Shown here piece after piece: positions 1 through 64,000 of a stretch of DNA of 64,000 nucleotides. Made by a program: the position numbers and the translations under genes. Position 1 is the first letter of the stretch. Every line of letters begins with the position of its first letter. The stretch is from positions 1 to 64,000 of IMG/VR virus record IMGVR_UViG_3300008448_009815. One strand, given 5' to 3'. Origin of the DNA: a virus. The notes below the pieces were generated by a model. It did not search any database. It had not been told where the DNA came from and saw nothing but the letters and a program-made list of their open reading frames with translations.

Positions 1-1
1 A

Positions 2-2359
2 GCACCATATAATGTTGTTGATGGTGGTTATGGGACAACACCAATGCTTGTAACATTAACAAGAGACTCGTCAACACAATATACAATAACAATAACATCA
101 AGAAGTGGTGGTCCAACATATTCAGCACCAATAAATTCTTCATTAGCAATTAATGAATTAAGTTTTTATTGTGGAGCACAAAGTGATGGATCAGGACAAA
201 GAAATTTATATTTTAATAAATTACAAATAACACAAAATGTAAGTTTAAATAAAGTTTCTGTTGATGAATTAAAAATCGCATTAAACGTTGGTGATATATT
301 ATATTCGGCAGGAACTGGAACCGACTCAACTGTAAGAGTAGACAATGGAAATTTTGCAAATGGTAACTGCTCAATTGTTGCTGGAGGAAGTGGAAATATT
401 AGTGATAGTCAATATTCAACAATCGGTGGTGGATGTAATAACACAATAAATAATTTTACAACAAATTCTAACTATTATTCGGTAGTTGGGAATTTAATTG
501 GTGGGGGTAATCGTAATACAATTGATTCTAATACGTTAAATGATGCCGATGTTGGTGGATCAGTAATTGGTGGTGGTTATGTAAATCAATTGATTTCACC
601 TTTTTATGGTTTCAACACGGTTAATGGTGGGGTTTTAAATAGAACATTTTTTGATTATAGTACAATTGGTGGTGGAGCAATCAATGTTAACTTAGATTCG
701 TTTACAACAATCGGTGGTGGAGCATTTAATACAAACTCAAGTTATACATCAACAATCGGTGGTGGTAATAATAATACAATTGGAACTTTATCTTCTTATT
801 ATAATGATCCTATTATTGGTCAAACTATAGGTGGTGGATCTTGTAATACAATGTCATCTTATAGTGCTCAGTATTATAATGGTGGTAGTACAATTAGTGG
901 TGGATATTGTAACACAACAGTTTCTTCATATTATGGAGGGCAAACTATATCAGGAGGGTTTAATAATATAACATCAAGTGATTATGCAACAGTTGGTGGA
1001 GGGGTTAGAAACACATCAAGTGGTTATTATTCAACTGTAAGTGGTGGGATTAACAATACATCAAGTTGTGGTGGTTCATTTATTGGTGGTGGTTGTAACA
1101 ACACATCAAGTTGTAATTATTCTACCGTAAGTGGAGGTTATAGAAATACATCAAGTTGTTGTAATTCAACAATAGGTGGTGGTAGAAGTAACACAGTAAG
1201 TTCTTGTTATTCAACTGTTAGTGGGGGTCGTAACAACGTATCCGGAATTAGCGGAACTATATCAGGAATTTATGATCAAACATATAATGGAGGAACATTT
1301 AGTGGTTATTATGGGTCATATTCACCAACCTCAACATCTTCAGGGTTTGGTAATGGAGGAACATTCTCATTTAATTTTAATACGGGAACATTGTCTAACG
1401 TTTATGTTAACACAATTGGTCAAAGTTATGTTCAAGGAGATACGTTATTATTTGACGGTACTTTATTTGGTGGATCAAGTGGTACTGATGATGTGACAAT
1501 TAAAATTAATGTGACATCAAGTGGTAATAATTCTACCGTAAGTGGAGGTTATTGTAATACATCAATTGGTAGTAGTTCAACAGTAAGTGGTGGTAAAAGA
1601 AACACATCAAGTGGTAGTTATTCAACAATTGGAGGTGGTAATGTTAACACATCAAGTTGTTATTACTCAACCGTTGGTGGTGGTAGAAATAACACGTCAA
1701 GCGATTATTGTTCAACCATTGGTGGTGGTTTTAATAATAAAATTAATCCAGCATCATCCGATAGTGGTACTATATACGCATCAACAATAGGAGGAGGATC
1801 TTGTAATACAATCGGAACATTATCGGCATATTATGATGTATATGGTGCAACAATAGGTGGGGGAACTTGTAATACAGTTGGGACATTATCCTCTTATTGT
1901 GGTGTGTATAGCTCAACAATTGGTGGAGGTTCCTTTAATATAATATCATCCTACAGTGGATACTATGAAATGTATGGTAATACAATAGCTGGTGGTACTT
2001 TTAATACAACGGTATCTTCAGAATACAACGGACAAACAATTGGTGGAGGTCGTGGTAATGTAACAAGGTATAATTATTCAACTGTAAGTGGGGGTAGAAC
2101 TAACACATCAAGTGGTTATTATTCAACAATTGGTGGTGGTATAAATAACACATTAATAAATGGTTGTTCGGCAATACTTGGAGGAATATGTAATACGTCA
2201 CAACACGATTGTTCATTTATTGTTGGTAGTGGTATATGTAGTACTGCCGCAAACACAACACACGTAAATTGTCTACATTTCAGTAACATACCTACATCGT
2301 CAGCAGGACTTGCACCAGGTACTGTATATAGTGATTCGTGTGTATTAAAAATAGTATAA
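2..2359 (+). CDS. Repeat-rich tail fibre/adhesin, 5' end outside window
   Basis: The frame is open from base 2 through the first in-window ATG at 44, so the true start lies upstream. After about 100 residues of ordinary sequence, most of the protein consists of 15-residue repeats of the form STxxGGGxxNTSSxx, broken by a non-repetitive block at about residues 405-490. The last residues (pattern NIPTSSAGLxxGxVYSDSxVLKIV) resemble C-termini common in phage fibres. The repeats suggest a beta-solenoid or trimeric YadA-head-like rod. Each unit carries Asn-Asn-Thr-Ser-Ser, many with Cys, giving regular arrays of possible glycosylation sites. It lies directly upstream of glycosyltransferase genes. 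Virion location and receptor binding are inferred; the repeat structure is seen directly. Confidence 0.75.
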   Translation, partial: APYNVVDGGYGTTPMLVTLTRDSSTQYTITITSRSGGPTYSAPINSSLAINELSFYCGAQSDGSGQRNLYFNKLQITQNVSLNKVSVDELKIALNVGDILYSAGTGTDSTVRVDNGNFANGNCSIVAGGSGNISDSQYSTIGGGCNNTINNFTTNSNYYSVVGNLIGGGNRNTIDSNTLNDADVGGSVIGGGYVNQLISPFYGFNTVNGGVLNRTFFDYSTIGGGAINVNLDSFTTIGGGAFNTNSSYTSTIGGGNNNTIGTLSSYYNDPIIGQTIGGGSCNTMSSYSAQYYNGGSTISGGYCNTTVSSYYGGQTISGGFNNITSSDYATVGGGVRNTSSGYYSTVSGGINNTSSCGGSFIGGGCNNTSSCNYSTVSGGYRNTSSCCNSTIGGGRSNTVSSCYSTVSGGRNNVSGISGTISGIYDQTYNGGTFSGYYGSYSPTSTSSGFGNGGTFSFNFNTGTLSNVYVNTIGQSYVQGDTLLFDGTLFGGSSGTDDVTIKINVTSSGNNSTVSGGYCNTSIGSSSTVSGGKRNTSSGSYSTIGGGNVNTSSCYYSTVGGGRNNTSSDYCSTIGGGFNNKINPASSDSGTIYASTIGGGSCNTIGTLSAYYDVYGATIGGGTCNTVGTLSSYCGVYSSTIGGGSFNIISSYSGYYEMYGNTIAGGTFNTTVSSEYNGQTIGGGRGNVTRYNYSTVSGGRTNTSSGYYSTIGGGINNTLINGCSAILGGICNTSQHDCSFIVGSGICSTAANTTHVNCLHFSNIPTSSAGLAPGTVYSDSCVLKIV
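360..2240 (+). repeat. Degenerate 45-nt coding repeats of the fibre gene
   Basis: Tandem 45-nt units encode STVSGG or STIGGG followed by xxNTSS. The two arrays are about 360-1250 and 1510-2240, separated by the inserted block. Codons vary between copies although the protein pattern is kept, so the array is old or diversified. A few copies (around 1010-1170 and 1510-1700) are close in nucleotide sequence, as expected from recent unequal exchange. Confidence 0.8.
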
Positions 2360-2416
2360 AAAATAATATCAAAAAACATTTCTTAAGAGGAATAAATAAA
2401 TAAAAAACAAATAAAA

Positions 2417-2608
2417 ATGGAAAACAGAGAAATTAAATTATTGTTTAAATATGAGACACCAGTTACTATTGGTGAACATAAAGTAATTGCAATTAGACAA
2501 ACACCAAAAGGTATTAGATTTAGAACTGAAAATGGTCCTATTTTAAAGGAGGTTGAACGTAAAGAAACATGGACTGAACAAGAATTGCATGATTTATTGT
2601 TGAGTTAA
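2417..2608 (+). CDS. Small protein of unknown function (63 aa)
   Basis: A short, highly charged soluble protein beginning MENREIKLLFKYETPV and ending in a Leu-rich tail. No signal peptide or membrane segment is visible and I do not recognise a family. It stands between the repeat fibre and the glycosyltransferase operon, with an A-rich leader (AAAAAACAAATAAAA) and no Shine-Dalgarno next to the start. It is kept because the frame is complete, the leader matches that of neighbouring genes, and no competing frame covers it. It could be a fibre chaperone or an early regulatory peptide, but nothing in the sequence decides. Confidence 0.6.
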   Translation: MENREIKLLFKYETPVTIGEHKVIAIRQTPKGIRFRTENGPILKEVERKETWTEQELHDLLLS

Positions 2609-2633
2609 TATTTTAAAAAAAATACATATACTT

Positions 2634-2670
2634 TTACAAACATATTATTAAAATTGTAATATGTTTGTAA
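2634..2670 (+). promoter_or_regulatory. 14-bp perfect hairpin hiding the start codon of the GT8 gene
   Basis: TTACAAACATATTA (2634-2647) is perfectly complementary to TAATATGTTTGTAA (2657-2670), with a 9-nt loop. The right arm contains the ATG at 2661. No T-run follows, so it is not an ordinary terminator. In RNA it would bury the start codon of the first gene of the glycan/sulfation operon. The inverted repeat is seen directly; translational control is inferred. Confidence 0.75.
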
Positions 2671-3404
2671 CTGTATGTAATAAAGAATATCTTATTGGTT
2701 TTGAGGTAATGTTAAAATCTCTTGTGGAGAATAACCCAAGAGTTATTGAGGAAGATATCCCATTCACAATTATTAGTAATGATTTAACATCAGATGATTT
2801 AATAGTTGCGAGAAAAATTCATAATAATATTTCATTAAAAACCTATGATTCATCAAAATATTATGAAATTGATGAGTTAAAAAAACAACAGATGTCGTTT
2901 GGTGATTACGCCAAATATGAAATATTTTCTATTGAGGATGTTGATAAAATCATATTTCTTGATTCCGATACTTTAATATTAGGGAACATTGATAGATTAA
3001 TTGACTCTGATTATAATTTTGGTGCTGTTAGAGAATTGTATATTGACCAATACAATACCGGAGTAATAGTCATTTCAAAGAAATATTTAAACCCTAAAAT
3101 CACAAATGATTTAATCAATTTAACAAAAGTTTATGGAATAACTGAACATTCCGATCAGGATATTATAAATCATTACTTTGAAGACGTTATTAAAGATTTC
3201 CCAATTGAATATAATTTTTTAAAAACATACAATAAAAAAGTATTCCAAAACACAGGGTTACCTAAGTACATCAAAATATTACACTACATAGTTAAAAAAC
3301 CTTGGCAACAAAAAGAATTAGTGTCTTTAGAAGAAGGGACTTTATGGACTGAAAGATATTGGTTTGATTATTATTCAAAAATACTTAAACTAAAAAATGA
3401 TTAA
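2661..3404 (+). CDS. GT8-family (glycogenin-like) glycosyltransferase
   Basis: A retaining nucleotide-sugar glycosyltransferase of the GT8 type. The N-terminal strand begins FVTVCNKEYLIGFEVMLKSL. The metal-binding DxD motif is in FLDSDTLI (D101, D103). The second conserved block is YNTGVIVIS near 131-139, HSDQD follows at 163-167, and the C-terminal metal-ligand motif appears as ILHYIVKKPW (about 206-215), a variant of the family HFxGxxKPW. The length of 247 residues is typical of the catalytic core, and there is no membrane anchor. It is the first gene of a compact operon and overlaps the next gene by 8 nt. A hairpin covers its start. The acceptor is unknown; the adjacent fibre or host surface glycan are candidates. 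Confidence 0.85.
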   Translation: MFVTVCNKEYLIGFEVMLKSLVENNPRVIEEDIPFTIISNDLTSDDLIVARKIHNNISLKTYDSSKYYEIDELKKQQMSFGDYAKYEIFSIEDVDKIIFLDSDTLILGNIDRLIDSDYNFGAVRELYIDQYNTGVIVISKKYLNPKITNDLINLTKVYGITEHSDQDIINHYFEDVIKDFPIEYNFLKTYNKKVFQNTGLPKYIKILHYIVKKPWQQKELVSLEEGTLWTERYWFDYYSKILKLKND

Positions 3405-4305
3405 AAGACATTACGATAAAAGTGAGTTATTAAACTACGTTGAGTTAGATAAGGATACAACAACATTAGAGAATAAAGTAATATTATTACATTTAGATTC
3501 TTTTTGTTTGGGGGATACTATTTGTTTTGCGTCATTTATTGATTCATTTATAGATTACCACAACCCAAAAAAAGTTATTGTATCCACATTTTTTCCTCAT
3601 TTATTAATATCAAATAATGAAAAATGTGAAATTATTAACGCCAATCAACAAAAAAAATTAACAATAGATAAATTAATTGATGTTGGTTATGATAAAAATA
3701 ATATGTCACATACTTTGGGTGGTATGTTGTATGCAACCAAAGATACAATGATGATACCACAATCAACCGAACCAAAAAAACCAACATTAATACCAAAATT
3801 TAAAAACGTTAAATCAAATAAAATAACTATTGCTCCCGAATCATTAAAATCAATTGCTCAATGGGATAGAGATGGTTGGCAGTTAGTTGTTGATTCTTTG
3901 GTTAATTCTGGTTTTGAGGTTTTTAATGTCTCTTACGAAGATACATTAAAATTAAATAATGTTAAAGGATATCACGGATTTGATGATATCAACGTCTCGT
4001 TAAATCACATATTAGAATCAAGATTGTTTATTGGGCTATCTTCGGGATTATCTTGGTTGGCATGGGCGTATGATGTTCCAGTTGTTATGATTTCAGGTTT
4101 TACAAAAGAACACAATGAATTTGATTGTTTTAGAGTTATTAATAAAAACGTTTGTAATGGGTGTTTTAATTTATTTCCAAATATTAGCACTAAATGTCCG
4201 ATATTTTTAAATACAGAAAGAGAAAACGAATGTCATAAAAAAATAACACCAAAAATGGTTATAGAACAAATAAACAAGGCAATTATGTTTACAAACAATA
4301 AATAA
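3397..4305 (+). CDS. TibC/BAHT-type protein O-heptosyltransferase-like glycosyltransferase
   Basis: The C-terminal half matches the autotransporter strand-loop-strand O-heptosyltransferase family, GT9-like enzymes that glycosylate Ser on repeat adhesins. Conserved blocks are TIAPES at 144-149, QWDRDGW at 155-161, GLSSGLSWLAWA at 213-224, VVMISGF at 229-235, and a cysteine cluster C253-x2-C256-x10-C267-x11-C279 followed by ITP. In TibC the corresponding four cysteines bind iron. The spacer between the second and third cysteines looks shorter than I recall for bacterial members. It overlaps the upstream gene by 8 nt. An enzyme of this class in an operon beside a repetitive Ser/Thr-rich fibre suggests that the fibre is its substrate. 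The family call is fairly firm; the sugar and the substrate are inference. Confidence 0.8.
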   Translation: MIKRHYDKSELLNYVELDKDTTTLENKVILLHLDSFCLGDTICFASFIDSFIDYHNPKKVIVSTFFPHLLISNNEKCEIINANQQKKLTIDKLIDVGYDKNNMSHTLGGMLYATKDTMMIPQSTEPKKPTLIPKFKNVKSNKITIAPESLKSIAQWDRDGWQLVVDSLVNSGFEVFNVSYEDTLKLNNVKGYHGFDDINVSLNHILESRLFIGLSSGLSWLAWAYDVPVVMISGFTKEHNEFDCFRVINKNVCNGCFNLFPNISTKCPIFLNTERENECHKKITPKMVIEQINKAIMFTNNK

Positions 4306-4322
4306 AATATTATTATAAATTT

Positions 4323-5210
4323 ATGGAAAAAAAATATTCAATATTTCATATAGAAGGTGGGTTAGGAAAACATATATGTGCAACTGCGGTTGCAAAATGT
4401 ATTAAGAATAATTTCCCTGAAAGAGAGTTGATTGTGGTATGTGCTTACCCTGAAATATTTTTAAATTTAGAATTTATTGATAGAGTGTATAGAATTGGTA
4501 ACACACCATATTTCTACGATGACTTCATTAATGATAAAGATTCAAAAATATTTAAACATGAACCTTATTTCACTGATGAACACATACATAAAAAATTACC
4601 TCTAATTGAGAATTGGTGCAAACTGTTTAATTTGAATTATTTAGGAGAGAAACCTGAATTAGTATTTAATCTTAGGCAAAAACAAACAGGTATTAACAAA
4701 TGGAAAAGAGATAAACCTGTGATGGTAATCCAAACAAACGGAGGACCCTTAAATGATCAACCTTATCCATATTCTTGGACTAGAGATATTCCGTATGATG
4801 TTGCTCAACATTTAGTTAATTATTTTTCACCACAATATCACATAATTCAAATATGTAGAAATGAAAAAAATGCAATTGCAGGATGTGAAGTTATTACAGA
4901 ACAAATGTCTAACATGGAATTGTTTTCACTATTGTTTATGTCTGAAAAAAGAATTTTAATTGATTCTTGTTTGCAACACGCATCTGCGGCAATGGGAATA
5001 CCATCAACTGTTTTATGGATAGGTACATCGCCAGTTATGTTTGGTTATAACACACACAAAAATATTATTGCAAAATTACCTAACACGGTGAAATTACCTG
5101 ATAGTTATTTGTTTGATTATAATTTTAATGGGTTAACACATGAATGTCCTTTAATAGATACCGATATTTTTGATATCGACGAAATAATATATAATATAAA
5201 TAATTTTTAA
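4323..5210 (+). CDS. GT9-like (heptosyltransferase fold) glycosyltransferase
   Basis: GT-B fold enzyme resembling ADP-heptose transferases. The N-terminus has the GGLGKHICATAVAK loop at about 12-25 (nucleotide-sugar glycosyltransferases of this type start with a similar Gly-rich turn). A central VIQTNGGP strand and a C-terminal ILIDSCLQHASAAMGIPSTVLWIG block correspond to the donor-binding D-S/T-xxxHxAxAxGxP motif of the family. It lacks the cysteine cluster of the preceding gene. It is 17 nt downstream of that gene and 1 nt upstream of the sulfotransferase, so is probably co-translated with both. The donor and acceptor cannot be told from sequence. Confidence 0.75.
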   Translation: MEKKYSIFHIEGGLGKHICATAVAKCIKNNFPERELIVVCAYPEIFLNLEFIDRVYRIGNTPYFYDDFINDKDSKIFKHEPYFTDEHIHKKLPLIENWCKLFNLNYLGEKPELVFNLRQKQTGINKWKRDKPVMVIQTNGGPLNDQPYPYSWTRDIPYDVAQHLVNYFSPQYHIIQICRNEKNAIAGCEVITEQMSNMELFSLLFMSEKRILIDSCLQHASAAMGIPSTVLWIGTSPVMFGYNTHKNIIAKLPNTVKLPDSYLFDYNFNGLTHECPLIDTDIFDIDEIIYNINNF

Positions 5211-5211
5211 T

Positions 5212-6033
5212 ATGGTAGAAAAGATATTTTTTCAAAGCTCATTACCAAGAGCTGGTTCAACATTATTACAAAACATAATGGGGCAAAATCCTGATTTTTA
5301 TGTTACACCAACTTCAGGTGTTTTAGAACTTGTATATGCCGCAAGAAACAATTACACTAACTCGCCTGAATTTAAGGCTCAAGATTCTAAATTAATGAAA
5401 GATGGGTTCATATCATTTTGTAAAAATGGTATGGAGGGATTTTTTAATGGTGTAACAGATAAACCTTATGTTTTAGATAAAAGTAGAGGGTGGGGAGTTC
5501 ACTATGGTTTTTTAAATTCTTTTTATCCTGAACCTAAAATAATTTGTATGGTTAGAGATCCAAGATCAATTTTTGCGTCAATGGAGAAAAATTTTAGGAA
5601 AAGTCAACATTTAGATTCAGGATTGGTTAATCATGCTCAAATGGCAGGAACAACGACTGAAAAGAGAATTGATATATGGGCTCAATCACAACCTGTTGGT
5701 TTGGCTTTAGAAAGATTACAACAAATTTTTAGAGAAGGGGTAAACGACAAAATATTGTTTGTTAGATTTGAGGATTTAACCTCAAGTCCTAAAACAGAAA
5801 TAGAAAGAATTTATACCTATTTAGGATTACCGTATTATGAAGGTCATGACTTTAATAACGTAACTCAAATTACAAAAGAAGATGATTCAATTTATGGTAT
5901 TTACGGTGATCATGTCATTAAACAACGAATAGAACCTACCAAAAAAGATTATCGGGATATCTTAGGTGATGATGCTTCTAATTGGATAAAAAACAGATAC
6001 AAATGGGTATTTAATCAATTTGGTTATTTTTAA
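5212..6033 (+). CDS. PAPS-dependent sulfotransferase
   Basis: Transfers sulfate from 3'-phosphoadenosine-5'-phosphosulfate (PAPS) to a hydroxyl. Both cofactor signatures are present: the 5'-phosphosulfate loop SSLPRAGSTLL (9-19) and the 3'-phosphate motif MVRDPRSIFASM (113-124). DKSRGW near 89-94 is typical of carbohydrate/protein sulfotransferases. The protein is soluble, with no signal peptide. It is followed 5 nt later by APS kinase, which makes its cofactor, so the operon encodes both donor supply and transfer. The likely acceptor is a glycan or tyrosine on the phage fibre or a host polysaccharide; this is inference. Confidence 0.85.
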   Translation: MVEKIFFQSSLPRAGSTLLQNIMGQNPDFYVTPTSGVLELVYAARNNYTNSPEFKAQDSKLMKDGFISFCKNGMEGFFNGVTDKPYVLDKSRGWGVHYGFLNSFYPEPKIICMVRDPRSIFASMEKNFRKSQHLDSGLVNHAQMAGTTTEKRIDIWAQSQPVGLALERLQQIFREGVNDKILFVRFEDLTSSPKTEIERIYTYLGLPYYEGHDFNNVTQITKEDDSIYGIYGDHVIKQRIEPTKKDYRDILGDDASNWIKNRYKWVFNQFGYF

Positions 6034-6038
6034 TTATT

Positions 6039-6497
6039 ATGGAGAATAAAATTTATTGGTTTACCGGTCAGCCAGGTGCGGGAAAGACAGTTTTGTCTTT
6101 AATGTTAAAAACGGTTTTAGAACTTGACAATAGTAATAAAGTATTTCATATTGATGGAGATGAATTAAGAAGTCTTTTTAATAATCAAAAATACGGTAGA
6201 GAAGGTCGTGAAGAGAATATAAAACGAGCACAAGATATTGCTAAATTTATATTAGCTCAAGGACATAGTGTTGTTGTTAGTTTGGTTGCACCATACAAAG
6301 AACTTAGAGAAAGTCTTAAACAAGAGTTGGGTAATTTGCTTGTTGAGTTTTATGTTCACACTACAGATATTAGAGGTAGAGAACATTTTCACACCGACGA
6401 ATATGAAAAACCAACAGAAAATTATTTAGATATTAATACAACTAATGTTGACCCACAAATATCACTAAACCAAATAATAGAACACATTTCAAAATGA
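6039..6497 (+). CDS. cysC: Adenylylsulfate (APS) kinase
   Basis: Phosphorylates APS to PAPS, the sulfate donor. P-loop GQPGAGKT (10-17), DGDELR (39-44) and YGREGREENIKR (52-63, the FSREDRxENxRR equivalent) are visible, as are a SLVAPYKELR block (81-90, the S-x-SPY-x3-R lid) and the substrate-binding YEKPTENYLDINTT (122-135). At 152 residues it is slightly shorter than bacterial CysC (about 200). It shares an ATGA stop/start overlap with the next gene. Placement between a sulfotransferase and a nucleotidyltransferase supports a sulfation role rather than cysteine synthesis, since no PAPS reductase is present. Confidence 0.87.
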   Translation: MENKIYWFTGQPGAGKTVLSLMLKTVLELDNSNKVFHIDGDELRSLFNNQKYGREGREENIKRAQDIAKFILAQGHSVVVSLVAPYKELRESLKQELGNLLVEFYVHTTDIRGREHFHTDEYEKPTENYLDINTTNVDPQISLNQIIEHISK

Positions 6498-6958
6498 ATT
6501 GGGAAGTAAAAAATCACGGAGGAGAACCTACAACAAACGAAAGTAAAAAATATGCAATATTTGTTGGTAGATACCAACCATACCATTATGGACATATTGA
6601 GTTAATACAACAAAAATTAAATCAAGGAATTCCTGCTCTTATTATGGTTAGGGATATTGAACCTGACGAAAAAAATCCATTTACCACTGAACAAACGGTA
6701 AAGATGATTGAGGAATATCATAACTCAAAAGGTGATGATGTTAAAGTTGTTATTATTCCTGATATTGAATCTGTTAATTACGGTAGAGGTGTTGGGTATG
6801 AAATAAATGAATTCACACCACCAGATAATATTGGATTCATATCTGCAACAGGAATAAGAAACTCAATTGCTAAAGGTGACGACAAATGGAAAGATATGGT
6901 GGACGAATCAATACAAGATTATATAATTAATTTTTTAACATATGCAAATACAAAGTAA
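6494..6958 (+). CDS. HxGH-motif nucleotidyltransferase (NMNAT/cytidylyltransferase-like)
   Basis: Alpha/beta nucleotidyltransferase that joins AMP or CMP to a phosphate-type substrate. GRYQPYHYGH (25-34) contains the HxGH ATP-binding motif and ISATGIRNSI (116-125) is the C-terminal ISxTxxR signature. MVRDIEPDEKNPFTTEQ and NYGRGVGYEIN lie between. It overlaps cysC by 4 nt and the DUF2061 gene by 17 nt. NMN adenylyltransferase is the nearest familiar function, but the setting raises the possibility that it activates sulfate or a sugar phosphate for the neighbouring transferases. ATP sulfurylase belongs to the same superfamily. The substrate is not decided by the sequence. Confidence 0.75.
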   Translation: MNWEVKNHGGEPTTNESKKYAIFVGRYQPYHYGHIELIQQKLNQGIPALIMVRDIEPDEKNPFTTEQTVKMIEEYHNSKGDDVKVVIIPDIESVNYGRGVGYEINEFTPPDNIGFISATGIRNSIAKGDDKWKDMVDESIQDYIINFLTYANTK

Positions 6959-7382
6959 AACTTATCAAATCAGATTTAACACAGATTCAAAAACTGATGA
7001 TGAAAGATGGAGATTAATTGAAAACGGTAACGAGACATTAGTTTCAGACATCATTATTGATGGACACACTCAAACAACTAAAGATTGGTTACCGGAAATT
7101 AATGATTATAAATGGCATGTTAGTTGTGTTGGTTATTGTAGTATTGAGAATAATGTTGCATATATAAAAACCATAAAAGAAGAATCTGTATTAATTAGAC
7201 ATATTTTAAAAACAGTTAGTTATAGATTTTTAGGAACCTTAACTACAGTTGTTGTTGCATATTCGTTAGGGGCAACAATTGAGGTTTCGGCATTGCTTGG
7301 TGTTGGTGAACTTATTATGAAACCATTTATATATTTTGGTCACGAAAGATTGTGGTATAAATATATAAGAATTAAAAAATAA
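6942..7382 (+). CDS. DUF2061 membrane protein with N-terminal soluble domain
   Basis: The first about 75 residues form a beta-rich soluble segment with WRLIENG and WHVSCVGYCSIENNVAYIK. Residues about 82-140 match DUF2061: a basic SYRFLGT lead-in, two hydrophobic helices (LTTVVVAYSLGATIEVSALLG and VGELIMKPFIYFG) and HERLWYKY. DUF2061 proteins often accompany sulfate-activation genes in Bacteroidota, which fits the linkage to cysC and the sulfotransferase here. The role is unknown; inner-membrane location is likely. It ends the operon. Confidence 0.75.
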   Translation: MQIQSKTYQIRFNTDSKTDDERWRLIENGNETLVSDIIIDGHTQTTKDWLPEINDYKWHVSCVGYCSIENNVAYIKTIKEESVLIRHILKTVSYRFLGTLTTVVVAYSLGATIEVSALLGVGELIMKPFIYFGHERLWYKYIRIKK

Positions 7383-7386
7383 CTTT

Positions 7387-7417
7387 CTTTCATTGTATTT
7401 ATAAGATACAATGGAGC
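7387..7417 (+). promoter_or_regulatory. Start-codon hairpin enclosing a late-promoter box
   Basis: CATTGTAT (7391-7398) pairs perfectly with ATACAATG (7406-7413), and the stem can extend outward four more pairs, two of them G-U. The right arm contains the ATG at 7411. The box TATTTATA (7396-7403) overlaps the left arm and loop. A transcript begun from the box would start close to the ATG and lack the left arm. Confidence 0.7.
7396..7403 (+). promoter_or_regulatory. Late-promoter box TATTTATA
   Basis: Exact copy preceded by TTG, ending 7 nt before the start codon of the Thr-Pro-rich fibre gene. Transcripts starting 6-7 nt downstream would be almost leaderless. Confidence 0.6.
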
Positions 7418-7905
7418 AATCAATTACTATACAAAGTATTAATTATGACGGTGAACTTGCTAATATCTTATTTAAACCAGATATTAGCGAAACCGTATAT
7501 AATTTAGGTGATCAGTTTTTACCTTTTGTGTTTAATTCAAACACAATTAACCCTAATTTAGAAGTATTTGGGACATATACTATATTAATTTTATTTAATA
7601 AATGCCCATATTTTTTAAATGTCCCAAGACTTACTCCTACACCGACACCTACAAATACGCCAACTAGAACACCAACACCTACACCAACACCTACGATTAC
7701 ACCTACACCTACGTTCGATCCTTGTAAGGTACCAACACCAACACCAACGGTTACTACAACGCCTACGATTACACCTACAAATACACCAACTCCAAGTGTG
7801 ACTTGTACAAATCCTTGTGGTTGTCCTGAACCAAGTAAAACACCAAAACCAAGTAAAACACCAAAACCGACACCTACTTGTACAAGTCCTTGTGGTTGCC
7901 CATAA
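7411..7905 (+). CDS. Thr-Pro-rich fibre/stalk protein with Cys-rich tail
   Basis: The N-terminal about 70 residues are a folded, hydrophobic-patterned domain. The rest is a low-complexity linker of TP and TPT units (about residues 72-132). It ends with two short cysteine knots of pattern CTxPCGCP separated by PKPSKT repeats. No signal peptide is seen. The same TP linker recurs in the next gene, so the two probably belong to one fibre system, with this one as a stalk or adaptor. Thr-rich linkers are classic O-glycosylation substrates and glycosyltransferase operons flank it on both sides. Virion location is inferred. Confidence 0.65.
7630..7796 (+). repeat. ACACCTACACCA-type repeats encoding Thr-Pro linker
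   Basis: Six-base-period degenerate repeat (ACACCT/ACACCA/ACGCCT) encoding TPTPT runs, interrupted by a FDPCKV segment. A related tract lies at 8181-8232 in the next gene. The two could recombine and swap fibre tips. Confidence 0.8.
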
Positions 7906-7936
7906 ACAATTTAATTTTTGATTAAATGTTTTATTG

Positions 7937-7944
7937 TATTTATA
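7937..7944 (+). promoter_or_regulatory. Late-promoter box TATTTATA
   Basis: Exact box in the context TTGTATTTATAT, ending 14 nt before the start of the DUF285-repeat adhesin gene. Confidence 0.6.
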
Positions 7945-7958
7945 TAATGTAATTTAAA

Positions 7959-9896
7959 ATGATACATCAAATTTCAATAACAGGAGTAACAGGAACTCCA
8001 CCATATTCAATATCGGTATGTGATTCAACATACACATATTGTTATTTGGTTACAGGTTCAACAACAATACCACCAACATTTACTTTTGATGTTCCATCAC
8101 CTTTAGATGGAGTTAATAATTTAATTGTAAAAATAACTGATTCTACAGGATGCGAATACTTTGAACCTTATAGTTGTCCTCCTACACCGACACCAACACC
8201 TACTCTAACACCGACACCAACACCTACCCCAACCGATTTGTGTTATTGTTTAATGGCAGTTAATTCATCCATGATGGATGGTTCGTTTGATTATATAGAT
8301 TGTGATGGATTATCACAATTAAATATTCATGTCCCAAGTGGAATAACATATTATACTTGTGGATCTAACCCGACAAACATAATTAATTTATCAATCGGAA
8401 TAGGTGATTTATGTTCTTTATCCAGTTGTAATCCACCTTTACCTTCATTATCGGCAACACCAACTCCTACTCCCACACCTTCGTCATTACCTTTTGCGTT
8501 TATTTCAGTTTGGTCGGCATCAACTACAATTGAACTTCCGTATTCACCAACTGGAACTTATTCAGGAATAATAGATTGGGGTGATGGTAATACATCTGTT
8601 AACTCATATGCAAATAGAACTCATACATATTCGATAACAGGTGATTATACTGTAACAATTACAGGTACAATTGAGGGTTGGGATTTTAATAATTATGCGA
8701 CATCTTATAAAAACAATATAAAAGAAATATTAAGGTGGGGTCCACTAAAAGGAGAATCAGGTTCAAACAATGGCATGTTCTATGGTTGTCAAAATTTAAT
8801 TATAACAGGTGTAACAGATACTATTAATTTAATTGGAATAACAAATTTGAGTAGTATGTTTTTTGGTTGTACTAGTTTAACTACCGTAAATAATATGGAT
8901 AGTTGGGATGTATCATCTGTTAATAATATGTCGGGTATGTTTACATTGACATCTAATTTCAATCAACCAATAGGAAGTTGGGATGTTTCAAATGTTACAA
9001 ATATGGCATCTATGTTCTCGTTATCCACAAACTTTAACCAAAACATCGGAAGTTGGGATGTTTCAAACGTTACCAATATGTTGGCTATGTTTTTAGCCGC
9101 GGCAAATTTCAATCAACCAATAGGAGGATGGGATGTTTCAAATGTTATCAATATGTCAGCTATGTTCGCAGGTTCTCAAAATTTCAATCAACCAGTAGGA
9201 AGTTGGGATGTTTCAAATGTTACCAATATGTCGTCTATGTTTGGTAATGCAACAAACTTCAATCAGACAATTGGGGGTTGGGATGTGTCAAATGTTACCA
9301 ATATGGGTAATATGTTTGGTAATGCAACAAACTTTAACCAAAACATCGGAAGTTGGGATGTTTCAAATGTTACCGATATGAATGGTATGTTTTTATCGGC
9401 AATAAACTTTAACCAAAACATCGGAAGTTGGGATGTTTCAAATGTTACCGTTATGAATGGTATGTTTAATAATGCTACAAGTTTTAACAATGGAGGTTCT
9501 CCAAGTATAAATTTATGGAATGTTTCAGGTGTGACAAATATGTCATTTACTTTTTATACCGCAACAAATTTCAATCAACCAATAGGAGGATGGGACGTAT
9601 CTAATGTAACAAATATGGAAAATATGTTATCATTGGCAACAGTTTTTGATCAACCAATCGGAGGATGGGATGTTTCATCAGTAACTAATATGAGTTTTAT
9701 GTTAAATGGTACGTCATTATCAACACCTAATTATGATTTACTACTCAATGGATGGGCATCATTAGGAGGTTCATTACAACCCTCAGTTAATTTTAATGCC
9801 GGTACTTCTGTATATACGATTGCAACGGCTGGTGTGAGTAGAAATTATTTGACAGGAACCAAGTTATGGAATATAACTGACGGGGGAGGAATTTAA
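7959..9896 (+). CDS. Modular adhesin: SprB-like, TP linker, PKD-like and DUF285 repeats
   Basis: Domains in order: residues 1-72, an SprB-like unit (GVTGTPPYSISVC to VKITDSTGC, as in flavobacterial gliding adhesins); 75-92, a TP linker; 93-165, a Cys-containing domain; 166-175, a second TPTPTP linker; 178-245, a PKD-like domain with IDWGDGN and YSITGDYTVTITGT; and about 270-605, ten or more 25-residue BspA/DUF285 repeats (MxxMFxxAxNFNQxIGxWDVSNVTN). DUF285/BspA repeats mediate binding to proteins or surfaces in several bacterial groups. No secretion signal, consistent with a virion protein. It is probably a receptor-binding fibre. Its own late box precedes it and a glycosyltransferase operon follows. 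Confidence 0.75.
   Translation: MIHQISITGVTGTPPYSISVCDSTYTYCYLVTGSTTIPPTFTFDVPSPLDGVNNLIVKITDSTGCEYFEPYSCPPTPTPTPTLTPTPTPTPTDLCYCLMAVNSSMMDGSFDYIDCDGLSQLNIHVPSGITYYTCGSNPTNIINLSIGIGDLCSLSSCNPPLPSLSATPTPTPTPSSLPFAFISVWSASTTIELPYSPTGTYSGIIDWGDGNTSVNSYANRTHTYSITGDYTVTITGTIEGWDFNNYATSYKNNIKEILRWGPLKGESGSNNGMFYGCQNLIITGVTDTINLIGITNLSSMFFGCTSLTTVNNMDSWDVSSVNNMSGMFTLTSNFNQPIGSWDVSNVTNMASMFSLSTNFNQNIGSWDVSNVTNMLAMFLAAANFNQPIGGWDVSNVINMSAMFAGSQNFNQPVGSWDVSNVTNMSSMFGNATNFNQTIGGWDVSNVTNMGNMFGNATNFNQNIGSWDVSNVTDMNGMFLSAINFNQNIGSWDVSNVTVMNGMFNNATSFNNGGSPSINLWNVSGVTNMSFTFYTATNFNQPIGGWDVSNVTNMENMLSLATVFDQPIGGWDVSSVTNMSFMLNGTSLSTPNYDLLLNGWASLGGSLQPSVNFNAGTSVYTIATAGVSRNYLTGTKLWNITDGGGI
8890..9700 (+). repeat. 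75-nt tandem repeats (DUF285, 25-aa units)
   Basis: At least ten 75-nt units. Several are nearly identical in DNA, for example those beginning near 9338 and 9410, which share an AACATCGGAAGTTGGGATGT core. One copy near 9480-9520 carries a 12-nt insertion (four residues, NNGGSPSI region). Nucleotide identity between copies points to recent duplication or gene conversion. Confidence 0.85.
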
Positions 9897-9914
9897 AAAC
9901 ATTTATTGAGTTTT

Positions 9915-9945
9915 ATTTTTATTTTTTTATTATTAAAATAAAAAT
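9915..9945 (+). promoter_or_regulatory. AU-only hairpin covering the start of the second glycosylation operon
   Basis: ATTTTTATTTT (9915-9925) is complementary to AAAATAAAAAT (9935-9945), with a 9-nt loop. The right arm includes the first two bases of the ATG at 9944, and four more pairs form after a bulged G. Low-complexity A/T sequence makes chance pairing easier than at 2634, and it might instead serve as a weak terminator for the upstream gene. Confidence 0.4.
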
Positions 9946-11191
9946 GAAAATTTTCATCCAAATCGCTTCTTATAGAGATCCCCAACTTATACCAACAATT
10001 AAAGATTGTATTGATAAATCAAAAAAACCTGAAAATTTAAGATTTGGTATTTGTAGACAATTTCATCCTGAAGATGGTTTTGATAATTTAACAGAATATG
10101 AGAATGATGATAGATTCAGAATTTTAAATATTCCATATCAAGAATCAACAGGCGTGTGTTGGGCAAGAAACCAAGTACAACAATTATATAAAGGAGAAAA
10201 ATACACTCTACAGTTAGATTCTCATATGAGATTTGAACAAGATTGGGATGATACTTTAATTAAAATGATTAAAGGATTACAAAAGAATGGCTATAAAAAA
10301 CCATTATTAACTGGTTATGTCTCATCATTTGATCCTGAAAATGATCCTCAAGGTAGGGTTACCGATCCGTGGAGAATGACATTTGATAGATTTACACCTG
10401 AAGGTGTTGTATTCTTTTTACCTGAAGTAATTCCTAATTGGAGGGAATTTAGTGAACCAATACCTTCAAGATTTTACTCCGCACATTTTGCATTTACATT
10501 AGGGGAGTTTTCTAAAGAAGTTCAACATGATCCTGAATACTATTTTCACGGTGAAGAAATTTCAATTGCAGTAAGAGCATACACTCATGGATATGATTTA
10601 TTTCATCCACATAGAGTTGTTATTTGGCACGAATACACAAGGAAGGGTAGAACTAAACAATGGGACGATGATAAAGAGTGGTATAAAAAAAACGAATCTT
10701 GTCATAAAAAGAATAGACAAATACTTGGTATTGATGGAGAATCTTATGAAGGGGATTTAGGTAAATATGGTTTTGGTACCGAAAGGACAATTAGAGATTA
10801 TGAAAAATATTCAGGTATCCTATTTTCTAAAAGAGCAATACAACAATATACAATAGATAAAAATTATCCTCCTAATTCATACGATTATGAAACTGAAGAA
10901 CAATGGTTAGATAGTTTTACAACAATATTCAAACATTGTATTGATATATCATTTGATGGAGTTCCTGAAAATGATTACGATTTTTGGGTTGTTGCATTTC
11001 ATAATGAAAAAGATGAAACTTTATTTAGACAAGATGCCGACTCAAACGAAATAAATAGAATGATGCAAGATCCTGACAGATACTGTAAAATATGGAGAGA
11101 ATTCCACACAAAAGAAAAACCTAAGTATTGGGTTGTGTGGCCGTATAGTAAATCAAAAGGATGGTGTCCAAGATTAACAGGTAATTTATAA
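9944..11191 (+). CDS. GlcNAc-transferase-like glycosyltransferase (PF11397 type)
   Basis: Matches the family of Skp1-type N-acetylglucosaminyltransferases. It starts KIFIQIASYRDPQLIPTI, has STGVCWARNQVQQLY (68-82), a donor/metal motif QLDSHMRF (90-97, DxH in place of DxD), a SAHFAFTLG block and a HGEEISIAVRAYTHGYDLFHP block that is strongly conserved in this family. About 415 residues, of which the first 275 form the catalytic domain. The C-terminal about 130 residues (from YEKYSGILFS) are a separate domain of unknown role. It heads a four-gene operon (spacings 5, 4 and -4 nt) immediately after the DUF285 adhesin, which may be its target. Confidence 0.82.
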   Translation: MKIFIQIASYRDPQLIPTIKDCIDKSKKPENLRFGICRQFHPEDGFDNLTEYENDDRFRILNIPYQESTGVCWARNQVQQLYKGEKYTLQLDSHMRFEQDWDDTLIKMIKGLQKNGYKKPLLTGYVSSFDPENDPQGRVTDPWRMTFDRFTPEGVVFFLPEVIPNWREFSEPIPSRFYSAHFAFTLGEFSKEVQHDPEYYFHGEEISIAVRAYTHGYDLFHPHRVVIWHEYTRKGRTKQWDDDKEWYKKNESCHKKNRQILGIDGESYEGDLGKYGFGTERTIRDYEKYSGILFSKRAIQQYTIDKNYPPNSYDYETEEQWLDSFTTIFKHCIDISFDGVPENDYDFWVVAFHNEKDETLFRQDADSNEINRMMQDPDRYCKIWREFHTKEKPKYWVVWPYSKSKGWCPRLTGNL

Positions 11192-11196
11192 TTTAT

Positions 11197-11907
11197 ATGG
11201 TAACATTTAATGATGTAAAAATAGCTGATGTTGGGTATTATATAAATTTGGATAGTAGGGTTGACAGAAAAGATAACCTTGAGTCACAGTTTAATAAATT
11301 TAACATAAAGGGGGTTAATAGATTTTCGGCATTTTCAAGTTACCCAAGTAATCCCTCAAATTGTAAAAAAAGTCATTATCAATTATTTGAATTGTTTTTA
11401 CAATCAAATTACAATACTATGTTAGTATTAGAAGATGATTGTAAGTTTTTAGATTTTTTAAAGGATGAGTCAACCGAAATTTTTGATAAAATTTTAAATA
11501 CTGATTGGGATTTATTTTGGTTAGGATGTAGAAATAGAAAACCACCAAAAAATTATATTAATAATTGTTATTTTACCTCATCAACTTCCGGAGCTCAATC
11601 TTACATTATAACAAAAAGATTTGTTGAGTATCTATTATCTACTTTCCCTATTGAACCTAACGATAATTTAAGGAACACATCAATTGATGAACTACTGTGT
11701 TTATCAATATATGATATTGATGTGGTTAATAACCCAAATAAATATAATTTTTATAATTTAGATCAACCTTTAGATAATCTACAAACTAAATTTAAATCAT
11801 TGTGTTATGAAAAGGCACTTACAACACAATATCTTTCATATAGTGATTTATGGGGTACTACTACCGATTTAGAATATTATATGATATCATCACACCCAAA
11901 ACAATAA
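11197..11907 (+). CDS. GT25-family glycosyltransferase
   Basis: Resembles LPS beta-galactosyltransferases and procollagen galactosyltransferases of family GT25. It has YYINLDSRVDRKDNLESQF (14-32), SHYQLFELFLQS (59-70, the usual SHxxxw region) and LVLEDDCKF (76-84), the acidic motif of the family. STSGAQSYIITKRFVEYLL corresponds to the downstream GxxxYxI block. The protein is soluble and single-domain. It is the second gene of the operon; transfer to a hydroxyl on the phage fibre or host polysaccharide is inferred. Confidence 0.82.
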   Translation: MVTFNDVKIADVGYYINLDSRVDRKDNLESQFNKFNIKGVNRFSAFSSYPSNPSNCKKSHYQLFELFLQSNYNTMLVLEDDCKFLDFLKDESTEIFDKILNTDWDLFWLGCRNRKPPKNYINNCYFTSSTSGAQSYIITKRFVEYLLSTFPIEPNDNLRNTSIDELLCLSIYDIDVVNNPNKYNFYNLDQPLDNLQTKFKSLCYEKALTTQYLSYSDLWGTTTDLEYYMISSHPKQ

Positions 11908-11911
11908 TAAT

Positions 11912-12505
11912 ATGAACGGACACTTTATTTACAAAAATTTAATTATTAGTCAACATCCAAATGTTGGGGAAAAGTTTAAAACACTTATTGACGAATACAA
12001 ACCATCAAGAGTTTTAGAAATAGGAACTGCGGATGGCGGATTAACATTATTAATAAGAGATTTATTAGATAGTGTGGGATTAACTAATACAATAGTACGA
12101 ACTTATGATGTTAATGAACAAAAAAATTTAAAGTTAAAAGAAAGAAATATTGAGATAATCACAAAAGATGTTTTTAATTATCCATATTCAGATTTAGAAT
12201 ATCCTGATGAAATCAGAGACTTTATACAAAGTAATGGTAAAACTTTAGTTCTTTGCGATGGAGGGAGTAAAAAAAATGAATTTAGATTATTATCTCAATT
12301 TTTAAAATATGGTGATATTATTATGGCTCACGATTATGCACCAAATGAAAATTATTTTAATGAAAATATAAAAGATAAAATATGGAATTGGTTAGAAATA
12401 CAAGATTTTGATATTAATGAAAGTTGTTTAACTTATAATCTTAAACCATATATGGAAGATGAATTTCGTTCTGTTGTATGGGTATGTAAAATAAAAGAAC
12501 AATGA
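11912..12505 (+). CDS. Class I SAM-dependent methyltransferase (CmcI-like)
   Basis: Rossmann methyltransferase. Motif I is RVLEIGTADGGL (33-44), an acidic residue ends strand 2 (TYDVNE), and motif IV-like LVLCDGGSKKNEF follows, then IIMAHDYAP. This arrangement resembles the CmcI/cephalosporin-hydroxylase-like group often found in surface-polysaccharide clusters, which methylate sugars. It lies between two glycosyltransferases, so O-methylation of a glycan is the most likely job. DNA methylation is unlikely, since no DPPY or PC motif is seen. ATGA overlap with the next gene. Confidence 0.72.
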   Translation: MNGHFIYKNLIISQHPNVGEKFKTLIDEYKPSRVLEIGTADGGLTLLIRDLLDSVGLTNTIVRTYDVNEQKNLKLKERNIEIITKDVFNYPYSDLEYPDEIRDFIQSNGKTLVLCDGGSKKNEFRLLSQFLKYGDIIMAHDYAPNENYFNENIKDKIWNWLEIQDFDINESCLTYNLKPYMEDEFRSVVWVCKIKEQ

Positions 12506-14184
12506 TTACATTAGTAACTGGTTTATGGGATATTGGTAGAGGTGATTTACAGGAAGGTTGGTCACGATCATATCAACACTATTTAGGTAAGTTTGAAGAA
12601 CTACTAAAAGTAGATAGTAACCTTATTATTTTTGGTGATAAAGAGTTACAAGATTTTGTATCTCAAAGAAGACAGGTTGAAAACACTCAATTTATTTTGA
12701 GGGATTTGAATTGGTTTAAAAATAACGAATATTTCCAATTAATACAAACTATACGAACAAATCCTGATTGGTTTAACCAAGTTGGGTGGTTAAAGGACTC
12801 AACTCAATCTAAATTAGAAATGTATAACCCTTTGGTTATGTCTAAAATGTTTTTACTTAATGATGCAAAAATTTTAGATAAATTTAATTCAGATAAACTA
12901 TTTTGGGTTGATGCCGGTTTAAGTAATACCGTACATATGGGTTATTTTACGCATGATAAAGTTATGGATAAAATAGATAAATTATCTGACAAATTTTTAT
13001 TTATTTGTTTTCCATATAACGCAGAAACTGAAGTTCATGGATTCAAGTATGAAGAAATGAAACGATTAACAAACTCAACACCTGATATTGTTGCTCGCGG
13101 AGGATTCTTTGGTGGGGATAAGGATTTAATATCACAAATGAATAGTTTGTATTATGGGATATTAATTGACACCCTTAAACGAGGTTTTATGGGTACTGAA
13201 GAAAGTTTATTTACAATATTAACATACCAATACCCTAACATAATTGATTACTGTGAAATAGAATCTAATGGATTAGTTTATAAATTTTTTGAGGATGTTA
13301 AAAACAATTTAGTTGTAATAAAAAACTTTGACTCAAAACCAACAATCGTTAAAACTAATTTAGAAATTAACTCAAATGGGATTGGTTTATATATTATAAC
13401 ATTTAATTCACCAAATCAATTTGAGACATTAATCCAATCAATGTTGAACTATGATACTGATTTTATCACAAGAACCAAAAAGTTTTTACTTGATAATTCA
13501 ACAGATACATCAACAACCCCAAGGTATTTGGAACTTTGTGAACAATATGGTTTTACTCACATAAAAAAAGATAATATTGGTATAACTGGTGGAAGACAAT
13601 TTATTGCGGAACATTTTAATGAACAAGAAGATTTAGGTTATTATTTCTTCTTTGAGGACGATATGTTATTTCACTCAGGTAAAACCGATGTGTGTAAAAA
13701 TGGTTTTGGTAGGTATGTTAAAAAACTATTTACCAAATCTTTAAACATACTAAAAAGAGAATCTTTTGATTTCTTAAAATTAAATTTTACAGAATTTTAT
13801 GGTTCTAATGATAAACAATGGTCTTGGTATAATGTTCCCCAAGATTTTAGACAATCCCATTGGCAGAACAATCCAAGGTTACCACAACAAGGGTTGGATC
13901 CAAATTCACCAAACACAGAATTCAAATATATTAAATCATTACAGGGGTTACCATATGCGAGTGGAGAAATCTATTTGTGTAACTGGCCGATTCTAATGTC
14001 AAAAGAAGGTAATTATAAGTGTTATTTAAAAACAAAATTTGATCATCCATTTGAACAAACTTTAATGTCCCAATGTTTCCAAGAAACCATTAAGGGTAAT
14101 ATCAATCCGGGTTTATTATTAATAACCCCAACTGAACACAATCGTTTCGATCATTATGAATCCTCATTAAGAAAAGAATGTTAA
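12502..14184 (+). CDS. Two-domain glycosyltransferase: HtrL/YibB-like plus GT2-like
   Basis: Residues about 1-260 match the HtrL/YibB/WlaTC family (start ITLVTGLWDIGRGD, RSYQHYLGKFEELL, SKMFLLNDAKI, LFWVDAGLSNTVH, a GGFFGG loop). Residues about 290-555 form a GT2-like domain with GLYIITFNSPNQFETLIQSM, KKFLLDNSTD, GITGGRQFIAEHF and the acidic FFFEDDMLF. Two catalytic domains in one chain could add successive sugars. Last gene of the second glycan operon; it overlaps the methyltransferase by 4 nt. Specificities are unknown. Confidence 0.75.
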   Translation: MITLVTGLWDIGRGDLQEGWSRSYQHYLGKFEELLKVDSNLIIFGDKELQDFVSQRRQVENTQFILRDLNWFKNNEYFQLIQTIRTNPDWFNQVGWLKDSTQSKLEMYNPLVMSKMFLLNDAKILDKFNSDKLFWVDAGLSNTVHMGYFTHDKVMDKIDKLSDKFLFICFPYNAETEVHGFKYEEMKRLTNSTPDIVARGGFFGGDKDLISQMNSLYYGILIDTLKRGFMGTEESLFTILTYQYPNIIDYCEIESNGLVYKFFEDVKNNLVVIKNFDSKPTIVKTNLEINSNGIGLYIITFNSPNQFETLIQSMLNYDTDFITRTKKFLLDNSTDTSTTPRYLELCEQYGFTHIKKDNIGITGGRQFIAEHFNEQEDLGYYFFFEDDMLFHSGKTDVCKNGFGRYVKKLFTKSLNILKRESFDFLKLNFTEFYGSNDKQWSWYNVPQDFRQSHWQNNPRLPQQGLDPNSPNTEFKYIKSLQGLPYASGEIYLCNWPILMSKEGNYKCYLKTKFDHPFEQTLMSQCFQETIKGNINPGLLLITPTEHNRFDHYESSLRKEC

Positions 14185-14199
14185 AATAGATTATTGATA

Positions 14200-14223
14200 T
14201 ATTTATAGTAAAAACTATAGATG
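14200..14223 (+). promoter_or_regulatory. Late box within a start-codon hairpin
   Basis: TATTTATA (14200-14207) forms the left arm of a 10-pair stem (14200-14209 with 14214-14223, two G-U pairs, AAAA loop). The right arm is ACTATAGATG and contains the start codon at 14221. Initiation 6-7 nt after the box would remove the left arm from the transcript. Confidence 0.65.
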
Positions 14224-14637
14224 GAATTCTACATTAAAAAAAATGCAACTCTTCCTGTTTTAAAGATACAAGTTGTAAAAGACGGAAGAAGTGATTATAA
14301 TAATTTTATGGAGATGATTGAGGAATCTGCCATATTTTTTTCTATGGTAAATGTAGAAACTGGTATCCCTAAAATAACAACAAGACCCGCAGGATTTGTG
14401 GAAAAAATTCAAATAGAACCAAACGCAACTCCCGAATATTATATCTACTATAGATTTACCTCAAAAGACACAAGTAAAGTTGGTAGATATGAAGCACAAT
14501 TCTTATTGAGAAATAATGACGGAACTTTAATTTTACCAATAAGAGAAAGATTATTTATAAATGTCCAAGAGAGTTATATTGCGGATGATTTATTATATCA
14601 AAATCCTTATATAGTAGATTTCCCTTGTTGTGGGTAA
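14221..14637 (+). CDS. BppU-N-like beta-sandwich structural protein (138 aa)
   Basis: Small beta-rich protein starting MEFYIKKNATLPVLKIQVV. YYIYYRFTSKDTSKVGRYEAQF and LILPIRERLFINV resemble the N-terminal attachment domain of baseplate upper proteins (BppU/DUF2479-like), in which a DGxxxxP strand precedes the last sheet. Ends with a CCG motif. It is the last gene before DNA polymerase and has its own late box/hairpin, which supports a structural role. Probably a fibre-to-baseplate adaptor; moderate certainty. Confidence 0.55.
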   Translation: MEFYIKKNATLPVLKIQVVKDGRSDYNNFMEMIEESAIFFSMVNVETGIPKITTRPAGFVEKIQIEPNATPEYYIYYRFTSKDTSKVGRYEAQFLLRNNDGTLILPIRERLFINVQESYIADDLLYQNPYIVDFPCCG

Positions 14638-14666
14638 TTGACATTAATGTAATAATAAGATATATT
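14638..14666 (+). promoter_or_regulatory. Sigma70-like early promoter of DNA polymerase
   Basis: TTGACA (14638-14643), 17-nt spacer, TATATT (14661-14666). The -35 begins right after the stop codon of the upstream gene. The predicted start near 14673 gives a leader of about 57 nt. The -10 region continues as TATATTTA, also seven of eight positions toward the Bacteroidota -7 element TAnnTTTG. Confidence 0.7.
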
Positions 14667-14683
14667 TAAGAGTGTAAGGTAAA

Positions 14684-14700
14684 TGTCGTTACATACGGCA
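14684..14700 (+). promoter_or_regulatory. Small leader hairpin upstream of DNA polymerase
   Basis: TGTCG (14684-14688) pairs with CGGCA (14696-14700), one G-U, with loop TTACATA. It lies 30 nt before the ATG in the only intergenic leader longer than 50 nt in this area. T4 gp43 represses its own translation by binding a leader hairpin of 5 pairs with an 8-nt loop; the size is similar, the position is not identical. Speculative. Confidence 0.3.
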
Positions 14701-14729
14701 GTTAATAAACCAAACTTAAATATATACAA

Positions 14730-17663
14730 ATGATATCAGAAGAAGAAATTAAATCCTTCTTAGAAGGTGCCGACCCAGAACAATTCATAGTGTCGGTAGA
14801 GTATGATTACGCTGCTAATTGCGTTTATAAAATCAAAGAAACACCAGGAAAAGGAAAATCAATACATAAAGAATCTTTTAGTTCTTTTGGTTGGGTAGGT
14901 GACTTGCGTGGTATGAATTTTTACCAAGGTTCTAAAGAATTACAAAAAGAGGCAATGACTAAATACGGTATTATCATTGAGAAACTAAGGACTGATGGTA
15001 ATGAAAGATTAGAAAATGGACTAACATTCTTAGTTAAATCAATCAAAGGATATAGAGAACTAATTCAATTTTTTAGAGACGGTGGTATAGATCCTTGGGG
15101 TGAAAAAACCAAAGATAAAATAATGATTCTACCTCCTGTAGAACAATACCTCATCTCAAAAGAAAAACGACTATTTAAAGGATTTGAAGAATACAATGAT
15201 ATTACAAGACTTGTATTTGACTTGGAGACGACTGCTTTAGAACCTAAAGACGGTCGTATTTTTATGATTGGAATTAAGACAAATAAGGGACACTTAAAAG
15301 TAATTGAGTGTAAAGATGCTGACGAAGAAAGACGAGGTATCGTTGAATTTTTCAGAATCATAGATGAGATAAAACCTTCAATCATTGGGGGTTACAACTC
15401 AGCAAACTTTGACTGGCATTGGATTTTTGAGAGATGTAAAGCTCTTAACATTGACTTAAAGAAAATCCCAACCTCATTAAACCACTCAAAACCTATTGCA
15501 CAAAAAGAGTCAATGTTAAAATTGGCAAATGAAGTTGAGCGATATAACCAAGTACAAATGTGGGGATACAATGTTATTGATATCATCCATTCAGTTCGTA
15601 GAGCTCAAGCAATCAACTCAAGTATTAAAGAGGCGGGACTTAAATATATTACCAAATATATTGATGCCGAAGCGAAAGATCGTATTTACATCGATCACAC
15701 AAAAATTGGTCCGATGTATGCAAACAAGGACGAATATTGGTTAAATACCGAAAACGGTAAATACAAGAAGGTTGGTGTTGATCAAAAAATTGATGAGGTA
15801 TGTTTTAGACGAGGTGACATTTATCTTAAAACCACAGGTGATAACATTGTTGAGAGATATCTTGACGATGACTTGGAGGAAACCTTAATTGTTGACGATG
15901 AATTCAATCAAGGATCATTCCTACTTGCATCACTACTCCCAACAACATATGAACGAGTATCAACAATGGGTACCGCAACATTATGGAAAATGTTAATGTT
16001 AGCTTGGTCATATAAACATAAATTGGCGATACCTCAAAAACAAGAAAAAGGAAACTTTGTTGGTGGTTTATCAAGACTATTAAAAGTTGGGTATTCAAAA
16101 GATGTACTGAAACTTGACTACTCATCACTATACCCATCAATTCAGTTGGTTCACGATGTGTTTCCTGAATGTGATATAACAGGAGCAATGAAAGGATTAT
16201 TAACTTACTTTAGAAATACTCGTATCAAGTATAAAAATTTGGCATCAGAATTTAAAAGTAAGGATAAAAAACTTTCCTTATCTTACGATAGAAAACAATT
16301 ACCAATTAAAATCTTTATCAACTCATTGTTTGGTGGTTTAAGTGCCCCACAAGTATTCCATTGGGGTGATATGAACAAGGGGGAACAGATTACCTGTACG
16401 GGTAGACAATATCTTAGACAGATGTTAAAATTCTTTAGTAAAAGAGGATATAGTCCTTTGGTGTGTGATACTGATGGTATGAACTTCTCATTGCCTGAAG
16501 GTGGTGTAGAAGATAGAGTATACATTGGTAAAGGATTAAATTGGTTGGTTAAGGAAGGTAAAGAATATCGTGGTTATGATGCGGATGTTGCCGAGTTTAA
16601 TGATTTATTTATGAGAGGTGCGATGGGTCTTGATTGTGACGGTACTTGGGATTCTTGTATTAACTTAGCTCGTAAAAATTACGCAACTATGGAACAAAAC
16701 GGTAAGATTAAACTTACAGGTAATAGTATCAAGTCCAAAAAGATGCCAAAGTATATTGAGAAGTTCTTGGATAAAGGGATTAAACAATTACTTAAAGGTG
16801 AGGGTAAAGAATTTATTGAGTGGTATTACGAATACATTCAAAAGATATTTGATCAAAAGATTCCTTTGGCGGAAATTGCGTCTAAAGCAAAAGTTAAATT
16901 GAGTGTTGATGATTACATTAAACGCAGTAAACAAACTACCAAGGCAGGTTCGTTGATGTCAAGACAGGCACATATGGAACTTATTATAAGAGATGGGATT
17001 CAGTCAAATCTTGGTGATATGATTTTCTATGTGAATAACGGAACAAAGGCTTCACACGGAGATGTTCAGAAAGTTAATAAACCAAAGAAAGGGTGGACAG
17101 AAGAACAAATAAGTTTGTTCTTTTCGGATAGTTCAAAAAATAATTTAGATTATAAACAGAAAGAAAAATTTTTAATTAACAACGGTTGGGAAACTTCTTG
17201 GTCTGATGATAATTGGGTAAGAAGTGATTCACCGTACAAAGAAGCAAATACTGGTATACCGACAGATGTTGCATATAAAGTCGCTAGTTCAGATTCTGTT
17301 ATACAACTTAATTGTTATCGTATTGAACCTTCGGATTTGGAAAACAATCCTGAGATGTTAGGTGAGTACAATATCCAAAGAGCGATTGCAACATTCAATA
17401 AACGAGTGGAACCTTTATTAATTGTTTTTGACGATGAGGTAAGAGATTCACTATTGGTTAAAAATCCTGAAGATAGAAATTTCTATACAACAGAACAATG
17501 TAAATTGATTAATGGAAAACCATTCAGTCCTGAAGATCAAGATGATGTATATGAAAATCTATTAAAGATGGAACAAGGTGAGGTTGAATTTTGGAACCGT
17601 GTTGGTATCAACCCTGATTATATTTATGAGTTAGCAGATGAGGGATGGGAGGAGTTAATTTAA
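14730..17663 (+). CDS. 43: Family B replicative DNA polymerase (T4 gp43-like)
   Basis: DNA-directed DNA polymerase with 3'-5' proofreading. Exonuclease motif I is FDLETTAL, motif II GGYNSANFDWHWIFER, and an Exo III-like YLDDDLEET. Polymerase motif A is LKLDYSSLYPSIQ, motif B IKIFINSLFGGLSA, and motif C VCDTDGMNF (DTD). At 977 residues it is slightly longer than T4 gp43 (898), with no split or intein. Start chosen at the first ATG after the leader described above. Convergent with, and overlapping by 9 nt, the minus-strand gene downstream, so no terminator separates them. Expected to be early, with a sigma70-like promoter. Confidence 0.95.
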   Translation: MISEEEIKSFLEGADPEQFIVSVEYDYAANCVYKIKETPGKGKSIHKESFSSFGWVGDLRGMNFYQGSKELQKEAMTKYGIIIEKLRTDGNERLENGLTFLVKSIKGYRELIQFFRDGGIDPWGEKTKDKIMILPPVEQYLISKEKRLFKGFEEYNDITRLVFDLETTALEPKDGRIFMIGIKTNKGHLKVIECKDADEERRGIVEFFRIIDEIKPSIIGGYNSANFDWHWIFERCKALNIDLKKIPTSLNHSKPIAQKESMLKLANEVERYNQVQMWGYNVIDIIHSVRRAQAINSSIKEAGLKYITKYIDAEAKDRIYIDHTKIGPMYANKDEYWLNTENGKYKKVGVDQKIDEVCFRRGDIYLKTTGDNIVERYLDDDLEETLIVDDEFNQGSFLLASLLPTTYERVSTMGTATLWKMLMLAWSYKHKLAIPQKQEKGNFVGGLSRLLKVGYSKDVLKLDYSSLYPSIQLVHDVFPECDITGAMKGLLTYFRNTRIKYKNLASEFKSKDKKLSLSYDRKQLPIKIFINSLFGGLSAPQVFHWGDMNKGEQITCTGRQYLRQMLKFFSKRGYSPLVCDTDGMNFSLPEGGVEDRVYIGKGLNWLVKEGKEYRGYDADVAEFNDLFMRGAMGLDCDGTWDSCINLARKNYATMEQNGKIKLTGNSIKSKKMPKYIEKFLDKGIKQLLKGEGKEFIEWYYEYIQKIFDQKIPLAEIASKAKVKLSVDDYIKRSKQTTKAGSLMSRQAHMELIIRDGIQSNLGDMIFYVNNGTKASHGDVQKVNKPKKGWTEEQISLFFSDSSKNNLDYKQKEKFLINNGWETSWSDDNWVRSDSPYKEANTGIPTDVAYKVASSDSVIQLNCYRIEPSDLENNPEMLGEYNIQRAIATFNKRVEPLLIVFDDEVRDSLLVKNPEDRNFYTTEQCKLINGKPFSPEDQDDVYENLLKMEQGEVEFWNRVGINPDYIYELADEGWEELI

Positions 17664-18014
17664 CTTCAACCCATCACTGCTGATAATGTACCAATTTCCC
17701 TCAACAAAACTTAAATGAACACAAGCACCTTTTTCAAGTAAAAGTTCATCCCATTCTTCATCAATTAAACCAATATCAGGTTTAATTAAAACGGTAGTCA
17801 AAGATTTTATGGTTACCGTTTTATTTTTTTCTGAACTTAAAGTAACTTCTGAACTTTCAATATCTTTAACAATAACTAAAATTTCTTCATCAACTTGATG
17901 TGTCTCTGTTGTTACAATTTTGTCCTCAACAATTTTAGCTGGTGTAGGCGGAATGTGTGTTCTGTATCTAACCACATTTTTTCTCGGTGAAATATTTTCA
18001 ATTTTAAAACTCAT
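17655..18014 (-). CDS. Unknown protein (119 aa), likely virion-associated
   Basis: A beta-strand-rich sequence with N-terminal KIENISPRKNVVRYRTHIPP, a Thr/Val/Glu-rich middle and a C-terminal segment VHLSFVEGNWYIISSDGLKLN that reads like a small beta-barrel. No family recognised. Its ATG overlaps the stop of the upstream gp13-like gene (ATGA), so it is co-translated with a neck protein and may be structural. Its end overlaps the end of the DNA polymerase gene on the other strand by 9 nt. Confidence 0.6.
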   Translation of the reverse strand: MSFKIENISPRKNVVRYRTHIPPTPAKIVEDKIVTTETHQVDEEILVIVKDIESSEVTLSSEKNKTVTIKSLTTVLIKPDIGLIDEEWDELLLEKGACVHLSFVEGNWYIISSDGLKLN

Positions 18015-19141
18015 ATAACATAAATTTGTCTAGGCATTGCCCTGAACTTTAAAGATTTGTTAAGATTCTCCGCAAGTAAAGCCTCTCGTTCTAAAACTTT
18101 ATCAGGTCTTAATCTTGTTAACTTACCTTCAGCCCCTGTTAATTCTTCTATTAGTTTAGTTTTTTCGTCTTTACCTTCAGTTGCTAATGACTGATAATCC
18201 ATTGTAAGTTCTGAATCCGGTGTTTTGATATTACCACTAAATTTACCTCTAACTTTTGATAGAGTTTCTTTACAACTTGCGATAAACCAATTTCTAACCC
18301 AAACTTGTGCGGGATGATTTAAATCAACCCAAGAAAGTTTATCAATCGGAACATCAGATGGTAATTTAATAATATCAGGATTATCTTTTAAACATTTGTC
18401 TCTACCTCCTTCAGTAGTATCATAGTACCAATACCATACTTTTCCTTTAGTCATTGTTCCATTACCAAAATCAAACTTACCACCAGGAGTGTTCATTAAA
18501 TGTATAGCTTTTTTACCACCTGGTAATGCGGTAATTCTATATGTTAAATCACCAGCAATAATTCTTCTTTGAATGTTTATTTCTTGCATTCTCAATAACA
18601 TATCAAAAGCCGGCATCATAAAATATGAACCTGCCATATTACCACCCATTTGTGCGAGACCTCCACCTCCACCAAGACCTCCACCATATCCTAATGAACC
18701 AAATGACCATGGATCAAACATTGTGTTGTTTAGTGTTGCAGGAGTAAACCATAGTAGTTCATTAATTTCTCTTCCTTCAGGTATTTCGTATATTTGTTGG
18801 TTTTTGACTAATTGGATGTAATCCTTTTTAAGTTCCCACTCTCCACCCGCTTGTAACCCAACGATTTTAGAATATGCGTATGTGTATCTTGTTTCGTAAT
18901 CTAAACTTTTTGTTACAAAGGCTCTTGATAACGATTGAGTTTCAAGATTCAAATTCCATAAACTTGTCCATTGAGATTCAATCAACCAATCATTAACTTT
19001 TTGAGAATACTCATCTATTGAGAATTCAAGAAGGGTATCCATTTGTTCGTCCTCTAATTCAACACTCCTTAACGGTGCTCCGAGTATGTGTCTAATTTTA
19101 GTGTATAATTCACTTCTTTGTGGTTCTGGTATAATTCCCAT
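18011..19141 (-). CDS. gp13-like neck (head completion) protein
   Basis: The N-terminal 55 residues (YTKIRHILGAPLRSVELEDEQMDTLLEFSIDEYSQ in outline) match the opening of T4 gp13-type neck proteins, which have LGAPxxxVExxxxQxxxxxxxAxxxY. The middle has a Gly-rich loop (about 153-168) and the C-terminal half an Arg/Lys-rich helix. At 376 residues it is longer than T4 gp13 (309). The protein would sit at the head-tail joint. Its late box lies 14 nt upstream on the minus strand. The homology call rests mainly on the N-terminus. Confidence 0.6.
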   Translation of the reverse strand: MGIIPEPQRSELYTKIRHILGAPLRSVELEDEQMDTLLEFSIDEYSQKVNDWLIESQWTSLWNLNLETQSLSRAFVTKSLDYETRYTYAYSKIVGLQAGGEWELKKDYIQLVKNQQIYEIPEGREINELLWFTPATLNNTMFDPWSFGSLGYGGGLGGGGGLAQMGGNMAGSYFMMPAFDMLLRMQEINIQRRIIAGDLTYRITALPGGKKAIHLMNTPGGKFDFGNGTMTKGKVWYWYYDTTEGGRDKCLKDNPDIIKLPSDVPIDKLSWVDLNHPAQVWVRNWFIASCKETLSKVRGKFSGNIKTPDSELTMDYQSLATEGKDEKTKLIEELTGAEGKLTRLRPDKVLEREALLAENLNKSLKFRAMPRQIYVI

Positions 19142-19155
19142 AGTAATAGTTTTAT

Positions 19156-19163
19156 TATAAATA
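19156..19163 (-). promoter_or_regulatory. Late-promoter box TATTTATA (minus strand)
   Basis: Reads TATTTATA on the minus strand, 14 nt before the ATG at 19141 of the gp13-like gene; same spacing as several plus-strand boxes. Confidence 0.6.
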
Positions 19164-19164
19164 T

Positions 19165-20256
19165 TTATTTCTTCATTCTTAATTCGTATAACTCATTGAC
19201 GAATTCCCAATTAACACAATTCCAAAAGTTTTTAATGTACTGATCCCTCTTGTTTCTGTATCTCAAATAATAAGCATGTTCCCAAACATCAAGTCCAAGA
19301 AGTGGATAACCACCACCCTCAACAACATTCATTAATGGATTGTCTTGATTTGGGGTTGACATAATTTTTAATCTACCTGTTTTAGTTAATACTAACCAAG
19401 CCCACCCTGAACCAAATCTATCTAATGCGGTTTTATTAAATTCTTCTTTAAATTTGTTAAATGAACCGTATTGTTTTTTTATTTTCTCAAAAACAATACC
19501 TTTAGGTGTTTGTTTTGTTGGGGATAACATTTTCCAAAATAATGCATGGTTGAAAGCTCCTCCAGCATTGTTTCTAACTTTAGTATCAAATTTACTAATG
19601 GATTTAACAATGTCCTCAAGTTCCATATCACCTTTTCTACTTGATAAAGCGTCGTTTAATTTTTTTACATATCCTTTGTAGTGTTTGTTATAATGAATAT
19701 CCATTGTCTCAGGATCTACAAATTTTTTAATTGCTGAATATGAATAAGGTAATTTCTCAATACCTATTTTTTTCATTTCAGTTAAAAACTGTTTTTGGAT
19801 GTTTTCTTTTTCTTTAAGGACTATCTGTTCTGATATGATATCTAATTTATTGGATATTGATTTAAACCCCTCAAATATTGTTTTTTCATAATTTGGATAG
19901 TCTTTCTCAAACATTTTAACAATTTGACCCGCAAACGCATTTGCTTCATCTTCATTTTTCCCACCAATGTCCGGACCTTTATCTCTATCTAAAACTCCGT
20001 GTTGATATTCGTGAACCCATTCGTGAGCAAGAGTTCTCATAATATCTCTATTTAATCTATTTTTTGCGAGTATCTTTAATATATGTTTGTTAGTCCTACT
20101 ACCAGTACTCATTTTACCATATCTTTCACCCGTAAAAACTATTTCTATATCATCAACCAACGGCAATTTTTTACTTAAGAATTTTATAAAATCCTCAAAT
20201 AATTTGTAATCTTTTTTTGGGATATCCGATTTAAGATATTTTATTGAAACTTTCAT
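19165..20256 (-). CDS. HExxH metalloprotease-like domain fused to Mn-type superoxide dismutase
   Basis: Numbering from the ATG at 20256 (an upstream in-frame TTG at 20262 is less likely). Residues 1-120 contain HEWVHEYQH (78-86), the zincin HExxH signature, followed by Glu residues in NEDEANAF. A helical linker follows. Residues about 168-363 are a full Fe/Mn superoxide dismutase: ligands H188, H237, D323 and H327 are all present, with the NNAGGAFNHALFW, FGSGWAWL and DVWEHAYYLRY signatures. Gly at the NAGG site and Gln in STPNQDNPL match the manganese type. It would convert superoxide to peroxide and oxygen. No signal peptide. The start codon lies in a hairpin with a late-like box, suggesting late expression and possibly a virion or lysis-time role. 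Confidence 0.88.
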   Translation of the reverse strand: MKVSIKYLKSDIPKKDYKLFEDFIKFLSKKLPLVDDIEIVFTGERYGKMSTGSRTNKHILKILAKNRLNRDIMRTLAHEWVHEYQHGVLDRDKGPDIGGKNEDEANAFAGQIVKMFEKDYPNYEKTIFEGFKSISNKLDIISEQIVLKEKENIQKQFLTEMKKIGIEKLPYSYSAIKKFVDPETMDIHYNKHYKGYVKKLNDALSSRKGDMELEDIVKSISKFDTKVRNNAGGAFNHALFWKMLSPTKQTPKGIVFEKIKKQYGSFNKFKEEFNKTALDRFGSGWAWLVLTKTGRLKIMSTPNQDNPLMNVVEGGGYPLLGLDVWEHAYYLRYRNKRDQYIKNFWNCVNWEFVNELYELRMKK

Positions 20257-20285
20257 TAACAATAAATATCTTCAAATGAAAGTTT
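20247..20285 (-). promoter_or_regulatory. Start-codon hairpin enclosing late-like box TATTTATT (minus strand)
   Basis: On the minus strand AAACTTTCATT (20285-20275) pairs perfectly over 11 bp with AATGAAAGTTT (20257-20247), which contains the ATG of the SOD fusion. The 17-nt loop carries TATTTATT (plus coordinates 20261-20268). The left arm is at the 3' end of the upstream SNF2 gene, so only read-through RNA from that gene would fold. Confidence 0.7.
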
Positions 20286-22048
20286 TATCTTCTCTTGTTA
20301 ATTGAATTGAGTATTTCCTCTACAACATCTCCACCATTTTCAAGTAAGTCATCACCCATCACGGTATTTATGATTTGTTTTTTTCTAGTAAGAATATCAT
20401 ATATTGCGCCCTCAATTGAGTTATCAAATAATGGGTAATAAACAAGAACATTATTTTTTTGTCCGTAACGATACGCTCTATCCTCAGCCTGTGCGTGTTC
20501 CGCAGGGACAAATGATAAGTCATTCATTATTACCACTTCTGCCGATGTTAATGTTAAACCAACACCTGCCGCTTTAAGGTTACCTACAAATACTTTAATT
20601 TTTTCATTATCTTGAAACTGATCTACGGCATATTGTCTTTGAGGTTTAGTACAACTACCATCCAAGTAAACAGACTGTTTCCCAAAATGATTATGTATCA
20701 TTTGTAATGTATCCGTAAAATTTGTGAATATGATAACCTTTTTACCTTGTTCAATTATGTTCTCAACAAATTCAATTGTGTGTTTGATTTTTTCGTTTGC
20801 AATAATTTTTCTAACTTTCATCAATTTACTAAACTGAATAGTCAAAGATGATGATTCGTCAGATTTGTTTTCATACCAATCATAATATTCTCCCATCATT
20901 TCTTCGTAGTCTTTAGAAACTAATCTTAGATATATTGGTGAAATAATTTTATCTGGTAAATCAAGGACATCTTCTTTCAATCGTCTTAACATCTGTTTTG
21001 AAGTCCTGTCTCTTAATTCCTCAAGATTTGATGCTCCTTGTACATTCCATACTTTTCTTTTCCCTGCCATGAATTGATATCCCTGACAGTATCGGATAGC
21101 ATAAGCCATCCAATTCTGTGCTACGGGACTTTCGATGATACTCAAAAGATTATAGTAATTCATGGGACGAGATGTCATTGGTGTTCCTGTCAACAACCAC
21201 ACTCGTTTAATATCTTTAACGAATGAATTAATAATTTTAGTTCGTTGAGCTTGTGGATTTGATATCATATGTGCCTCATCCAAAATAACCAAGTCAAAAT
21301 TTGAATTATGTATGATTGAATTGTCTTTATTTTTTGTATCGTAGAAATTTTTAAGAATGTCGTAATTAACAATCGTAAAGTCTTCTTCTGTAGAGAATTT
21401 TTTACCTTCACTAATATAAACACTACGATCAGTATAATTTTCAATCTCTCGTTGCCAATTTATTTTTAATGATGCGGGACATACAATTAAAATTCTTTTT
21501 GCACCTGTTTCTAAAGCGGCAATTATTGTGGAAGTTGTTTTACCAAGTCCCATATCATCCGCAAGAATAAATCTTTTAGAACCAACTAATTTCTCAATCG
21601 CTTCTTTTTGGTGGGTAAGTGGTGGTCTATGTTCGTATTTAGAATAATCAATATCAACTTTCTCTATTGTGTGGGTTTTAATTAATGCGGATTTAGGAAC
21701 CCAAAATTCAGTTAAATCATCCTTCTCAAAAAATTTACCCCAAATATGATATGACTTTTCTTTTTCCACTAAAAGTTTCTCAACATAAACAGTTTCAGGA
21801 ACTTCTAATAGATATTTTTCTTCAGCAAATTTCTTTGCGAAGTATGAATCCAAGTCAACCCATTTACGAGCAACTTTTGGTTTTACATCATGATAAGTAT
21901 TTATATAATCTGATTGTGATCTAGTAGGAAAGAATTTTTTACTCTTTTCTTTTTTAGTTTTTAAAGATAAAATATAGTTATTCGCACCTGAATATACCTC
22001 AAGTACTTCTAATGCTTTTTGCTCTATCGTTTTCGTTAGAATATCCAA
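20285..22048 (-). CDS. SNF2/SMARCAL1-like superfamily 2 helicase
   Basis: DNA translocase with a complete motor: Q-like THQKEA, motif I DDMGLGKT (164-171), motif Ia PASLKINW, motif II DEAH (257-260), motif III LTGTP (286-290), and RecA2 motifs VIIFTNF, GVGLTL and QAEDRAYRYGQ. The first about 135 residues form an accessory region, comparable in position to the HARP-like DNA-binding part of SMARCAL1-type enzymes. T4 UvsW is a different SF2 type. No ATG exists before the motif I methionine, so the start must be non-ATG; TTG at 22048 is taken. It may remodel replication forks. A possible promoter lies at 22067-22095. Confidence 0.88.
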   Translation of the reverse strand: MDILTKTIEQKALEVLEVYSGANNYILSLKTKKEKSKKFFPTRSQSDYINTYHDVKPKVARKWVDLDSYFAKKFAEEKYLLEVPETVYVEKLLVEKEKSYHIWGKFFEKDDLTEFWVPKSALIKTHTIEKVDIDYSKYEHRPPLTHQKEAIEKLVGSKRFILADDMGLGKTTSTIIAALETGAKRILIVCPASLKINWQREIENYTDRSVYISEGKKFSTEEDFTIVNYDILKNFYDTKNKDNSIIHNSNFDLVILDEAHMISNPQAQRTKIINSFVKDIKRVWLLTGTPMTSRPMNYYNLLSIIESPVAQNWMAYAIRYCQGYQFMAGKRKVWNVQGASNLEELRDRTSKQMLRRLKEDVLDLPDKIISPIYLRLVSKDYEEMMGEYYDWYENKSDESSSLTIQFSKLMKVRKIIANEKIKHTIEFVENIIEQGKKVIIFTNFTDTLQMIHNHFGKQSVYLDGSCTKPQRQYAVDQFQDNEKIKVFVGNLKAAGVGLTLTSAEVVIMNDLSFVPAEHAQAEDRAYRYGQKNNVLVYYPLFDNSIEGAIYDILTRKKQIINTVMGDDLLENGGDVVEEILNSINKRR

Positions 22049-22066
22049 ACTAATTAGTTTTTTATA

Positions 22067-22095
22067 ATAATAATCAATATTTAGATATTTATCAA
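22067..22095 (-). promoter_or_regulatory. Possible sigma70-like promoter for the SNF2 gene (minus strand)
   Basis: On the minus strand TTGATA (22095-22090), 17-nt spacer, TATTAT (22072-22067), ending 18 nt before the TTG start. The sequence is very A/T-rich, so chance matches are likely. The 17-nt spacing agrees with the two better promoters at 14638 and 46324. Confidence 0.4.
22086..22093 (+). promoter_or_regulatory. Late-promoter box variant TATTTATC
   Basis: One-base variant of the box, 15 nt before the ATG of the gp14-like gene; it overlaps the possible divergent promoter of the SNF2 gene. Confidence 0.45.
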
Positions 22096-22108
22096 TAAAA
22101 CTGTTTTT

Positions 22109-22621
22109 ATGTCAAATAAAGTACCTATTACAAGACTGGGTAAGTTTTTCGGAGAAAATGATTTTAACCTTGATATCTCAATGGGAGAAGAATGGTTAGT
22201 CGGGGATATGAACTTTACTTGTGTTCTTTATCGTATTGATAGATATAAAACAAAAACTGATGATGTTTATGGTGAGACTGTTGAGGACGGAATTAAATTC
22301 TTACCTCCTGTTGAGTTCAATGCGTTTGTACAAGTATCGGCACCTGAAAATAAAATGATGGGAACTACAAGAATTGATCAGATGGAACCTGGTAATATTA
22401 GAGTGTCTGTTTATCAAAAAACATTAGATGATTTGGAAATTGATATAAATTTTGGTGATTATATAGGTTACTATGAAAGTGAAACTTTGGTTAGATATTA
22501 TACGGTTAATAACGATGGTCGTGTAGTTTCTGATAATAAACATACATACGGTGGGTATAAACCTTTTTATCGTACAATATCGGCATCTCCTGTTGGACCT
22601 AATGAATTTAGAGGATTATGA
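22109..22621 (+). CDS. Putative gp14-like neck/head-tail connector protein
   Basis: 170-residue beta-rich protein. VEFNAFVQVSAPENKMMG, GNIRVSVYQKTLDDLEIDINFGDYIGYYESETLVRYYTV and GGYKPFYRTI recall the central part of T4 gp14 (a DxxxLSINPxxF strand followed by a GDLIYFPxxxxLFEI-type block), but it is shorter than gp14 (256). Position next to gp15-, gp18- and gp19-like genes and divergent from the gp13-like gene fits a neck component. It overlaps the next gene by ATGA. The homology is suggestive only. Confidence 0.5.
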   Translation: MSNKVPITRLGKFFGENDFNLDISMGEEWLVGDMNFTCVLYRIDRYKTKTDDVYGETVEDGIKFLPPVEFNAFVQVSAPENKMMGTTRIDQMEPGNIRVSVYQKTLDDLEIDINFGDYIGYYESETLVRYYTVNNDGRVVSDNKHTYGGYKPFYRTISASPVGPNEFRGL

Positions 22622-23622
22622 GAAAAATGAAAATAATGTTGTCTGAGTCACAATATTTTAAAGTGATGAGGTTAGTGAATGAAGAAGAAGAAATTGATAT
22701 CATTGATGAACCAACAAAATATACTTATTTGAGTGTGAATCCTTGGCAGAAAGGAACTACCAAAAAATATTTTTTTAATAAGGTAAGATCAGTACCTGAT
22801 AAATCACCAATACCAGGAAAAATTAAATTGGTTGGTAACCGTGGGGAGTTTATTTTCAATAAAAGTGATTTAAGATTTAATGTTGAAAAAGAAACCATAA
22901 GTGTTGATCAATGGTTATTAGATAAAGATTTTAATTTGGGGGAAGGCGCTAATGAACCTCAAAATATGGGAATTACTCCGAATAATATTAGAAAGGCATT
23001 GAGTTTGGCGTTTCCTAATAATTGGATGTCTGAGGATGATATATATAGTGCGGGTTTAAGAGGTGTTTACACTATTGGTGATAAAATTAATGATCAAACA
23101 GAAGATTGGTCTATTATGAATTATTTTGATACCAAGCCCGAAATTCATGATTTGATATTTTTAAGATATAAAGAACAAGACAGTAATGAAGATATTATTG
23201 ATTGGATGATAAATTTATTTAAAAATGATGATGCATTCACACAACTTTTAGTTGATAGACAATGGCAGTCAATTGAAAATGGGTTAAAATTAGAGAGGGA
23301 TTCCGTTAAATACCTTTTAACCAAACTTAAAAGTGCTTCTATTACTTTTTATCCTCACGGTTCTAAAATGGATAGATGGTACGGTATTGATGTAACAATT
23401 AACGGGATTAATTGTCAAGTTAAACCATTAACATCATATTTTGAAAAAGATGGAGTTTATACCGTTTATACTTACGGTATGAGAGATTATTCATCTAAAA
23501 AAATGGTAAATAAAATAATTTTTGCAAATAATAAAGAAATACTAATATTTGATAATAAAAATTATTCTGTTAACTCAAGATCAAAAGCAACTTTTAATGA
23601 ACAACCAAAAATAGTAAAATAA
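22618..23622 (+). CDS. Putative PD-(D/E)xK-like nuclease with N-terminal targeting-like peptide
   Basis: Not recognised as a known phage gene. The N-terminus (MKIMLSESQYFKVMRLVNEEEE) is an amphipathic helix ending in acidic residues, similar in style to the starts of two other proteins here (28585, 45621). At about residues 245-275, a strand FYPHGSKMDRWYGIDVTI is followed by NGINCQVKPL. A conserved Asp then Gln-x-Lys on the next strand is the pattern of the restriction-endonuclease fold with Q in place of E/D. The middle is helical and acidic. Wedged between neck and tail-terminator genes, it may be packaged. Function is inferred from a short motif only. Confidence 0.5.
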   Translation: MRKMKIMLSESQYFKVMRLVNEEEEIDIIDEPTKYTYLSVNPWQKGTTKKYFFNKVRSVPDKSPIPGKIKLVGNRGEFIFNKSDLRFNVEKETISVDQWLLDKDFNLGEGANEPQNMGITPNNIRKALSLAFPNNWMSEDDIYSAGLRGVYTIGDKINDQTEDWSIMNYFDTKPEIHDLIFLRYKEQDSNEDIIDWMINLFKNDDAFTQLLVDRQWQSIENGLKLERDSVKYLLTKLKSASITFYPHGSKMDRWYGIDVTINGINCQVKPLTSYFEKDGVYTVYTYGMRDYSSKKMVNKIIFANNKEILIFDNKNYSVNSRSKATFNEQPKIVK

Positions 23623-23623
23623 A

Positions 23624-24661
23624 ATGCCGATACCTAAAAAAATAAAAAAAACATTACCACTTACTCAATCTAAAACTTTATATCCAAGAAGAGAGGAACT
23701 TAAAGAAATGATTGAAAGGGATGGTACTTACCTACCAAAGTCGTTACTCCATGCGGATTTGGATAGAGGTTTTTTAGATTTTGTACGAGATGAATTAAAA
23801 TGTGTCGTTGAGGGTAAAACGGTACCAATGGTTGATATACTAATCTCAACTCAAAATTGGAGTCAGTTTGTTGAAACATGGGATTTCCAAAACATTGATA
23901 AAAATGCGGAACCCCCATTTATTACAGTAATTAGAACACCTGAAGTTAAATACGGATCAAATCCTGCATTAAGATGGAACATTCCAAATAGAAGACAATA
24001 TTATTATGCTCAAGTACCAACATGGGATGGACAACGACACGGAATGGACATTTATAAAATTCCACAACCAGTACCTGTTGATATAAAATATACGGTTGCG
24101 ATCATTTGTAACAGAATGAGAGAACTAAATAAGTTTAATCAGATTATACTTGAGAAGTTTTCATCAAGACAAGCGTATCAAAATATTAAAGGACATTATA
24201 TTCCAATTGTTAATGATGATATTACTGATGAATCAGTTTTAGATCTTGAGAAAAGAAAAGTTTATATTCAGAAGTATTCATTCACTATGTTAGGATTTCT
24301 TATTGATGAAGAGGAATTTGAAGTACAACCTGCGGTTACAAGGATATTCCAAATGTTTGAAGTGGACACTCAAACAAGAAAACGAAAACCAAGAAGAGAA
24401 GAACCGGCACCACCTTCATTATATACAACAACATATCCTGACGGAGTCACTGAAACGATACAAACTTTTGAGTACACTGCAAACCTATATTTAACCGATA
24501 CTTATAATGTTGATAATTTTAGTGTGTATATAAATGGTGATTATTATGGTGATACTTTGGAGGAATTTCAAATAAATACTAATGACATTTTAACCTTATT
24601 AGTGAATAAAATTAATCCATTGGAAGAGAGTAGAATATCATATACTCAAACATTATTATAA
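23624..24661 (+). CDS. gp15-like tail terminator / sheath stabiliser
   Basis: 345 residues; T4 gp15 is 272. The central portion follows the gp15 plan: VDIKYTVAIICNRMRELNKFNQIILEKFSSRQAY corresponds to the gp15 segment before its long helix, and KVYIQKYSFTMLGFLIDEEEFEVQPAVTRIFQMFEV to the final sheet. A C-terminal extra segment (about 265-345) with DGVTETIQTFEYT and VYINGDYYGDT looks like a small added beta domain. Gp15 caps the tail at the neck. Location directly before the sheath gene agrees with T4-like order. Convergent, end to end, with the small RHH gene. Confidence 0.65.
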   Translation: MPIPKKIKKTLPLTQSKTLYPRREELKEMIERDGTYLPKSLLHADLDRGFLDFVRDELKCVVEGKTVPMVDILISTQNWSQFVETWDFQNIDKNAEPPFITVIRTPEVKYGSNPALRWNIPNRRQYYYAQVPTWDGQRHGMDIYKIPQPVPVDIKYTVAIICNRMRELNKFNQIILEKFSSRQAYQNIKGHYIPIVNDDITDESVLDLEKRKVYIQKYSFTMLGFLIDEEEFEVQPAVTRIFQMFEVDTQTRKRKPRREEPAPPSLYTTTYPDGVTETIQTFEYTANLYLTDTYNVDNFSVYINGDYYGDTLEEFQINTNDILTLLVNKINPLEESRISYTQTLL

Positions 24662-24823
24662 CTACTCCCCGTATATATCCTTTTTTTCTTTACACTTTTC
24701 TGTAATTAGATTTTCTAAAAATCTATACATTTTAATTCCGCGCTTATCACAATACTTTTTTAGTATATCGTGAACCTCAACAGAAATCTTAAGATTCTTT
24801 ATTTTTTTAGGTGTTTCTTTCAT
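24662..24823 (-). CDS. Ribbon-helix-helix DNA-binding protein
   Basis: About 53 residues from the ATG at 24823. KNLKISVEVHDILKKYCDKRGIKMYRFLENLITEK is a textbook ribbon-helix-helix: one strand (LKISV), helix A (EVHDILKKYCDKRG) and helix B (MYRFLENLITEKC). Such proteins dimerise and insert the strand pair into operator DNA. A longer version from a TTG at 24856 adds VRFYSAFILP but would begin within two bases of the promoter box, so ATG is preferred. An inverted repeat upstream (24855-24870) is a likely operator. It may autoregulate and also act on the divergent sheath gene. Confidence 0.72.
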   Translation of the reverse strand: MKETPKKIKNLKISVEVHDILKKYCDKRGIKMYRFLENLITEKCKEKKDIYGE

Positions 24824-24854
24824 AGGTAGAATAAAGGCAGAATAAAATCTCACC

Positions 24855-24870
24855 AAAGTATAAATACTTT
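24855..24870. promoter_or_regulatory. Inverted repeat operator overlapping a minus-strand late box
   Basis: AAAGTAT-AA-ATACTTT is a perfect 7-bp inverted repeat with a 2-bp centre. On the minus strand it contains TATTTATA (plus coordinates 24859-24866), 35 nt before the RHH ATG. The site lies between the divergent RHH and sheath genes. Binding by the RHH protein is inferred. Confidence 0.6.
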
Positions 24871-24902
24871 ATCAGAAGTAAAGTTTTTGCCTAATTCACC
24901 AA

Positions 24903-24910
24903 TATTTATA
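24903..24910 (+). promoter_or_regulatory. Late-promoter box TATTTATA of the sheath gene
   Basis: Exact box, 35 nt before the sheath ATG, followed by an A-rich leader without Shine-Dalgarno. Confidence 0.6.
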
Positions 24911-24945
24911 TATAAAAAATAAATCTATAAACAAAAAAAAACAAA

Positions 24946-27900
24946 ATGGCAACTAACAGTAAAGTATTTGTATCACCAGGTGTCTATACTTCAGAAGTTG
25001 ATTTGAGTTTCGTTGCTCAAAGTGTGGGTGTTACCACATTGGGTATTGCGGGAGAGACTTTAAAAGGACCTGCATTCGAACCGATATTCATTAGAAACTT
25101 CGATGAATTCACGACATACTTCGGTGGTACTTCTCCTGAAAAATTTGTAAATACTCAAATTCCTAAATATGAAGCAGCATACATCGCAAAGGCGTATTTA
25201 CAACAATCAAATCAATTATTTGTAACAAGAATCCTTGGATTATCGGGTTATGATGCGGGACCATCTTGGTCAGTAGTTACAGTTGCAAATGTTGATCCAA
25301 CGACTGTTGGGTTTGATTGTGCAAGTGGTGTAACCGTTGATTGTGTTTTTGAATGTACTTCAGCTAATACTATTGATTTTACGGTACCTTTTAGTGGATG
25401 TAACAGTACTGACGGGACAGTTAACTTTTTAAGTGATTTTCCTACAGTAATACAAAGTATGTTAACAGAATCATACCAACAATTTGACGGAGGAACCTCA
25501 TCAATAGATGCTGATATTACAAGTACAATTTTTAGTATTATCTCTTTAGATGATCCAACTACAGGACAGACAGTAATTGATTATTTTGGTTCTATTGATC
25601 CTGATGATTATTCAGGATTTACTAATCCTACTTTTTCTGCGGGAACTCAAAACAATAGATTTGATGTACCTTCAGTTGATTTAGCTCAAACTGATTTAAC
25701 ATCACCATTAAATGATTCTTGGTATTACGCTTTATTTGATAATACAGGTAATGGTAATTACACAGGATTCTCATTTTACTCATATGTAACAGGAGTTACT
25801 GCAACTACAACAACAAGTAATTGTGCATCATTCTACGACTATTCAATTAGTGGAACATCCGCAAGTATAAACTATAATACTAATGTTATTAGTGTTTGTT
25901 TACCATCAGGGTTTACAGGTAATTTATCGGCATTAACTCCGACATTCAGTGCGTGTACAACAGGGGTTAGTGTTAATAGTGTTACACAGGTAAGTAATTC
26001 CACAGTGGTAAACTTCTCAGCAGGTACTGTGGAATATGTGTTAACATCGGGAGATGGATCAGTTACAACAACTTGGACTGTAAATGTTTATGAATACGAT
26101 CCTTGTTTAACTTGTCCTGGTTCTAACGGTGGATCACAAAATGTTGGTGAATTTACAACTTGTTATTCAGGTAATGTCGTTGGTAAAATTTATCTTTACA
26201 CAGGTAATTCATTCACTGATTACGATGATTTAGTCGTAACAACATTAAGATCAAGAGGTGTATCTAATTATACTGATGGAAATAACCCAACTTGGGAAGT
26301 GACAGGAATTACTGACGTAACTCTTGATATGACAGGACCTTATTCAGGGGTTTCTAAAAATCCTTATTTACCATTTGTGGTTAATGTTACCAACTACCAA
26401 GGAGATTCATTCTCGTTTGAAACATCAATGAGTATATCAGACGCTAAATATGTAACTAAAGTATTTGGTACTAGTAATTTTGGTAAACCTAGAACAACAG
26501 TTCCATTAATGGTTGAGGAAAGATTCCAATCATTATTAAATTACGCATATAGAAAAGGTTATATTAGAGGATTAAATTCTGAGTTAATTTCACTTGATTC
26601 CGCTCAAAGTCAAAGTTCTACATCTATTGGGTGGTACTTAGATAGATATCAATCACCAAGTTCCCCTTGGGTTGTATCCGAAGTAAGAGGTAGTAAAGTT
26701 TATAACTTATTCAAATTCTATACAATTGCTGACGGTAATGATGCAAACACAAGTGTAAAACTTTCAATTACAGATATTTCATTCGCTAATCAAACATTTA
26801 CAGTGTTAGTTAGAGATTATTTTGATACAGATTCTGCACCTACAGTTCTTGAGAAATTCACTAACTGTTCAATGGATCCAAGTCAAAATAGTTTTATTGC
26901 TAAAAAAATTGGTACATTAGATGGTGAATACGAATTGAACTCTAAATATGTTATGGTTGAAATGAATGAGGATGCTCCTATTGATTCACTACCTTGTGGA
27001 TTTGAAGGGTTTAACTTCAGAGAGTACTCAGGTGCTAGATCTCCATTCCCAATCTTTAAAACAAAATACGATTTCCCTGGTGAAGTAATTTATAACCCAC
27101 CATTTGGTTTACCAACAGGAGGAGATAACGCAACTACAACAGGTGGTGATAATGTTAGAAGAACATATTTGGGTATGTCTAATTTCTGGGGTTACGATCC
27201 TGACTTCTTTGAGTATGTTGGTAAAAGAAATCCAATTTCTACTTGCGACATTGAGGGAGGACAGTGGTCTTACAGAACAAGAGGATTCCACATGGATAAA
27301 AACGCAAGTGGTATTACTATCGGAAGTGCGTTCTCAACAAGTGGAACACCAAGATTCTATGTAGGTGATGCACCGTTTGCTTCAGAACCTATAAATGAAA
27401 CAAGTCCTTACTACAGATTGTTCTCAAGAAAATTCACTTTGTTTGTACAAGGAGGGTTTGATGGATGGGACATATATAGAGAAAGAAGAACAAATAGTGA
27501 TAGATATGTTTTAGGTAGAATCGGATTCTTAAATGGTTCTTGTCCTACAGATAGATATCCTGATGCTAAAGGATGGGGAGCGTTTAAACAAATTTCTATC
27601 GGTGACGGTACAAGAACTTGGGCAAATACTGACTACTACGCATATTTGTTGGGTATTAGAACATTCTCTAACCCTGAAGCGGTAAACATTAATGTATTCG
27701 TAACTCCTGGTATTGATTATGTAAATAATTCAGACTTGGTTGGTGATGCGGTTGAGATGATTGAGTTTGAGAGAGCTGATTCATTGTATATTACAACAAC
27801 ACCTGACTACGATTTATTATTACCGACAACGACAGGAACTGATGGTTTAATCTATCCTACTGAAGCGGTTGATAATTTGGAGACTGCGGGAATTGACTCT

Positions 27901-28518
27901 AACTATACTTGTACTTACTATCCTTGGGTATTAACTCGTGATACTGTTAATAACACACAAATCTATATCCCAGCAACAGCTGAGGTAACTAGAAACTTGG
28001 CGTTGACAGATAATATCGCATTCCCTTGGTTCGCCGCGGCGGGTTACACTCGTGGTATTGTTAACTCAATCAAAGCTCGTAAGAAGTTGACTCAAGAAGA
28101 TAGAGACACATTATATGTAGGTAGAATCAACCCAATCGCAACCTTCTCTGATGTTGGTACAGTAATTTGGGGTAACAAAACTCTACAAGTTAGAGAGTCA
28201 GCACTTGACAGAATCAATGTTAGACGATTGTTACTACAAGCTCGTAAATTGATTTCAGCGGTTTCTGTGAGATTGTTGTTCGATCAAAACGATGAACAAG
28301 TTAGACAAGACTTCTTAAATGCGGTTAACCCTATCTTGGATTCAATCAGAAGAGACAGAGGTTTATATGATTTCCGTGTGACAGTTTCAAGTGATACTGC
28401 AGACTTAGATAGAAATCAGTTAACAGGTAAGATTTATGTGAAACCTACTCGTTCACTTGAATTTATTGATATCACATTCTACATTACCCCAACAGGAGCG
28501 TCGTTTGAGAATATCTAA
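24946..28518 (+). CDS. 18: Contractile tail sheath protein (gp18-like) with large insertion
   Basis: The N-terminus (SPGVYTSEVDLSF, GIAGETLKGPAFEPIFIRNFDEFTTYFGG, IPKYEAAYIAKAYLQQSN, FVTRILGLSGYDAGPSW) and the C-terminal 200 residues (FPWFAAAGYTRG, LYVGRINPIATFSDVG, IRRDRGLYDFRV) are clearly sheath. At 1190 residues it is nearly twice T4 gp18 (659). An insertion of about 300 residues (110-410) contains a Bacteroidetes-type Ig-like domain at about 295-385 (VNFSAGTVEYVLTSGDGSVT resembling DUF5018-like repeats). In T4 the extra gp18 domain sits on the outer tail surface, so this sheath is probably decorated. Followed by a strong terminator. Confidence 0.93.
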   Translation: MATNSKVFVSPGVYTSEVDLSFVAQSVGVTTLGIAGETLKGPAFEPIFIRNFDEFTTYFGGTSPEKFVNTQIPKYEAAYIAKAYLQQSNQLFVTRILGLSGYDAGPSWSVVTVANVDPTTVGFDCASGVTVDCVFECTSANTIDFTVPFSGCNSTDGTVNFLSDFPTVIQSMLTESYQQFDGGTSSIDADITSTIFSIISLDDPTTGQTVIDYFGSIDPDDYSGFTNPTFSAGTQNNRFDVPSVDLAQTDLTSPLNDSWYYALFDNTGNGNYTGFSFYSYVTGVTATTTTSNCASFYDYSISGTSASINYNTNVISVCLPSGFTGNLSALTPTFSACTTGVSVNSVTQVSNSTVVNFSAGTVEYVLTSGDGSVTTTWTVNVYEYDPCLTCPGSNGGSQNVGEFTTCYSGNVVGKIYLYTGNSFTDYDDLVVTTLRSRGVSNYTDGNNPTWEVTGITDVTLDMTGPYSGVSKNPYLPFVVNVTNYQGDSFSFETSMSISDAKYVTKVFGTSNFGKPRTTVPLMVEERFQSLLNYAYRKGYIRGLNSELISLDSAQSQSSTSIGWYLDRYQSPSSPWVVSEVRGSKVYNLFKFYTIADGNDANTSVKLSITDISFANQTFTVLVRDYFDTDSAPTVLEKFTNCSMDPSQNSFIAKKIGTLDGEYELNSKYVMVEMNEDAPIDSLPCGFEGFNFREYSGARSPFPIFKTKYDFPGEVIYNPPFGLPTGGDNATTTGGDNVRRTYLGMSNFWGYDPDFFEYVGKRNPISTCDIEGGQWSYRTRGFHMDKNASGITIGSAFSTSGTPRFYVGDAPFASEPINETSPYYRLFSRKFTLFVQGGFDGWDIYRERRTNSDRYVLGRIGFLNGSCPTDRYPDAKGWGAFKQISIGDGTRTWANTDYYAYLLGIRTFSNPEAVNINVFVTPGIDYVNNSDLVGDAVEMIEFERADSLYITTTPDYDLLLPTTTGTDGLIYPTEAVDNLETAGIDSNYTCTYYPWVLTRDTVNNTQIYIPATAEVTRNLALTDNIAFPWFAAAGYTRGIVNSIKARKKLTQEDRDTLYVGRINPIATFSDVGTVIWGNKTLQVRESALDRINVRRLLLQARKLISAVSVRLLFDQNDEQVRQDFLNAVNPILDSIRRDRGLYDFRVTVSSDTADLDRNQLTGKIYVKPTRSLEFIDITFYITPTGASFENI

Positions 28519-28535
28519 TAAAAGAATAATAAAAG

Positions 28536-28566
28536 AAAAGGGAGATAAATTCTCCCTTTTTTTATT
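28536..28566 (+). terminator. Intrinsic terminator after the sheath gene
   Basis: AAAAGGGAGA (28536-28545), 5-nt loop, TCTCCCTTTT (28551-28560), then more T. Perfect 10-bp stem with T-run. Confidence 0.85.
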
Positions 28567-28573
28567 TATTGAA

Positions 28574-28581
28574 TATTTATT
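28574..28581 (+). promoter_or_regulatory. Late-promoter box variant TATTTATT
   Basis: In the context GAATATTTATTAAT, ending 3 nt before the ATG of the HAD-like gene and directly after the sheath terminator. If used as elsewhere, transcription would begin inside the coding sequence, so its use here is doubtful. Confidence 0.35.
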
Positions 28582-28584
28582 AAT

Positions 28585-29484
28585 ATGAATTATAGTGTTT
28601 TAACAAGACAAATCATCAAAGAGATGGTTAACGAAGTTGAGGAAAAAAAATACGGTGTGAAATATTATGCATTTGACTGGGATGATAATCTTATGAAAAT
28701 GCCAACTCAAATTATTTTAATGAGTGAAGGTGGTGATGAGGTTGGTATGTCAACTGAAGATTTTGCGGAATATAGAACTGACATTGGAAAAACTCCTTTT
28801 GAATATGACGGGGAGACTATTGTTGGTTTTGCTGAAAACCCGTTCAGATTTTTTGGAACTCAAGGGGATTCAAAGTTTATGAGGGATATTGAAAACGCCC
28901 CGTTAGTTAGAGGACCTTGGTCGGATTTTATTGAGGCAATTAATAACGGTTCAGTATTTTCAATCATTACCGCAAGAGGACATCACCCAAATACACTTAA
29001 AAAAGGTGTGTTAAAATTAATTTTGATGGGTAGAGGTGGACTTGATAAAGAAAAACTTGTGGAGAGTCTTATTAGATACAGGGAGATTATGGGATTAAAA
29101 CCAATTAAAGATGAAAATTGGTTAATCAGAGATTATCTTGATAGATGTAAATTTTACCCTGTGAGTTATGGTGCGGGTTCCGCGACTAATCCTGAAGAAG
29201 GTAAAGTTAAAGCAATGGAGGAATTTATTAATTATGTTAAAAGAATGTCAATTAGATTACAGAAAAAAGAATATCAATTCATAAATGATGTAAGTAATAA
29301 CTTTGTTCCTAAAATGCCTATGGTAGGTTTTTCAGATGATGATATAAGAAATGTAGAAGTAATGAAAAAACATTTTGAAAAGAAACCAGATAATATATTA
29401 AGAACTTATCATACAAAAGATGATGAAAAAACTATGATGGAGCAACTAGTTAAAAGAACAATATTGAAAATTAAATCAAAGTAA
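28585..29484 (+). CDS. HAD-superfamily-like hydrolase with N-terminal targeting-like helix
   Basis: After an amphipathic N-terminal segment (SVLTRQIIKEMVNEVEEKKYG) comes a strand with FDWDDNLMKMPT (D31-x-D33), a HAD motif I in which Asp and Asn follow. SIITARGHHP near 123-132 carries the HAD motif II Thr. The Asp pair of motif IV is not obvious. HAD proteins are mostly phosphatases. It is placed between the sheath and tube genes, an odd site for a soluble enzyme unless it is packaged or acts in assembly. The substrate is unknown. Confidence 0.65.
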   Translation: MNYSVLTRQIIKEMVNEVEEKKYGVKYYAFDWDDNLMKMPTQIILMSEGGDEVGMSTEDFAEYRTDIGKTPFEYDGETIVGFAENPFRFFGTQGDSKFMRDIENAPLVRGPWSDFIEAINNGSVFSIITARGHHPNTLKKGVLKLILMGRGGLDKEKLVESLIRYREIMGLKPIKDENWLIRDYLDRCKFYPVSYGAGSATNPEEGKVKAMEEFINYVKRMSIRLQKKEYQFINDVSNNFVPKMPMVGFSDDDIRNVEVMKKHFEKKPDNILRTYHTKDDEKTMMEQLVKRTILKIKSK

Positions 29485-29507
29485 ATAGAAAAAATTTTAC
29501 AACGATA

Positions 29508-29515
29508 TATTTATA
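29508..29515 (+). promoter_or_regulatory. Late-promoter box TATTTATA of the tube gene
   Basis: In GATATATTTATAAATA, 34 nt before the tube ATG. The same stretch also contains TATAAATA, the T4 late consensus, in overlapping register. Confidence 0.6.
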
Positions 29516-29549
29516 AATAAAAATAAACAAAAATTTAAAAGAAAAAATT

Positions 29550-30038
29550 ATGGCTGATTTGTTAATGAAAATGCCAGTTCCTTACGAACCGAAAAGACAG
29601 AACCGATTTATATTAAGATTCCCATCTTCATTGGGTATAAATGAGTGGTTTGTAGAGAGTGCGTCTAGACCATCTATCAAAATCGGTTCAACTGAGATAC
29701 AGTTCTTAAATACTTCAACATTCGTTGCAGGTAGATTCAACTGGGATCCAATTACAGTTAAATTCCGTGACCCTATCGGACCATCTGCATCACAAGCATT
29801 AATGGAGTGGGTTCGTTTATGTGCGGAGTCTGTAACAGGTCGTATGGGTTATGCTGCTGGTTACAAAAAGAATGTTGACATTGAGATGTTAGATCCAACA
29901 GGTGTTGTTGTTGAGAAGTGGATTTTGGAAGGTACATTTATGACTGATGTAAACTTTGGTTCATTGTCTTATTCACAAGATGCGTTGGCAGATATTTCGG
30001 CAACACTTCGTATGGATCGTTGTATCCTTGTGTACTAA
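29550..30038 (+). CDS. 19: Tail tube protein (gp19-like)
   Basis: 162 residues, the same length class as T4 gp19 (163). RQNRFILRFPSSLGINEWFVESASRPS near the start, the central WDPITVKFRDPIGPSASQALMEWVR, and WILEGTFMTDVNFGSLSYSQDALADISATLRMDRC at the end are the typical tube-protein beta-barrel segments. It polymerises as hexamer rings inside the sheath. It has its own late box and is followed by a strong terminator, suggesting very high late expression. Confidence 0.93.
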   Translation: MADLLMKMPVPYEPKRQNRFILRFPSSLGINEWFVESASRPSIKIGSTEIQFLNTSTFVAGRFNWDPITVKFRDPIGPSASQALMEWVRLCAESVTGRMGYAAGYKKNVDIEMLDPTGVVVEKWILEGTFMTDVNFGSLSYSQDALADISATLRMDRCILVY

Positions 30039-30060
30039 AAATATATTTTATATGAAATAC

Positions 30061-30092
30061 ATCCCATATGGTTTATTCCGTATGGGATTTTT
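30061..30092 (+). terminator. Intrinsic terminator after the tube gene
   Basis: ATCCCATATGG (30061-30071) pairs with CCGTATGGGAT (30078-30088), one G-U, 6-nt loop, followed by T5. Confidence 0.85.
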
Positions 30093-30137
30093 ATTTACAA
30101 AAAATATAAGTAAAGTATCTTTATAATAAAAAAGATT

Positions 30138-30902
30138 ATGGAAAACAATGTTGCACAATATGGACAAATGGATTTTAACTTACCACACGATGTGGTTAAA
30201 TTACCATCAGGAGGAATTTTTTATAAATCTAAAAAGAAGAGTGTTAAAGTTGGTTATTTAACTGCGTCTGACGAAAACATTTTGTCAAATATTAATCCTA
30301 ATAAATCAATTAGGGAAAGTATTATTCTACCTTTATTAAGAAATAAAATTTACGAACCTGATTTAAGACCTGATGAATTATTAGATGGTGATATTGAAGC
30401 GTTAATGATATTTTTAAGGAACACTTCATTTGGACCTGAATATAACATATCAATAAAGGATCCTGCAACAAACAAAGGATTTGAAACAACTATTTTATTA
30501 GATGAATTAAACATTAAAAAAACAGATGTTGATCCTGATGAAAATGGGTATGTTACAACAACATTACCAAGAAGCGGTAATTCCGTTAAACTTAAATTTT
30601 TAAATGTTAGAGATTTAATTGAAATTGAAGAAATTATTGATCAATACCCTGCAGGTAGAATACCACCGTCACAAACAATTAGATTGAATAAAATGATTGT
30701 TTCCATTGACGGAAATGAAGATAGAAGTCACATTTCTAAGTTTATTGAGTCAATGCCAATTATGGATTCAAAACATATTAAAAAGTTTGTTTTAGATAAT
30801 GAACCAAGATTAGACTTAACAAAACAAGTAATAGCCCCGTCAGGAGAAAAGGTAATGGTTAACATTGCGTTTGGGGTTGAATTTTTTCGGCCTTTTTTCT
30901 GA
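30138..30902 (+). CDS. gp26/tail-assembly-chaperone-like protein (zero frame)
   Basis: 254 residues. Starts with DFNLPHDVVKLPSGGIFY, then TASDENIL and helical segments, as in the T4-type baseplate/chaperone family to which gp26 belongs. Located between tail tube and tape-measure genes, where long-tailed phages encode their tail assembly chaperones. The frame ends at TGA (30900-30902) immediately after a T6 run, while the +1 frame continues with 47 sensible residues (see next feature). Leader: a terminator precedes it and no exact late box is seen, although GTATCTTTATAA is near. Confidence 0.65.
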   Translation: MENNVAQYGQMDFNLPHDVVKLPSGGIFYKSKKKSVKVGYLTASDENILSNINPNKSIRESIILPLLRNKIYEPDLRPDELLDGDIEALMIFLRNTSFGPEYNISIKDPATNKGFETTILLDELNIKKTDVDPDENGYVTTTLPRSGNSVKLKFLNVRDLIEIEEIIDQYPAGRIPPSQTIRLNKMIVSIDGNEDRSHISKFIESMPIMDSKHIKKFVLDNEPRLDLTKQVIAPSGEKVMVNIAFGVEFFRPFF

Positions 30903-31041
30903 TTACACAAAAATTTTACTTGACGAATATTATATCCTTGCAAAAATTCTGAGAACATCATATTCAGACTTTCTATCTATGCCAACATATATCCGAAGAT
31001 ATTTAATTAATAAAATTATTGAGGAACATAAAAGTGAATAA
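30891..31041 (+). CDS. Frameshift extension of the gp26-like gene (+1 or -2 recoding)
   Basis: At CCTTTTTTCTGA the zero frame stops at TGA. The frame that reads TCT GAT TAC continues to TAA at 31039-31041: SDYTKILLDEYYILAK, then a helix with MPTYIRRYLINKIIEEHKSE. The short helical tail with Pro-x(2)-RR resembles the small gp51-like or chaperone tails of T4 relatives, and no start codon precedes it, so it needs recoding. A -2 slip of tRNA-Phe from TTC to TTT on the T6 run, or a +1 shift at the stop, would join them into about 300 residues. A sequencing or replication indel in T6 is the main alternative. Confidence 0.55.
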
Positions 31042-31042
31042 T

Positions 31043-31075
31043 TAATATTTATATAGAAATACAATTTAAATGTTA
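31043..31075 (+). promoter_or_regulatory. Late box within a start-codon hairpin (tape-measure gene)
   Basis: TATTTATA (31046-31053) overlaps the left arm TAATATTTA (31043-31051), which pairs over 9 positions (one G-U) with TAAATGTTA (31067-31075), containing the ATG at 31070. The loop is 15 nt. Confidence 0.55.
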
Positions 31076-32902
31076 GCAACAAACGATTCTGGTGATGTAG
31101 ATAAAGAAGAAACAGGTGCGGGTAGTTACGGGTTTACAGGTATTGATGTTGCCACACAATTATCTACTGCCGCCAAAGATTTATCAGGAATACCTGCTCA
31201 AATAGGTTCGTTAATTAGTACTAATTTAGGTTTAACTGCAATGTTTAGAGCAGCAACTGACTTAGATAAAAAGAGTGCGGATATCGTAAAAACATTAGGG
31301 ACTGGATTCGAAAGAAGTATAGAACTTCAAAGAACTCTCACACTTGCAATCCCACAATTTGTTGGGATGGGTTTGAAGGCGGATGATGCATCTGCTCTTT
31401 ATGAAAACCTAATTAAAAAATTCAATATTAATTTAAAACTAAGTGACAAACAATTAGTTGAGTTGGCGGCGACAAGTAAAGTTACTGGTGTTGCGGCTGA
31501 TGAATTAGCACTTAATTTTAAAGATGTTGGTTTTAGTATTGAATCTGTTGGTGACAATATGTTGGAGGTTGCAAAAATTGCTAATCAAGCGGGGGTTACC
31601 GTCGCTAGTGTTGCGGGTGCGGTAAGTAAAAACCTTGAAAAACTTAATTTGTTTAATTTTGATAATGGTGTTAAAGGACTTGCTAAAATGGCGGCGCAAG
31701 CATCAAGATTAGGTGTTGATATGGAAAAAATATTTGCCAAATCTGAAGACCTATTAAGTCCCGAAAAAGCAATTGATTTCGCAGCATCATTACAAAGATT
31801 AGGAGTCACCTCAAGTGAGTTATTAGATCCGTTAAGAGCAATGGATTTGGCTCAAAATGATCCTGTTGAGTTACAAAATCAAATTGTTAATTTAAGTAAA
31901 GATTTTGTTAGATTTAATGAACAAAATAATCAATTTGAAATTTTACCTGGTGCAAAAAGGAGAATGAGGGAAGTTGCGACTGAATTAGGTATGTCTGCGG
32001 CTGAATTCTCAAAAATGGCAATCAACGCCGCATCATTTGATGAAAAATTAAAAAAGATTAAATTTAGTCCTGAAGTAAATGAAGACGATAGAGAATTGGT
32101 GGCGACAATGGCTCAGTTTAGTAAAAGTGGCGTTGCTCAGGTTAAAGTTAAAACATTTGATGAAACAACAGGTAAATTAACAGGTGACGAAGAATTAGTT
32201 GATGTTAGTAAATTAACTGCGGAACAAATAGAATCACTTAAGGCGGAACAAGCATTACAAGGTAAAACCATGGAAGAAATTGCGGTTGATCAATTAAGTG
32301 AAATGTCAAAAACAAATGCAATACTTAATGAGAGATTGGCAGCGTATCAATATGGTATGGCACAAGGAGCTGCTCAACCTATTTATAGCGGTGCATTATC
32401 TAAAACAAGAGATCTTGTAAAAGAACTCCCAACCGACCCTATGGTTTATATTAAAACCATAGAAGATGTTGAAAAAAAAGTGGGAGAAATATTAAAAGAT
32501 TTAGGTGTTGATTTTGGAGTTGTAATTGAAGAATTTGGGAAGGCTAAAGATGTTGTATATAATTGGTTTAGTGATGCTGCAACAACTATTAAAGATATTT
32601 ATAATTCTGTTATTGGTACAACAACTTCCTCCGCAACATCAACTGCAACACCATCGGCATCAAATGTGGTATCATCAACTGCAACAACAACAGTAGGTGG
32701 AGGAGGTACTGAAACCGCCTCAACCAATACACAACCAACAAATATGAACATAACCCACACATTTAATTTTTCAAATATGCCAAGTTATGTAACATCAACT
32801 GAGGTTGAACGAATATTAAAAGAATATACTCAAAATTCTCAAAATGCTCTTGCAATGGTAATGGCGGCAGGAAAAATAAATGCCGGATTAACAACAACAT
32901 AA
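31070..32902 (+). CDS. Tail tape-measure-like protein (gp29 position)
   Basis: 610 residues, almost wholly helical, rich in Ala/Leu/Lys with long amphipathic stretches (about 40-450) such as GIPAQIGSLISTNLGLTAMF and VASVAGAVSKNLEKL. A Thr/Ser/Ala low-complexity segment follows (about 510-560), then a C-terminal segment with THTFNFSNMPSYVTSTEVERI. T4 gp29, the tail-length ruler, is 590 residues. Position right after the chaperone-like gene is the usual tape-measure location. Assignment rests on composition, length and synteny, not on a motif. Confidence 0.6.
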   Translation: MLATNDSGDVDKEETGAGSYGFTGIDVATQLSTAAKDLSGIPAQIGSLISTNLGLTAMFRAATDLDKKSADIVKTLGTGFERSIELQRTLTLAIPQFVGMGLKADDASALYENLIKKFNINLKLSDKQLVELAATSKVTGVAADELALNFKDVGFSIESVGDNMLEVAKIANQAGVTVASVAGAVSKNLEKLNLFNFDNGVKGLAKMAAQASRLGVDMEKIFAKSEDLLSPEKAIDFAASLQRLGVTSSELLDPLRAMDLAQNDPVELQNQIVNLSKDFVRFNEQNNQFEILPGAKRRMREVATELGMSAAEFSKMAINAASFDEKLKKIKFSPEVNEDDRELVATMAQFSKSGVAQVKVKTFDETTGKLTGDEELVDVSKLTAEQIESLKAEQALQGKTMEEIAVDQLSEMSKTNAILNERLAAYQYGMAQGAAQPIYSGALSKTRDLVKELPTDPMVYIKTIEDVEKKVGEILKDLGVDFGVVIEEFGKAKDVVYNWFSDAATTIKDIYNSVIGTTTSSATSTATPSASNVVSSTATTTVGGGGTETASTNTQPTNMNITHTFNFSNMPSYVTSTEVERILKEYTQNSQNALAMVMAAGKINAGLTTT

Positions 32903-32904
32903 AA

Positions 32905-32942
32905 ACATATTTTATGTATTTATAGGAAAAGATAAAATATGT
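32905..32942 (+). promoter_or_regulatory. 11-bp start-codon hairpin with late box in its loop
   Basis: ACATATTTTAT (32905-32915) pairs perfectly with ATAAAATATGT (32932-32942), which contains the ATG at 32939. The 16-nt loop carries TATTTATA (32917-32924). Initiation 6-7 nt after the box falls at about 32931, just before the right arm, so late RNA cannot form the stem. Confidence 0.75.
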
Positions 32943-35900
32943 CAGAGAGTGTATTATCATTTGCATCGTCATCTACATTTAGAAATACTTTAATTGCTAG
33001 AAATTTAGCACCTTATCAAGTACAAGGTGTGTACACACCTCCTGCAGGTAATGTAACATATGAAGTATCACCACTTAGTAACAGTAATGTAATTGATTCA
33101 CCTGATACATTAATATCTACAAATCAAGGTGCTAATCAACTTTATTCATTAAATGAATACGGACCTGAAGGTGGTTTCATTGGTAAATATACTATACCTG
33201 GAGCTCCATATCCCGTTGAATCAAATAAAGGACCTTATGACCCAGGAGACACAATTTTAGATTTGGTTAATGAATTCTATATTGATGCGGCATATATACA
33301 AAATAAATACGGACCTGAGAGTGGGTTTAAAGATTTATATGTTATTACAGATGTAATCACATCAAATAAGATGTACCAACCTTATTGGGATCCATCAATA
33401 TTTGTACCATCATTTTATAGTCCGTATGAGATATTAACAAGTACCAACCCAACAGGATCTGATGGTTCTTTATCACAAGATTCGTATTTAGCTAAGATTG
33501 GTGCGGCACAACTTAAAGGATATTTTGAAGATAGAATTGCATCAGAGTTAGAACAGTTAACAATAGGTTCTATTAACCTTGATACATTATCTGATCCATT
33601 TAGTGCGAGTTTATTAGCATCAGGACAACAACCATTCTTTATTAAGAATTGGAAAATTACTGTACCTGAAAATCCTTTATTAGCTGCGGTATCGTTTGCA
33701 AATAGATTATCAGGAACTTATTTTCCTGTATCATTTATTCCTGGTGATTATTTTGATGAAAACAATCCTGAAGGTAATGTATCGGGAGCATTAAATACCG
33801 CAAACAATTTAACGGCAGGTGCATTAGGTGGAATTTTAAATAAATTTAGAAATCCTTCTGAATTATTTTTGGCAAATACAGGTAATGGACAACAATCAGT
33901 TTTATTTGGTAACTTAAATTATAACTTATATAGACCTGTATATCAAAAAAATCTAATACAAGGAGCGTCACAAGCAATTAATAACCTATTCAACGGGGAT
34001 AACGGTGGAGGAGGTTATTATATCGGTAGTGAAAATGCGGAACCTGGATTAATAACAAACCCATCTAATGAGGTTGCAACCGATAGATTTGGTAAACAAC
34101 AAGGAACACTTGTTTATGGACCTGACGAGTTAGGTAAATTGTATGAAGGTAATGATGGTAAACTTAATTTTGGATTAGGTGGTAAATCACATCACGATGG
34201 TGATGGTATAGATGGTAGATTCGTTTGGACATCACCAAAGTATAGACCAAATGCGGGATTCAAAGTAGGTAGAGGTGGAGAAACCTTCCAACAGGACGCT
34301 GAATTTAATATTGTTGAGGCTCAATACAGTCAAGATCAATCAATTGATGTTGAATTTAAGGGGGGTTCTATATTAGATAATACGCAAAGAATTATTAATG
34401 CTGCCGATAATGTTCAAGGGGCAAAACGACTTAAACACGTCGGTAACGCAATAAATCAAGTGTCAAAAGTTTTTAATGATGGTTATAAAGAATTAACAAA
34501 AGGTTCTCAAGTAATTGCATATTACGACTCAAGTACAGGTAGTAATGTAATTGGTGAAAGTGGATTTGAAGTTGGTAGAGAATATTGTAGAATCTTCCAA
34601 AAAGATACTCCATATTACACTTACGCTGATTTACAAAAAACTGATGGTATAACTACTTCAGGTAGAAGATTTAATAATTCAGTATTTGATAATACTTACA
34701 ATTTAAATATTGCACCTTTAAGAAACCCTGGATCAACTAACATTGTTGATAATAAAGTGAAAAAATATATGTTCTCACTTGAAAATTTAGCTTGGAGAAC
34801 ATCAAGTGAACCTGGGTTTAGATATGATGATTTACCTGTTTGTGAGAAAGGACCGAATGGTGGTAGAATTATGTGGTTTCCACCATATAATATAACATTC
34901 AGTGAAGACAGTAAGGCAGGTTGGAACCCTACATCATTTTTAGGTAGACCTGAACCAATATATACATATAAAGATAGTACAAGAACGGGTTCATTAAGTT
35001 GGACAATAATTGTGGATCATCCATCAGTTATGAATACAATTATTAGAGAACAACTTAAAACTAGAACACCACAAGAAATTAATTCAATAATGGATTCATT
35101 TTTTGCGGGTTGTGTTAAATATGACATATATGATTTGGCAATAAAGTTTAATAACATACCAACATCTGATTTATATACATACCAACAACTTTTAAATGAA
35201 CCAAGAAAAACTCAAGAAGAACTTCAAAATATATTAACAAAAATCCCAGTCGACAATTCAATACCTGGGGGTAATAGTACAGGTACTCAAGGAGATGCTG
35301 AGGTTAGTCAAACAACTAACACCACAAATGATGTTAAACCCGGACCTACAGTTGAAGAGGTTGTTACTTCTTCAGAACTTAATGATAATTTTTCAGAATA
35401 TGCGTTTTATTTTGAAAACGATTCACCATATTTTAATAATCCAATAAAAAATCCTTCAGATCCTGCGGAATGGAAAGTTGCGGGTGCGGCATCAAGAGAT
35501 TTCCCTAATTTAGGTAATAATGCAAATTGGGATTATGATAATTATTACGATTTTTATATAGGTTTAAGAAATCAAAAATATGTAACTAATGCACCTGCAA
35601 AATGTTTTGCTCAAGGACAAACTGATCCTTTCTTAAAGGAAGGAGTACAAAACTTTTTTGATAATGTTGTTGTGGACAATTTTAGTGTAATTAAAAATGA
35701 GTTATTACCAAAAATTAAAGAATTTATTGTTGACAAAAAAGGACAAATAACAATTGAATTAGTTGGTTCAGCATCACCAATACAAGCTAGTTTACAATAT
35801 AATGAATATCTTTCTGATAGAAGAATTGATTCTGTTGTAAAATGGTTTAAAAAACAAAATGTTGCTGGAGAAAATTTCCAAAAGTTTTTTGATGAAGGAA

Positions 35901-38077
35901 AATTAATTGTTAAATCAGCATCTTTAGGTGAAGTTGCTCAAGTTTCACCAAAAAGTAAAGATGGTACAAATTTCTCAATAAACTGTAATGTAAACATACT
36001 TGATGGAGCTACTTTAGCAACTGCTAAGACTAATGATTATGGTGGTGAATGGTATTCAGTACCCGCAATGGCTTGTAGAAAAGTTAGAATTGCGTCAATA
36101 ATTGCAACATATGTACAAGAAGTTAAACCTGAAGATCCAATTCAAGAACCAATAATAGATGTTGTTGTGATACCTAATCAGTCAGGAACAACAGGAACAA
36201 CAACTATTGAAATACCTCCACTTAAAATTATAGAACAACCAGATCCGATTCAAAAGGTTAAAGACGGTATTTCCAAAAAAATATTAAGACATCTATTTTC
36301 TGAATGTGATTATTTTGATGTGTTAAAAGAAAGTGATCCTATGGTATTTGAAAGTATTAAAGATAGGATAAAATACTTTACACCGGCATTTCACTCAATA
36401 ACACCTGAAGGATTAAATGCAAGACTTACATTCTTACAACAATGTATGAGACCGGGACAAACAATTCCTGTTATTGGACCTGATGGTAAACCAAAATATA
36501 ATGATGCTCAAAATACTGCGTTTGGAGCACCACCTGTATTGGTATTAAGAATTGGTGATTTTTATCACACAAAAATAATTCCTAATACATTAGGTATACA
36601 ATATGATCCTTTGGTTTTTGATATAAATCCTGAAGGAATTGGGGTACAACCAATGTTAGCCAAAATTTCATTAGGATTTGACTTTATTGGTGGACATGGA
36701 TTAGCTGGACCAGTTAAACAATTACAGAACGCATTATCATTCAATTACTATGCGAATACTGAAATATATGATGAAAGATCAGTTGCAACAGAAAGTACAG
36801 AAGAAAGAGATAAACAAATGGTTGCTAAAATAGTTAAAGGTGCGGGAACATCAACACCTACGGTTGGATCTAATACGGTTGCTAACCAACAATCACAAAA
36901 AGGTGGAGGAACTATTGGAACTATATTGTCAACAAACTACGAAAATAATAATGAAGTTGAAGTTGGTGACATGGACTATTCAGGATTAATTAAAGAATTA
37001 TCTGAAGGGACTAAAAATTATTTTACAACAATAACAAATCAACTTAAAACAATGACAAGTACAACTAATATGGGTATTGTCGGATTAGCAAGTAGTGAAA
37101 GAAAATTTAATAATGGTGAGTTAAATGAATATGATGTACCATTACCTGATGTTCCATTGTATGGTAGATCATTAGAAATTGAAAAAAATGTAAGTAAATT
37201 AATTAAAGAAACATTATCAGATGTTAAAAATGATAAGGATCCAATTTCATATTATGTTAATAAGGATTCTAACCAATATAGTGCGGTAAATTCTGAGTTA
37301 AGAGAATTAAGAGCAAAATTAGAAGAAGAGGTAACCAAAATGGAAACTGAAATAAATAATATTGTTATTGAACCTGCTAACACAATGACTTCATATCAAG
37401 AAAACTATAATTATACTTTAAGAAAAATGGATATGATTTGTGGTAAAATTGATGGTATCAAATTAGGTACCGGAGATTACAAAGTTTACACATTAAGTGG
37501 TGACAACATTGATAATATTATTAAAGTATATACCACTAATACAAATCCTGTTTCCGTAGGATTTAAATTAACGGATTATAATAATAAAATATTAGATGTT
37601 GATTCTAATAGTATCTTAAAAAAGATTAACTATCAGGATAATAATTTTGATCCAATAACTAAAGTTTTCTCTGGTTTTGGTGATGATACGGCAACTAGAA
37701 GGTTCTATATGACTATGTCCCCAATATTTTTGGATGATAATAAATTTAACGCTTTTGTCACTAATTTAACTTCTGGGCCTAAAATATCTAAAAATCAAAA
37801 ATTAATTGATGGTATTAAAAAAATATCAAATGAATTTAAAGGGAAATGTAAAGAAGAATATGATGCCGAATTAAAATTCTTTGATACTTTAATGAATGGT
37901 AGTGATTATCAAACATATGAAAAATATGAGATAACTGAATTTGATTCCAAAGTACAATACACAACGGATAATGTTGGTAACAACCTACAAAAGAAGAATA
38001 GATTAAAAGATTTGTATTTAGATGTAAATGTAAAAACAAGTAATAAAACTTATAATGGAAAAGTAACTTTCACTTAA
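32939..38077 (+). CDS. Giant tail-tube-initiator/baseplate protein with OmpA-like domain
   Basis: 1712 residues. About 640-697 (RIMWFPPYNITF, FLGRPEPIYTYKDSTRTGSLSWTIIVDHP) and 1205-1260 (GDFYHTKIIPNTLGIQYDPL, INPEGIGVQPMLAKISLGF, IGGHGLAGPVKQLQNALSF) look like the two halves of gp48/gp54-type tube-initiator domains. Between them (about 915-1022) lies an OmpA-like fold: ITIELVGSASPIQAS, YNEYLSDRRIDSVVKWF and a closing strand INCNVNIL. OmpA domains bind peptidoglycan. A long helical region is near 1400-1480. Position after the tape measure and before a gp53-like gene supports baseplate/tube origin. It is several times larger than T4 equivalents. Confidence 0.6.
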   Translation: MSESVLSFASSSTFRNTLIARNLAPYQVQGVYTPPAGNVTYEVSPLSNSNVIDSPDTLISTNQGANQLYSLNEYGPEGGFIGKYTIPGAPYPVESNKGPYDPGDTILDLVNEFYIDAAYIQNKYGPESGFKDLYVITDVITSNKMYQPYWDPSIFVPSFYSPYEILTSTNPTGSDGSLSQDSYLAKIGAAQLKGYFEDRIASELEQLTIGSINLDTLSDPFSASLLASGQQPFFIKNWKITVPENPLLAAVSFANRLSGTYFPVSFIPGDYFDENNPEGNVSGALNTANNLTAGALGGILNKFRNPSELFLANTGNGQQSVLFGNLNYNLYRPVYQKNLIQGASQAINNLFNGDNGGGGYYIGSENAEPGLITNPSNEVATDRFGKQQGTLVYGPDELGKLYEGNDGKLNFGLGGKSHHDGDGIDGRFVWTSPKYRPNAGFKVGRGGETFQQDAEFNIVEAQYSQDQSIDVEFKGGSILDNTQRIINAADNVQGAKRLKHVGNAINQVSKVFNDGYKELTKGSQVIAYYDSSTGSNVIGESGFEVGREYCRIFQKDTPYYTYADLQKTDGITTSGRRFNNSVFDNTYNLNIAPLRNPGSTNIVDNKVKKYMFSLENLAWRTSSEPGFRYDDLPVCEKGPNGGRIMWFPPYNITFSEDSKAGWNPTSFLGRPEPIYTYKDSTRTGSLSWTIIVDHPSVMNTIIREQLKTRTPQEINSIMDSFFAGCVKYDIYDLAIKFNNIPTSDLYTYQQLLNEPRKTQEELQNILTKIPVDNSIPGGNSTGTQGDAEVSQTTNTTNDVKPGPTVEEVVTSSELNDNFSEYAFYFENDSPYFNNPIKNPSDPAEWKVAGAASRDFPNLGNNANWDYDNYYDFYIGLRNQKYVTNAPAKCFAQGQTDPFLKEGVQNFFDNVVVDNFSVIKNELLPKIKEFIVDKKGQITIELVGSASPIQASLQYNEYLSDRRIDSVVKWFKKQNVAGENFQKFFDEGKLIVKSASLGEVAQVSPKSKDGTNFSINCNVNILDGATLATAKTNDYGGEWYSVPAMACRKVRIASIIATYVQEVKPEDPIQEPIIDVVVIPNQSGTTGTTTIEIPPLKIIEQPDPIQKVKDGISKKILRHLFSECDYFDVLKESDPMVFESIKDRIKYFTPAFHSITPEGLNARLTFLQQCMRPGQTIPVIGPDGKPKYNDAQNTAFGAPPVLVLRIGDFYHTKIIPNTLGIQYDPLVFDINPEGIGVQPMLAKISLGFDFIGGHGLAGPVKQLQNALSFNYYANTEIYDERSVATESTEERDKQMVAKIVKGAGTSTPTVGSNTVANQQSQKGGGTIGTILSTNYENNNEVEVGDMDYSGLIKELSEGTKNYFTTITNQLKTMTSTTNMGIVGLASSERKFNNGELNEYDVPLPDVPLYGRSLEIEKNVSKLIKETLSDVKNDKDPISYYVNKDSNQYSAVNSELRELRAKLEEEVTKMETEINNIVIEPANTMTSYQENYNYTLRKMDMICGKIDGIKLGTGDYKVYTLSGDNIDNIIKVYTTNTNPVSVGFKLTDYNNKILDVDSNSILKKINYQDNNFDPITKVFSGFGDDTATRRFYMTMSPIFLDDNKFNAFVTNLTSGPKISKNQKLIDGIKKISNEFKGKCKEEYDAELKFFDTLMNGSDYQTYEKYEITEFDSKVQYTTDNVGNNLQKKNRLKDLYLDVNVKTSNKTYNGKVTFT

Positions 38078-38079
38078 TT

Positions 38080-38403
38080 ATGGCATTACAATACTATAAC
38101 AGATATAATCAGTTTTTACAAAATGGACAACAAACAGTTGTTCCTTATGTAGAATTACCCGTAAAAACTTCTGATAAAACATATATCTATAAAGTTGGTA
38201 CATCAAGATTGGATAAAGTATCACAACAATTTTATGGTTCACCACTGTTTGGGTGGTTAATAATGTTGGCGAATCCACAGTTTACTGGGTTTGAATTCAA
38301 CATACCTGATGCTGCTATATTGACTATACCGTATCCTTTACTAACTTCATTACAAGACTATAAATCAACATTAGAAACACATTTCTTCTACTATGGTAGA
38401 TAA
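38080..38403 (+). CDS. gp53-like LysM-type baseplate wedge protein
   Basis: 107 residues. YNRYNQFLQNGQ, a beta strand with VPYVELPVKTSDKTYIYKV, and LDKVSQQFYGSPLFGWLIMLANPQF followed by IPDAAILTIPYPL. The last block is a LysM-like pattern as in T4 gp53 (196 residues) and in LysM-containing hub proteins of simpler contractile tails. It holds wedges to the hub. It overlaps the next gene by 11 nt, so both are probably translated together. Confidence 0.65.
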   Translation: MALQYYNRYNQFLQNGQQTVVPYVELPVKTSDKTYIYKVGTSRLDKVSQQFYGSPLFGWLIMLANPQFTGFEFNIPDAAILTIPYPLLTSLQDYKSTLETHFFYYGR

Positions 38404-41400
38404 CGGAGAAAACATATTGGTAGAATTTGACTACCAAAACATATCGGTAATTGATCCAAACAAAGTGATTGATGAAAATGGTATGGCTAGAGAACGACTT
38501 GTCAATCAAGAAGACTTGGTGTTCTATGCAAATTTAGAATGTTCGGTTTTACCGAGAACAAAATTGGCGATAGGTGTTCCATTGGAAGATTCTGTTAGAA
38601 CAATATCTGTGGGTAAAATTAATTTTTTGAATCCTGGAGATAGTAAATTTTTAGAAGAAATTTATGTTGATGAAATAACAGGTAAAGATTCATTACAGGG
38701 TAAAGGTATTAATCAACAAAAAATAGATAAAATTACTAATCCTAATCAGAGTGATGACTATTTTTATAGACAAACAACATTAACTAATGGTAATCCTGGT
38801 TCAACAGATACAGGAATGTTAGGTATAACTCAAATTAATATCTCTTATGGTACGGACTTCTTACCTGTTATTGATATTACAATGGAAGATGTTAAGGGTA
38901 GAGCATTATTTGAAGCAGGTAGTAATTCACCATATGCCGCATTCTTCCAATTACCGTATCCATTATTTTATCTAACAATAAAAGGATACTTAGGTAAAGC
39001 GGTTAGATTACCATTGATGTTAAGAACCTTTAATGCAAGTTTTGATCCTAGCAGTGGGAATTTTAGGGTTCAACTACAAATGTACACATATAAGTACACG
39101 ATATTATCTTCAGTGAATTGGCAGGCGATGATGTCAACTCCATTGATGTTCCAGTCAGCAATAGAGACAGTACCACAAACAACAACAGGAAACGGAAACA
39201 AAAATGACAAAGTTGAAAGTGGTTGGTCAAGTAAAGGATATTCTAAAATAAAAGAATTGTATGCTGAGTATAAATCAAAAGGGTTGATATCAGATAATTT
39301 TCCTGAAATAACCATTCAGGAACTACAGATAAATTTAAATACTTTTTTAAAAAATATCATTGATAATTACCCTAAAACTAATTTAGACACTCTTAATAGT
39401 TTATCTGACTACTCAAAAGTATTAGATAGATATGAACAAGAAGTTTATTTGTATTCGGGTGTGGATTCTTGGTATGGAAAATATTTGGACACCAAAAACC
39501 CATTTGTTACATTCCCACCTACGGGACAAAAAGACGGGTATGTGTTATACCAATTTAAAGAAGAATATAAATCATCTCAAAAACAACAAGAAGCATTAAC
39601 CGAATTATCGGGTATTGTTAAAAGAAATAACGAATCATTGAGAGGTAATACTGTTTTAGGTGATGGTAAACCAAACAGTATACCTGTAGATATTTTTGTA
39701 GATTTACAAAAAAATACTAGTACATTTTTTTATAATACTGATGTAAATAATATTGATATAAATAAAACTTATGCTCAGAGAAACGGTAAAGAAATATCAT
39801 TTACCGCAACCACTTCAGTTCAGAACCAAATAAGAACACAGTTTGATTCCTCACCAAAATTCTTTTTTAAGGGTACGGCATCTTTTATTGATAAAACAAC
39901 TACAATAAGAGAAAATTATCAAACAAAAAAACAGGCAATAGAAGAACAATTATCTAAAGATTTAATCTTAAATATAAGTAAAAGTGCTAGTGAAGGTGGA
40001 ATTGGATTTTCACCAACAATAAGAAATGTATTAGCGGTATTTTTTGCTCAAGGAGAGGCGTTTTTAAGATTACTTGATGAGGTTCATGCAAAAGCTTGGG
40101 ACTTAAGAGATGATACAATTAGAAAGGCTGCGGTTTTATCAACCTCATCAGGTGCGAATAGTGTTGATTTAAAAGATTTAACAGTTTTAGAAACACCAAT
40201 ATATCCTTGGCCTCAAGTTATTGTTGAGAACAATCTAAAAGAAGGTGAACGATATGAATTGAAATACCCTGGAGATACGAGTATTGCAACTAAAATTAGG
40301 GCTTATCAACCTGAAATATGGCCGGAAGTAGAATTTGTTGAAGATTTTATAAAGGCGACATACGAAAGAAAAGTTCCTGAAAAATTCCCAACCGACACTA
40401 ACAATCAACAACTTAAACCAAATAGATTAAGTTTTAATGCAATTGAATTTCCAATTAATAATCAAGTATATCAAAATGTTGAAGAAGTTAAATTTTTCTA
40501 TGAAATATATGAAAGATTATTAATTAATGCTTTCTATAGTAAATTAAGTAGGGATTCTAATAAAACATTTAATATGACTGAATATTATTCTGAGTCAGAA
40601 GTGTTAAATATGTTAGAATCATTAGGTGATGATAATCCATTCCTAACTAAGAAGTTAAAAGAATATAATTTAAACTCAGGAATTTACTTATCATTTTTAA
40701 GACACATTTCAAATGGGGGAACTGGAGAATCTTGGCAAAATTATATCAGAGGAGAATTTAACACATCATATATTAAAAATGATGTTAGTACATCATTCAA
40801 GTTGTACAATCAAGATATTCTAACTAATGAAAAATCACAACCATTATTATCCATTAAAGATAATTCATATGCTAAAGAATATTTTGGTAATGCAAACATT
40901 GTAGAGAATTTTGATTTTACTGACACATATCCAATAACTAATTTGAGTTGGATAAAAAATTATTTAGCGGACGGAAAGGACATTCAAAAGAAAGAAGATG
41001 TTTTTAAAACTAATCAAGTTTTAGAATATAATACAATTATAAAAAGTATAACAAATTATGATGATACTGTAGATGCTAAAGACAAACAACCTGTAACAAG
41101 TTTTAATTATAAATCAAACAATAGTGGGACATTTAATCAACCAATTATTTTGGCGGATTTAAAAACTTTTTATAATACGAGAACAATAAAAAATCAATAC
41201 ACTACTGAAGGTAACATTTCATATTTTGATTATGACAATAAATTGGTGTCAGAACAAACGACATCAATTCTAAATACACCTTATTTTATTAATGCAATTC
41301 AAAAAGGGGTGTATGATTTTAGATATACAGATAACCTATATCCGTTTAAATCCGCATCATATCTATTCTTGAATAGTTTACCATTGGCAACTTTAAGAGA

Positions 41401-44400
41401 AAAATATAAAGAAGATAATGATGGTAGTTTTTCAGATTTAAATTACATTATATCCACATTTAAAAAATATGGTGGAATCCATAAAATACCATATGCGTGG
41501 GTACTTAAATATGGATCTATCTGGCATAGATATAAAACTTGGACAGAAGATGGGGTTGATATTCTTGATGATGCGTGGACTAATTTTAATTATTCAGATA
41601 ATTATGATCCCCAAAATAGTGCGGTTACTAAAACATATTCATTAGTTATTGATGGAATACCACAAGACATCGTTTTACAAGACACTATTATTAATGGGTT
41701 AAGTGAACAAACAAGAATTAATACAGGATTTTATCCTAAGTTAATTGATGACTTTAATGTATTTTACCAAGGTAAAAGAGTATTTGAAACTCAAGTACAA
41801 ATTTCAGGTACTGCAACAATATTGGGTAATGTATTAACTGTTAGTACGGTTAGTGGTAATGATTTATTTGATGGTGCTATTCTATCAGGTAATGGTATTA
41901 CTTTAGGCACCACAATTACGGGACAAACTAGCGGTACTTTGGGTGGTGTTGGTGTTTACGGTATTAATATACCACAAACCGCAACAACGGCAATTAGTTT
42001 TTATGTCACTAACCCACCGGCACAGTCATATTCAAATAGTGAGATACAAAGTGTTTTAGATGATAATATTTTATATTTAAAATCCGCAGCAGGATCAACA
42101 ATAAATAAATTACCAGGATTTGATTTAAGTAATTTAAATCGTTCTTTAAGTTTGAAATCTTGGAGTTGTTTTGTTACAACATCAGATGGTAACAATATAT
42201 TCCCAATACCATCATTTGGATCTTCAGTGAATCAAACTAAAGATGAATGTTTTAAAATTAATGGTGATTTAGCAACAGAAGTTGTTGATAACCCCGCAGT
42301 TTATAATGGTTCAGTTAGATTATTTTGGAAAGCACCAAATTATGGATATTTTGATAATGATAGATTAATTAAACCATCACCAAACAGTTATTTAAAACAT
42401 ATTAAAAATGACGAATCAATACAACAGGCATTCTCAATTAATGGGGTATCGTCTGAATATACAAAAATAAGTGAGTTATTTACAACATTTGAAAAAGATA
42501 TTTTAGACATAATGGAGAACGAGTTTTTAAATTTTAGCCGTTCTGTATATGATTATAACTCAAATATAAAATCAACTCTTGGGGTTGATACTGACACTGA
42601 AATTACAAACAATAATTTCCAATCTCTAATGAGATCGTTAATGAAAGTTCCAAAACCAAAAGATAACATAAATGGATCGGTTGTTATTAATGAAATACAA
42701 GAATCACAAATTAGTAACTTCAAACAAGTGTTAGGAACATTTATGGATTATAAAGTTACCATGAAATACGGTAACCCATCAAATTTTGATAAGAAATTGT
42801 TTTACACATATTCAAATCAAATCTTAATTGATACATATAGTTTCCAAGGGTATAATGTCGGTTCACCAAATAGTTTACCAAGTGCTGGCGGGTCAATAAC
42901 TTTATCACAGTCTAAAGCACAAAATCCTGAAACTTGGAAAACTTTAGAAACTTATGTAGGATTTTCTGAGATACCGGAATTAGTTTATAGTGATAACGGT
43001 TCATACATTACCGATTTCTTTTTAGATATGAATATTGAATTTACTGAAAATTCAATTAAGACATTATCACCGTTAATTAAAATATATGCCACTCAAAAAT
43101 TAGAAGACAACAATTTTAATTCCACAAAGTTTAGGACTTTAATGGATGGTTATATTAATAAAAGTAATACATATATTAATACTTTATTAGATTTAGAAAT
43201 GACTAGATTGAGGAAAGAACTTCCTGATGTTAATATTAGTCAAACAAACACTAAAGTTAGGGCGGATTATGAAGGTGATCAAACTAGATATGAATTATGG
43301 GAATTATTTAAAACCATTAACGACACATGGATTTCAGGTACCGACTTTAAAAGTAAGACTTTATTTGAAGATGTACTTTTAATGGACAGAGCCAGTAGAG
43401 ATGTAGGACAACAAATATATGTGGACATCTTCAAATTAAAAACATTAATTGATAGTTCTCTTGTTAAAAATAATATGTTGGATATTGTACAAACAATATT
43501 GACTGAAAATAATTTTGTTAACTTTGTTATTCCCGCATTTGCGAATTTTTATAATGTTAGAGATGTTAGTAAAAATGCGGTACCAAGACCTGAAGGCACT
43601 TTAGAATTTGCCAATACTTTATTTGGTACTTATTTAAATGTTGATTATAGAGAAACAGGTTCAAAGTTTGTTTGTTTATATGCTAATAAACCAAGTGAAC
43701 ATTTAGCACTTAACGATAATGTTGATTACAGATATAGAGATGATGCGTTTGATTTGAGAAGAGCAACTGACAATCCGTTATTAGAAAATCAAGAAAACAA
43801 AACAAATTGGGCAACATCAAATAAAGTTGTTGGATTCAATGTTGATATTGGACCACAAAATCAACAAATTTTTAAACAAATTGATGTATCTCAAGATCCT
43901 GGATTACCAACTACCGAATCATTGGAAGTTCTAAACCAAATGGCTAATCAGGATAGAAACAGAGGTAGTTATACTCAAAGTGTTTCATTATATAATCTAT
44001 ATAAAAATAGAAGTTATAAATGTTCTATTGATATGATGGGTAATGCGTTGATACAACCTATGATGTACTTTAATTTAAGAAATGTTCCTTTATTTAGTGG
44101 ACCTTATATGATATTAAAAGTAAGTCATAGAATTTCTCAAAATGGGTTTGACACGACATTTGAAGGGCAAAGACAACCTTTTTATAGTATACCTAAAATA
44201 GAAAGTTTCATACAATCAATCAGTACTAAAATACTAAAAGATATTCAAGAAAGGATTAAACAGAATGAAGAAACAAAGACACAACAATCTGTGAATACAT
44301 TATCTCAAACGGCAACTAAATTGGATAATGTTAGTGAAACTAATACCACTCTTAATGTTAATCAAGCTTGTTCTTCGGCACTTAATGAGTCATATAAAAA

Positions 44401-45352
44401 CTTTACAAATGCTACTGGTGATCCATTAATGATAATGAGTTCTAGTGAAATAAATAAAAAAGATGCGGCAAATAAAATAAACGAATTAATTATTGCGAAC
44501 GGTTCTTATAATAGTAATGACTCAAAAACTTTGGCATCATTTATATATAGTATTATGACGGTTGCCACAAAACCATCTGAGATTTTTAAGACTTATGGTA
44601 ATAATTATGGGTTAATACCTTTGAATACTAATTATGGTGGTTCTTTTGTTTTATTTGAAAACAAATACTATTGTAATAGTAAGAACATACCTATGGCGGT
44701 ATTTTCATCATTTGATCAATTTGTGAATTTTATGATTGCCAAGTATGGACCTCAATTAGGTACCATAAAAAATTATGTATCAACAAATAATAATATTTCC
44801 GATCAAATCAAATATGGTAAGGCATTTGCAACATTCTATATGGACAATTACCCAACCAATGAGGGACAATCATTATTTGATACTTTAATTGAAGAAAATA
44901 AAAATAAATTAGAAAAACTTTTTGGTAATGCTTATACTGATTATGTTAGTTCACAAAGACAATTTACATCACAATCAAGTACTACCACACCAAAACCTGC
45001 TAAACAAGTTGTCCAAGCCAATGGTGATCAGTTAATTCAAATGCAAATAGTAATATCACCTAATTCAGGAAAATGGAATATTGATTCGGCTGAAATTATA
45101 TTTAATAAAAAACCTGAAGAATGTACTGCAACAATAGGTGTAAAAATTAATGTACCAACATTCATTGCGACGAATAAACAGTCGTTTACAATGACAGCAC
45201 AAGATTTACTTACTACGATAGGATGTACCCAAAATGGATCATACAACATTCAATTCAATGTTAACTCTATTCCAGTATTAGAAGATGGAATTACTACGGA
45301 TACGACAAGAGCAATAGTTCCACAATCGTTTTTAATTAAATGTCTTCTTTAA
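38393..45352 (+). CDS. Giant baseplate hub/wedge protein (2319 aa)
   Basis: No single family matches throughout. Residues 1-230 (ITQINISYGTDFLPVIDITMEDVKG, PLFYLTIKGYLGKAVRLPLMLRTF) and 1860-1950 (YKCSIDMMGNALIQPMMYFNLRNVPLFSGPYMILKVSH) read like hub beta-barrels of the gp27/gpD type. A separate beta module of adhesin style at 1134-1204 (SGTATILGNVLTVSTVSGN to PQTATTAISFYV) appears inserted. The region at about 1992-2189 (SFIYSIMTVATKPSEI, YGNNYGLIP, FSSFDQFVNFMIAKYG) recalls glucosaminidase/lysozyme-like folds and may be a lytic domain. The C-terminal 100 residues form a further beta domain. Context (tube initiator, gp53) supports a central baseplate role. Confidence 0.55.
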   Translation: MVDNGENILVEFDYQNISVIDPNKVIDENGMARERLVNQEDLVFYANLECSVLPRTKLAIGVPLEDSVRTISVGKINFLNPGDSKFLEEIYVDEITGKDSLQGKGINQQKIDKITNPNQSDDYFYRQTTLTNGNPGSTDTGMLGITQINISYGTDFLPVIDITMEDVKGRALFEAGSNSPYAAFFQLPYPLFYLTIKGYLGKAVRLPLMLRTFNASFDPSSGNFRVQLQMYTYKYTILSSVNWQAMMSTPLMFQSAIETVPQTTTGNGNKNDKVESGWSSKGYSKIKELYAEYKSKGLISDNFPEITIQELQINLNTFLKNIIDNYPKTNLDTLNSLSDYSKVLDRYEQEVYLYSGVDSWYGKYLDTKNPFVTFPPTGQKDGYVLYQFKEEYKSSQKQQEALTELSGIVKRNNESLRGNTVLGDGKPNSIPVDIFVDLQKNTSTFFYNTDVNNIDINKTYAQRNGKEISFTATTSVQNQIRTQFDSSPKFFFKGTASFIDKTTTIRENYQTKKQAIEEQLSKDLILNISKSASEGGIGFSPTIRNVLAVFFAQGEAFLRLLDEVHAKAWDLRDDTIRKAAVLSTSSGANSVDLKDLTVLETPIYPWPQVIVENNLKEGERYELKYPGDTSIATKIRAYQPEIWPEVEFVEDFIKATYERKVPEKFPTDTNNQQLKPNRLSFNAIEFPINNQVYQNVEEVKFFYEIYERLLINAFYSKLSRDSNKTFNMTEYYSESEVLNMLESLGDDNPFLTKKLKEYNLNSGIYLSFLRHISNGGTGESWQNYIRGEFNTSYIKNDVSTSFKLYNQDILTNEKSQPLLSIKDNSYAKEYFGNANIVENFDFTDTYPITNLSWIKNYLADGKDIQKKEDVFKTNQVLEYNTIIKSITNYDDTVDAKDKQPVTSFNYKSNNSGTFNQPIILADLKTFYNTRTIKNQYTTEGNISYFDYDNKLVSEQTTSILNTPYFINAIQKGVYDFRYTDNLYPFKSASYLFLNSLPLATLREKYKEDNDGSFSDLNYIISTFKKYGGIHKIPYAWVLKYGSIWHRYKTWTEDGVDILDDAWTNFNYSDNYDPQNSAVTKTYSLVIDGIPQDIVLQDTIINGLSEQTRINTGFYPKLIDDFNVFYQGKRVFETQVQISGTATILGNVLTVSTVSGNDLFDGAILSGNGITLGTTITGQTSGTLGGVGVYGINIPQTATTAISFYVTNPPAQSYSNSEIQSVLDDNILYLKSAAGSTINKLPGFDLSNLNRSLSLKSWSCFVTTSDGNNIFPIPSFGSSVNQTKDECFKINGDLATEVVDNPAVYNGSVRLFWKAPNYGYFDNDRLIKPSPNSYLKHIKNDESIQQAFSINGVSSEYTKISELFTTFEKDILDIMENEFLNFSRSVYDYNSNIKSTLGVDTDTEITNNNFQSLMRSLMKVPKPKDNINGSVVINEIQESQISNFKQVLGTFMDYKVTMKYGNPSNFDKKLFYTYSNQILIDTYSFQGYNVGSPNSLPSAGGSITLSQSKAQNPETWKTLETYVGFSEIPELVYSDNGSYITDFFLDMNIEFTENSIKTLSPLIKIYATQKLEDNNFNSTKFRTLMDGYINKSNTYINTLLDLEMTRLRKELPDVNISQTNTKVRADYEGDQTRYELWELFKTINDTWISGTDFKSKTLFEDVLLMDRASRDVGQQIYVDIFKLKTLIDSSLVKNNMLDIVQTILTENNFVNFVIPAFANFYNVRDVSKNAVPRPEGTLEFANTLFGTYLNVDYRETGSKFVCLYANKPSEHLALNDNVDYRYRDDAFDLRRATDNPLLENQENKTNWATSNKVVGFNVDIGPQNQQIFKQIDVSQDPGLPTTESLEVLNQMANQDRNRGSYTQSVSLYNLYKNRSYKCSIDMMGNALIQPMMYFNLRNVPLFSGPYMILKVSHRISQNGFDTTFEGQRQPFYSIPKIESFIQSISTKILKDIQERIKQNEETKTQQSVNTLSQTATKLDNVSETNTTLNVNQACSSALNESYKNFTNATGDPLMIMSSSEINKKDAANKINELIIANGSYNSNDSKTLASFIYSIMTVATKPSEIFKTYGNNYGLIPLNTNYGGSFVLFENKYYCNSKNIPMAVFSSFDQFVNFMIAKYGPQLGTIKNYVSTNNNISDQIKYGKAFATFYMDNYPTNEGQSLFDTLIEENKNKLEKLFGNAYTDYVSSQRQFTSQSSTTTPKPAKQVVQANGDQLIQMQIVISPNSGKWNIDSAEIIFNKKPEECTATIGVKINVPTFIATNKQSFTMTAQDLLTTIGCTQNGSYNIQFNVNSIPVLEDGITTDTTRAIVPQSFLIKCLL

Positions 45353-45369
45353 TTTTTCATAATGTTATG

Positions 45370-45393
45370 ATATTTATAAATAAAAATAGATAT
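45370..45393 (+). promoter_or_regulatory. Late box within a start-codon hairpin
   Basis: TATTTATA (45371-45378); ATATTTAT (45370-45377) pairs over 8 positions (one G-U) with ATAGATAT (45386-45393), which includes the first two bases of the ATG at 45392. Confidence 0.5.
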
Positions 45394-45619
45394 GAGTAAT
45401 ACTAAATTAATTTTGGATAACTACTTGGGTAAAAACACAAGAGTTACGGAGAAAGATAAAGGAAATGGGTATAAAGAAGTTTGTGATTTGGATACTGGAG
45501 ACTGTTATACTATCAGAATGAAAGACGGACTAATAGAAAGAGTTGATAATACAATGAACACTAATAAAAAAATCCAAGTGGAAACCAAAACAGGTATAAA
45601 ACAATTATTAAATGGTTAA
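45392..45619 (+). CDS. Small unknown protein (75 aa)
   Basis: A charged protein with KLILDNYLGKNTRVTEKDKGNGYKEV and VCDLDTGDCYTIRMKDGLIERV, which reads as a small beta-hairpin domain with two cysteines. No family recognised. Own late box with a weak hairpin. Directly followed by the scaffold-like gene, so it may be structural or part of assembly. Confidence 0.55.
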   Translation: MSNTKLILDNYLGKNTRVTEKDKGNGYKEVCDLDTGDCYTIRMKDGLIERVDNTMNTNKKIQVETKTGIKQLLNG

Positions 45620-45620
45620 T

Positions 45621-46277
45621 ATGAAAATAGATAAAAAAATATTAGAAGAAATTAACAGATATAAGTCAATTAATAATTATATAATGGAACAAGACGCTCC
45701 TGTTGAACCAGACCCTGCGGCGGCTCCACTACCGGCACCTGATGCTGGATTACCACCTGCACCTGGAGCTGAGACACCTGCTCCCGGAGCTTTACCTCCA
45801 CCACCCGCACCTGAAGCTGAGACACCACAACCAATTGATGTGGCGCAAGACCCTGATGTTGAAGAAGTTGGTAAAGATGAAGAGGATAAAGAAGAACTTG
45901 AAATCACTGACTTAGTAAATAGTCAAAAAAATATTGAAACAAAACAAGATGAATATTTTGACAATCTATTTAAACAACTTGAAAATTTAGAAAGTAAATT
46001 GGGTGAAATGGATAATTTAATGTCTGCGGTTAATTCATTAGAACAAAAAATTGAAAAATATCGACCTAAAACACCTGAAGAAAAACTTGAATTAAGAAGT
46101 TTAGATTCTGGTCCTTTTAATCAAAAACTATCTGATTATTTTGAAGATAAAGAAGATCAGTTTGAAAAACAAGGTAGAGAAGAATATATTCTAACAACTG
46201 ATGAGGCTGAAGATTTTTCACCAAAACAAATTAAAGATACTTTTGATACATACGATGACGATGATATGATGCCTTAA
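45621..46277 (+). CDS. Acidic Pro/Ala-rich coiled-coil protein, possible scaffold or packaged protein
   Basis: From the second ATG (45621; the first, at 45612, overlaps the previous gene by 8 nt). Parts: N-terminal amphipathic helix KIDKKILEEINRYKSINNYIMEQ; a Pro/Ala-rich linker (about 25-75); a coiled coil (about 95-150, with QLENLESKLGEMDNLMSAV); and a very acidic C-terminus with DDDDMM. This organisation resembles scaffolding/internal-head proteins. The I-x-E at the end of the N-terminal helix fits the T4 prohead-protease type of cleavage site (hydrophobic-x-Glu). Followed by a strong terminator. Function inferred. Confidence 0.55.
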   Translation: MKIDKKILEEINRYKSINNYIMEQDAPVEPDPAAAPLPAPDAGLPPAPGAETPAPGALPPPPAPEAETPQPIDVAQDPDVEEVGKDEEDKEELEITDLVNSQKNIETKQDEYFDNLFKQLENLESKLGEMDNLMSAVNSLEQKIEKYRPKTPEEKLELRSLDSGPFNQKLSDYFEDKEDQFEKQGREEYILTTDEAEDFSPKQIKDTFDTYDDDDMMP

Positions 46278-46283
46278 TTAAGG

Positions 46284-46314
46284 GAGGGACATCCGTGTCC
46301 CTCTCAAAATTTTT
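46284..46314 (+). terminator. Intrinsic terminator before the ssb gene
   Basis: GAGGGACA (46284-46291), loop TCCG, TGTCCCTC (46296-46303), then CAAAATTTTT. Perfect 8-bp stem with a UNCG-type tetraloop. It separates the late structural block from the replication block. Confidence 0.8.
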
Positions 46315-46323
46315 GAATACATA

Positions 46324-46352
46324 TTGACTGCGACACTTTTTTAATTTATACT
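46324..46352 (+). promoter_or_regulatory. Sigma70-like early promoter of the gp32-like gene
   Basis: TTGACT (46324-46329), 17-nt spacer, TATACT (46347-46352). Predicted start about 46359, leader about 25 nt. Same spacing as the DNA polymerase promoter. Confidence 0.7.
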
Positions 46353-46383
46353 TCCTATTGTAAACTTTTAATAACACAAATAT

Positions 46384-47247
46384 ATGGCGACAAACAATGT
46401 TTTAGATGCAGTTTTGGCTCAGTACGAGAACTCAAAACAAGGTAGTTCATCTTCTACCTCAAAAATGACACAAGATGAGAGAATGAAAAAATATTTTGCT
46501 GCAATTCTTAAAGACAGTGAAAAACAAGGTCAGAAACGACTACGAATTCTACCAACAACCGATGGATCATCTCCTTTTAAAGAGGTTTGGTTTCATGAAG
46601 TTAAAGTAGATGGAAAATGGGTTAAACTTTACGATCCAGGTAAAAACGACAATGAGCGTTCACCATTAAATGAAGTTCACGATGATTTAATGTCAACAGG
46701 TAAAGATTCCGATAAGGAAATTGCCAAACAATATAAAGCTCGTAAATTTTATATCGTTAAAGTTATTGATCGTGACAACGAACAAGACGGTGTTAAATTT
46801 TGGAGATTTAAACACAATTACAAACAAGAAGGTATTCTTGACAAAATCATTCCTATTTGGAAAGCAAAAGGTGATGTTACCGATGCTGATAAAGGTAGAG
46901 ATTTGATTTTGGAGTTGACAAAGGCAAAAACAAATGCGGGAATTAACTATACTGTAATTCAAACTGTTATGTATGATGATCCAGCACCACTTCACGAAGA
47001 CACGGACACTATGAAAGAATGGGTTAGTGATGAATTGACTTGGGAGGATGTCTACTCTAAAAAACCTGTAGAATATCTTGAAGCAATTTCTCGTGGAGAA
47101 ACACCAAGATGGGATTCTGATAAAGGTGGGTATGTTTATGCTAATGATGAGGTTGCTGAAACTTCTATCGGAGGTACTAAATCAAAACCAACACCTGTTG
47201 TTGATCCTCAACAAAATGAGGAAATTGACGAAGAGTTACCATTCTAA
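46384..47247 (+). CDS. 32: Single-stranded DNA-binding protein (gp32-like)
   Basis: 287 residues (T4 gp32: 301). N-terminal basic segment, then QKRLRILPTTDG, FKEVWFHEVKVDGKWVKLYDP, KARKFYIVKVIDRDNEQDGVKFWRFKHNY (the typical gp32 OB-fold strands) and a helical region. The zinc-binding His/Cys set of T4 gp32 is absent. The C-terminus is acidic and ends EEIDEELPF, which resembles the tip of bacterial SSB (DDDIPF). Coats ssDNA and recruits replication proteins. Early promoter and flanking terminators make it a separate transcription unit. Confidence 0.9.
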   Translation: MATNNVLDAVLAQYENSKQGSSSSTSKMTQDERMKKYFAAILKDSEKQGQKRLRILPTTDGSSPFKEVWFHEVKVDGKWVKLYDPGKNDNERSPLNEVHDDLMSTGKDSDKEIAKQYKARKFYIVKVIDRDNEQDGVKFWRFKHNYKQEGILDKIIPIWKAKGDVTDADKGRDLILELTKAKTNAGINYTVIQTVMYDDPAPLHEDTDTMKEWVSDELTWEDVYSKKPVEYLEAISRGETPRWDSDKGGYVYANDEVAETSIGGTKSKPTPVVDPQQNEEIDEELPF

Positions 47248-47266
47248 AAAAAAGAACCTATAGTGT

Positions 47267-47299
47267 AGGTAGTGATTTACAAAGTCACTACCTTTTTTT
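47267..47299 (+). terminator. Intrinsic terminator between gp32-like and uvsX
   Basis: AGGTAGTGA (47267-47275), 9-nt loop, TCACTACCT (47285-47293), then T6. It overlaps an upstream in-frame ATG at 47272 of the next gene and argues for that gene's start at 47323. Confidence 0.85.
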
Positions 47300-47322
47300 A
47301 TCTTTTAACAAAACAAACTATT

Positions 47323-48312
47323 ATGGCAATTAAAAAGAAAGAAGTATCATTTGATAGTATCAAAAGTAAATTTTCTACAAAGACAAAATACAAACCTGAA
47401 AGTTTTTATAACTGTGGTGAGGCGTTTATGGAGGCTTGTGGATTACCAGGTCCTGTAATGGGAGGTATTAATATGTTCTTGGGACACTCAAACACATCAA
47501 AAACAACGGCAATGATTCTTGCTGCTGCTGATGCTCAAAGAAAAGGACATTTACCTGTTCTTATTATTACTGAAAAGAAATGGTCATGGGAACACGCAAT
47601 TGAACTTGGATTACAAGTTGAAAAAACTGAAGATGGTGAATATGATGGTATGTTCATTTTTAACGATTCTTTTGATGTGATTGAACAAGCAACTGAGTTC
47701 ATTAATGATATCCTTGACGCACAAGAAAAAGGTGACATCCCTTATAGTTTATTATTCCTTTGGGATAGTATCGGATCAATCCCTTGTCAAATGACATTTG
47801 ATGGTAAAGGTGGTGGAATGCACAATGCGAAAGTATTAGCGGACAAAATTGGTATGGGAATCCATTCTCGTATCTCTAAATCAAAAAAAGAAGATTACCC
47901 ATATTACAACACTTTAGTGGTGTTAAATCAACCTTGGGTACTACTTCCCGATAATCCATTCGGACAACCTGAGATTCAAGCAAAAGGAGGAACTGCAGTA
48001 TGGTTAGCAAGTAGTTTAGTATTCTTATTTGGTAATCAAAAGAAAGCGGGTATCAGTCATATTGATGCAACTAAAAATGGTAGAAAAGTATCATTTGCAA
48101 TTAGAACAAAAATCTCTATTTTGAAAAACCATGTTAATGGTATTGGATATAAAGATGGTAAAATAATTGCAGTACCTCATGGATATATAACCGATACAAA
48201 AGATTCTTTGGATAAATATAAAAAAGAATATTCGGATTATTGGGTACAAAAAATGGGGGATTCAAACTATACATTAGATGAGTCTGTTGCATATGATGAA
48301 GAAGTAGAGTAA
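47323..48312 (+). CDS. uvsX: UvsX-type RecA recombinase
   Basis: From the ATG at 47323 (329 residues). Walker A GHSNTSKT (54-61), TEKKWSWEHA, Walker B LLFLWDSIGS, and a glycine-rich loop DGKGGGMHNAKVL for DNA binding; NQPW and GGTAVWLASSLVF near the C-terminal core follow the RecA/UvsX order. T4 UvsX is 391 residues. Filaments on gp32-coated ssDNA carry out strand exchange for recombination-dependent replication. An upstream ATG at 47272 falls within the terminator hairpin and is rejected. Leader is A-rich. Confidence 0.9.
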   Translation: MAIKKKEVSFDSIKSKFSTKTKYKPESFYNCGEAFMEACGLPGPVMGGINMFLGHSNTSKTTAMILAAADAQRKGHLPVLIITEKKWSWEHAIELGLQVEKTEDGEYDGMFIFNDSFDVIEQATEFINDILDAQEKGDIPYSLLFLWDSIGSIPCQMTFDGKGGGMHNAKVLADKIGMGIHSRISKSKKEDYPYYNTLVVLNQPWVLLPDNPFGQPEIQAKGGTAVWLASSLVFLFGNQKKAGISHIDATKNGRKVSFAIRTKISILKNHVNGIGYKDGKIIAVPHGYITDTKDSLDKYKKEYSDYWVQKMGDSNYTLDESVAYDEEVE

Positions 48313-48340
48313 TATTGTAGAACGAATTAATCGTATTAAA

Positions 48341-49357
48341 ATGACCAAGACACTTATTGTTGATGGTAACAATTTATTAAAAATAGGTTTTCACGGAGTT
48401 AAAGATTTCTTTAATGAAGGAGAACACATTGGAGGAACTTGGCATTTTCTTAATACTTTGCGCAAATTCTTAGAAGAATCCAATTTTAACAAAGTAGTTG
48501 TTTTTTGGGACGGTGATGAAAATTCGTCCCAAAGAAAATTACTTTATCCGAAATATAAGGGTAATAGAAAATCATCTTATACTGAAGAAAAAACATATTC
48601 ATTTAATACCCAAAAACAGAGAGTAAAACAATATCTTGAAGAGATGTTTGTTAGACAATTAGAAGTTGATAATTCTGAAGCGGATGATTTAATTGCTTAT
48701 TATTGTCAAATATCTGAAGATGAGGATAAAACAATATTTTCATCAGATAAGGATCTTACACAACTTATTTCCGAAAAGGTGACAATATATTCACCACAAC
48801 AAAAAAAATACTATAAAAATGGGGATAAAATAAAAATCAAAGATTATAGTATTCCACATTATAACATAATGACATTTAAGATAGTTGCTGGTGACACCTC
48901 AGATAATATTGATGGTATCAGTTTACTTGGTGAGAAAACTTTAGTCAAATTATTTCCTGAGATACTTGATTCGCAAGTATCATTTACCGATATTTTAAAC
49001 AAAGGTAGGAAGTTGTTAGAGAATCAAAATAAAAGTGTAGTTTTGAATAATCTATCAAGTGGAAAAACCAAAGAAGGGGTACTTGGGGAAAAGTTCTTCA
49101 GCGTGAATCAAATATTAGTTGATTTATCCAACCCGTTAATAAATGAAGAAGGGAAAAAGTTAGTTGAATTATATTATTCAGAAACTTTGGATCCTGATGG
49201 GAGAGGATACAGAAACTTAATAAAGATGATGATGGAAGATGGATTCTTTAGGTATCTACCAAAGGGTGATGATGCTTGGGTAAATTTCTTAAAACCATTT
49301 TTAAAATTAACAAGAAAAGAAAAAACAAATTACAGAAACAAAAAAACAAATTTATGA
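48341..49357 (+). CDS. rnh: 5'-3' exonuclease / RNase H (FEN-type)
   Basis: FEN/T4 RNase H family, which removes RNA primers. Metal-binding acidic residues sit in LIVDGNNLL (start), FWDGDENSSQRK, SEADDLIAYY, FSSDKDL and VAGDTSDNIDG; the last is the helix-hairpin-helix/second-metal motif. 338 residues versus 305 in T4. ATGA overlap with the next gene. Located in a replication block with uvsX and the helicase. Confidence 0.87.
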   Translation: MTKTLIVDGNNLLKIGFHGVKDFFNEGEHIGGTWHFLNTLRKFLEESNFNKVVVFWDGDENSSQRKLLYPKYKGNRKSSYTEEKTYSFNTQKQRVKQYLEEMFVRQLEVDNSEADDLIAYYCQISEDEDKTIFSSDKDLTQLISEKVTIYSPQQKKYYKNGDKIKIKDYSIPHYNIMTFKIVAGDTSDNIDGISLLGEKTLVKLFPEILDSQVSFTDILNKGRKLLENQNKSVVLNNLSSGKTKEGVLGEKFFSVNQILVDLSNPLINEEGKKLVELYYSETLDPDGRGYRNLIKMMMEDGFFRYLPKGDDAWVNFLKPFLKLTRKEKTNYRNKKTNL

Positions 49358-49803
49358 AAGATTTAGATTTTACAAAAGTGGAATTCCTATTGAAATGTAA
49401 CGAAAACATTATCGTTCAGAGATTCTTTAATGTTAGGGGATTTAATCCTAAGTCAAGAAATTCGTTTAATGTATATGAATACATTGGAGATTTGTGTGAC
49501 AAATTGAAAAGCGATTTAAAGATGAGAACGATTGTTTATATGTTAGACAATCAGTATGAAATTCAGGAGAATCCTGATGTTCTTAACACATCAAATACTG
49601 ATGGTGATGAGAACTTTCACATGATAATTAGAGTTGGAGATATGACAATTTGTCATAGAGTGTTTGAGGCTAAAGTATACCCTCCGAAGGTAAGATATAC
49701 CGTGGACCTACGCCCACAACTAAAAGGGATATTATCCGACCTAACTGACATTTTTTCAGGTAAAAAATTTAATATTGAGTATGCTGGATTTAGTTTAGTT
49801 TGA
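49354..49803 (+). CDS. Unknown protein in replication block (149 aa)
   Basis: From the ATG at 49354, whose ATGA overlaps the RNase H stop. The longer frame from 49276 would run 78 nt inside RNase H and is less likely. Sequence: FLLKCNENIIVQRFFNVRGFNPKSR, VYEYIGDLCDKLKSDLK, FHMIIRVGDMTICHRVFEAKVYPPKVRYTVDLRP. An alpha/beta protein with no recognised motif. Translational coupling to the nuclease and position before the helicase suggest a replication accessory factor; T4 gp59 (helicase loader) is a functional possibility, but I see no homology. Confidence 0.6.
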   Translation: MKDLDFTKVEFLLKCNENIIVQRFFNVRGFNPKSRNSFNVYEYIGDLCDKLKSDLKMRTIVYMLDNQYEIQENPDVLNTSNTDGDENFHMIIRVGDMTICHRVFEAKVYPPKVRYTVDLRPQLKGILSDLTDIFSGKKFNIEYAGFSLV

Positions 49804-49806
49804 TAC

Positions 49807-49814
49807 TATTTATC
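49807..49814 (+). promoter_or_regulatory. Late-box variant TATTTATC before the helicase gene
   Basis: One-base variant, 22 nt before the helicase ATG. The gene should be early or middle, so this may be chance. Confidence 0.3.
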
Positions 49815-49836
49815 TTAACAAACAAATTAAAAAACT

Positions 49837-51216
49837 ATGGCGACACACAAAAACTTTGATTATTTAGGTAACAATTTTCAGATTCAATTGCTGAATCAAA
49901 TTATTTTAGACAAGGATTTTTCACACTCAATTATTGATGTGATTGAACCAAGTTATTTTGAAAACAAGTATTTCAAAATCATCATTCAAATGGTGAAAGA
50001 GTATTATAAAAAATACAATCATACACCATCATTTGATACATTAGAACAAGTTACAAAATCAGAACTACAACAAGAAATGGCATCTAAAGTTGTTTTGGAT
50101 ATGATTACCAAAATTAAGGATGCACCTATCGAGGGAGGGGATTTTGTACAAGAGAAGGCTCTTAAGTTTTGTAAACAACAAGAGGTAGTAAAAGTAATGA
50201 GTAAGGCTCAAAAAATCATTGACGGTGGTGAATTTGAAAACTATGACACCATTGAAGAAATGTTTAGAGGAGCGATTCAAGTAGGAGAGAAAGACACAAG
50301 TACTTCAAGTGTTTTTAGTAACTTGGATCAAGTCTTGGATGACGACTATAGACATCCAATCCCAATGGGAATTCCTGGTATTGACAGACTGTTAAAAGGA
50401 GGTTTAGCAAAAGGCGAAATCGGTGTTGTTTTGGCACCAACTGGTGTTGGTAAATCAACCCTTTTAACTAAGATTGCGAACCATGCATTTAACATGGGAA
50501 ACAGTGTACTTCAAATATTTTTTGAAGACAACCCAAAGATAATTCAAAGAAAACATTTTACTCTTTGGACTAAAATACATCCTGACGATTTGTCAGAAAA
50601 AAGAGATGAGGTAACATCTAGGGTTAGGGAAATTGAAGAGACTATGCCTAACAAACTAATTATGAAAAAATTGCCATCAGATACTGTGACGATGTTGCAA
50701 ATTAAAAATCAAGTTAGGAAAATGATTGCTGATGGGACAAAAATTGATATGATTTTATTAGATTATATTGATTGTGTTGTACCTGACAAAAATTTAGGTG
50801 ATGAGTGGAAAAGTGAGGGTTCTGTAATGAGAGGTTTTGAGGCGATGTGTCACGAACTTAACATTGTAGGATGGACTGCTACTCAAGGTAATAGAAATTC
50901 CATTTCTTCTGAAGTTGTAACAACTGATCAAATGGGTGGTTCTATTAAAAAGGCACAAGTAGGTCATGTTATTATTTCTGTGGCTAAGACATTACAACAA
51001 AAAGAAATGAAATTAGCAACAATCGCCATAACTAAATCAAGAATTGGTGATGACGGTATCGTATTTGAAAACTGTAAATTTGATAACGGTATGTTAGAAA
51101 TTGATACCGAAAGTTCAATGACTTTCTTAGGAGTTGAGGAACAAAAAGAAGAAAGACAGCGTCAGCGTGTTAAAGAGTTGATGGAGAAAAGAAAACAAAA
51201 AGAACAAAATAATTGA
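49837..51216 (+). CDS. 41: Replicative DNA helicase (gp41/DnaB-like)
   Basis: DnaB-type hexameric helicase that unwinds duplex ahead of the fork. The N-terminal domain begins FQIQLLNQIILDKDF and includes PSYFENKYFKIIIQMVKEYY. The RecA-type motor has IPMGIPGIDRLLKGGLAKGE, Walker A APTGVGKST (200-208), Walker B MILLDYIDCV and a C-terminal QMGGSIKKAQVGHVIISV sensor region. 459 residues compared with 475 for T4 gp41. The C-terminal tail is highly charged (EEQKEERQRQRVKELMEKRK). No primase gene lies beside it in this window. Confidence 0.92.
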   Translation: MATHKNFDYLGNNFQIQLLNQIILDKDFSHSIIDVIEPSYFENKYFKIIIQMVKEYYKKYNHTPSFDTLEQVTKSELQQEMASKVVLDMITKIKDAPIEGGDFVQEKALKFCKQQEVVKVMSKAQKIIDGGEFENYDTIEEMFRGAIQVGEKDTSTSSVFSNLDQVLDDDYRHPIPMGIPGIDRLLKGGLAKGEIGVVLAPTGVGKSTLLTKIANHAFNMGNSVLQIFFEDNPKIIQRKHFTLWTKIHPDDLSEKRDEVTSRVREIEETMPNKLIMKKLPSDTVTMLQIKNQVRKMIADGTKIDMILLDYIDCVVPDKNLGDEWKSEGSVMRGFEAMCHELNIVGWTATQGNRNSISSEVVTTDQMGGSIKKAQVGHVIISVAKTLQQKEMKLATIAITKSRIGDDGIVFENCKFDNGMLEIDTESSMTFLGVEEQKEERQRQRVKELMEKRKQKEQNN

Positions 51217-51257
51217 AAATTTAAGTAAGTTAGTGATATTAAAAATATATTTACCTG

Positions 51258-51265
51258 TATTTATA
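51258..51265 (+). promoter_or_regulatory. Late-promoter box TATTTATA upstream of the homing endonuclease
   Basis: Exact box in CTGTATTTATAT, 11 nt before the endonuclease ATG. Some T4 homing endonuclease genes are also late and hairpin-controlled; no hairpin is evident here. Confidence 0.5.
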
Positions 51266-51276
51266 TTATAAAATCT

Positions 51277-52008
51277 ATGGATATGGAAAAAATATTTATA
51301 TATGGGATATATAACCCTGATGAACCTGAAATAATAAGATATGTCGGTAAAACTAAAAAAAATGTTAATAAAAGATTAAAAGAACACATTTATTTAGGTG
51401 AAAAAAAAGTTAAAAGACCGTTATATTTGTGGATAAATAAATTATTGAAAAAGAATAAAAAACCTGAAATAATAATAATTGAGGAAACAAATAATAAAGA
51501 ATGGGCCAATAAAGAGATTTTTTGGATAAAAAAATATAAAAAAACTAATAATTTATTAAATTTAACCGATGGTGGGGAATCAAATCTTAATTACATACCT
51601 AATGAAGAGACAAGAAAAAAAATTTCATTAAATAATATTGGCAAACATAGTTATTGGAAAAATAAAAAATTAAGTAAAGAACATAAAGATAATATCGGCA
51701 AATCTTTAGTTGGGAAAAAAAGAAGTGATAAAACTAAAAAAAATATAAGTGAGTCGTTAAAAGGAAGAAAACTTTCTGAAGAACATAAATTAAAATTAAG
51801 CGTTTTAAGTCCTAATAAGGGTAAACCGGCTAAAAATATTAAATCGGTTAATAAAATATGTTTAGAAACTGGTAATATTATTGAAACATATATGTCTTTA
51901 GAAATAGCAGCAAAAGAAAATAATATAAAAAATAAAGGTAACATTGTTATGGTCTGCCAAGGTAAAAGAAATAAATGTGGTGGATTTTTATGGAAATATG
52001 TAAATTAA
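51277..52008 (+). CDS. GIY-YIG homing endonuclease with NUMOD3 and NUMOD1 repeats
   Basis: The N-terminal nuclease has IYGIYNP and RYVGKT (the GIY and YIG elements), then KRLKEH and a downstream Asn/Glu in the LINLTDGGE-type block (NLLNLTDGGE). After residue 100 come helix repeats KLSKEHKDNIGKS, KRSDKTKKNISES and KLSEEHKLKLS (NUMOD3), and a C-terminal NUMOD1-like DNA-binding block (ICLETGNIIETYMSLEIAAKEN). It is free-standing between helicase and nrdB, both intact, so it is an insertion by homing. No intron is visible. It is even more A/T-rich than its neighbours. Its start has a nearby second ATG (51283). Confidence 0.9.
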   Translation: MDMEKIFIYGIYNPDEPEIIRYVGKTKKNVNKRLKEHIYLGEKKVKRPLYLWINKLLKKNKKPEIIIIEETNNKEWANKEIFWIKKYKKTNNLLNLTDGGESNLNYIPNEETRKKISLNNIGKHSYWKNKKLSKEHKDNIGKSLVGKKRSDKTKKNISESLKGRKLSEEHKLKLSVLSPNKGKPAKNIKSVNKICLETGNIIETYMSLEIAAKENNIKNKGNIVMVCQGKRNKCGGFLWKYVN

Positions 52009-52014
52009 AAAAAA

Positions 52015-52965
52015 ATGGAAGAGAAAATTTTAAAAACTAACCCCTCAAGATTTGTTATATTCCCTATTGAGCACAACGATATTTGGGAATATTACAAACA
52101 ACATCAAGCGGCATTTTGGACTGCTGAAGAAGTTGATTTAACCAATGATATTCGTGATTGGGAAAAATTAACTGATAATGAAAAATATTTTGTTAAAAAT
52201 GTATTATCATTCTTTGCAGCATCTGATGGTATTGTTAACGAAAACTTGGCGGAAAATTTCTACCGAGAAGTACAATATCCTGAAGCAAAATTCTTCTACG
52301 GATTCCAGTTGGCAATGGAAAATATTCACTCACTAATGTACTCATTGTTGATTGATACCTATATCAGTAACGCTAAAGAAAAAGACGAATGTTTCAATGC
52401 AATTGACAGATTACCTGCAGTTCAGAAGAAAGCAAAATGGGCGTTGGATTGGATTGAAAATGCGTCATTCCAAGAACGATTGGTAGCATTCGCAGCGGTT
52501 GAAGGAATTTTCTTCTCAGGTTCATTCTGCTCAATCTTTTGGTTGAAATCAAGAGGTATCATGCAAGGATTATGTAATGCGAATTCATTAATCTTTAAAG
52601 ATGAAAACTTACATTGTGATTTTGCAATTCACTTGTTGAATAACCATTGCGAAAACAAACCGTCTGAAAAACGAATTAAAGAGATTTTATTATCGGCACT
52701 TGAAATTGAAAAAGAATTCATCACAGAATCACTACCAGTATCACTTATCGGTATGAACTCTAACTTGATGAAACAATACCTTGAGTTTGTTGTTGATGGA
52801 TTATTGGTTAAGTTTGGATGTAAGAAACAATTTAATGTTGAACAACCATTCAAGTTTATGGAACAAATTGCGGTTGAAACAAAAGGTAACTTCTTTGAAT
52901 CAAGAACAATGGAATACCAAAAAGCAAAATTGAACGAAACAATTTCATTTACAGACGATTTCTAA
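52015..52965 (+). CDS. nrdB: Ribonucleotide reductase small subunit (class Ia R2)
   Basis: 316 residues. Di-iron ligands and tyrosyl radical are in place: D71, E102, H105, Y109 (spacing E-x2-H-x3-Y as in canonical R2), then E in [11 protein letters not shown] and the E/H pair of KDENLHCDF. The C-terminal tail FTDDF resembles the R2 tail that docks on R1. Makes the radical needed for deoxynucleotide synthesis. It precedes nrdA, the reverse of the usual order, with the homing endonuclease just upstream. Confidence 0.94.
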
Positions 52966-52979
52966 AAAAATAAAAAATT

Positions 52980-55409
52980 ATGTCATTAAAAATTATTAAA
53001 AGAGGTGGGGATTCGGTTGCATTTAACCCACAAAAAATTTACAATCGTGTAAAACGAGCATCAAAAGGTTTGAATGTTAATTCGGACGAAATATTCATTA
53101 AGGTTATTACCTCGGTACCAACTGAAGGAGAAATAACAACAAAAGAATTAGATAAACTTGTATATGAGATTGCTGCGGCTTATACTGGTAGTCACCACGA
53201 CTATTCAAGGTTAGCATCTTCAGTTGCAATATCTTCATATCATAAAGAAACTAATGATAGTTTTTCACAAACTATGGAATTGTTGTATGATGATGGAGTG
53301 GTTAATGAAAAATTAATTAACACAATTAATGAATATGGTGCTGAGATTATTGATGCGGTAATCAATCACGATAACGACTATAACTTTGATTATTTTGCTT
53401 GGAGATCATTACAAGAAATGTATTTGTTGAAACGACCAACAGGTAAGGTAATTGAACGACCACAACATATGTATATGAGAGTTGCGTTGTGGGTAACCAA
53501 TACAATGGAAGAGGCTTTTGATTATTATAAGTCGTTGTCTGAACAACGTATATCACCCGCAACACCAATTATGATTAATTCAGGAACAAAAATTCCTCAA
53601 TTGGCGTCTTGTGTGTTACATTACAACAACTCTGACTCAAGAATGGGATTGTTGGAAACATTGAATGATATCTCAACTTATTCTGCGGATGCTGCGGGTA
53701 TTGGATTGTGTATGTCAAATCAAAGAAGTAAAGAAAGTCGTATTAATAGTTCAGGTGGTTATGCTGGTGGTTTATTGAAATACCTTAAAATTGTTAACGA
53801 ATCTTTACGATTCTTTAATCAACAAGGTAGAAGACCTGGGTCGGCAGCAATTTATTTAGAACCTTGGCATAAAGATATTATGGATCTTCTTGACATCAAA
53901 AAGAATACAGGTGCTGAAGAATTAAGAGCGAGAGATTTGTTTACCGCACTTTGGATTCCTGATAACTTTATGAGAGCCGTTAAAAATAATGGTGATTGGT
54001 ATTTGTTCTGTCCTAACGACATTAATAAATCTGGACTTAAACCATTACAAGAATGTTATGGTGATGAATATGAAAGTGTTTATCGTGAAGCGGTGGCACT
54101 TGGTTTAGGTAAAAAAGTTAAAGCTCAAGATGTTTGGACTAAAATTATTGAATCACAAGTTGAGACTGGTGTTCCTTATTTATGTTCTAAAGATAGTGCT
54201 AATAGAAAGACTAACCACCAAAATATCGGTGTGATTAAACAGTCAAACTTGTGTAATGAAATATACCAATATACTGACGAAGAGACTACTGCAATTTGTA
54301 CATTGTCCTCAATGGTATTGAAGAACTTCATTCAAGGTAATAAGTTTGATTTCCAATTACTTTTTACTGAAGTTAGAAAAGTGGTTAGAGCGTTAAATAA
54401 AGTCGTTAACATTAATAGTTACTCAACAGACAAAGGGTTAAAAGGTGGGTTAGAACAACGAGCAATTGCAATTGGAACTCAAGGATTGGCAGATGTATTT
54501 TATCTACTTGATTTAATATTCACCGAAGAAGAAGCAAGAATCTTAAATAAACAAATTTTTGAAACCATTTATTACGGTGCTATCTATGAAAGTAATAAAC
54601 TTTGTAAAAATGGGGAGTATCTACCATATAAATTCTTTGAAGGATCGCCAATGTCACAAGGTATATTCCAATTTGATATGTGGGGATTGAATGAAAGTGA
54701 TTTATCAGGATACTGGGATTGGAACCAACTTAAAGAAGATGTAAAAGAATTTGGGGTATGTAATTCATTATTCACGGCACAAATGCCTGTAGCATCTTCA
54801 GCGAAAATTACAGGTTCATTTGAAATGACAGAACCCGCACATTCAGCATTGTTTAACAGAAGAGTGGTAGGTGGTGAAATTATGATTGTGAATAAATACC
54901 TCATTAATGACTTTGAAAAAATGGGTATTTGGTCTGAGGATTTGAAGAATGAAATTATTATCAATGAGGGATCGATTCAAAACATTAACTTTAACAATTA
55001 TTTAGATACTGAAGATAAACACTACAATAAGAAAGTTAAACGAATTGAGCATTTGATTCCAAAGTATAAAACAATTTGGGAGATTTCACAAAGAGAATTG
55101 ATTGATATGGCGGCAGACAGAGCACCATTTATTGATCAATCACAATCAATGAATATCTATATGGCGAACCCAACATTGTCAAAGATTACATCATCACATT
55201 TCCACTCGTGGGAAAAAGGTTTGAAAACTCTTTGTTATTATGTTAGAACCAAGGCAATTTCCACAGGGGCAAAACACTTGGCGGTTGATATGTCAAAAGT
55301 AGAAAAACCAAAAGCAACACCATTTGTTCCCAAAGTGGACTATTCAAACATGAATCTACCACCAAAACCTGAAAATAGTGAATTTGATTGTTTTGGATGT
55401 TCATCCTAA
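52980..55409 (+). CDS. nrdA: Ribonucleotide reductase large subunit (class Ia R1)
   Basis: 809 residues: ATP cone at 1-90 (KIIKRGGDSVAFNPQKIYNRVKRA), specificity/catalytic barrel with ASCVLHYNNSD, NLCNEIYQYT (Asn-Cys-Glu active-site loop) and ICTLSSM. The radical-relay Tyr pair is in LCYYVRTKA. C-terminal thiol tail CFGCSS (Cys-x2-Cys). All catalytic elements are present. Reduces ribonucleoside diphosphates. A/T-rich leader, 14 nt after nrdB; ends before an intrinsic terminator. Confidence 0.95.
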   Translation: MSLKIIKRGGDSVAFNPQKIYNRVKRASKGLNVNSDEIFIKVITSVPTEGEITTKELDKLVYEIAAAYTGSHHDYSRLASSVAISSYHKETNDSFSQTMELLYDDGVVNEKLINTINEYGAEIIDAVINHDNDYNFDYFAWRSLQEMYLLKRPTGKVIERPQHMYMRVALWVTNTMEEAFDYYKSLSEQRISPATPIMINSGTKIPQLASCVLHYNNSDSRMGLLETLNDISTYSADAAGIGLCMSNQRSKESRINSSGGYAGGLLKYLKIVNESLRFFNQQGRRPGSAAIYLEPWHKDIMDLLDIKKNTGAEELRARDLFTALWIPDNFMRAVKNNGDWYLFCPNDINKSGLKPLQECYGDEYESVYREAVALGLGKKVKAQDVWTKIIESQVETGVPYLCSKDSANRKTNHQNIGVIKQSNLCNEIYQYTDEETTAICTLSSMVLKNFIQGNKFDFQLLFTEVRKVVRALNKVVNINSYSTDKGLKGGLEQRAIAIGTQGLADVFYLLDLIFTEEEARILNKQIFETIYYGAIYESNKLCKNGEYLPYKFFEGSPMSQGIFQFDMWGLNESDLSGYWDWNQLKEDVKEFGVCNSLFTAQMPVASSAKITGSFEMTEPAHSALFNRRVVGGEIMIVNKYLINDFEKMGIWSEDLKNEIIINEGSIQNINFNNYLDTEDKHYNKKVKRIEHLIPKYKTIWEISQRELIDMAADRAPFIDQSQSMNIYMANPTLSKITSSHFHSWEKGLKTLCYYVRTKAISTGAKHLAVDMSKVEKPKATPFVPKVDYSNMNLPPKPENSEFDCFGCSS

Positions 55410-55414
55410 AATAT

Positions 55415-55442
55415 AATCCCGACTTATGTTGGGATTTTTTAT
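55415..55442 (+). terminator. Intrinsic terminator after nrdA
   Basis: AATCCCGAC (55415-55423) pairs with GTTGGGATT (55428-55436), one G-U, loop TTAT, then T-rich tail. Confidence 0.8.
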
Positions 55443-55473
55443 TTATATAAAACTTCCCAACATTATATTTATT
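55440..55473 (+). promoter_or_regulatory. Two late-box candidates before the gp25 gene
   Basis: TATTTATA at 55440-55447 (exact) and TATTTATT at 55466-55473 (one base off, 4 nt before the ATG). The first is better placed, with about 30 nt to the start codon. Confidence 0.5.
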
Positions 55474-55477
55474 AGAT

Positions 55478-55936
55478 ATGGCAAATGGAGTAACATATGG
55501 AATAAATTTCCCCTTTCAAAATTCGTATGTGGGAAAGTATTTAGATTGTTCTGATACAACAGATGAAGAAGTGAGGAGTAATCTTATTCATTTACTTTTA
55601 ACAAGAAAAGGTACTAGGTATTTTTTACCTGATTTTGGTACTAGACTATATGAATATATTTTTGAACCATTGGATGGACCTACATTTTCGGAAATAGAAT
55701 CAGAGATTAGAGATTCGGTATCAACTTATATGCCAGGTTTAACTGTTACTAATGTTAAAATAACAGATGCCTCAATGGAAGAAGAAAATAAAGGAACATA
55801 CATAAATGGTGAGGATAAAAGAGAATATACTGTCTCAAATATATCACAATTAGAACACACGGCAAAAATTAGAATTGATTATAAAACGACTAATACCGCT
55901 TTTGAATCAAGTGATTTTGTTATTATTAATATTTAA
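55478..55936 (+). CDS. 25: Baseplate wedge protein gp25-like
   Basis: 152 residues (T4 gp25: 132). NGVTYGINFPF, SNLIHLLLTRKGTRYFLPDFGTRLYEYIFEP, and ISQLEHTAKIRIDYK. The R-x-G-x-R-x2-x-P-x-F-G block is the hallmark of the gp25/GpW lysozyme-fold baseplate family. It nucleates sheath assembly by binding gp6-type wedge and sheath. Six nt before the gp6 gene, as expected. Confidence 0.9.
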   Translation: MANGVTYGINFPFQNSYVGKYLDCSDTTDEEVRSNLIHLLLTRKGTRYFLPDFGTRLYEYIFEPLDGPTFSEIESEIRDSVSTYMPGLTVTNVKITDASMEEENKGTYINGEDKREYTVSNISQLEHTAKIRIDYKTTNTAFESSDFVIINI

Positions 55937-55942
55937 TAGTAT

Positions 55943-57781
55943 ATGGCAAATAAAAAAATATCGTACACAACGAGAGATTTTCAGGGGATAAGAACTGAGT
56001 TAATAAATTTTACAAGAACTTATTATCCTGATTTAGTTCAGAATTTTAATGATGCTGGAATATTTTCGGTAATGTTAGACTTAAATGCCGCAGTAACCGA
56101 CAACCTACATTTTAATATTGATAGAAGTATCCAAGAAACCGTATTACAATACGCACAACAAAAATCATCAATCTATAATATTGCAAGAACTTATGGTTTA
56201 AAAATACCTGGGTTGAGACCTTCAGTTGCATTGGTTGACTTCTCAATTACAGTTCCTGCGTTTGGGGATAGAGAAGATTTAAGATATTGTGGTATTTTGA
56301 GAAGAGGTTCACAAGTTAATGGTGCTGGACAACCTTTTGAAACTGTATATGATATTGATTTTGCATCGGCAATTAATGCTGAAGGATCACCAAATAGATT
56401 AAAAATACCTAATTTTGATGGTAGTGGTAAATTAGTTAACTATACAATTGTAAAAAGAGAAGTGGTAGTTAATGGAGTAACAAAAGTATTTAGAAGAGTT
56501 GTAACTCCAAATGATGTTAAACCATTCTTTGAACTTTTCTTACCTGAAAAAAATGTATTGGGAATCACAAGTGTATTATTAAAAGATGGTACACAATATT
56601 CTACGGTACCAAGTCCACAGGAGTTTTTAGGTTTAGAAAATAGATGGTATGAAGTACCTGCTTTAGTTGAGAATAGAGTGTTTATTGAAGACCCTACAAA
56701 GGTATCTGATCAACCAGGAGTTAAAGTCGGTAAATACATAACCACAGATAATAAATTAATTACTGAATATACACCTGAAGGGTTTATGAAATTAACTTTT
56801 GGTGGTGGTAATGTTTCTGCAGACGAACAATTAAGAGATTTTGCAAGAAATGGATATCAATTAGATTTAAGTAAATATATTAATAATTTAGCTTTGGGTG
56901 CGGCTTTAAAATCTAACTCAACACTATTCATACAATATAGAGTCGGTGGTGGACAAGGAACGAATTTAGGTGTTAATATTATAAATCAAATAGGTACCGT
57001 TTCATTTTATGTGAATGGACCGTCACAATCCGTAAATACTACTGTTATTAATTCATTATCATGTAATAATGTTACTGCGGCAATTGGAGGGGCAAATGCT
57101 CCATCAACAGAAGAAGTTAGACAATATGTGACATATAATTTTGCCGCACAAAATAGAGCGGTAACTATAAATGATTATGAATCCATTTTAAGAAATATGC
57201 CGTCACAATTTGGGGCACCTGGTAAAGTTGCAATTACGGAAGAAAACAACAAAATTAAAATTAAAATGTTATCTTACGACGCTGAAGGTAAATTAACTGA
57301 AGTAATATCAAATACATTAAAAAATAATGTCGCCAATTACCTTTCTAATTATAGAATGATAAATGACTATATCTCAATTGAAACTGCAAATGTTATTGAC
57401 TTAAGTGTTAATGTTGATGTAGTATTAGATGCGAGTCAAAATCAAGGTGCGGTAGTTACTAAAATAATTGATATTATATCAAACTATTTTAGTCCATTAC
57501 AAAGACAGATGGGTGAGAATGTTTATGTATCCGAAATAAGACGATTAATTCAAAATGAAAATGGGGTTATTAGTATTTCCGATATAAGTTTTATTAATAA
57601 TGTTGGAGGACAATATTCATCATCACAAACATCACAACCTTACTCTGATTCGGCAACTAAAGAGATTGGATTAATTACTGACACTATATTTGCAGAACCA
57701 ACTCAAATTTACCAAATTAGATATCCAAATAAAGATATTAATGTTAGAGTTCTTAATTTAAAAACGGTGAATTTCTCTTGA
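55943..57781 (+). CDS. 6: Baseplate wedge protein gp6-like
   Basis: 612 residues (T4 gp6: 660). The N-terminus KISYTTRDFQGIRTELINFTRTYYPDL matches gp6/J-type wedge proteins; NDAGIFSVMLDLNAAVTDNLHFNIDR follows. The central VEEVRQYVTYNFAAQNRAVTINDYESILRNM (in outline) and C-terminal IDIISNYFSPLQRQMGENVYVSEIRRLI complete the family pattern. The protein forms the inner ring dimers of the baseplate together with gp25. Confidence 0.9.
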   Translation: MANKKISYTTRDFQGIRTELINFTRTYYPDLVQNFNDAGIFSVMLDLNAAVTDNLHFNIDRSIQETVLQYAQQKSSIYNIARTYGLKIPGLRPSVALVDFSITVPAFGDREDLRYCGILRRGSQVNGAGQPFETVYDIDFASAINAEGSPNRLKIPNFDGSGKLVNYTIVKREVVVNGVTKVFRRVVTPNDVKPFFELFLPEKNVLGITSVLLKDGTQYSTVPSPQEFLGLENRWYEVPALVENRVFIEDPTKVSDQPGVKVGKYITTDNKLITEYTPEGFMKLTFGGGNVSADEQLRDFARNGYQLDLSKYINNLALGAALKSNSTLFIQYRVGGGQGTNLGVNIINQIGTVSFYVNGPSQSVNTTVINSLSCNNVTAAIGGANAPSTEEVRQYVTYNFAAQNRAVTINDYESILRNMPSQFGAPGKVAITEENNKIKIKMLSYDAEGKLTEVISNTLKNNVANYLSNYRMINDYISIETANVIDLSVNVDVVLDASQNQGAVVTKIIDIISNYFSPLQRQMGENVYVSEIRRLIQNENGVISISDISFINNVGGQYSSSQTSQPYSDSATKEIGLITDTIFAEPTQIYQIRYPNKDINVRVLNLKTVNFS

Positions 57782-57831
57782 TGATTTATTTTTAGAATAA
57801 AAGAATTATTTTTTGAAAATAGGAAATAAAC

Positions 57832-57839
57832 TATTTATC
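57832..57839 (+). promoter_or_regulatory. Late-box variant TATTTATC
   Basis: One-base variant, 14 nt before the ATG of the 1754-aa gene, with the same spacing as several exact boxes. Confidence 0.45.
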
Positions 57840-57853
57840 AAAAAAAGAATTTA

Positions 57854-60800
57854 ATGCCAAAATCATATAGAATTAGAACCGAGCCAGGTGTAGATAAATC
57901 CATAAAAATACAATTAGATCAGGATTTTGAATACTTGGAGATTTTATCTTTGAAGATATTTCAAAATGATATATACACTCGTATGTGTTCTGATTACGGT
58001 GTTGTTGTAGGTAGAGTATTAGTTAACGGAGGTTTTGGGGTACCAAACGCTAAAGTATCGGTGTTCATCCCAATAACTGACGAAGATGAACAAAACCCAA
58101 TTATTTCTCAATTATATCCATATAAAAACATTGATGATTTAAATGACGATGGTTATAGATATAATTTATTACCTTATGAACCTTCATATCAAGGACATTC
58201 AGCAACAGGTACATTTCCAAGTAGAGAGGATGTTTTAACCGATGCAGCATTAGTTGAGGTATACGACAAATATTATAAGTTTACTGTAAAAACAAATGAA
58301 AGTGGTGACTATATGATATTTGGGGTACCAACTGGAGAACAAACAATATTTATGGATGTTGATTTATCCGATATTGGGTGTTTCTCATTATCACCACAAG
58401 ATTTAATTAACTCAGGATTAGCAACAGAAACTCAAGTTGATGGGAACAAGTTCAAAACTTCAACCAACTTACGAGAATTACCACAAGTTAAAACATTAAA
58501 TAAAATAGTTCAAGTACAACCATTATGGGGTGAACCTGAAATTTGTTTATTGGGTATCACAAGAGTTGATTTTGATTTAACGGCATCTGCTAATGTAAAC
58601 ATACAACCGACTTCTGTGTTTATGGGTTCAATGTTCTCAACAACAAATGAGGATGCGGTTAAGAAAAGTTGTAAACCAAAGATTAACACAGGAAATATGT
58701 GTGAACTAATTGCGGGTCCTGGACAAATATTGGCAATTAGACAAACAATTAATACTGATGATAATGGATATCCTGTTCTTGAACAATATAGATTAGAACA
58801 GGATGGTAAGATAATTGATGGTGAGGGTACTTGGTTGGTTAATTTACCAATGAATTTGGATTATGTAACAACAAATGAATTTGGTGAACAGGTATTATCT
58901 AACGATCCAAAAGTGGGAATACCAACCACTTCAAAGTACAGATTTAAAATTAAGTGGCAAAACGAAGAGGGTTTGCAAAATAACTTTATGAGAGGTAACT
59001 ATTTGGTACCTAATATTAAAGAACACGGATGGAATAGTACTGATGAGAATAATGATCCATTTAAAAATTCTGATACATATACAAGTGAATATCAAGCGTC
59101 AATACCTGTTGGATCAACATCATTGTCTGTTGGACCAATACCTAGAGGGGGGTTCTTTCTTAATAGTGTGGTAAATACACAACAATTAACAATTGAAGTA
59201 AACGGAGTTCCATATTATGGTAGTTTGGATAGTGTACCATTACCCAATGTCAACAATATAATTACATTTAATGCAATACCAATAGATAATACACAACCTA
59301 TTGATATTGTGTTCACAATATATGACGAACCACTATTTAACCTATTAAGATCTTACGCATTCAGTTTAGATTGGGATGATTATTATGATACTCAAGCGGC
59401 AATTGATTGTGAGGATAGTTTTTATAAATTTCATTACAATAAAGTTTATACCGTAAGTTCATTTATTGATAGGTATAAAAATGGTAGCAATAGAGCCAGA
59501 CATCTTGGGATTAAAGAAATTACAAATAGAACTTGTCAGAGTGAAAATAACAAATTACCTGTTAATGATTTAGTTAGGAATTTTGACTTCATATTCTTCT
59601 TATTCACTTTGTTACTTGCAATAGTATCACCAATGATTGTTATTATAATAGTTGTAAATCACGTATTGGCATTAATATATCCAATAATAGTTGCAATAGC
59701 TAACTTTGTTATAAAATTAGTTAATGGTATTGTTTATAACATATGTAAAATTGTTAAAAATTTAGGAGGTAATGTTGAATGTAAAAAAGAAACATTAGAA
59801 CCAATGAGTGAAGATAACCCATTCAAAAGGTTATCATTACCAATGATGACATATCCTGATTGTGAGGCTTGTTCTTGTCCTGATGAGAGTTTGGTAACAT
59901 CAAGTTCTGTTGCGGGTTCTTGGAATGCCGCGGCGTTAGGTATTAATATATCAATATTAAGTGATTTAGGTACTTTAGGTAGTTATAGTACTTGGACATT
60001 GAATCCCACAAACAATCCTTGCGGATTAACCTTTTCCTCAACTCCGGACCAAACGGCTTGGGATCAAGGTTCTCAACAATTATTTGCTGGGGCAGTTAAT
60101 CCCGCTAGAGTTTATTATAAAGTACCAATATGGGAGGAATTAGGTCCTGATGGTGCTAGTGCTAATTCGGGACAATTGTTTAAAAGATTTGGTGATGGTA
60201 TGACATTGGCTCAATCAATGAACATGGCTAATCTTAGATCGAGATACTTTGATATTACCGCTAGAAACAGAATCACAGTAACACCAAACCCAACATTGGT
60301 TGGTACAACAACTTTAGGTGTTGGTGGTAATTCATATCAAGATTTATCAATGATAATGTTAGCGGATCAGGGCACAATTAGTCAGTTAGTGGGTAAAGTA
60401 ATTTCTTTTACTAATCCGGTGAATACTAATGACTTTAATGTTACAGGTGGTACCGAAAATCAATTTGGGGGAAATGCAATAACAGGGACTACATTAGGGG
60501 TTGGCACATATACAGTACCTTTAACTTATATGAATGACTTAGGTGTTAATATAACATCAGATATAACTGTTGTTGGTACTGAAAGTGAAAAGGAATATTT
60601 ATATAAATCAGGTATAGAGTATTTCCAAGTAGTTGCCGGATATACATGGGATGAACTTGTATCCACAGGTCCATTACAACCACAAGGTACCTATGTTGGA
60701 TCAACAGTAACTAATTCAGGAGTGTTGTGGAAGTACTTCTTTCAAAATAAAATAAGCTATTTAAATCCAACGGCAAGTTCTCACACACCACCTTGGTTTT

Positions 60801-63118
60801 GGTTTAATGATTATCAACAACAAGAAATTTTAATATTAGTTAGAGGTGTTGATCCATATACTGAAAAACAAGAAATAAAATACGATTTATCTGAATTATT
60901 TGGACAACCATTGGGTACCACAACAGTTACGGGAGAATATTTTTTAAATATTCCGATACAACAAAATTCTGGTAACCCGACATATTATTATGATCAACAA
61001 ACACCTGAATCACATAGTTTAGCAACATCAAACTCAAATACATTTTTATTTCATCAACCAATAGGATTTACGGTAGATACCTCGGCGTTTACTGCATTCA
61101 CAACCGATTCACCACGATATTACATATCAACAGATAAATCAACAATATCTTATATTCACGGTTCGTATGATGCGGGGTATCCTATGTCAAACTGGATAGA
61201 GGCAAATGGTAGAGTTGAGAATGGTAATGGACTACCTCAAATTTTTAGATGGAAAAGTACTATTGGTGCAACAACAATATTAAGTGATTTTATAGGTAGA
61301 GTTGATGGTGGCTCATTTACGGTTACAAATGCAATTAACTATATTTGTTATGATGGAGGACTTGGACTTATTGGTCCACCGGTATTCTCAACAACCAGCC
61401 CATTAGCAAGATGTTACGCACCTGCATATCATGTGAGTGCAAATGGTAATATACCATTAACAACAAATATAACCCCAAGTCAAAATTTAATATTTAGATC
61501 AGATAGGTTACCTACATCTGACTCAACAGATACTGTTGGATATAACTCATTCCCATTACATCAAAATAATAACTTTACATTCTACGCAATTGATGAACAA
61601 GGACAGGTAACTAACTTTAACGCTTCAGGTGATGGAGTACAAGGATTAAATGATTTAGATGCGTTTAGTGAATTAGGAACAGGATCTACGTCAACAATTG
61701 TGGAAACATTTAGTTGTGAAGGAATGGTTCCATTAAAATGTTATTCAGGTGCGGGAATTAATTTTGGTGTTTCAGATCCTTGTACTTTTAATCAAACAGG
61801 AGAAAATGGTGTAAATAAAAGAGTTAATGGTGGATGTTATTATTTTGTTGATGACAAATTAGTGAAAACTATTAAAGATGACATTAAGTATTTAGCGGAA
61901 TGGAGAACAAGATTTAGAATCATATTTGGAGCTTGTAGAGGAGTGTTTGGGCATATGTTCCAAAACAATTGGATTAACGGTACATTATATATGCCAACAT
62001 TCAATAAACAAACAACGTATAATATAATAGGACAACCTAATTATAATTTCTGTGAAGATATTGTAATGTTTAATGATATTAGTAATAACTTCTATTATAG
62101 AAGTACTCCATATGCGGATAATATAGGTGAATTTATTGGTGGACCTCAACCAACCATAAGTAACTTCTTCACTAATTTGACAGGATATCAACCACAAGAT
62201 GATTCACAAAATACAAGACAAATTCTATTCCCAACTACAATTATGGATTTAGGAAAAAGAGACGAATTTATATCAGAGATTTGTGGGGATCCGGACTTCA
62301 GTGGTAAATATTTAGCGAATACAATAAAAAGTACTTCATATCAAGATAGTTCAGATGTATTACAGTTAGCAATAATCTCAAGAATAGTAAACTCAACATT
62401 CTTAGAACAAGTACTATCTATCCAAAATGGTGGTATTGAACAATTCTTTAATCGACCTGGAGATAGAATTGATGGAGATATTGCACAATCCTTCTCAATA
62501 AATTCGGAATATCAAGTCAATCCGTTTATCGGTGGTAACTATCCTGATGATTATATATGGGTTGCACAAAATACAAATGGGGAACCTGTTTTTGGGATAT
62601 TCTATAATACAAGTGAAAACGAATATAGAAATAGGAGAGCATTGTCACCTGGGTATAATATTTACAGTTTCCAAACCAATCCTCCATTACAAACATATAT
62701 AGGATACCCTGATACACAAGAAGTTCCATTATATAAATGGAAAATTGACACAAGTAACGCCAATAGTATTTTTGGAAATCAAGACAATACATGGTATACC
62801 GATAGTAGTGGTGGTGGTTTTTATAAAAGAGGATATCAAGATTTAGACGCAGTATCGGACGATTATTTTAAGACTTCTGATATGTCTCAGACATTCCCTA
62901 ACATTTATTATGGGTTTATTACAAATTTTGCGGTACCGCCAGCACCACCCGCAATACCACCCGCAGTACCACCCGCACAACCTAACCCATCTACCGTATT
63001 ACCATCGGCTAATGGAGTTTTAGTTGGTTCACCAAACCATTTCTATTTTGGATTAAAAAACGGAAAAACCGCATTAAATAGATTTATAAAAATATATATA
63101 GATACAGAATTAGACTAA
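57854..63118 (+). CDS. Giant baseplate wedge/fibre-attachment protein (gp7 position), with hydrophobic helix pair
   Basis: 1754 residues. No domain-wide match. Residues about 50-75 (GRVLVNGGFGVPNAKVSVFIP) and 148-172 (TNESGDYMIFGVPTGEQTIFMDV) form a carboxypeptidase-regulatory/transthyretin-like beta fold. A strongly hydrophobic stretch of about 60 residues (about 577-637: FIFFLFTLLLAIVSPMIVII and LIYPIIVAIANFVIKLVNGI) looks like two membrane helices, unusual in a baseplate protein. Cys-rich CEACSCPDE follows. The rest is beta-rich fibre-like sequence, ending in a Pro-rich linker (PPAPPAIPPAVPPAQP) and a terminal FYFGLKNGKTALNRF segment. It follows gp6 as T4 gp7 does; homology to gp7 is not proven. 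TAATG overlap with the next gene. Confidence 0.6.
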   Translation: MPKSYRIRTEPGVDKSIKIQLDQDFEYLEILSLKIFQNDIYTRMCSDYGVVVGRVLVNGGFGVPNAKVSVFIPITDEDEQNPIISQLYPYKNIDDLNDDGYRYNLLPYEPSYQGHSATGTFPSREDVLTDAALVEVYDKYYKFTVKTNESGDYMIFGVPTGEQTIFMDVDLSDIGCFSLSPQDLINSGLATETQVDGNKFKTSTNLRELPQVKTLNKIVQVQPLWGEPEICLLGITRVDFDLTASANVNIQPTSVFMGSMFSTTNEDAVKKSCKPKINTGNMCELIAGPGQILAIRQTINTDDNGYPVLEQYRLEQDGKIIDGEGTWLVNLPMNLDYVTTNEFGEQVLSNDPKVGIPTTSKYRFKIKWQNEEGLQNNFMRGNYLVPNIKEHGWNSTDENNDPFKNSDTYTSEYQASIPVGSTSLSVGPIPRGGFFLNSVVNTQQLTIEVNGVPYYGSLDSVPLPNVNNIITFNAIPIDNTQPIDIVFTIYDEPLFNLLRSYAFSLDWDDYYDTQAAIDCEDSFYKFHYNKVYTVSSFIDRYKNGSNRARHLGIKEITNRTCQSENNKLPVNDLVRNFDFIFFLFTLLLAIVSPMIVIIIVVNHVLALIYPIIVAIANFVIKLVNGIVYNICKIVKNLGGNVECKKETLEPMSEDNPFKRLSLPMMTYPDCEACSCPDESLVTSSSVAGSWNAAALGINISILSDLGTLGSYSTWTLNPTNNPCGLTFSSTPDQTAWDQGSQQLFAGAVNPARVYYKVPIWEELGPDGASANSGQLFKRFGDGMTLAQSMNMANLRSRYFDITARNRITVTPNPTLVGTTTLGVGGNSYQDLSMIMLADQGTISQLVGKVISFTNPVNTNDFNVTGGTENQFGGNAITGTTLGVGTYTVPLTYMNDLGVNITSDITVVGTESEKEYLYKSGIEYFQVVAGYTWDELVSTGPLQPQGTYVGSTVTNSGVLWKYFFQNKISYLNPTASSHTPPWFWFNDYQQQEILILVRGVDPYTEKQEIKYDLSELFGQPLGTTTVTGEYFLNIPIQQNSGNPTYYYDQQTPESHSLATSNSNTFLFHQPIGFTVDTSAFTAFTTDSPRYYISTDKSTISYIHGSYDAGYPMSNWIEANGRVENGNGLPQIFRWKSTIGATTILSDFIGRVDGGSFTVTNAINYICYDGGLGLIGPPVFSTTSPLARCYAPAYHVSANGNIPLTTNITPSQNLIFRSDRLPTSDSTDTVGYNSFPLHQNNNFTFYAIDEQGQVTNFNASGDGVQGLNDLDAFSELGTGSTSTIVETFSCEGMVPLKCYSGAGINFGVSDPCTFNQTGENGVNKRVNGGCYYFVDDKLVKTIKDDIKYLAEWRTRFRIIFGACRGVFGHMFQNNWINGTLYMPTFNKQTTYNIIGQPNYNFCEDIVMFNDISNNFYYRSTPYADNIGEFIGGPQPTISNFFTNLTGYQPQDDSQNTRQILFPTTIMDLGKRDEFISEICGDPDFSGKYLANTIKSTSYQDSSDVLQLAIISRIVNSTFLEQVLSIQNGGIEQFFNRPGDRIDGDIAQSFSINSEYQVNPFIGGNYPDDYIWVAQNTNGEPVFGIFYNTSENEYRNRRALSPGYNIYSFQTNPPLQTYIGYPDTQEVPLYKWKIDTSNANSIFGNQDNTWYTDSSGGGFYKRGYQDLDAVSDDYFKTSDMSQTFPNIYYGFITNFAVPPAPPAIPPAVPPAQPNPSTVLPSANGVLVGSPNHFYFGLKNGKTALNRFIKIYIDTELD

Positions 63119-64000
63119 TGGGTATTGATAACGAAACAAGAATTATTTTAGGATCTCTGAGAAATAAAGTTTCTCCTAATGTTGATATGCTATCTAATAT
63201 AACATTAGAACAGACACAAAGAGAAAATATTGAATTTGATAGAACTGCGGATGTAAATTTACAACAACTTTATATTAATGAAAGGGAAGCGTCTCAAATT
63301 TTTAGACCTACTTGTAAATTTTCATTCATATTTAAAAATAATTATGTTGGATCTACAAACTATACTCCGTTTAAAAATAATATGTTTTATGCAAACGCAA
63401 TACAAAATGCGGTTACCGCAACTGTAAACCCAAATTTACCTTGGGATGGTTATCCTCAGTATTTTGAATTTGATTTTATTAGAACGGATAATAATAATCC
63501 TGGATACACACAACCCCCAAATAATCATTTGACTTTTGTTAATAAAAGTGCGACTACATATAATTGGACTCATTACATGAGTTATGCTTATGATAATAAC
63601 CCAAACAAACAATTAGAAGCGGTTGATCAACAAACAACAACATCTTGGTCGTGGGTGGCATCTGATGGTATCCCATTTATTATTGTTGTTGGAAGTAATG
63701 ACAATACAAGAGTTATATCTTTTAGATGTGTTATGCCACATGGGTTAAATATAGGGGATTATGTTTATTTATCTTTTGATTATTTTGGAGATCAGTTGTT
63801 TTTAGTATCTAGTTTAGGTGATACGGGGTTTGGTAGTGAAGAGTACATTTTCAACATAGACAACATAGGTTATATCGGTACAACATTTAATCAGGGAGTT
63901 ACTGGTACTTTTAAAAAAGTATTGGATGATGCGAATTCAGGGGAAACAATGTCAACTTATTATGTGAGAAGACATAAAATACTCACAAGTTCTGATAACG
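63118..64000 (+). CDS. Probable baseplate/structural protein, 3' end outside window
   Basis: Frame open from the ATG at 63118 to the window edge (294 codons so far), overlapping the previous stop (TAATG). Begins MGIDNETRIILGSLRNKV. Contains beta-rich sequence with CKFSFIFKNNYVGSTNYTPF, YFEFDFIRTDN, WTHYMSYAYD and FRCVMPHGLNIGDYVYLSFDYF (a small-barrel pattern common in tail proteins). In T4 order gp8 would follow gp7, but I see no clear resemblance to gp8. A structural role is inferred from position. Confidence 0.6.
   Translation, partial: MGIDNETRIILGSLRNKVSPNVDMLSNITLEQTQRENIEFDRTADVNLQQLYINEREASQIFRPTCKFSFIFKNNYVGSTNYTPFKNNMFYANAIQNAVTATVNPNLPWDGYPQYFEFDFIRTDNNNPGYTQPPNNHLTFVNKSATTYNWTHYMSYAYDNNPNKQLEAVDQQTTTSWSWVASDGIPFIIVVGSNDNTRVISFRCVMPHGLNIGDYVYLSFDYFGDQLFLVSSLGDTGFGSEEYIFNIDNIGYIGTTFNQGVTGTFKKVLDDANSGETMSTYYVRRHKILTSSDN

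Follow-up and report, generated by a model that had tools for sequence, protein, structure and literature searches.

Does the hairpin that buries the start codon of a very long gene in an uncultured phage, with a probable late promoter in its loop, act as a switch of the type described for T4 gene e? In such a switch, read-through RNA would be folded and silent, and late RNA, deprived of the 5' arm, would be translated. The site lies in the window, the whole stretch of 64,000 nucleotides analysed here, which is part of a 118,616-base IMG/VR phage record. Its features are the following.

31070..32902, plus strand: upstream gene of 610 aa, with a box of its own at 31046-31053; two nucleotides separate the end of its stop codon from the left arm
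32905..32915, plus strand: left (5') hairpin arm ACATATTTTAT, seen in sequence and fold, broken in most relatives
32917..32924, plus strand: box TATTTATA, probable late promoter, the top enriched upstream 8-mer
32932..32942, plus strand: right (3') hairpin arm ATAAAATATGT, with the ATG within it, seen in sequence and fold
32939..38077, plus strand: gene of 1712 aa, an open reading frame that is tail-related by position only, with no PHROG or Pfam family

The hairpin and its genomic setting

The two arms form 11 Watson-Crick pairs around a loop of 16 nt, and the start codon of the 1712-aa gene (32939-32941) lies within the 3' arm. The perfect stem over the ATG and the box in the loop are thus both placed as the original prediction had described them. 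When the local 71 nt were dinucleotide-shuffled 3000 times, a perfect stem of at least 11 bp arose in five, a figure that has to be read against the approximately 103 gene starts of the window that had the same opportunity. Folding of the 101-nt region as such is unexceptional (z -1.21, with 24 of 200 shuffles equally stable). Five perfect stems of at least 11 bp (loop 3-30) are present in the window, and six shuffles of the whole window yielded 4, 1, 2, 0, 0, and 1; four of the five carry a start codon in their 3' arm. Across the whole 118.6-kb record, 24 perfect stems of at least 10 bp (loop 3-35) were found; the 3' arm holds a start in five of them, the 5' arm in none. When the 103 genes were compared with shuffles of their upstream sequences, masking of the start reached p<=0.05 in 11 cases (about five expected), including the gene at 32939 (p 0.05), and p>=0.95 in two. 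Gene starts inside stems are somewhat over-represented, and a conservation test is needed for each single case.

Neither the 610-aa nor the 1712-aa protein has a PHROG match or a match past the Pfam cut-off, so that their earlier designation as tape-measure and tail proteins rests on position and size; the neighbouring genes are those of the tail tube, sheath, and hub. Comparisons with named phage records by distant DNA or protein gave no match. The description of the genome as devoid of Shine-Dalgarno sites holds, with Shine-Dalgarno-like words at 3 of 104 starts and 2.6 in shuffles. The host is probably a member of the Bacteroidota. The minus-strand gene 19165-20256 codes for a C-terminal Fe/Mn superoxide dismutase (Pfam) and an N-terminal part with a HEWVH motif, which we take to be of the HExxH type; its superoxide-dismutase part matched 52 genome loci, 44 of which carry titles that we assign to Bacteroidota. 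The ribosomes of these bacteria are described as making no use of Shine-Dalgarno sites (available text of PMC9976891).

The box as a probable late promoter

The octamer TATTTATA is the most enriched 8-mer upstream of genes in the window, where it precedes 19 of 103 genes (1.46 expected; no more than 6 in any of 200 shuffles). The T4 box TATAAATA, which is its reverse complement, is found upstream of five of the 103 only. Genes for the sheath (24946), the tube (29550), and a baseplate wedge protein (55478) are preceded by it, as are the 610-aa gene (31070), the 1712-aa gene (32939), and a homing-endonuclease-like gene (51277). Ahead of the 1712-aa gene it is present in all 31 relatives, exactly in 30 and with one mismatch in L011. 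For gene 19165, 315 relatives were found in viral contigs, and the box, as TATTTA, stands before the gene in all 80 loci that were kept. The record also codes for a candidate partner of the box.

G000:94816-95613: sigma factor gene (PHROG E 4.5e-53; Pfam regions 1.2, 2, and 4)

The proposal that TATTTATA is the late promoter of this phage is well supported by its enrichment, orientation, and conservation, by the structural genes behind it, and by the sigma gene; from these we infer promoter function, late timing, and start points. Late RNA of the 1712-aa gene would then be made from TATTTATA as a single -10-type element located 14 nt before the ATG. A literature search returned no paper joining TATTTATA, late promoter, and phage, and no bacteriophage title was among the matches listed for TATTTATA with promoter. 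The conserved octamer offers a handle on the late genes of many uncultured phages.

The gap between box and ATG is just 3-7 nt at window positions 7396-7411 and 20254-20268 (minus strand, with a one-mismatch box at 20261-20268), as well as at L052:16911 and at the L054 genes 1680-2165 (minus), 8063-9079 (minus), and 9387. With T4-like spacing, the late mRNAs of such genes would presumably be leaderless or nearly so.

Predicted effect of the hairpin on the start codon

Fold prediction indicates that the hairpin sequesters the AUG at 32939 in read-through RNA, where it is unpaired with a probability of 0.005-0.009, compared with 0.26-0.34 in late RNA. The predicted cost of opening it is 4.2-4.4 kcal/mol in read-through RNA and 1.0-1.6 kcal/mol in late RNA, and the AU-rich hairpin would thus make the AUG approximately 3 kcal/mol harder to open. 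As the AUG is still just 26-34% unpaired in late RNA, its release would be partial. Shuffling the sequence before the box gave a p value of 0.025 for the 1712-aa gene.

Masking of the start by pre-box sequence is not a general property of the genes that carry the box, and this candidate was rejected: over 28 such genes two measures revealed no excess (Fisher 0.37 and 0.47), and 75 control genes without the box gave a Fisher value of 0.61. The gene 19165 family (44 distinct sequences of 80) did show masking in excess (Fisher 0.018; second measure printed as 0.000), which is not counted as independent evidence, since the low AUG-accessibility values come mostly from the near-identical loci L107 to L128.

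Conservation of the stem among relatives

Thirty-one relatives of the site were searched for the stem, and the alignment comprised 19 sequences, namely the window and 18 loci; the 13 loci left out are near copies of the window or repeats of start regions already aligned. Across 7,461 nt, neither L002, part of a 304-kb record, nor L003 differs from the window, and L004 has 99.98% and 99.76% identity in two pieces; as near copies, these three are uninformative on selection. All 11 pairs can form in two of the 19 sequences, the window and L012, the latter with two G-U pairs and with a minimum-energy fold that does not use the 11 pairs. In L005 and L006 (91% and 90% identity over 487 residues), 8 of the 11 pairs are left, with a longest run of 5. 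The stem was accordingly rejected as a conserved element. Its absence from related genomes had been named beforehand as one of two observations that would refute a switch, and this is largely what was found, the full stem being lost in most of them.

Some complementarity between the pre-box sequence and the start region is nonetheless shared, as the duplex between them is stronger than in shuffles (p<=0.05) in 5 of the 19 distinct sequences: the window (0.007), L012 (0.013), L006 (0.027), L029 (0.027), and L005 (0.030). Paired cells make up 65% of the alignment, compared with 56% in shuffles (none of 500 reached the observed value) and 31-52% in slides, an excess that is partly expected because the structure was taken from one row of the alignment. 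When the pre-box segment was shuffled, AUG accessibility reached p<=0.05 in 1 of 20 distinct starts, that of L002, the identical copy of the window. By opening cost, shuffles at or above the observed value numbered 4 of 100 for the window, 4 of 100 for L029, and 1-3 of 100 for L015-L019, a clade whose start region is closed via pairs other than those of the window stem.

What the hairpin might do

The reading that we favour, with some confidence short of strong, is that the site combines a working late promoter with a hairpin that is either incidental or a recent, modest damper specific to one lineage. We infer no strong regulatory effect of the hairpin. The site also calls for caution: in AT-rich DNA, a perfect 11-bp stem over a start codon can be an event of a single lineage.

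A working gene e-type switch in the lineage of the window appears possible but unlikely; we would give it roughly one chance in a few. The geometry argues for it: TATTTATA is conserved and sits between the arms, and RNA started from it may lack the left arm. The predicted difference in opening cost and the pre-box shuffles also argue for it, as do the duplex values of near relatives such as L005 and L006 and the start region of clade L015-L019, closed by other pairs. Against it, the full stem is broken in relatives that are 90-91% identical and folded otherwise in L012, and the box genes show no trend; in addition, late RNA would be only partly open, and the upstream stop codon lies two nucleotides ahead of the left arm. 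Loss of the stem alone is not decisive, since some T4-type phages have a gene e without the structure: it is kept in close relatives of T4, whereas Aeh1, 44RR, 25, 31, and FelixO1 are listed as having the gene without it (available text of PMC3014915).

The proximity of the stop codon suggests another reading, translational coupling, which we consider improbable. Ribosomes that end the 610-aa gene at 32902 would cover the left arm, which starts at 32905, and expose the AUG, so that the hairpin would block only RNA whose upstream gene is untranslated. Modelling the 9-13 nt after the stop as covered indeed lowers the predicted opening cost of the AUG to about 1.5 kcal/mol, yet the wider start region still costs 9.2-9.4 with the post-stop nucleotides covered, and the distance from stop to ATG varies from 36 to 66 nt among the relatives in which the stop was located. 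The same geometry bears on the statement that read-through RNA would be silent, which would be true at best while the upstream gene is untranslated, as much of the left arm would lie under any ribosome that ends that gene.

It is very improbable that the repeat acts at the DNA level or as a different kind of RNA element, such as an operator, a terminator, or a processing site: it does enclose the promoter box, but the inverted repeat is not conserved, no terminator-like site occurs in 32600-33200, and an Rfam search of 32600-33300 that admitted E values up to 1 found nothing.

Other start codons in stems

Further stems of the window that cover a start codon include the following.

2634..2670, plus strand: 14-bp perfect stem, without a box, over the start codon of the glycosyltransferase gene 2661-3404
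7388..7416, plus strand: hairpin of 13 pairs (G-U included) whose 3' arm carries the ATG of gene 7411-7905, with a box at 7396-7403
20247..20285, minus strand: 11-bp stem whose 3' arm carries the ATG of gene 19165-20256, with the one-mismatch box TATTTATT in its loop

The stem at 20247-20285 is not kept in relatives. The one at 2634-2670, before a gene for a family 8 glycosyltransferase, was rejected as a conserved element, a shorter related repeat being present in L066 and L077 and none in most others. A stem at the start of the primase gene (L053:1488) was likewise rejected, as relatives do not keep it. Upstream of that gene (L053:1440-1488), many relatives share AACTTGTG(A/T)AGTTGAT followed downstream by a word resembling TATATTAT; these words are possibly an early or middle promoter.

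The hairpin at gene 7411 is a more promising gene e-type candidate than that at 32905, judging from fold predictions. Its AUG is predicted to cost 9.1 kcal/mol to open in read-through RNA and 0.4 kcal/mol in late RNA, a result equalled by none of 150 shuffles. Eight loci, chosen for an upstream box from 71 found, were assessed. None of 150 shuffles equalled the value for L240, a copy of the window locus, or for L246, a clade that retains the arrangement (70% identity, residues 1-113; opening cost 5.95 vs. 0.06); in L251 the costs are 5.98 and 0.28 (4 of 150 shuffles), by way of other pairs. Masking is not significant in L249, L257, L259, L260, and L266, and many other relatives of gene 7411 have no box at the gene start.

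A conserved hairpin outside the window

Beyond the window, the same record holds a hairpin that has been kept.

L053:18135-18164 (G000:C1:102135-102164): hairpin on the start codon of the 154-aa gene, seen in fold and alignment
L053:18156-18620: the 154-aa gene, outside the window; together with the hairpin, G000:C1:102135-102620

Eighty loci were kept of 141 found, with 48 distinct start regions, of which 44 distinct rows were aligned. The start codon is paired within the hairpin in all 48 start regions, and in the alignment the 10 pairs are formed in 440 of 440 cells, with compensatory changes in 13 cells altered on both sides, at two pairs. No shuffle of 500 matched the paired cells, the double changes, or the score; 48 of 500 matched the two double-change pairs. 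Codon 2 is GAG in all 46 cases of Glu, compared with 129 of 540 Glu codons further on, and is GAT in two loci that have a matching change in the arm. In read-through RNA the AUG is predicted to be unpaired with a mean probability of 0.0006, beyond 100 shuffles in 47 of the 48 start regions.

The hairpin has, in addition, the look of an intrinsic terminator: its G+C-bearing stem and the T run after it come just past a stop codon. It has 13 pairs, 4 of them G-C, and the tail TTTTTTAATT, and it is located 27 nt downstream of the stop codon of the preceding gene; the stem is followed by T7 in 47 of 48 start regions and by T5 in one. A scan of 501 bases detected one terminator-like site, compared with 0.0 in shuffles. 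In all 25 distinct loci that include the start of the preceding gene and at least 40 upstream bases, this gene carries a late box at positions -20 to -23 (of the other 23, one has 21 bases, two yielded no open reading frame, and 20 run off the locus). Directly before the 5' arm ends a TTTACA-N16-TATAAT-like pair, with a spacing of 16 in 46 of 48. This pair is one of six promoter-like sites in a plain scan, where 4.0 are expected, so that the case for it rests on its conservation.

The hairpin may be a terminator, a lock on the AUG, or both. If both, it would end transcripts of the late-box gene and clamp the AUG in those that read through, and RNA from the TTTACA/TATAAT pair, beginning within the 5' arm, would escape the lock. 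The hairpin is possibly an inverted gene-e switch, in which an early 154-aa gene would be kept out of late transcripts. With the A of CCAT as the assumed start, the predicted opening cost falls from 15.3 to 3.0 kcal/mol, and the AUG is still just 33% unpaired on average; in the phage of the window, 6.5 kcal/mol would remain if the RNA began one base earlier. Rfam gave a single match to the region, far below cut-off (E 0.21).

The 154-aa protein is modelled with confidence as helical (pLDDT 89), and one uncultured-phage homologue was found. No Pfam or PHROG match was found; a PDB sequence search yielded only three antibody-fragment matches (E 0.01-0.16), a PDB fold search nothing at E<=0.001, and two patterns tried against genome contigs no match.

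Taken together, these sites raise the idea, tentative and somewhat short of an even chance, that a promoter whose start lies inside an AUG-clamping hairpin is a recurring device of phages without Shine-Dalgarno sites, of which the 154-aa gene would be the strongest case, gene 7411 an example that runs in the usual direction, and the 32905 site a young and weak one. The 154-aa and 7411 hairpins would make it testable, free of Shine-Dalgarno effects, whether the visibility of an AUG is set by where transcription begins.

Comparison with known systems

The phage of the window resembles the bS21-encoding freshwater Bacteroidetes phages described in PMC9723584, in whose available main text the word "promoter" is absent. 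Its superoxide-dismutase matches are mainly in Bacteroidota records, and bS21 was found in 4 of 8 records examined, including the 304-kb record that shares the identical 7,461 nt, where it passes the family cut-off by a small margin and its neighbours are in frame. In contrast to those phages, the window's own 118-kb record has no bS21. A phage without Shine-Dalgarno sites and with bS21-encoding relatives fits this group (PMC9723584), as a likeness and not as a clade assignment.

As in T4-type late promoters, which depend on gp55/gp33 (PMC3014915), a single AT octamer is found a short way ahead of structural genes in a phage with a sigma gene. The T4 late box is TATAAATA, whereas the oriented box of the window phage is its reverse complement TATTTATA, and the sigma factor has regions 1.2, 2, and 4, by which no likeness to gp55 is implied.

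Masking of an AUG by a hairpin is already known from T4, where the Shine-Dalgarno site and/or the AUG of genes e, soc, 49, and I-TevI are sequestered in start-region hairpins (PMC3014915). The contrast first drawn, between masking of a Shine-Dalgarno site in T4 and of the AUG here, is therefore not upheld by the available text of that source. For gene e, 100-fold less lysozyme is reported from long transcripts (PMC3014915). Unlike gene e, the 32905 site has no Shine-Dalgarno sequence and its stem is lost in close relatives; its effect, as given by fold prediction only, is a difference of about 3 kcal/mol with late RNA partly open. What it has in common with gene e is the predicted arrangement itself, a hairpin on the start region of the long RNA and a promoter so placed that its own RNA would lose the 5' strand.
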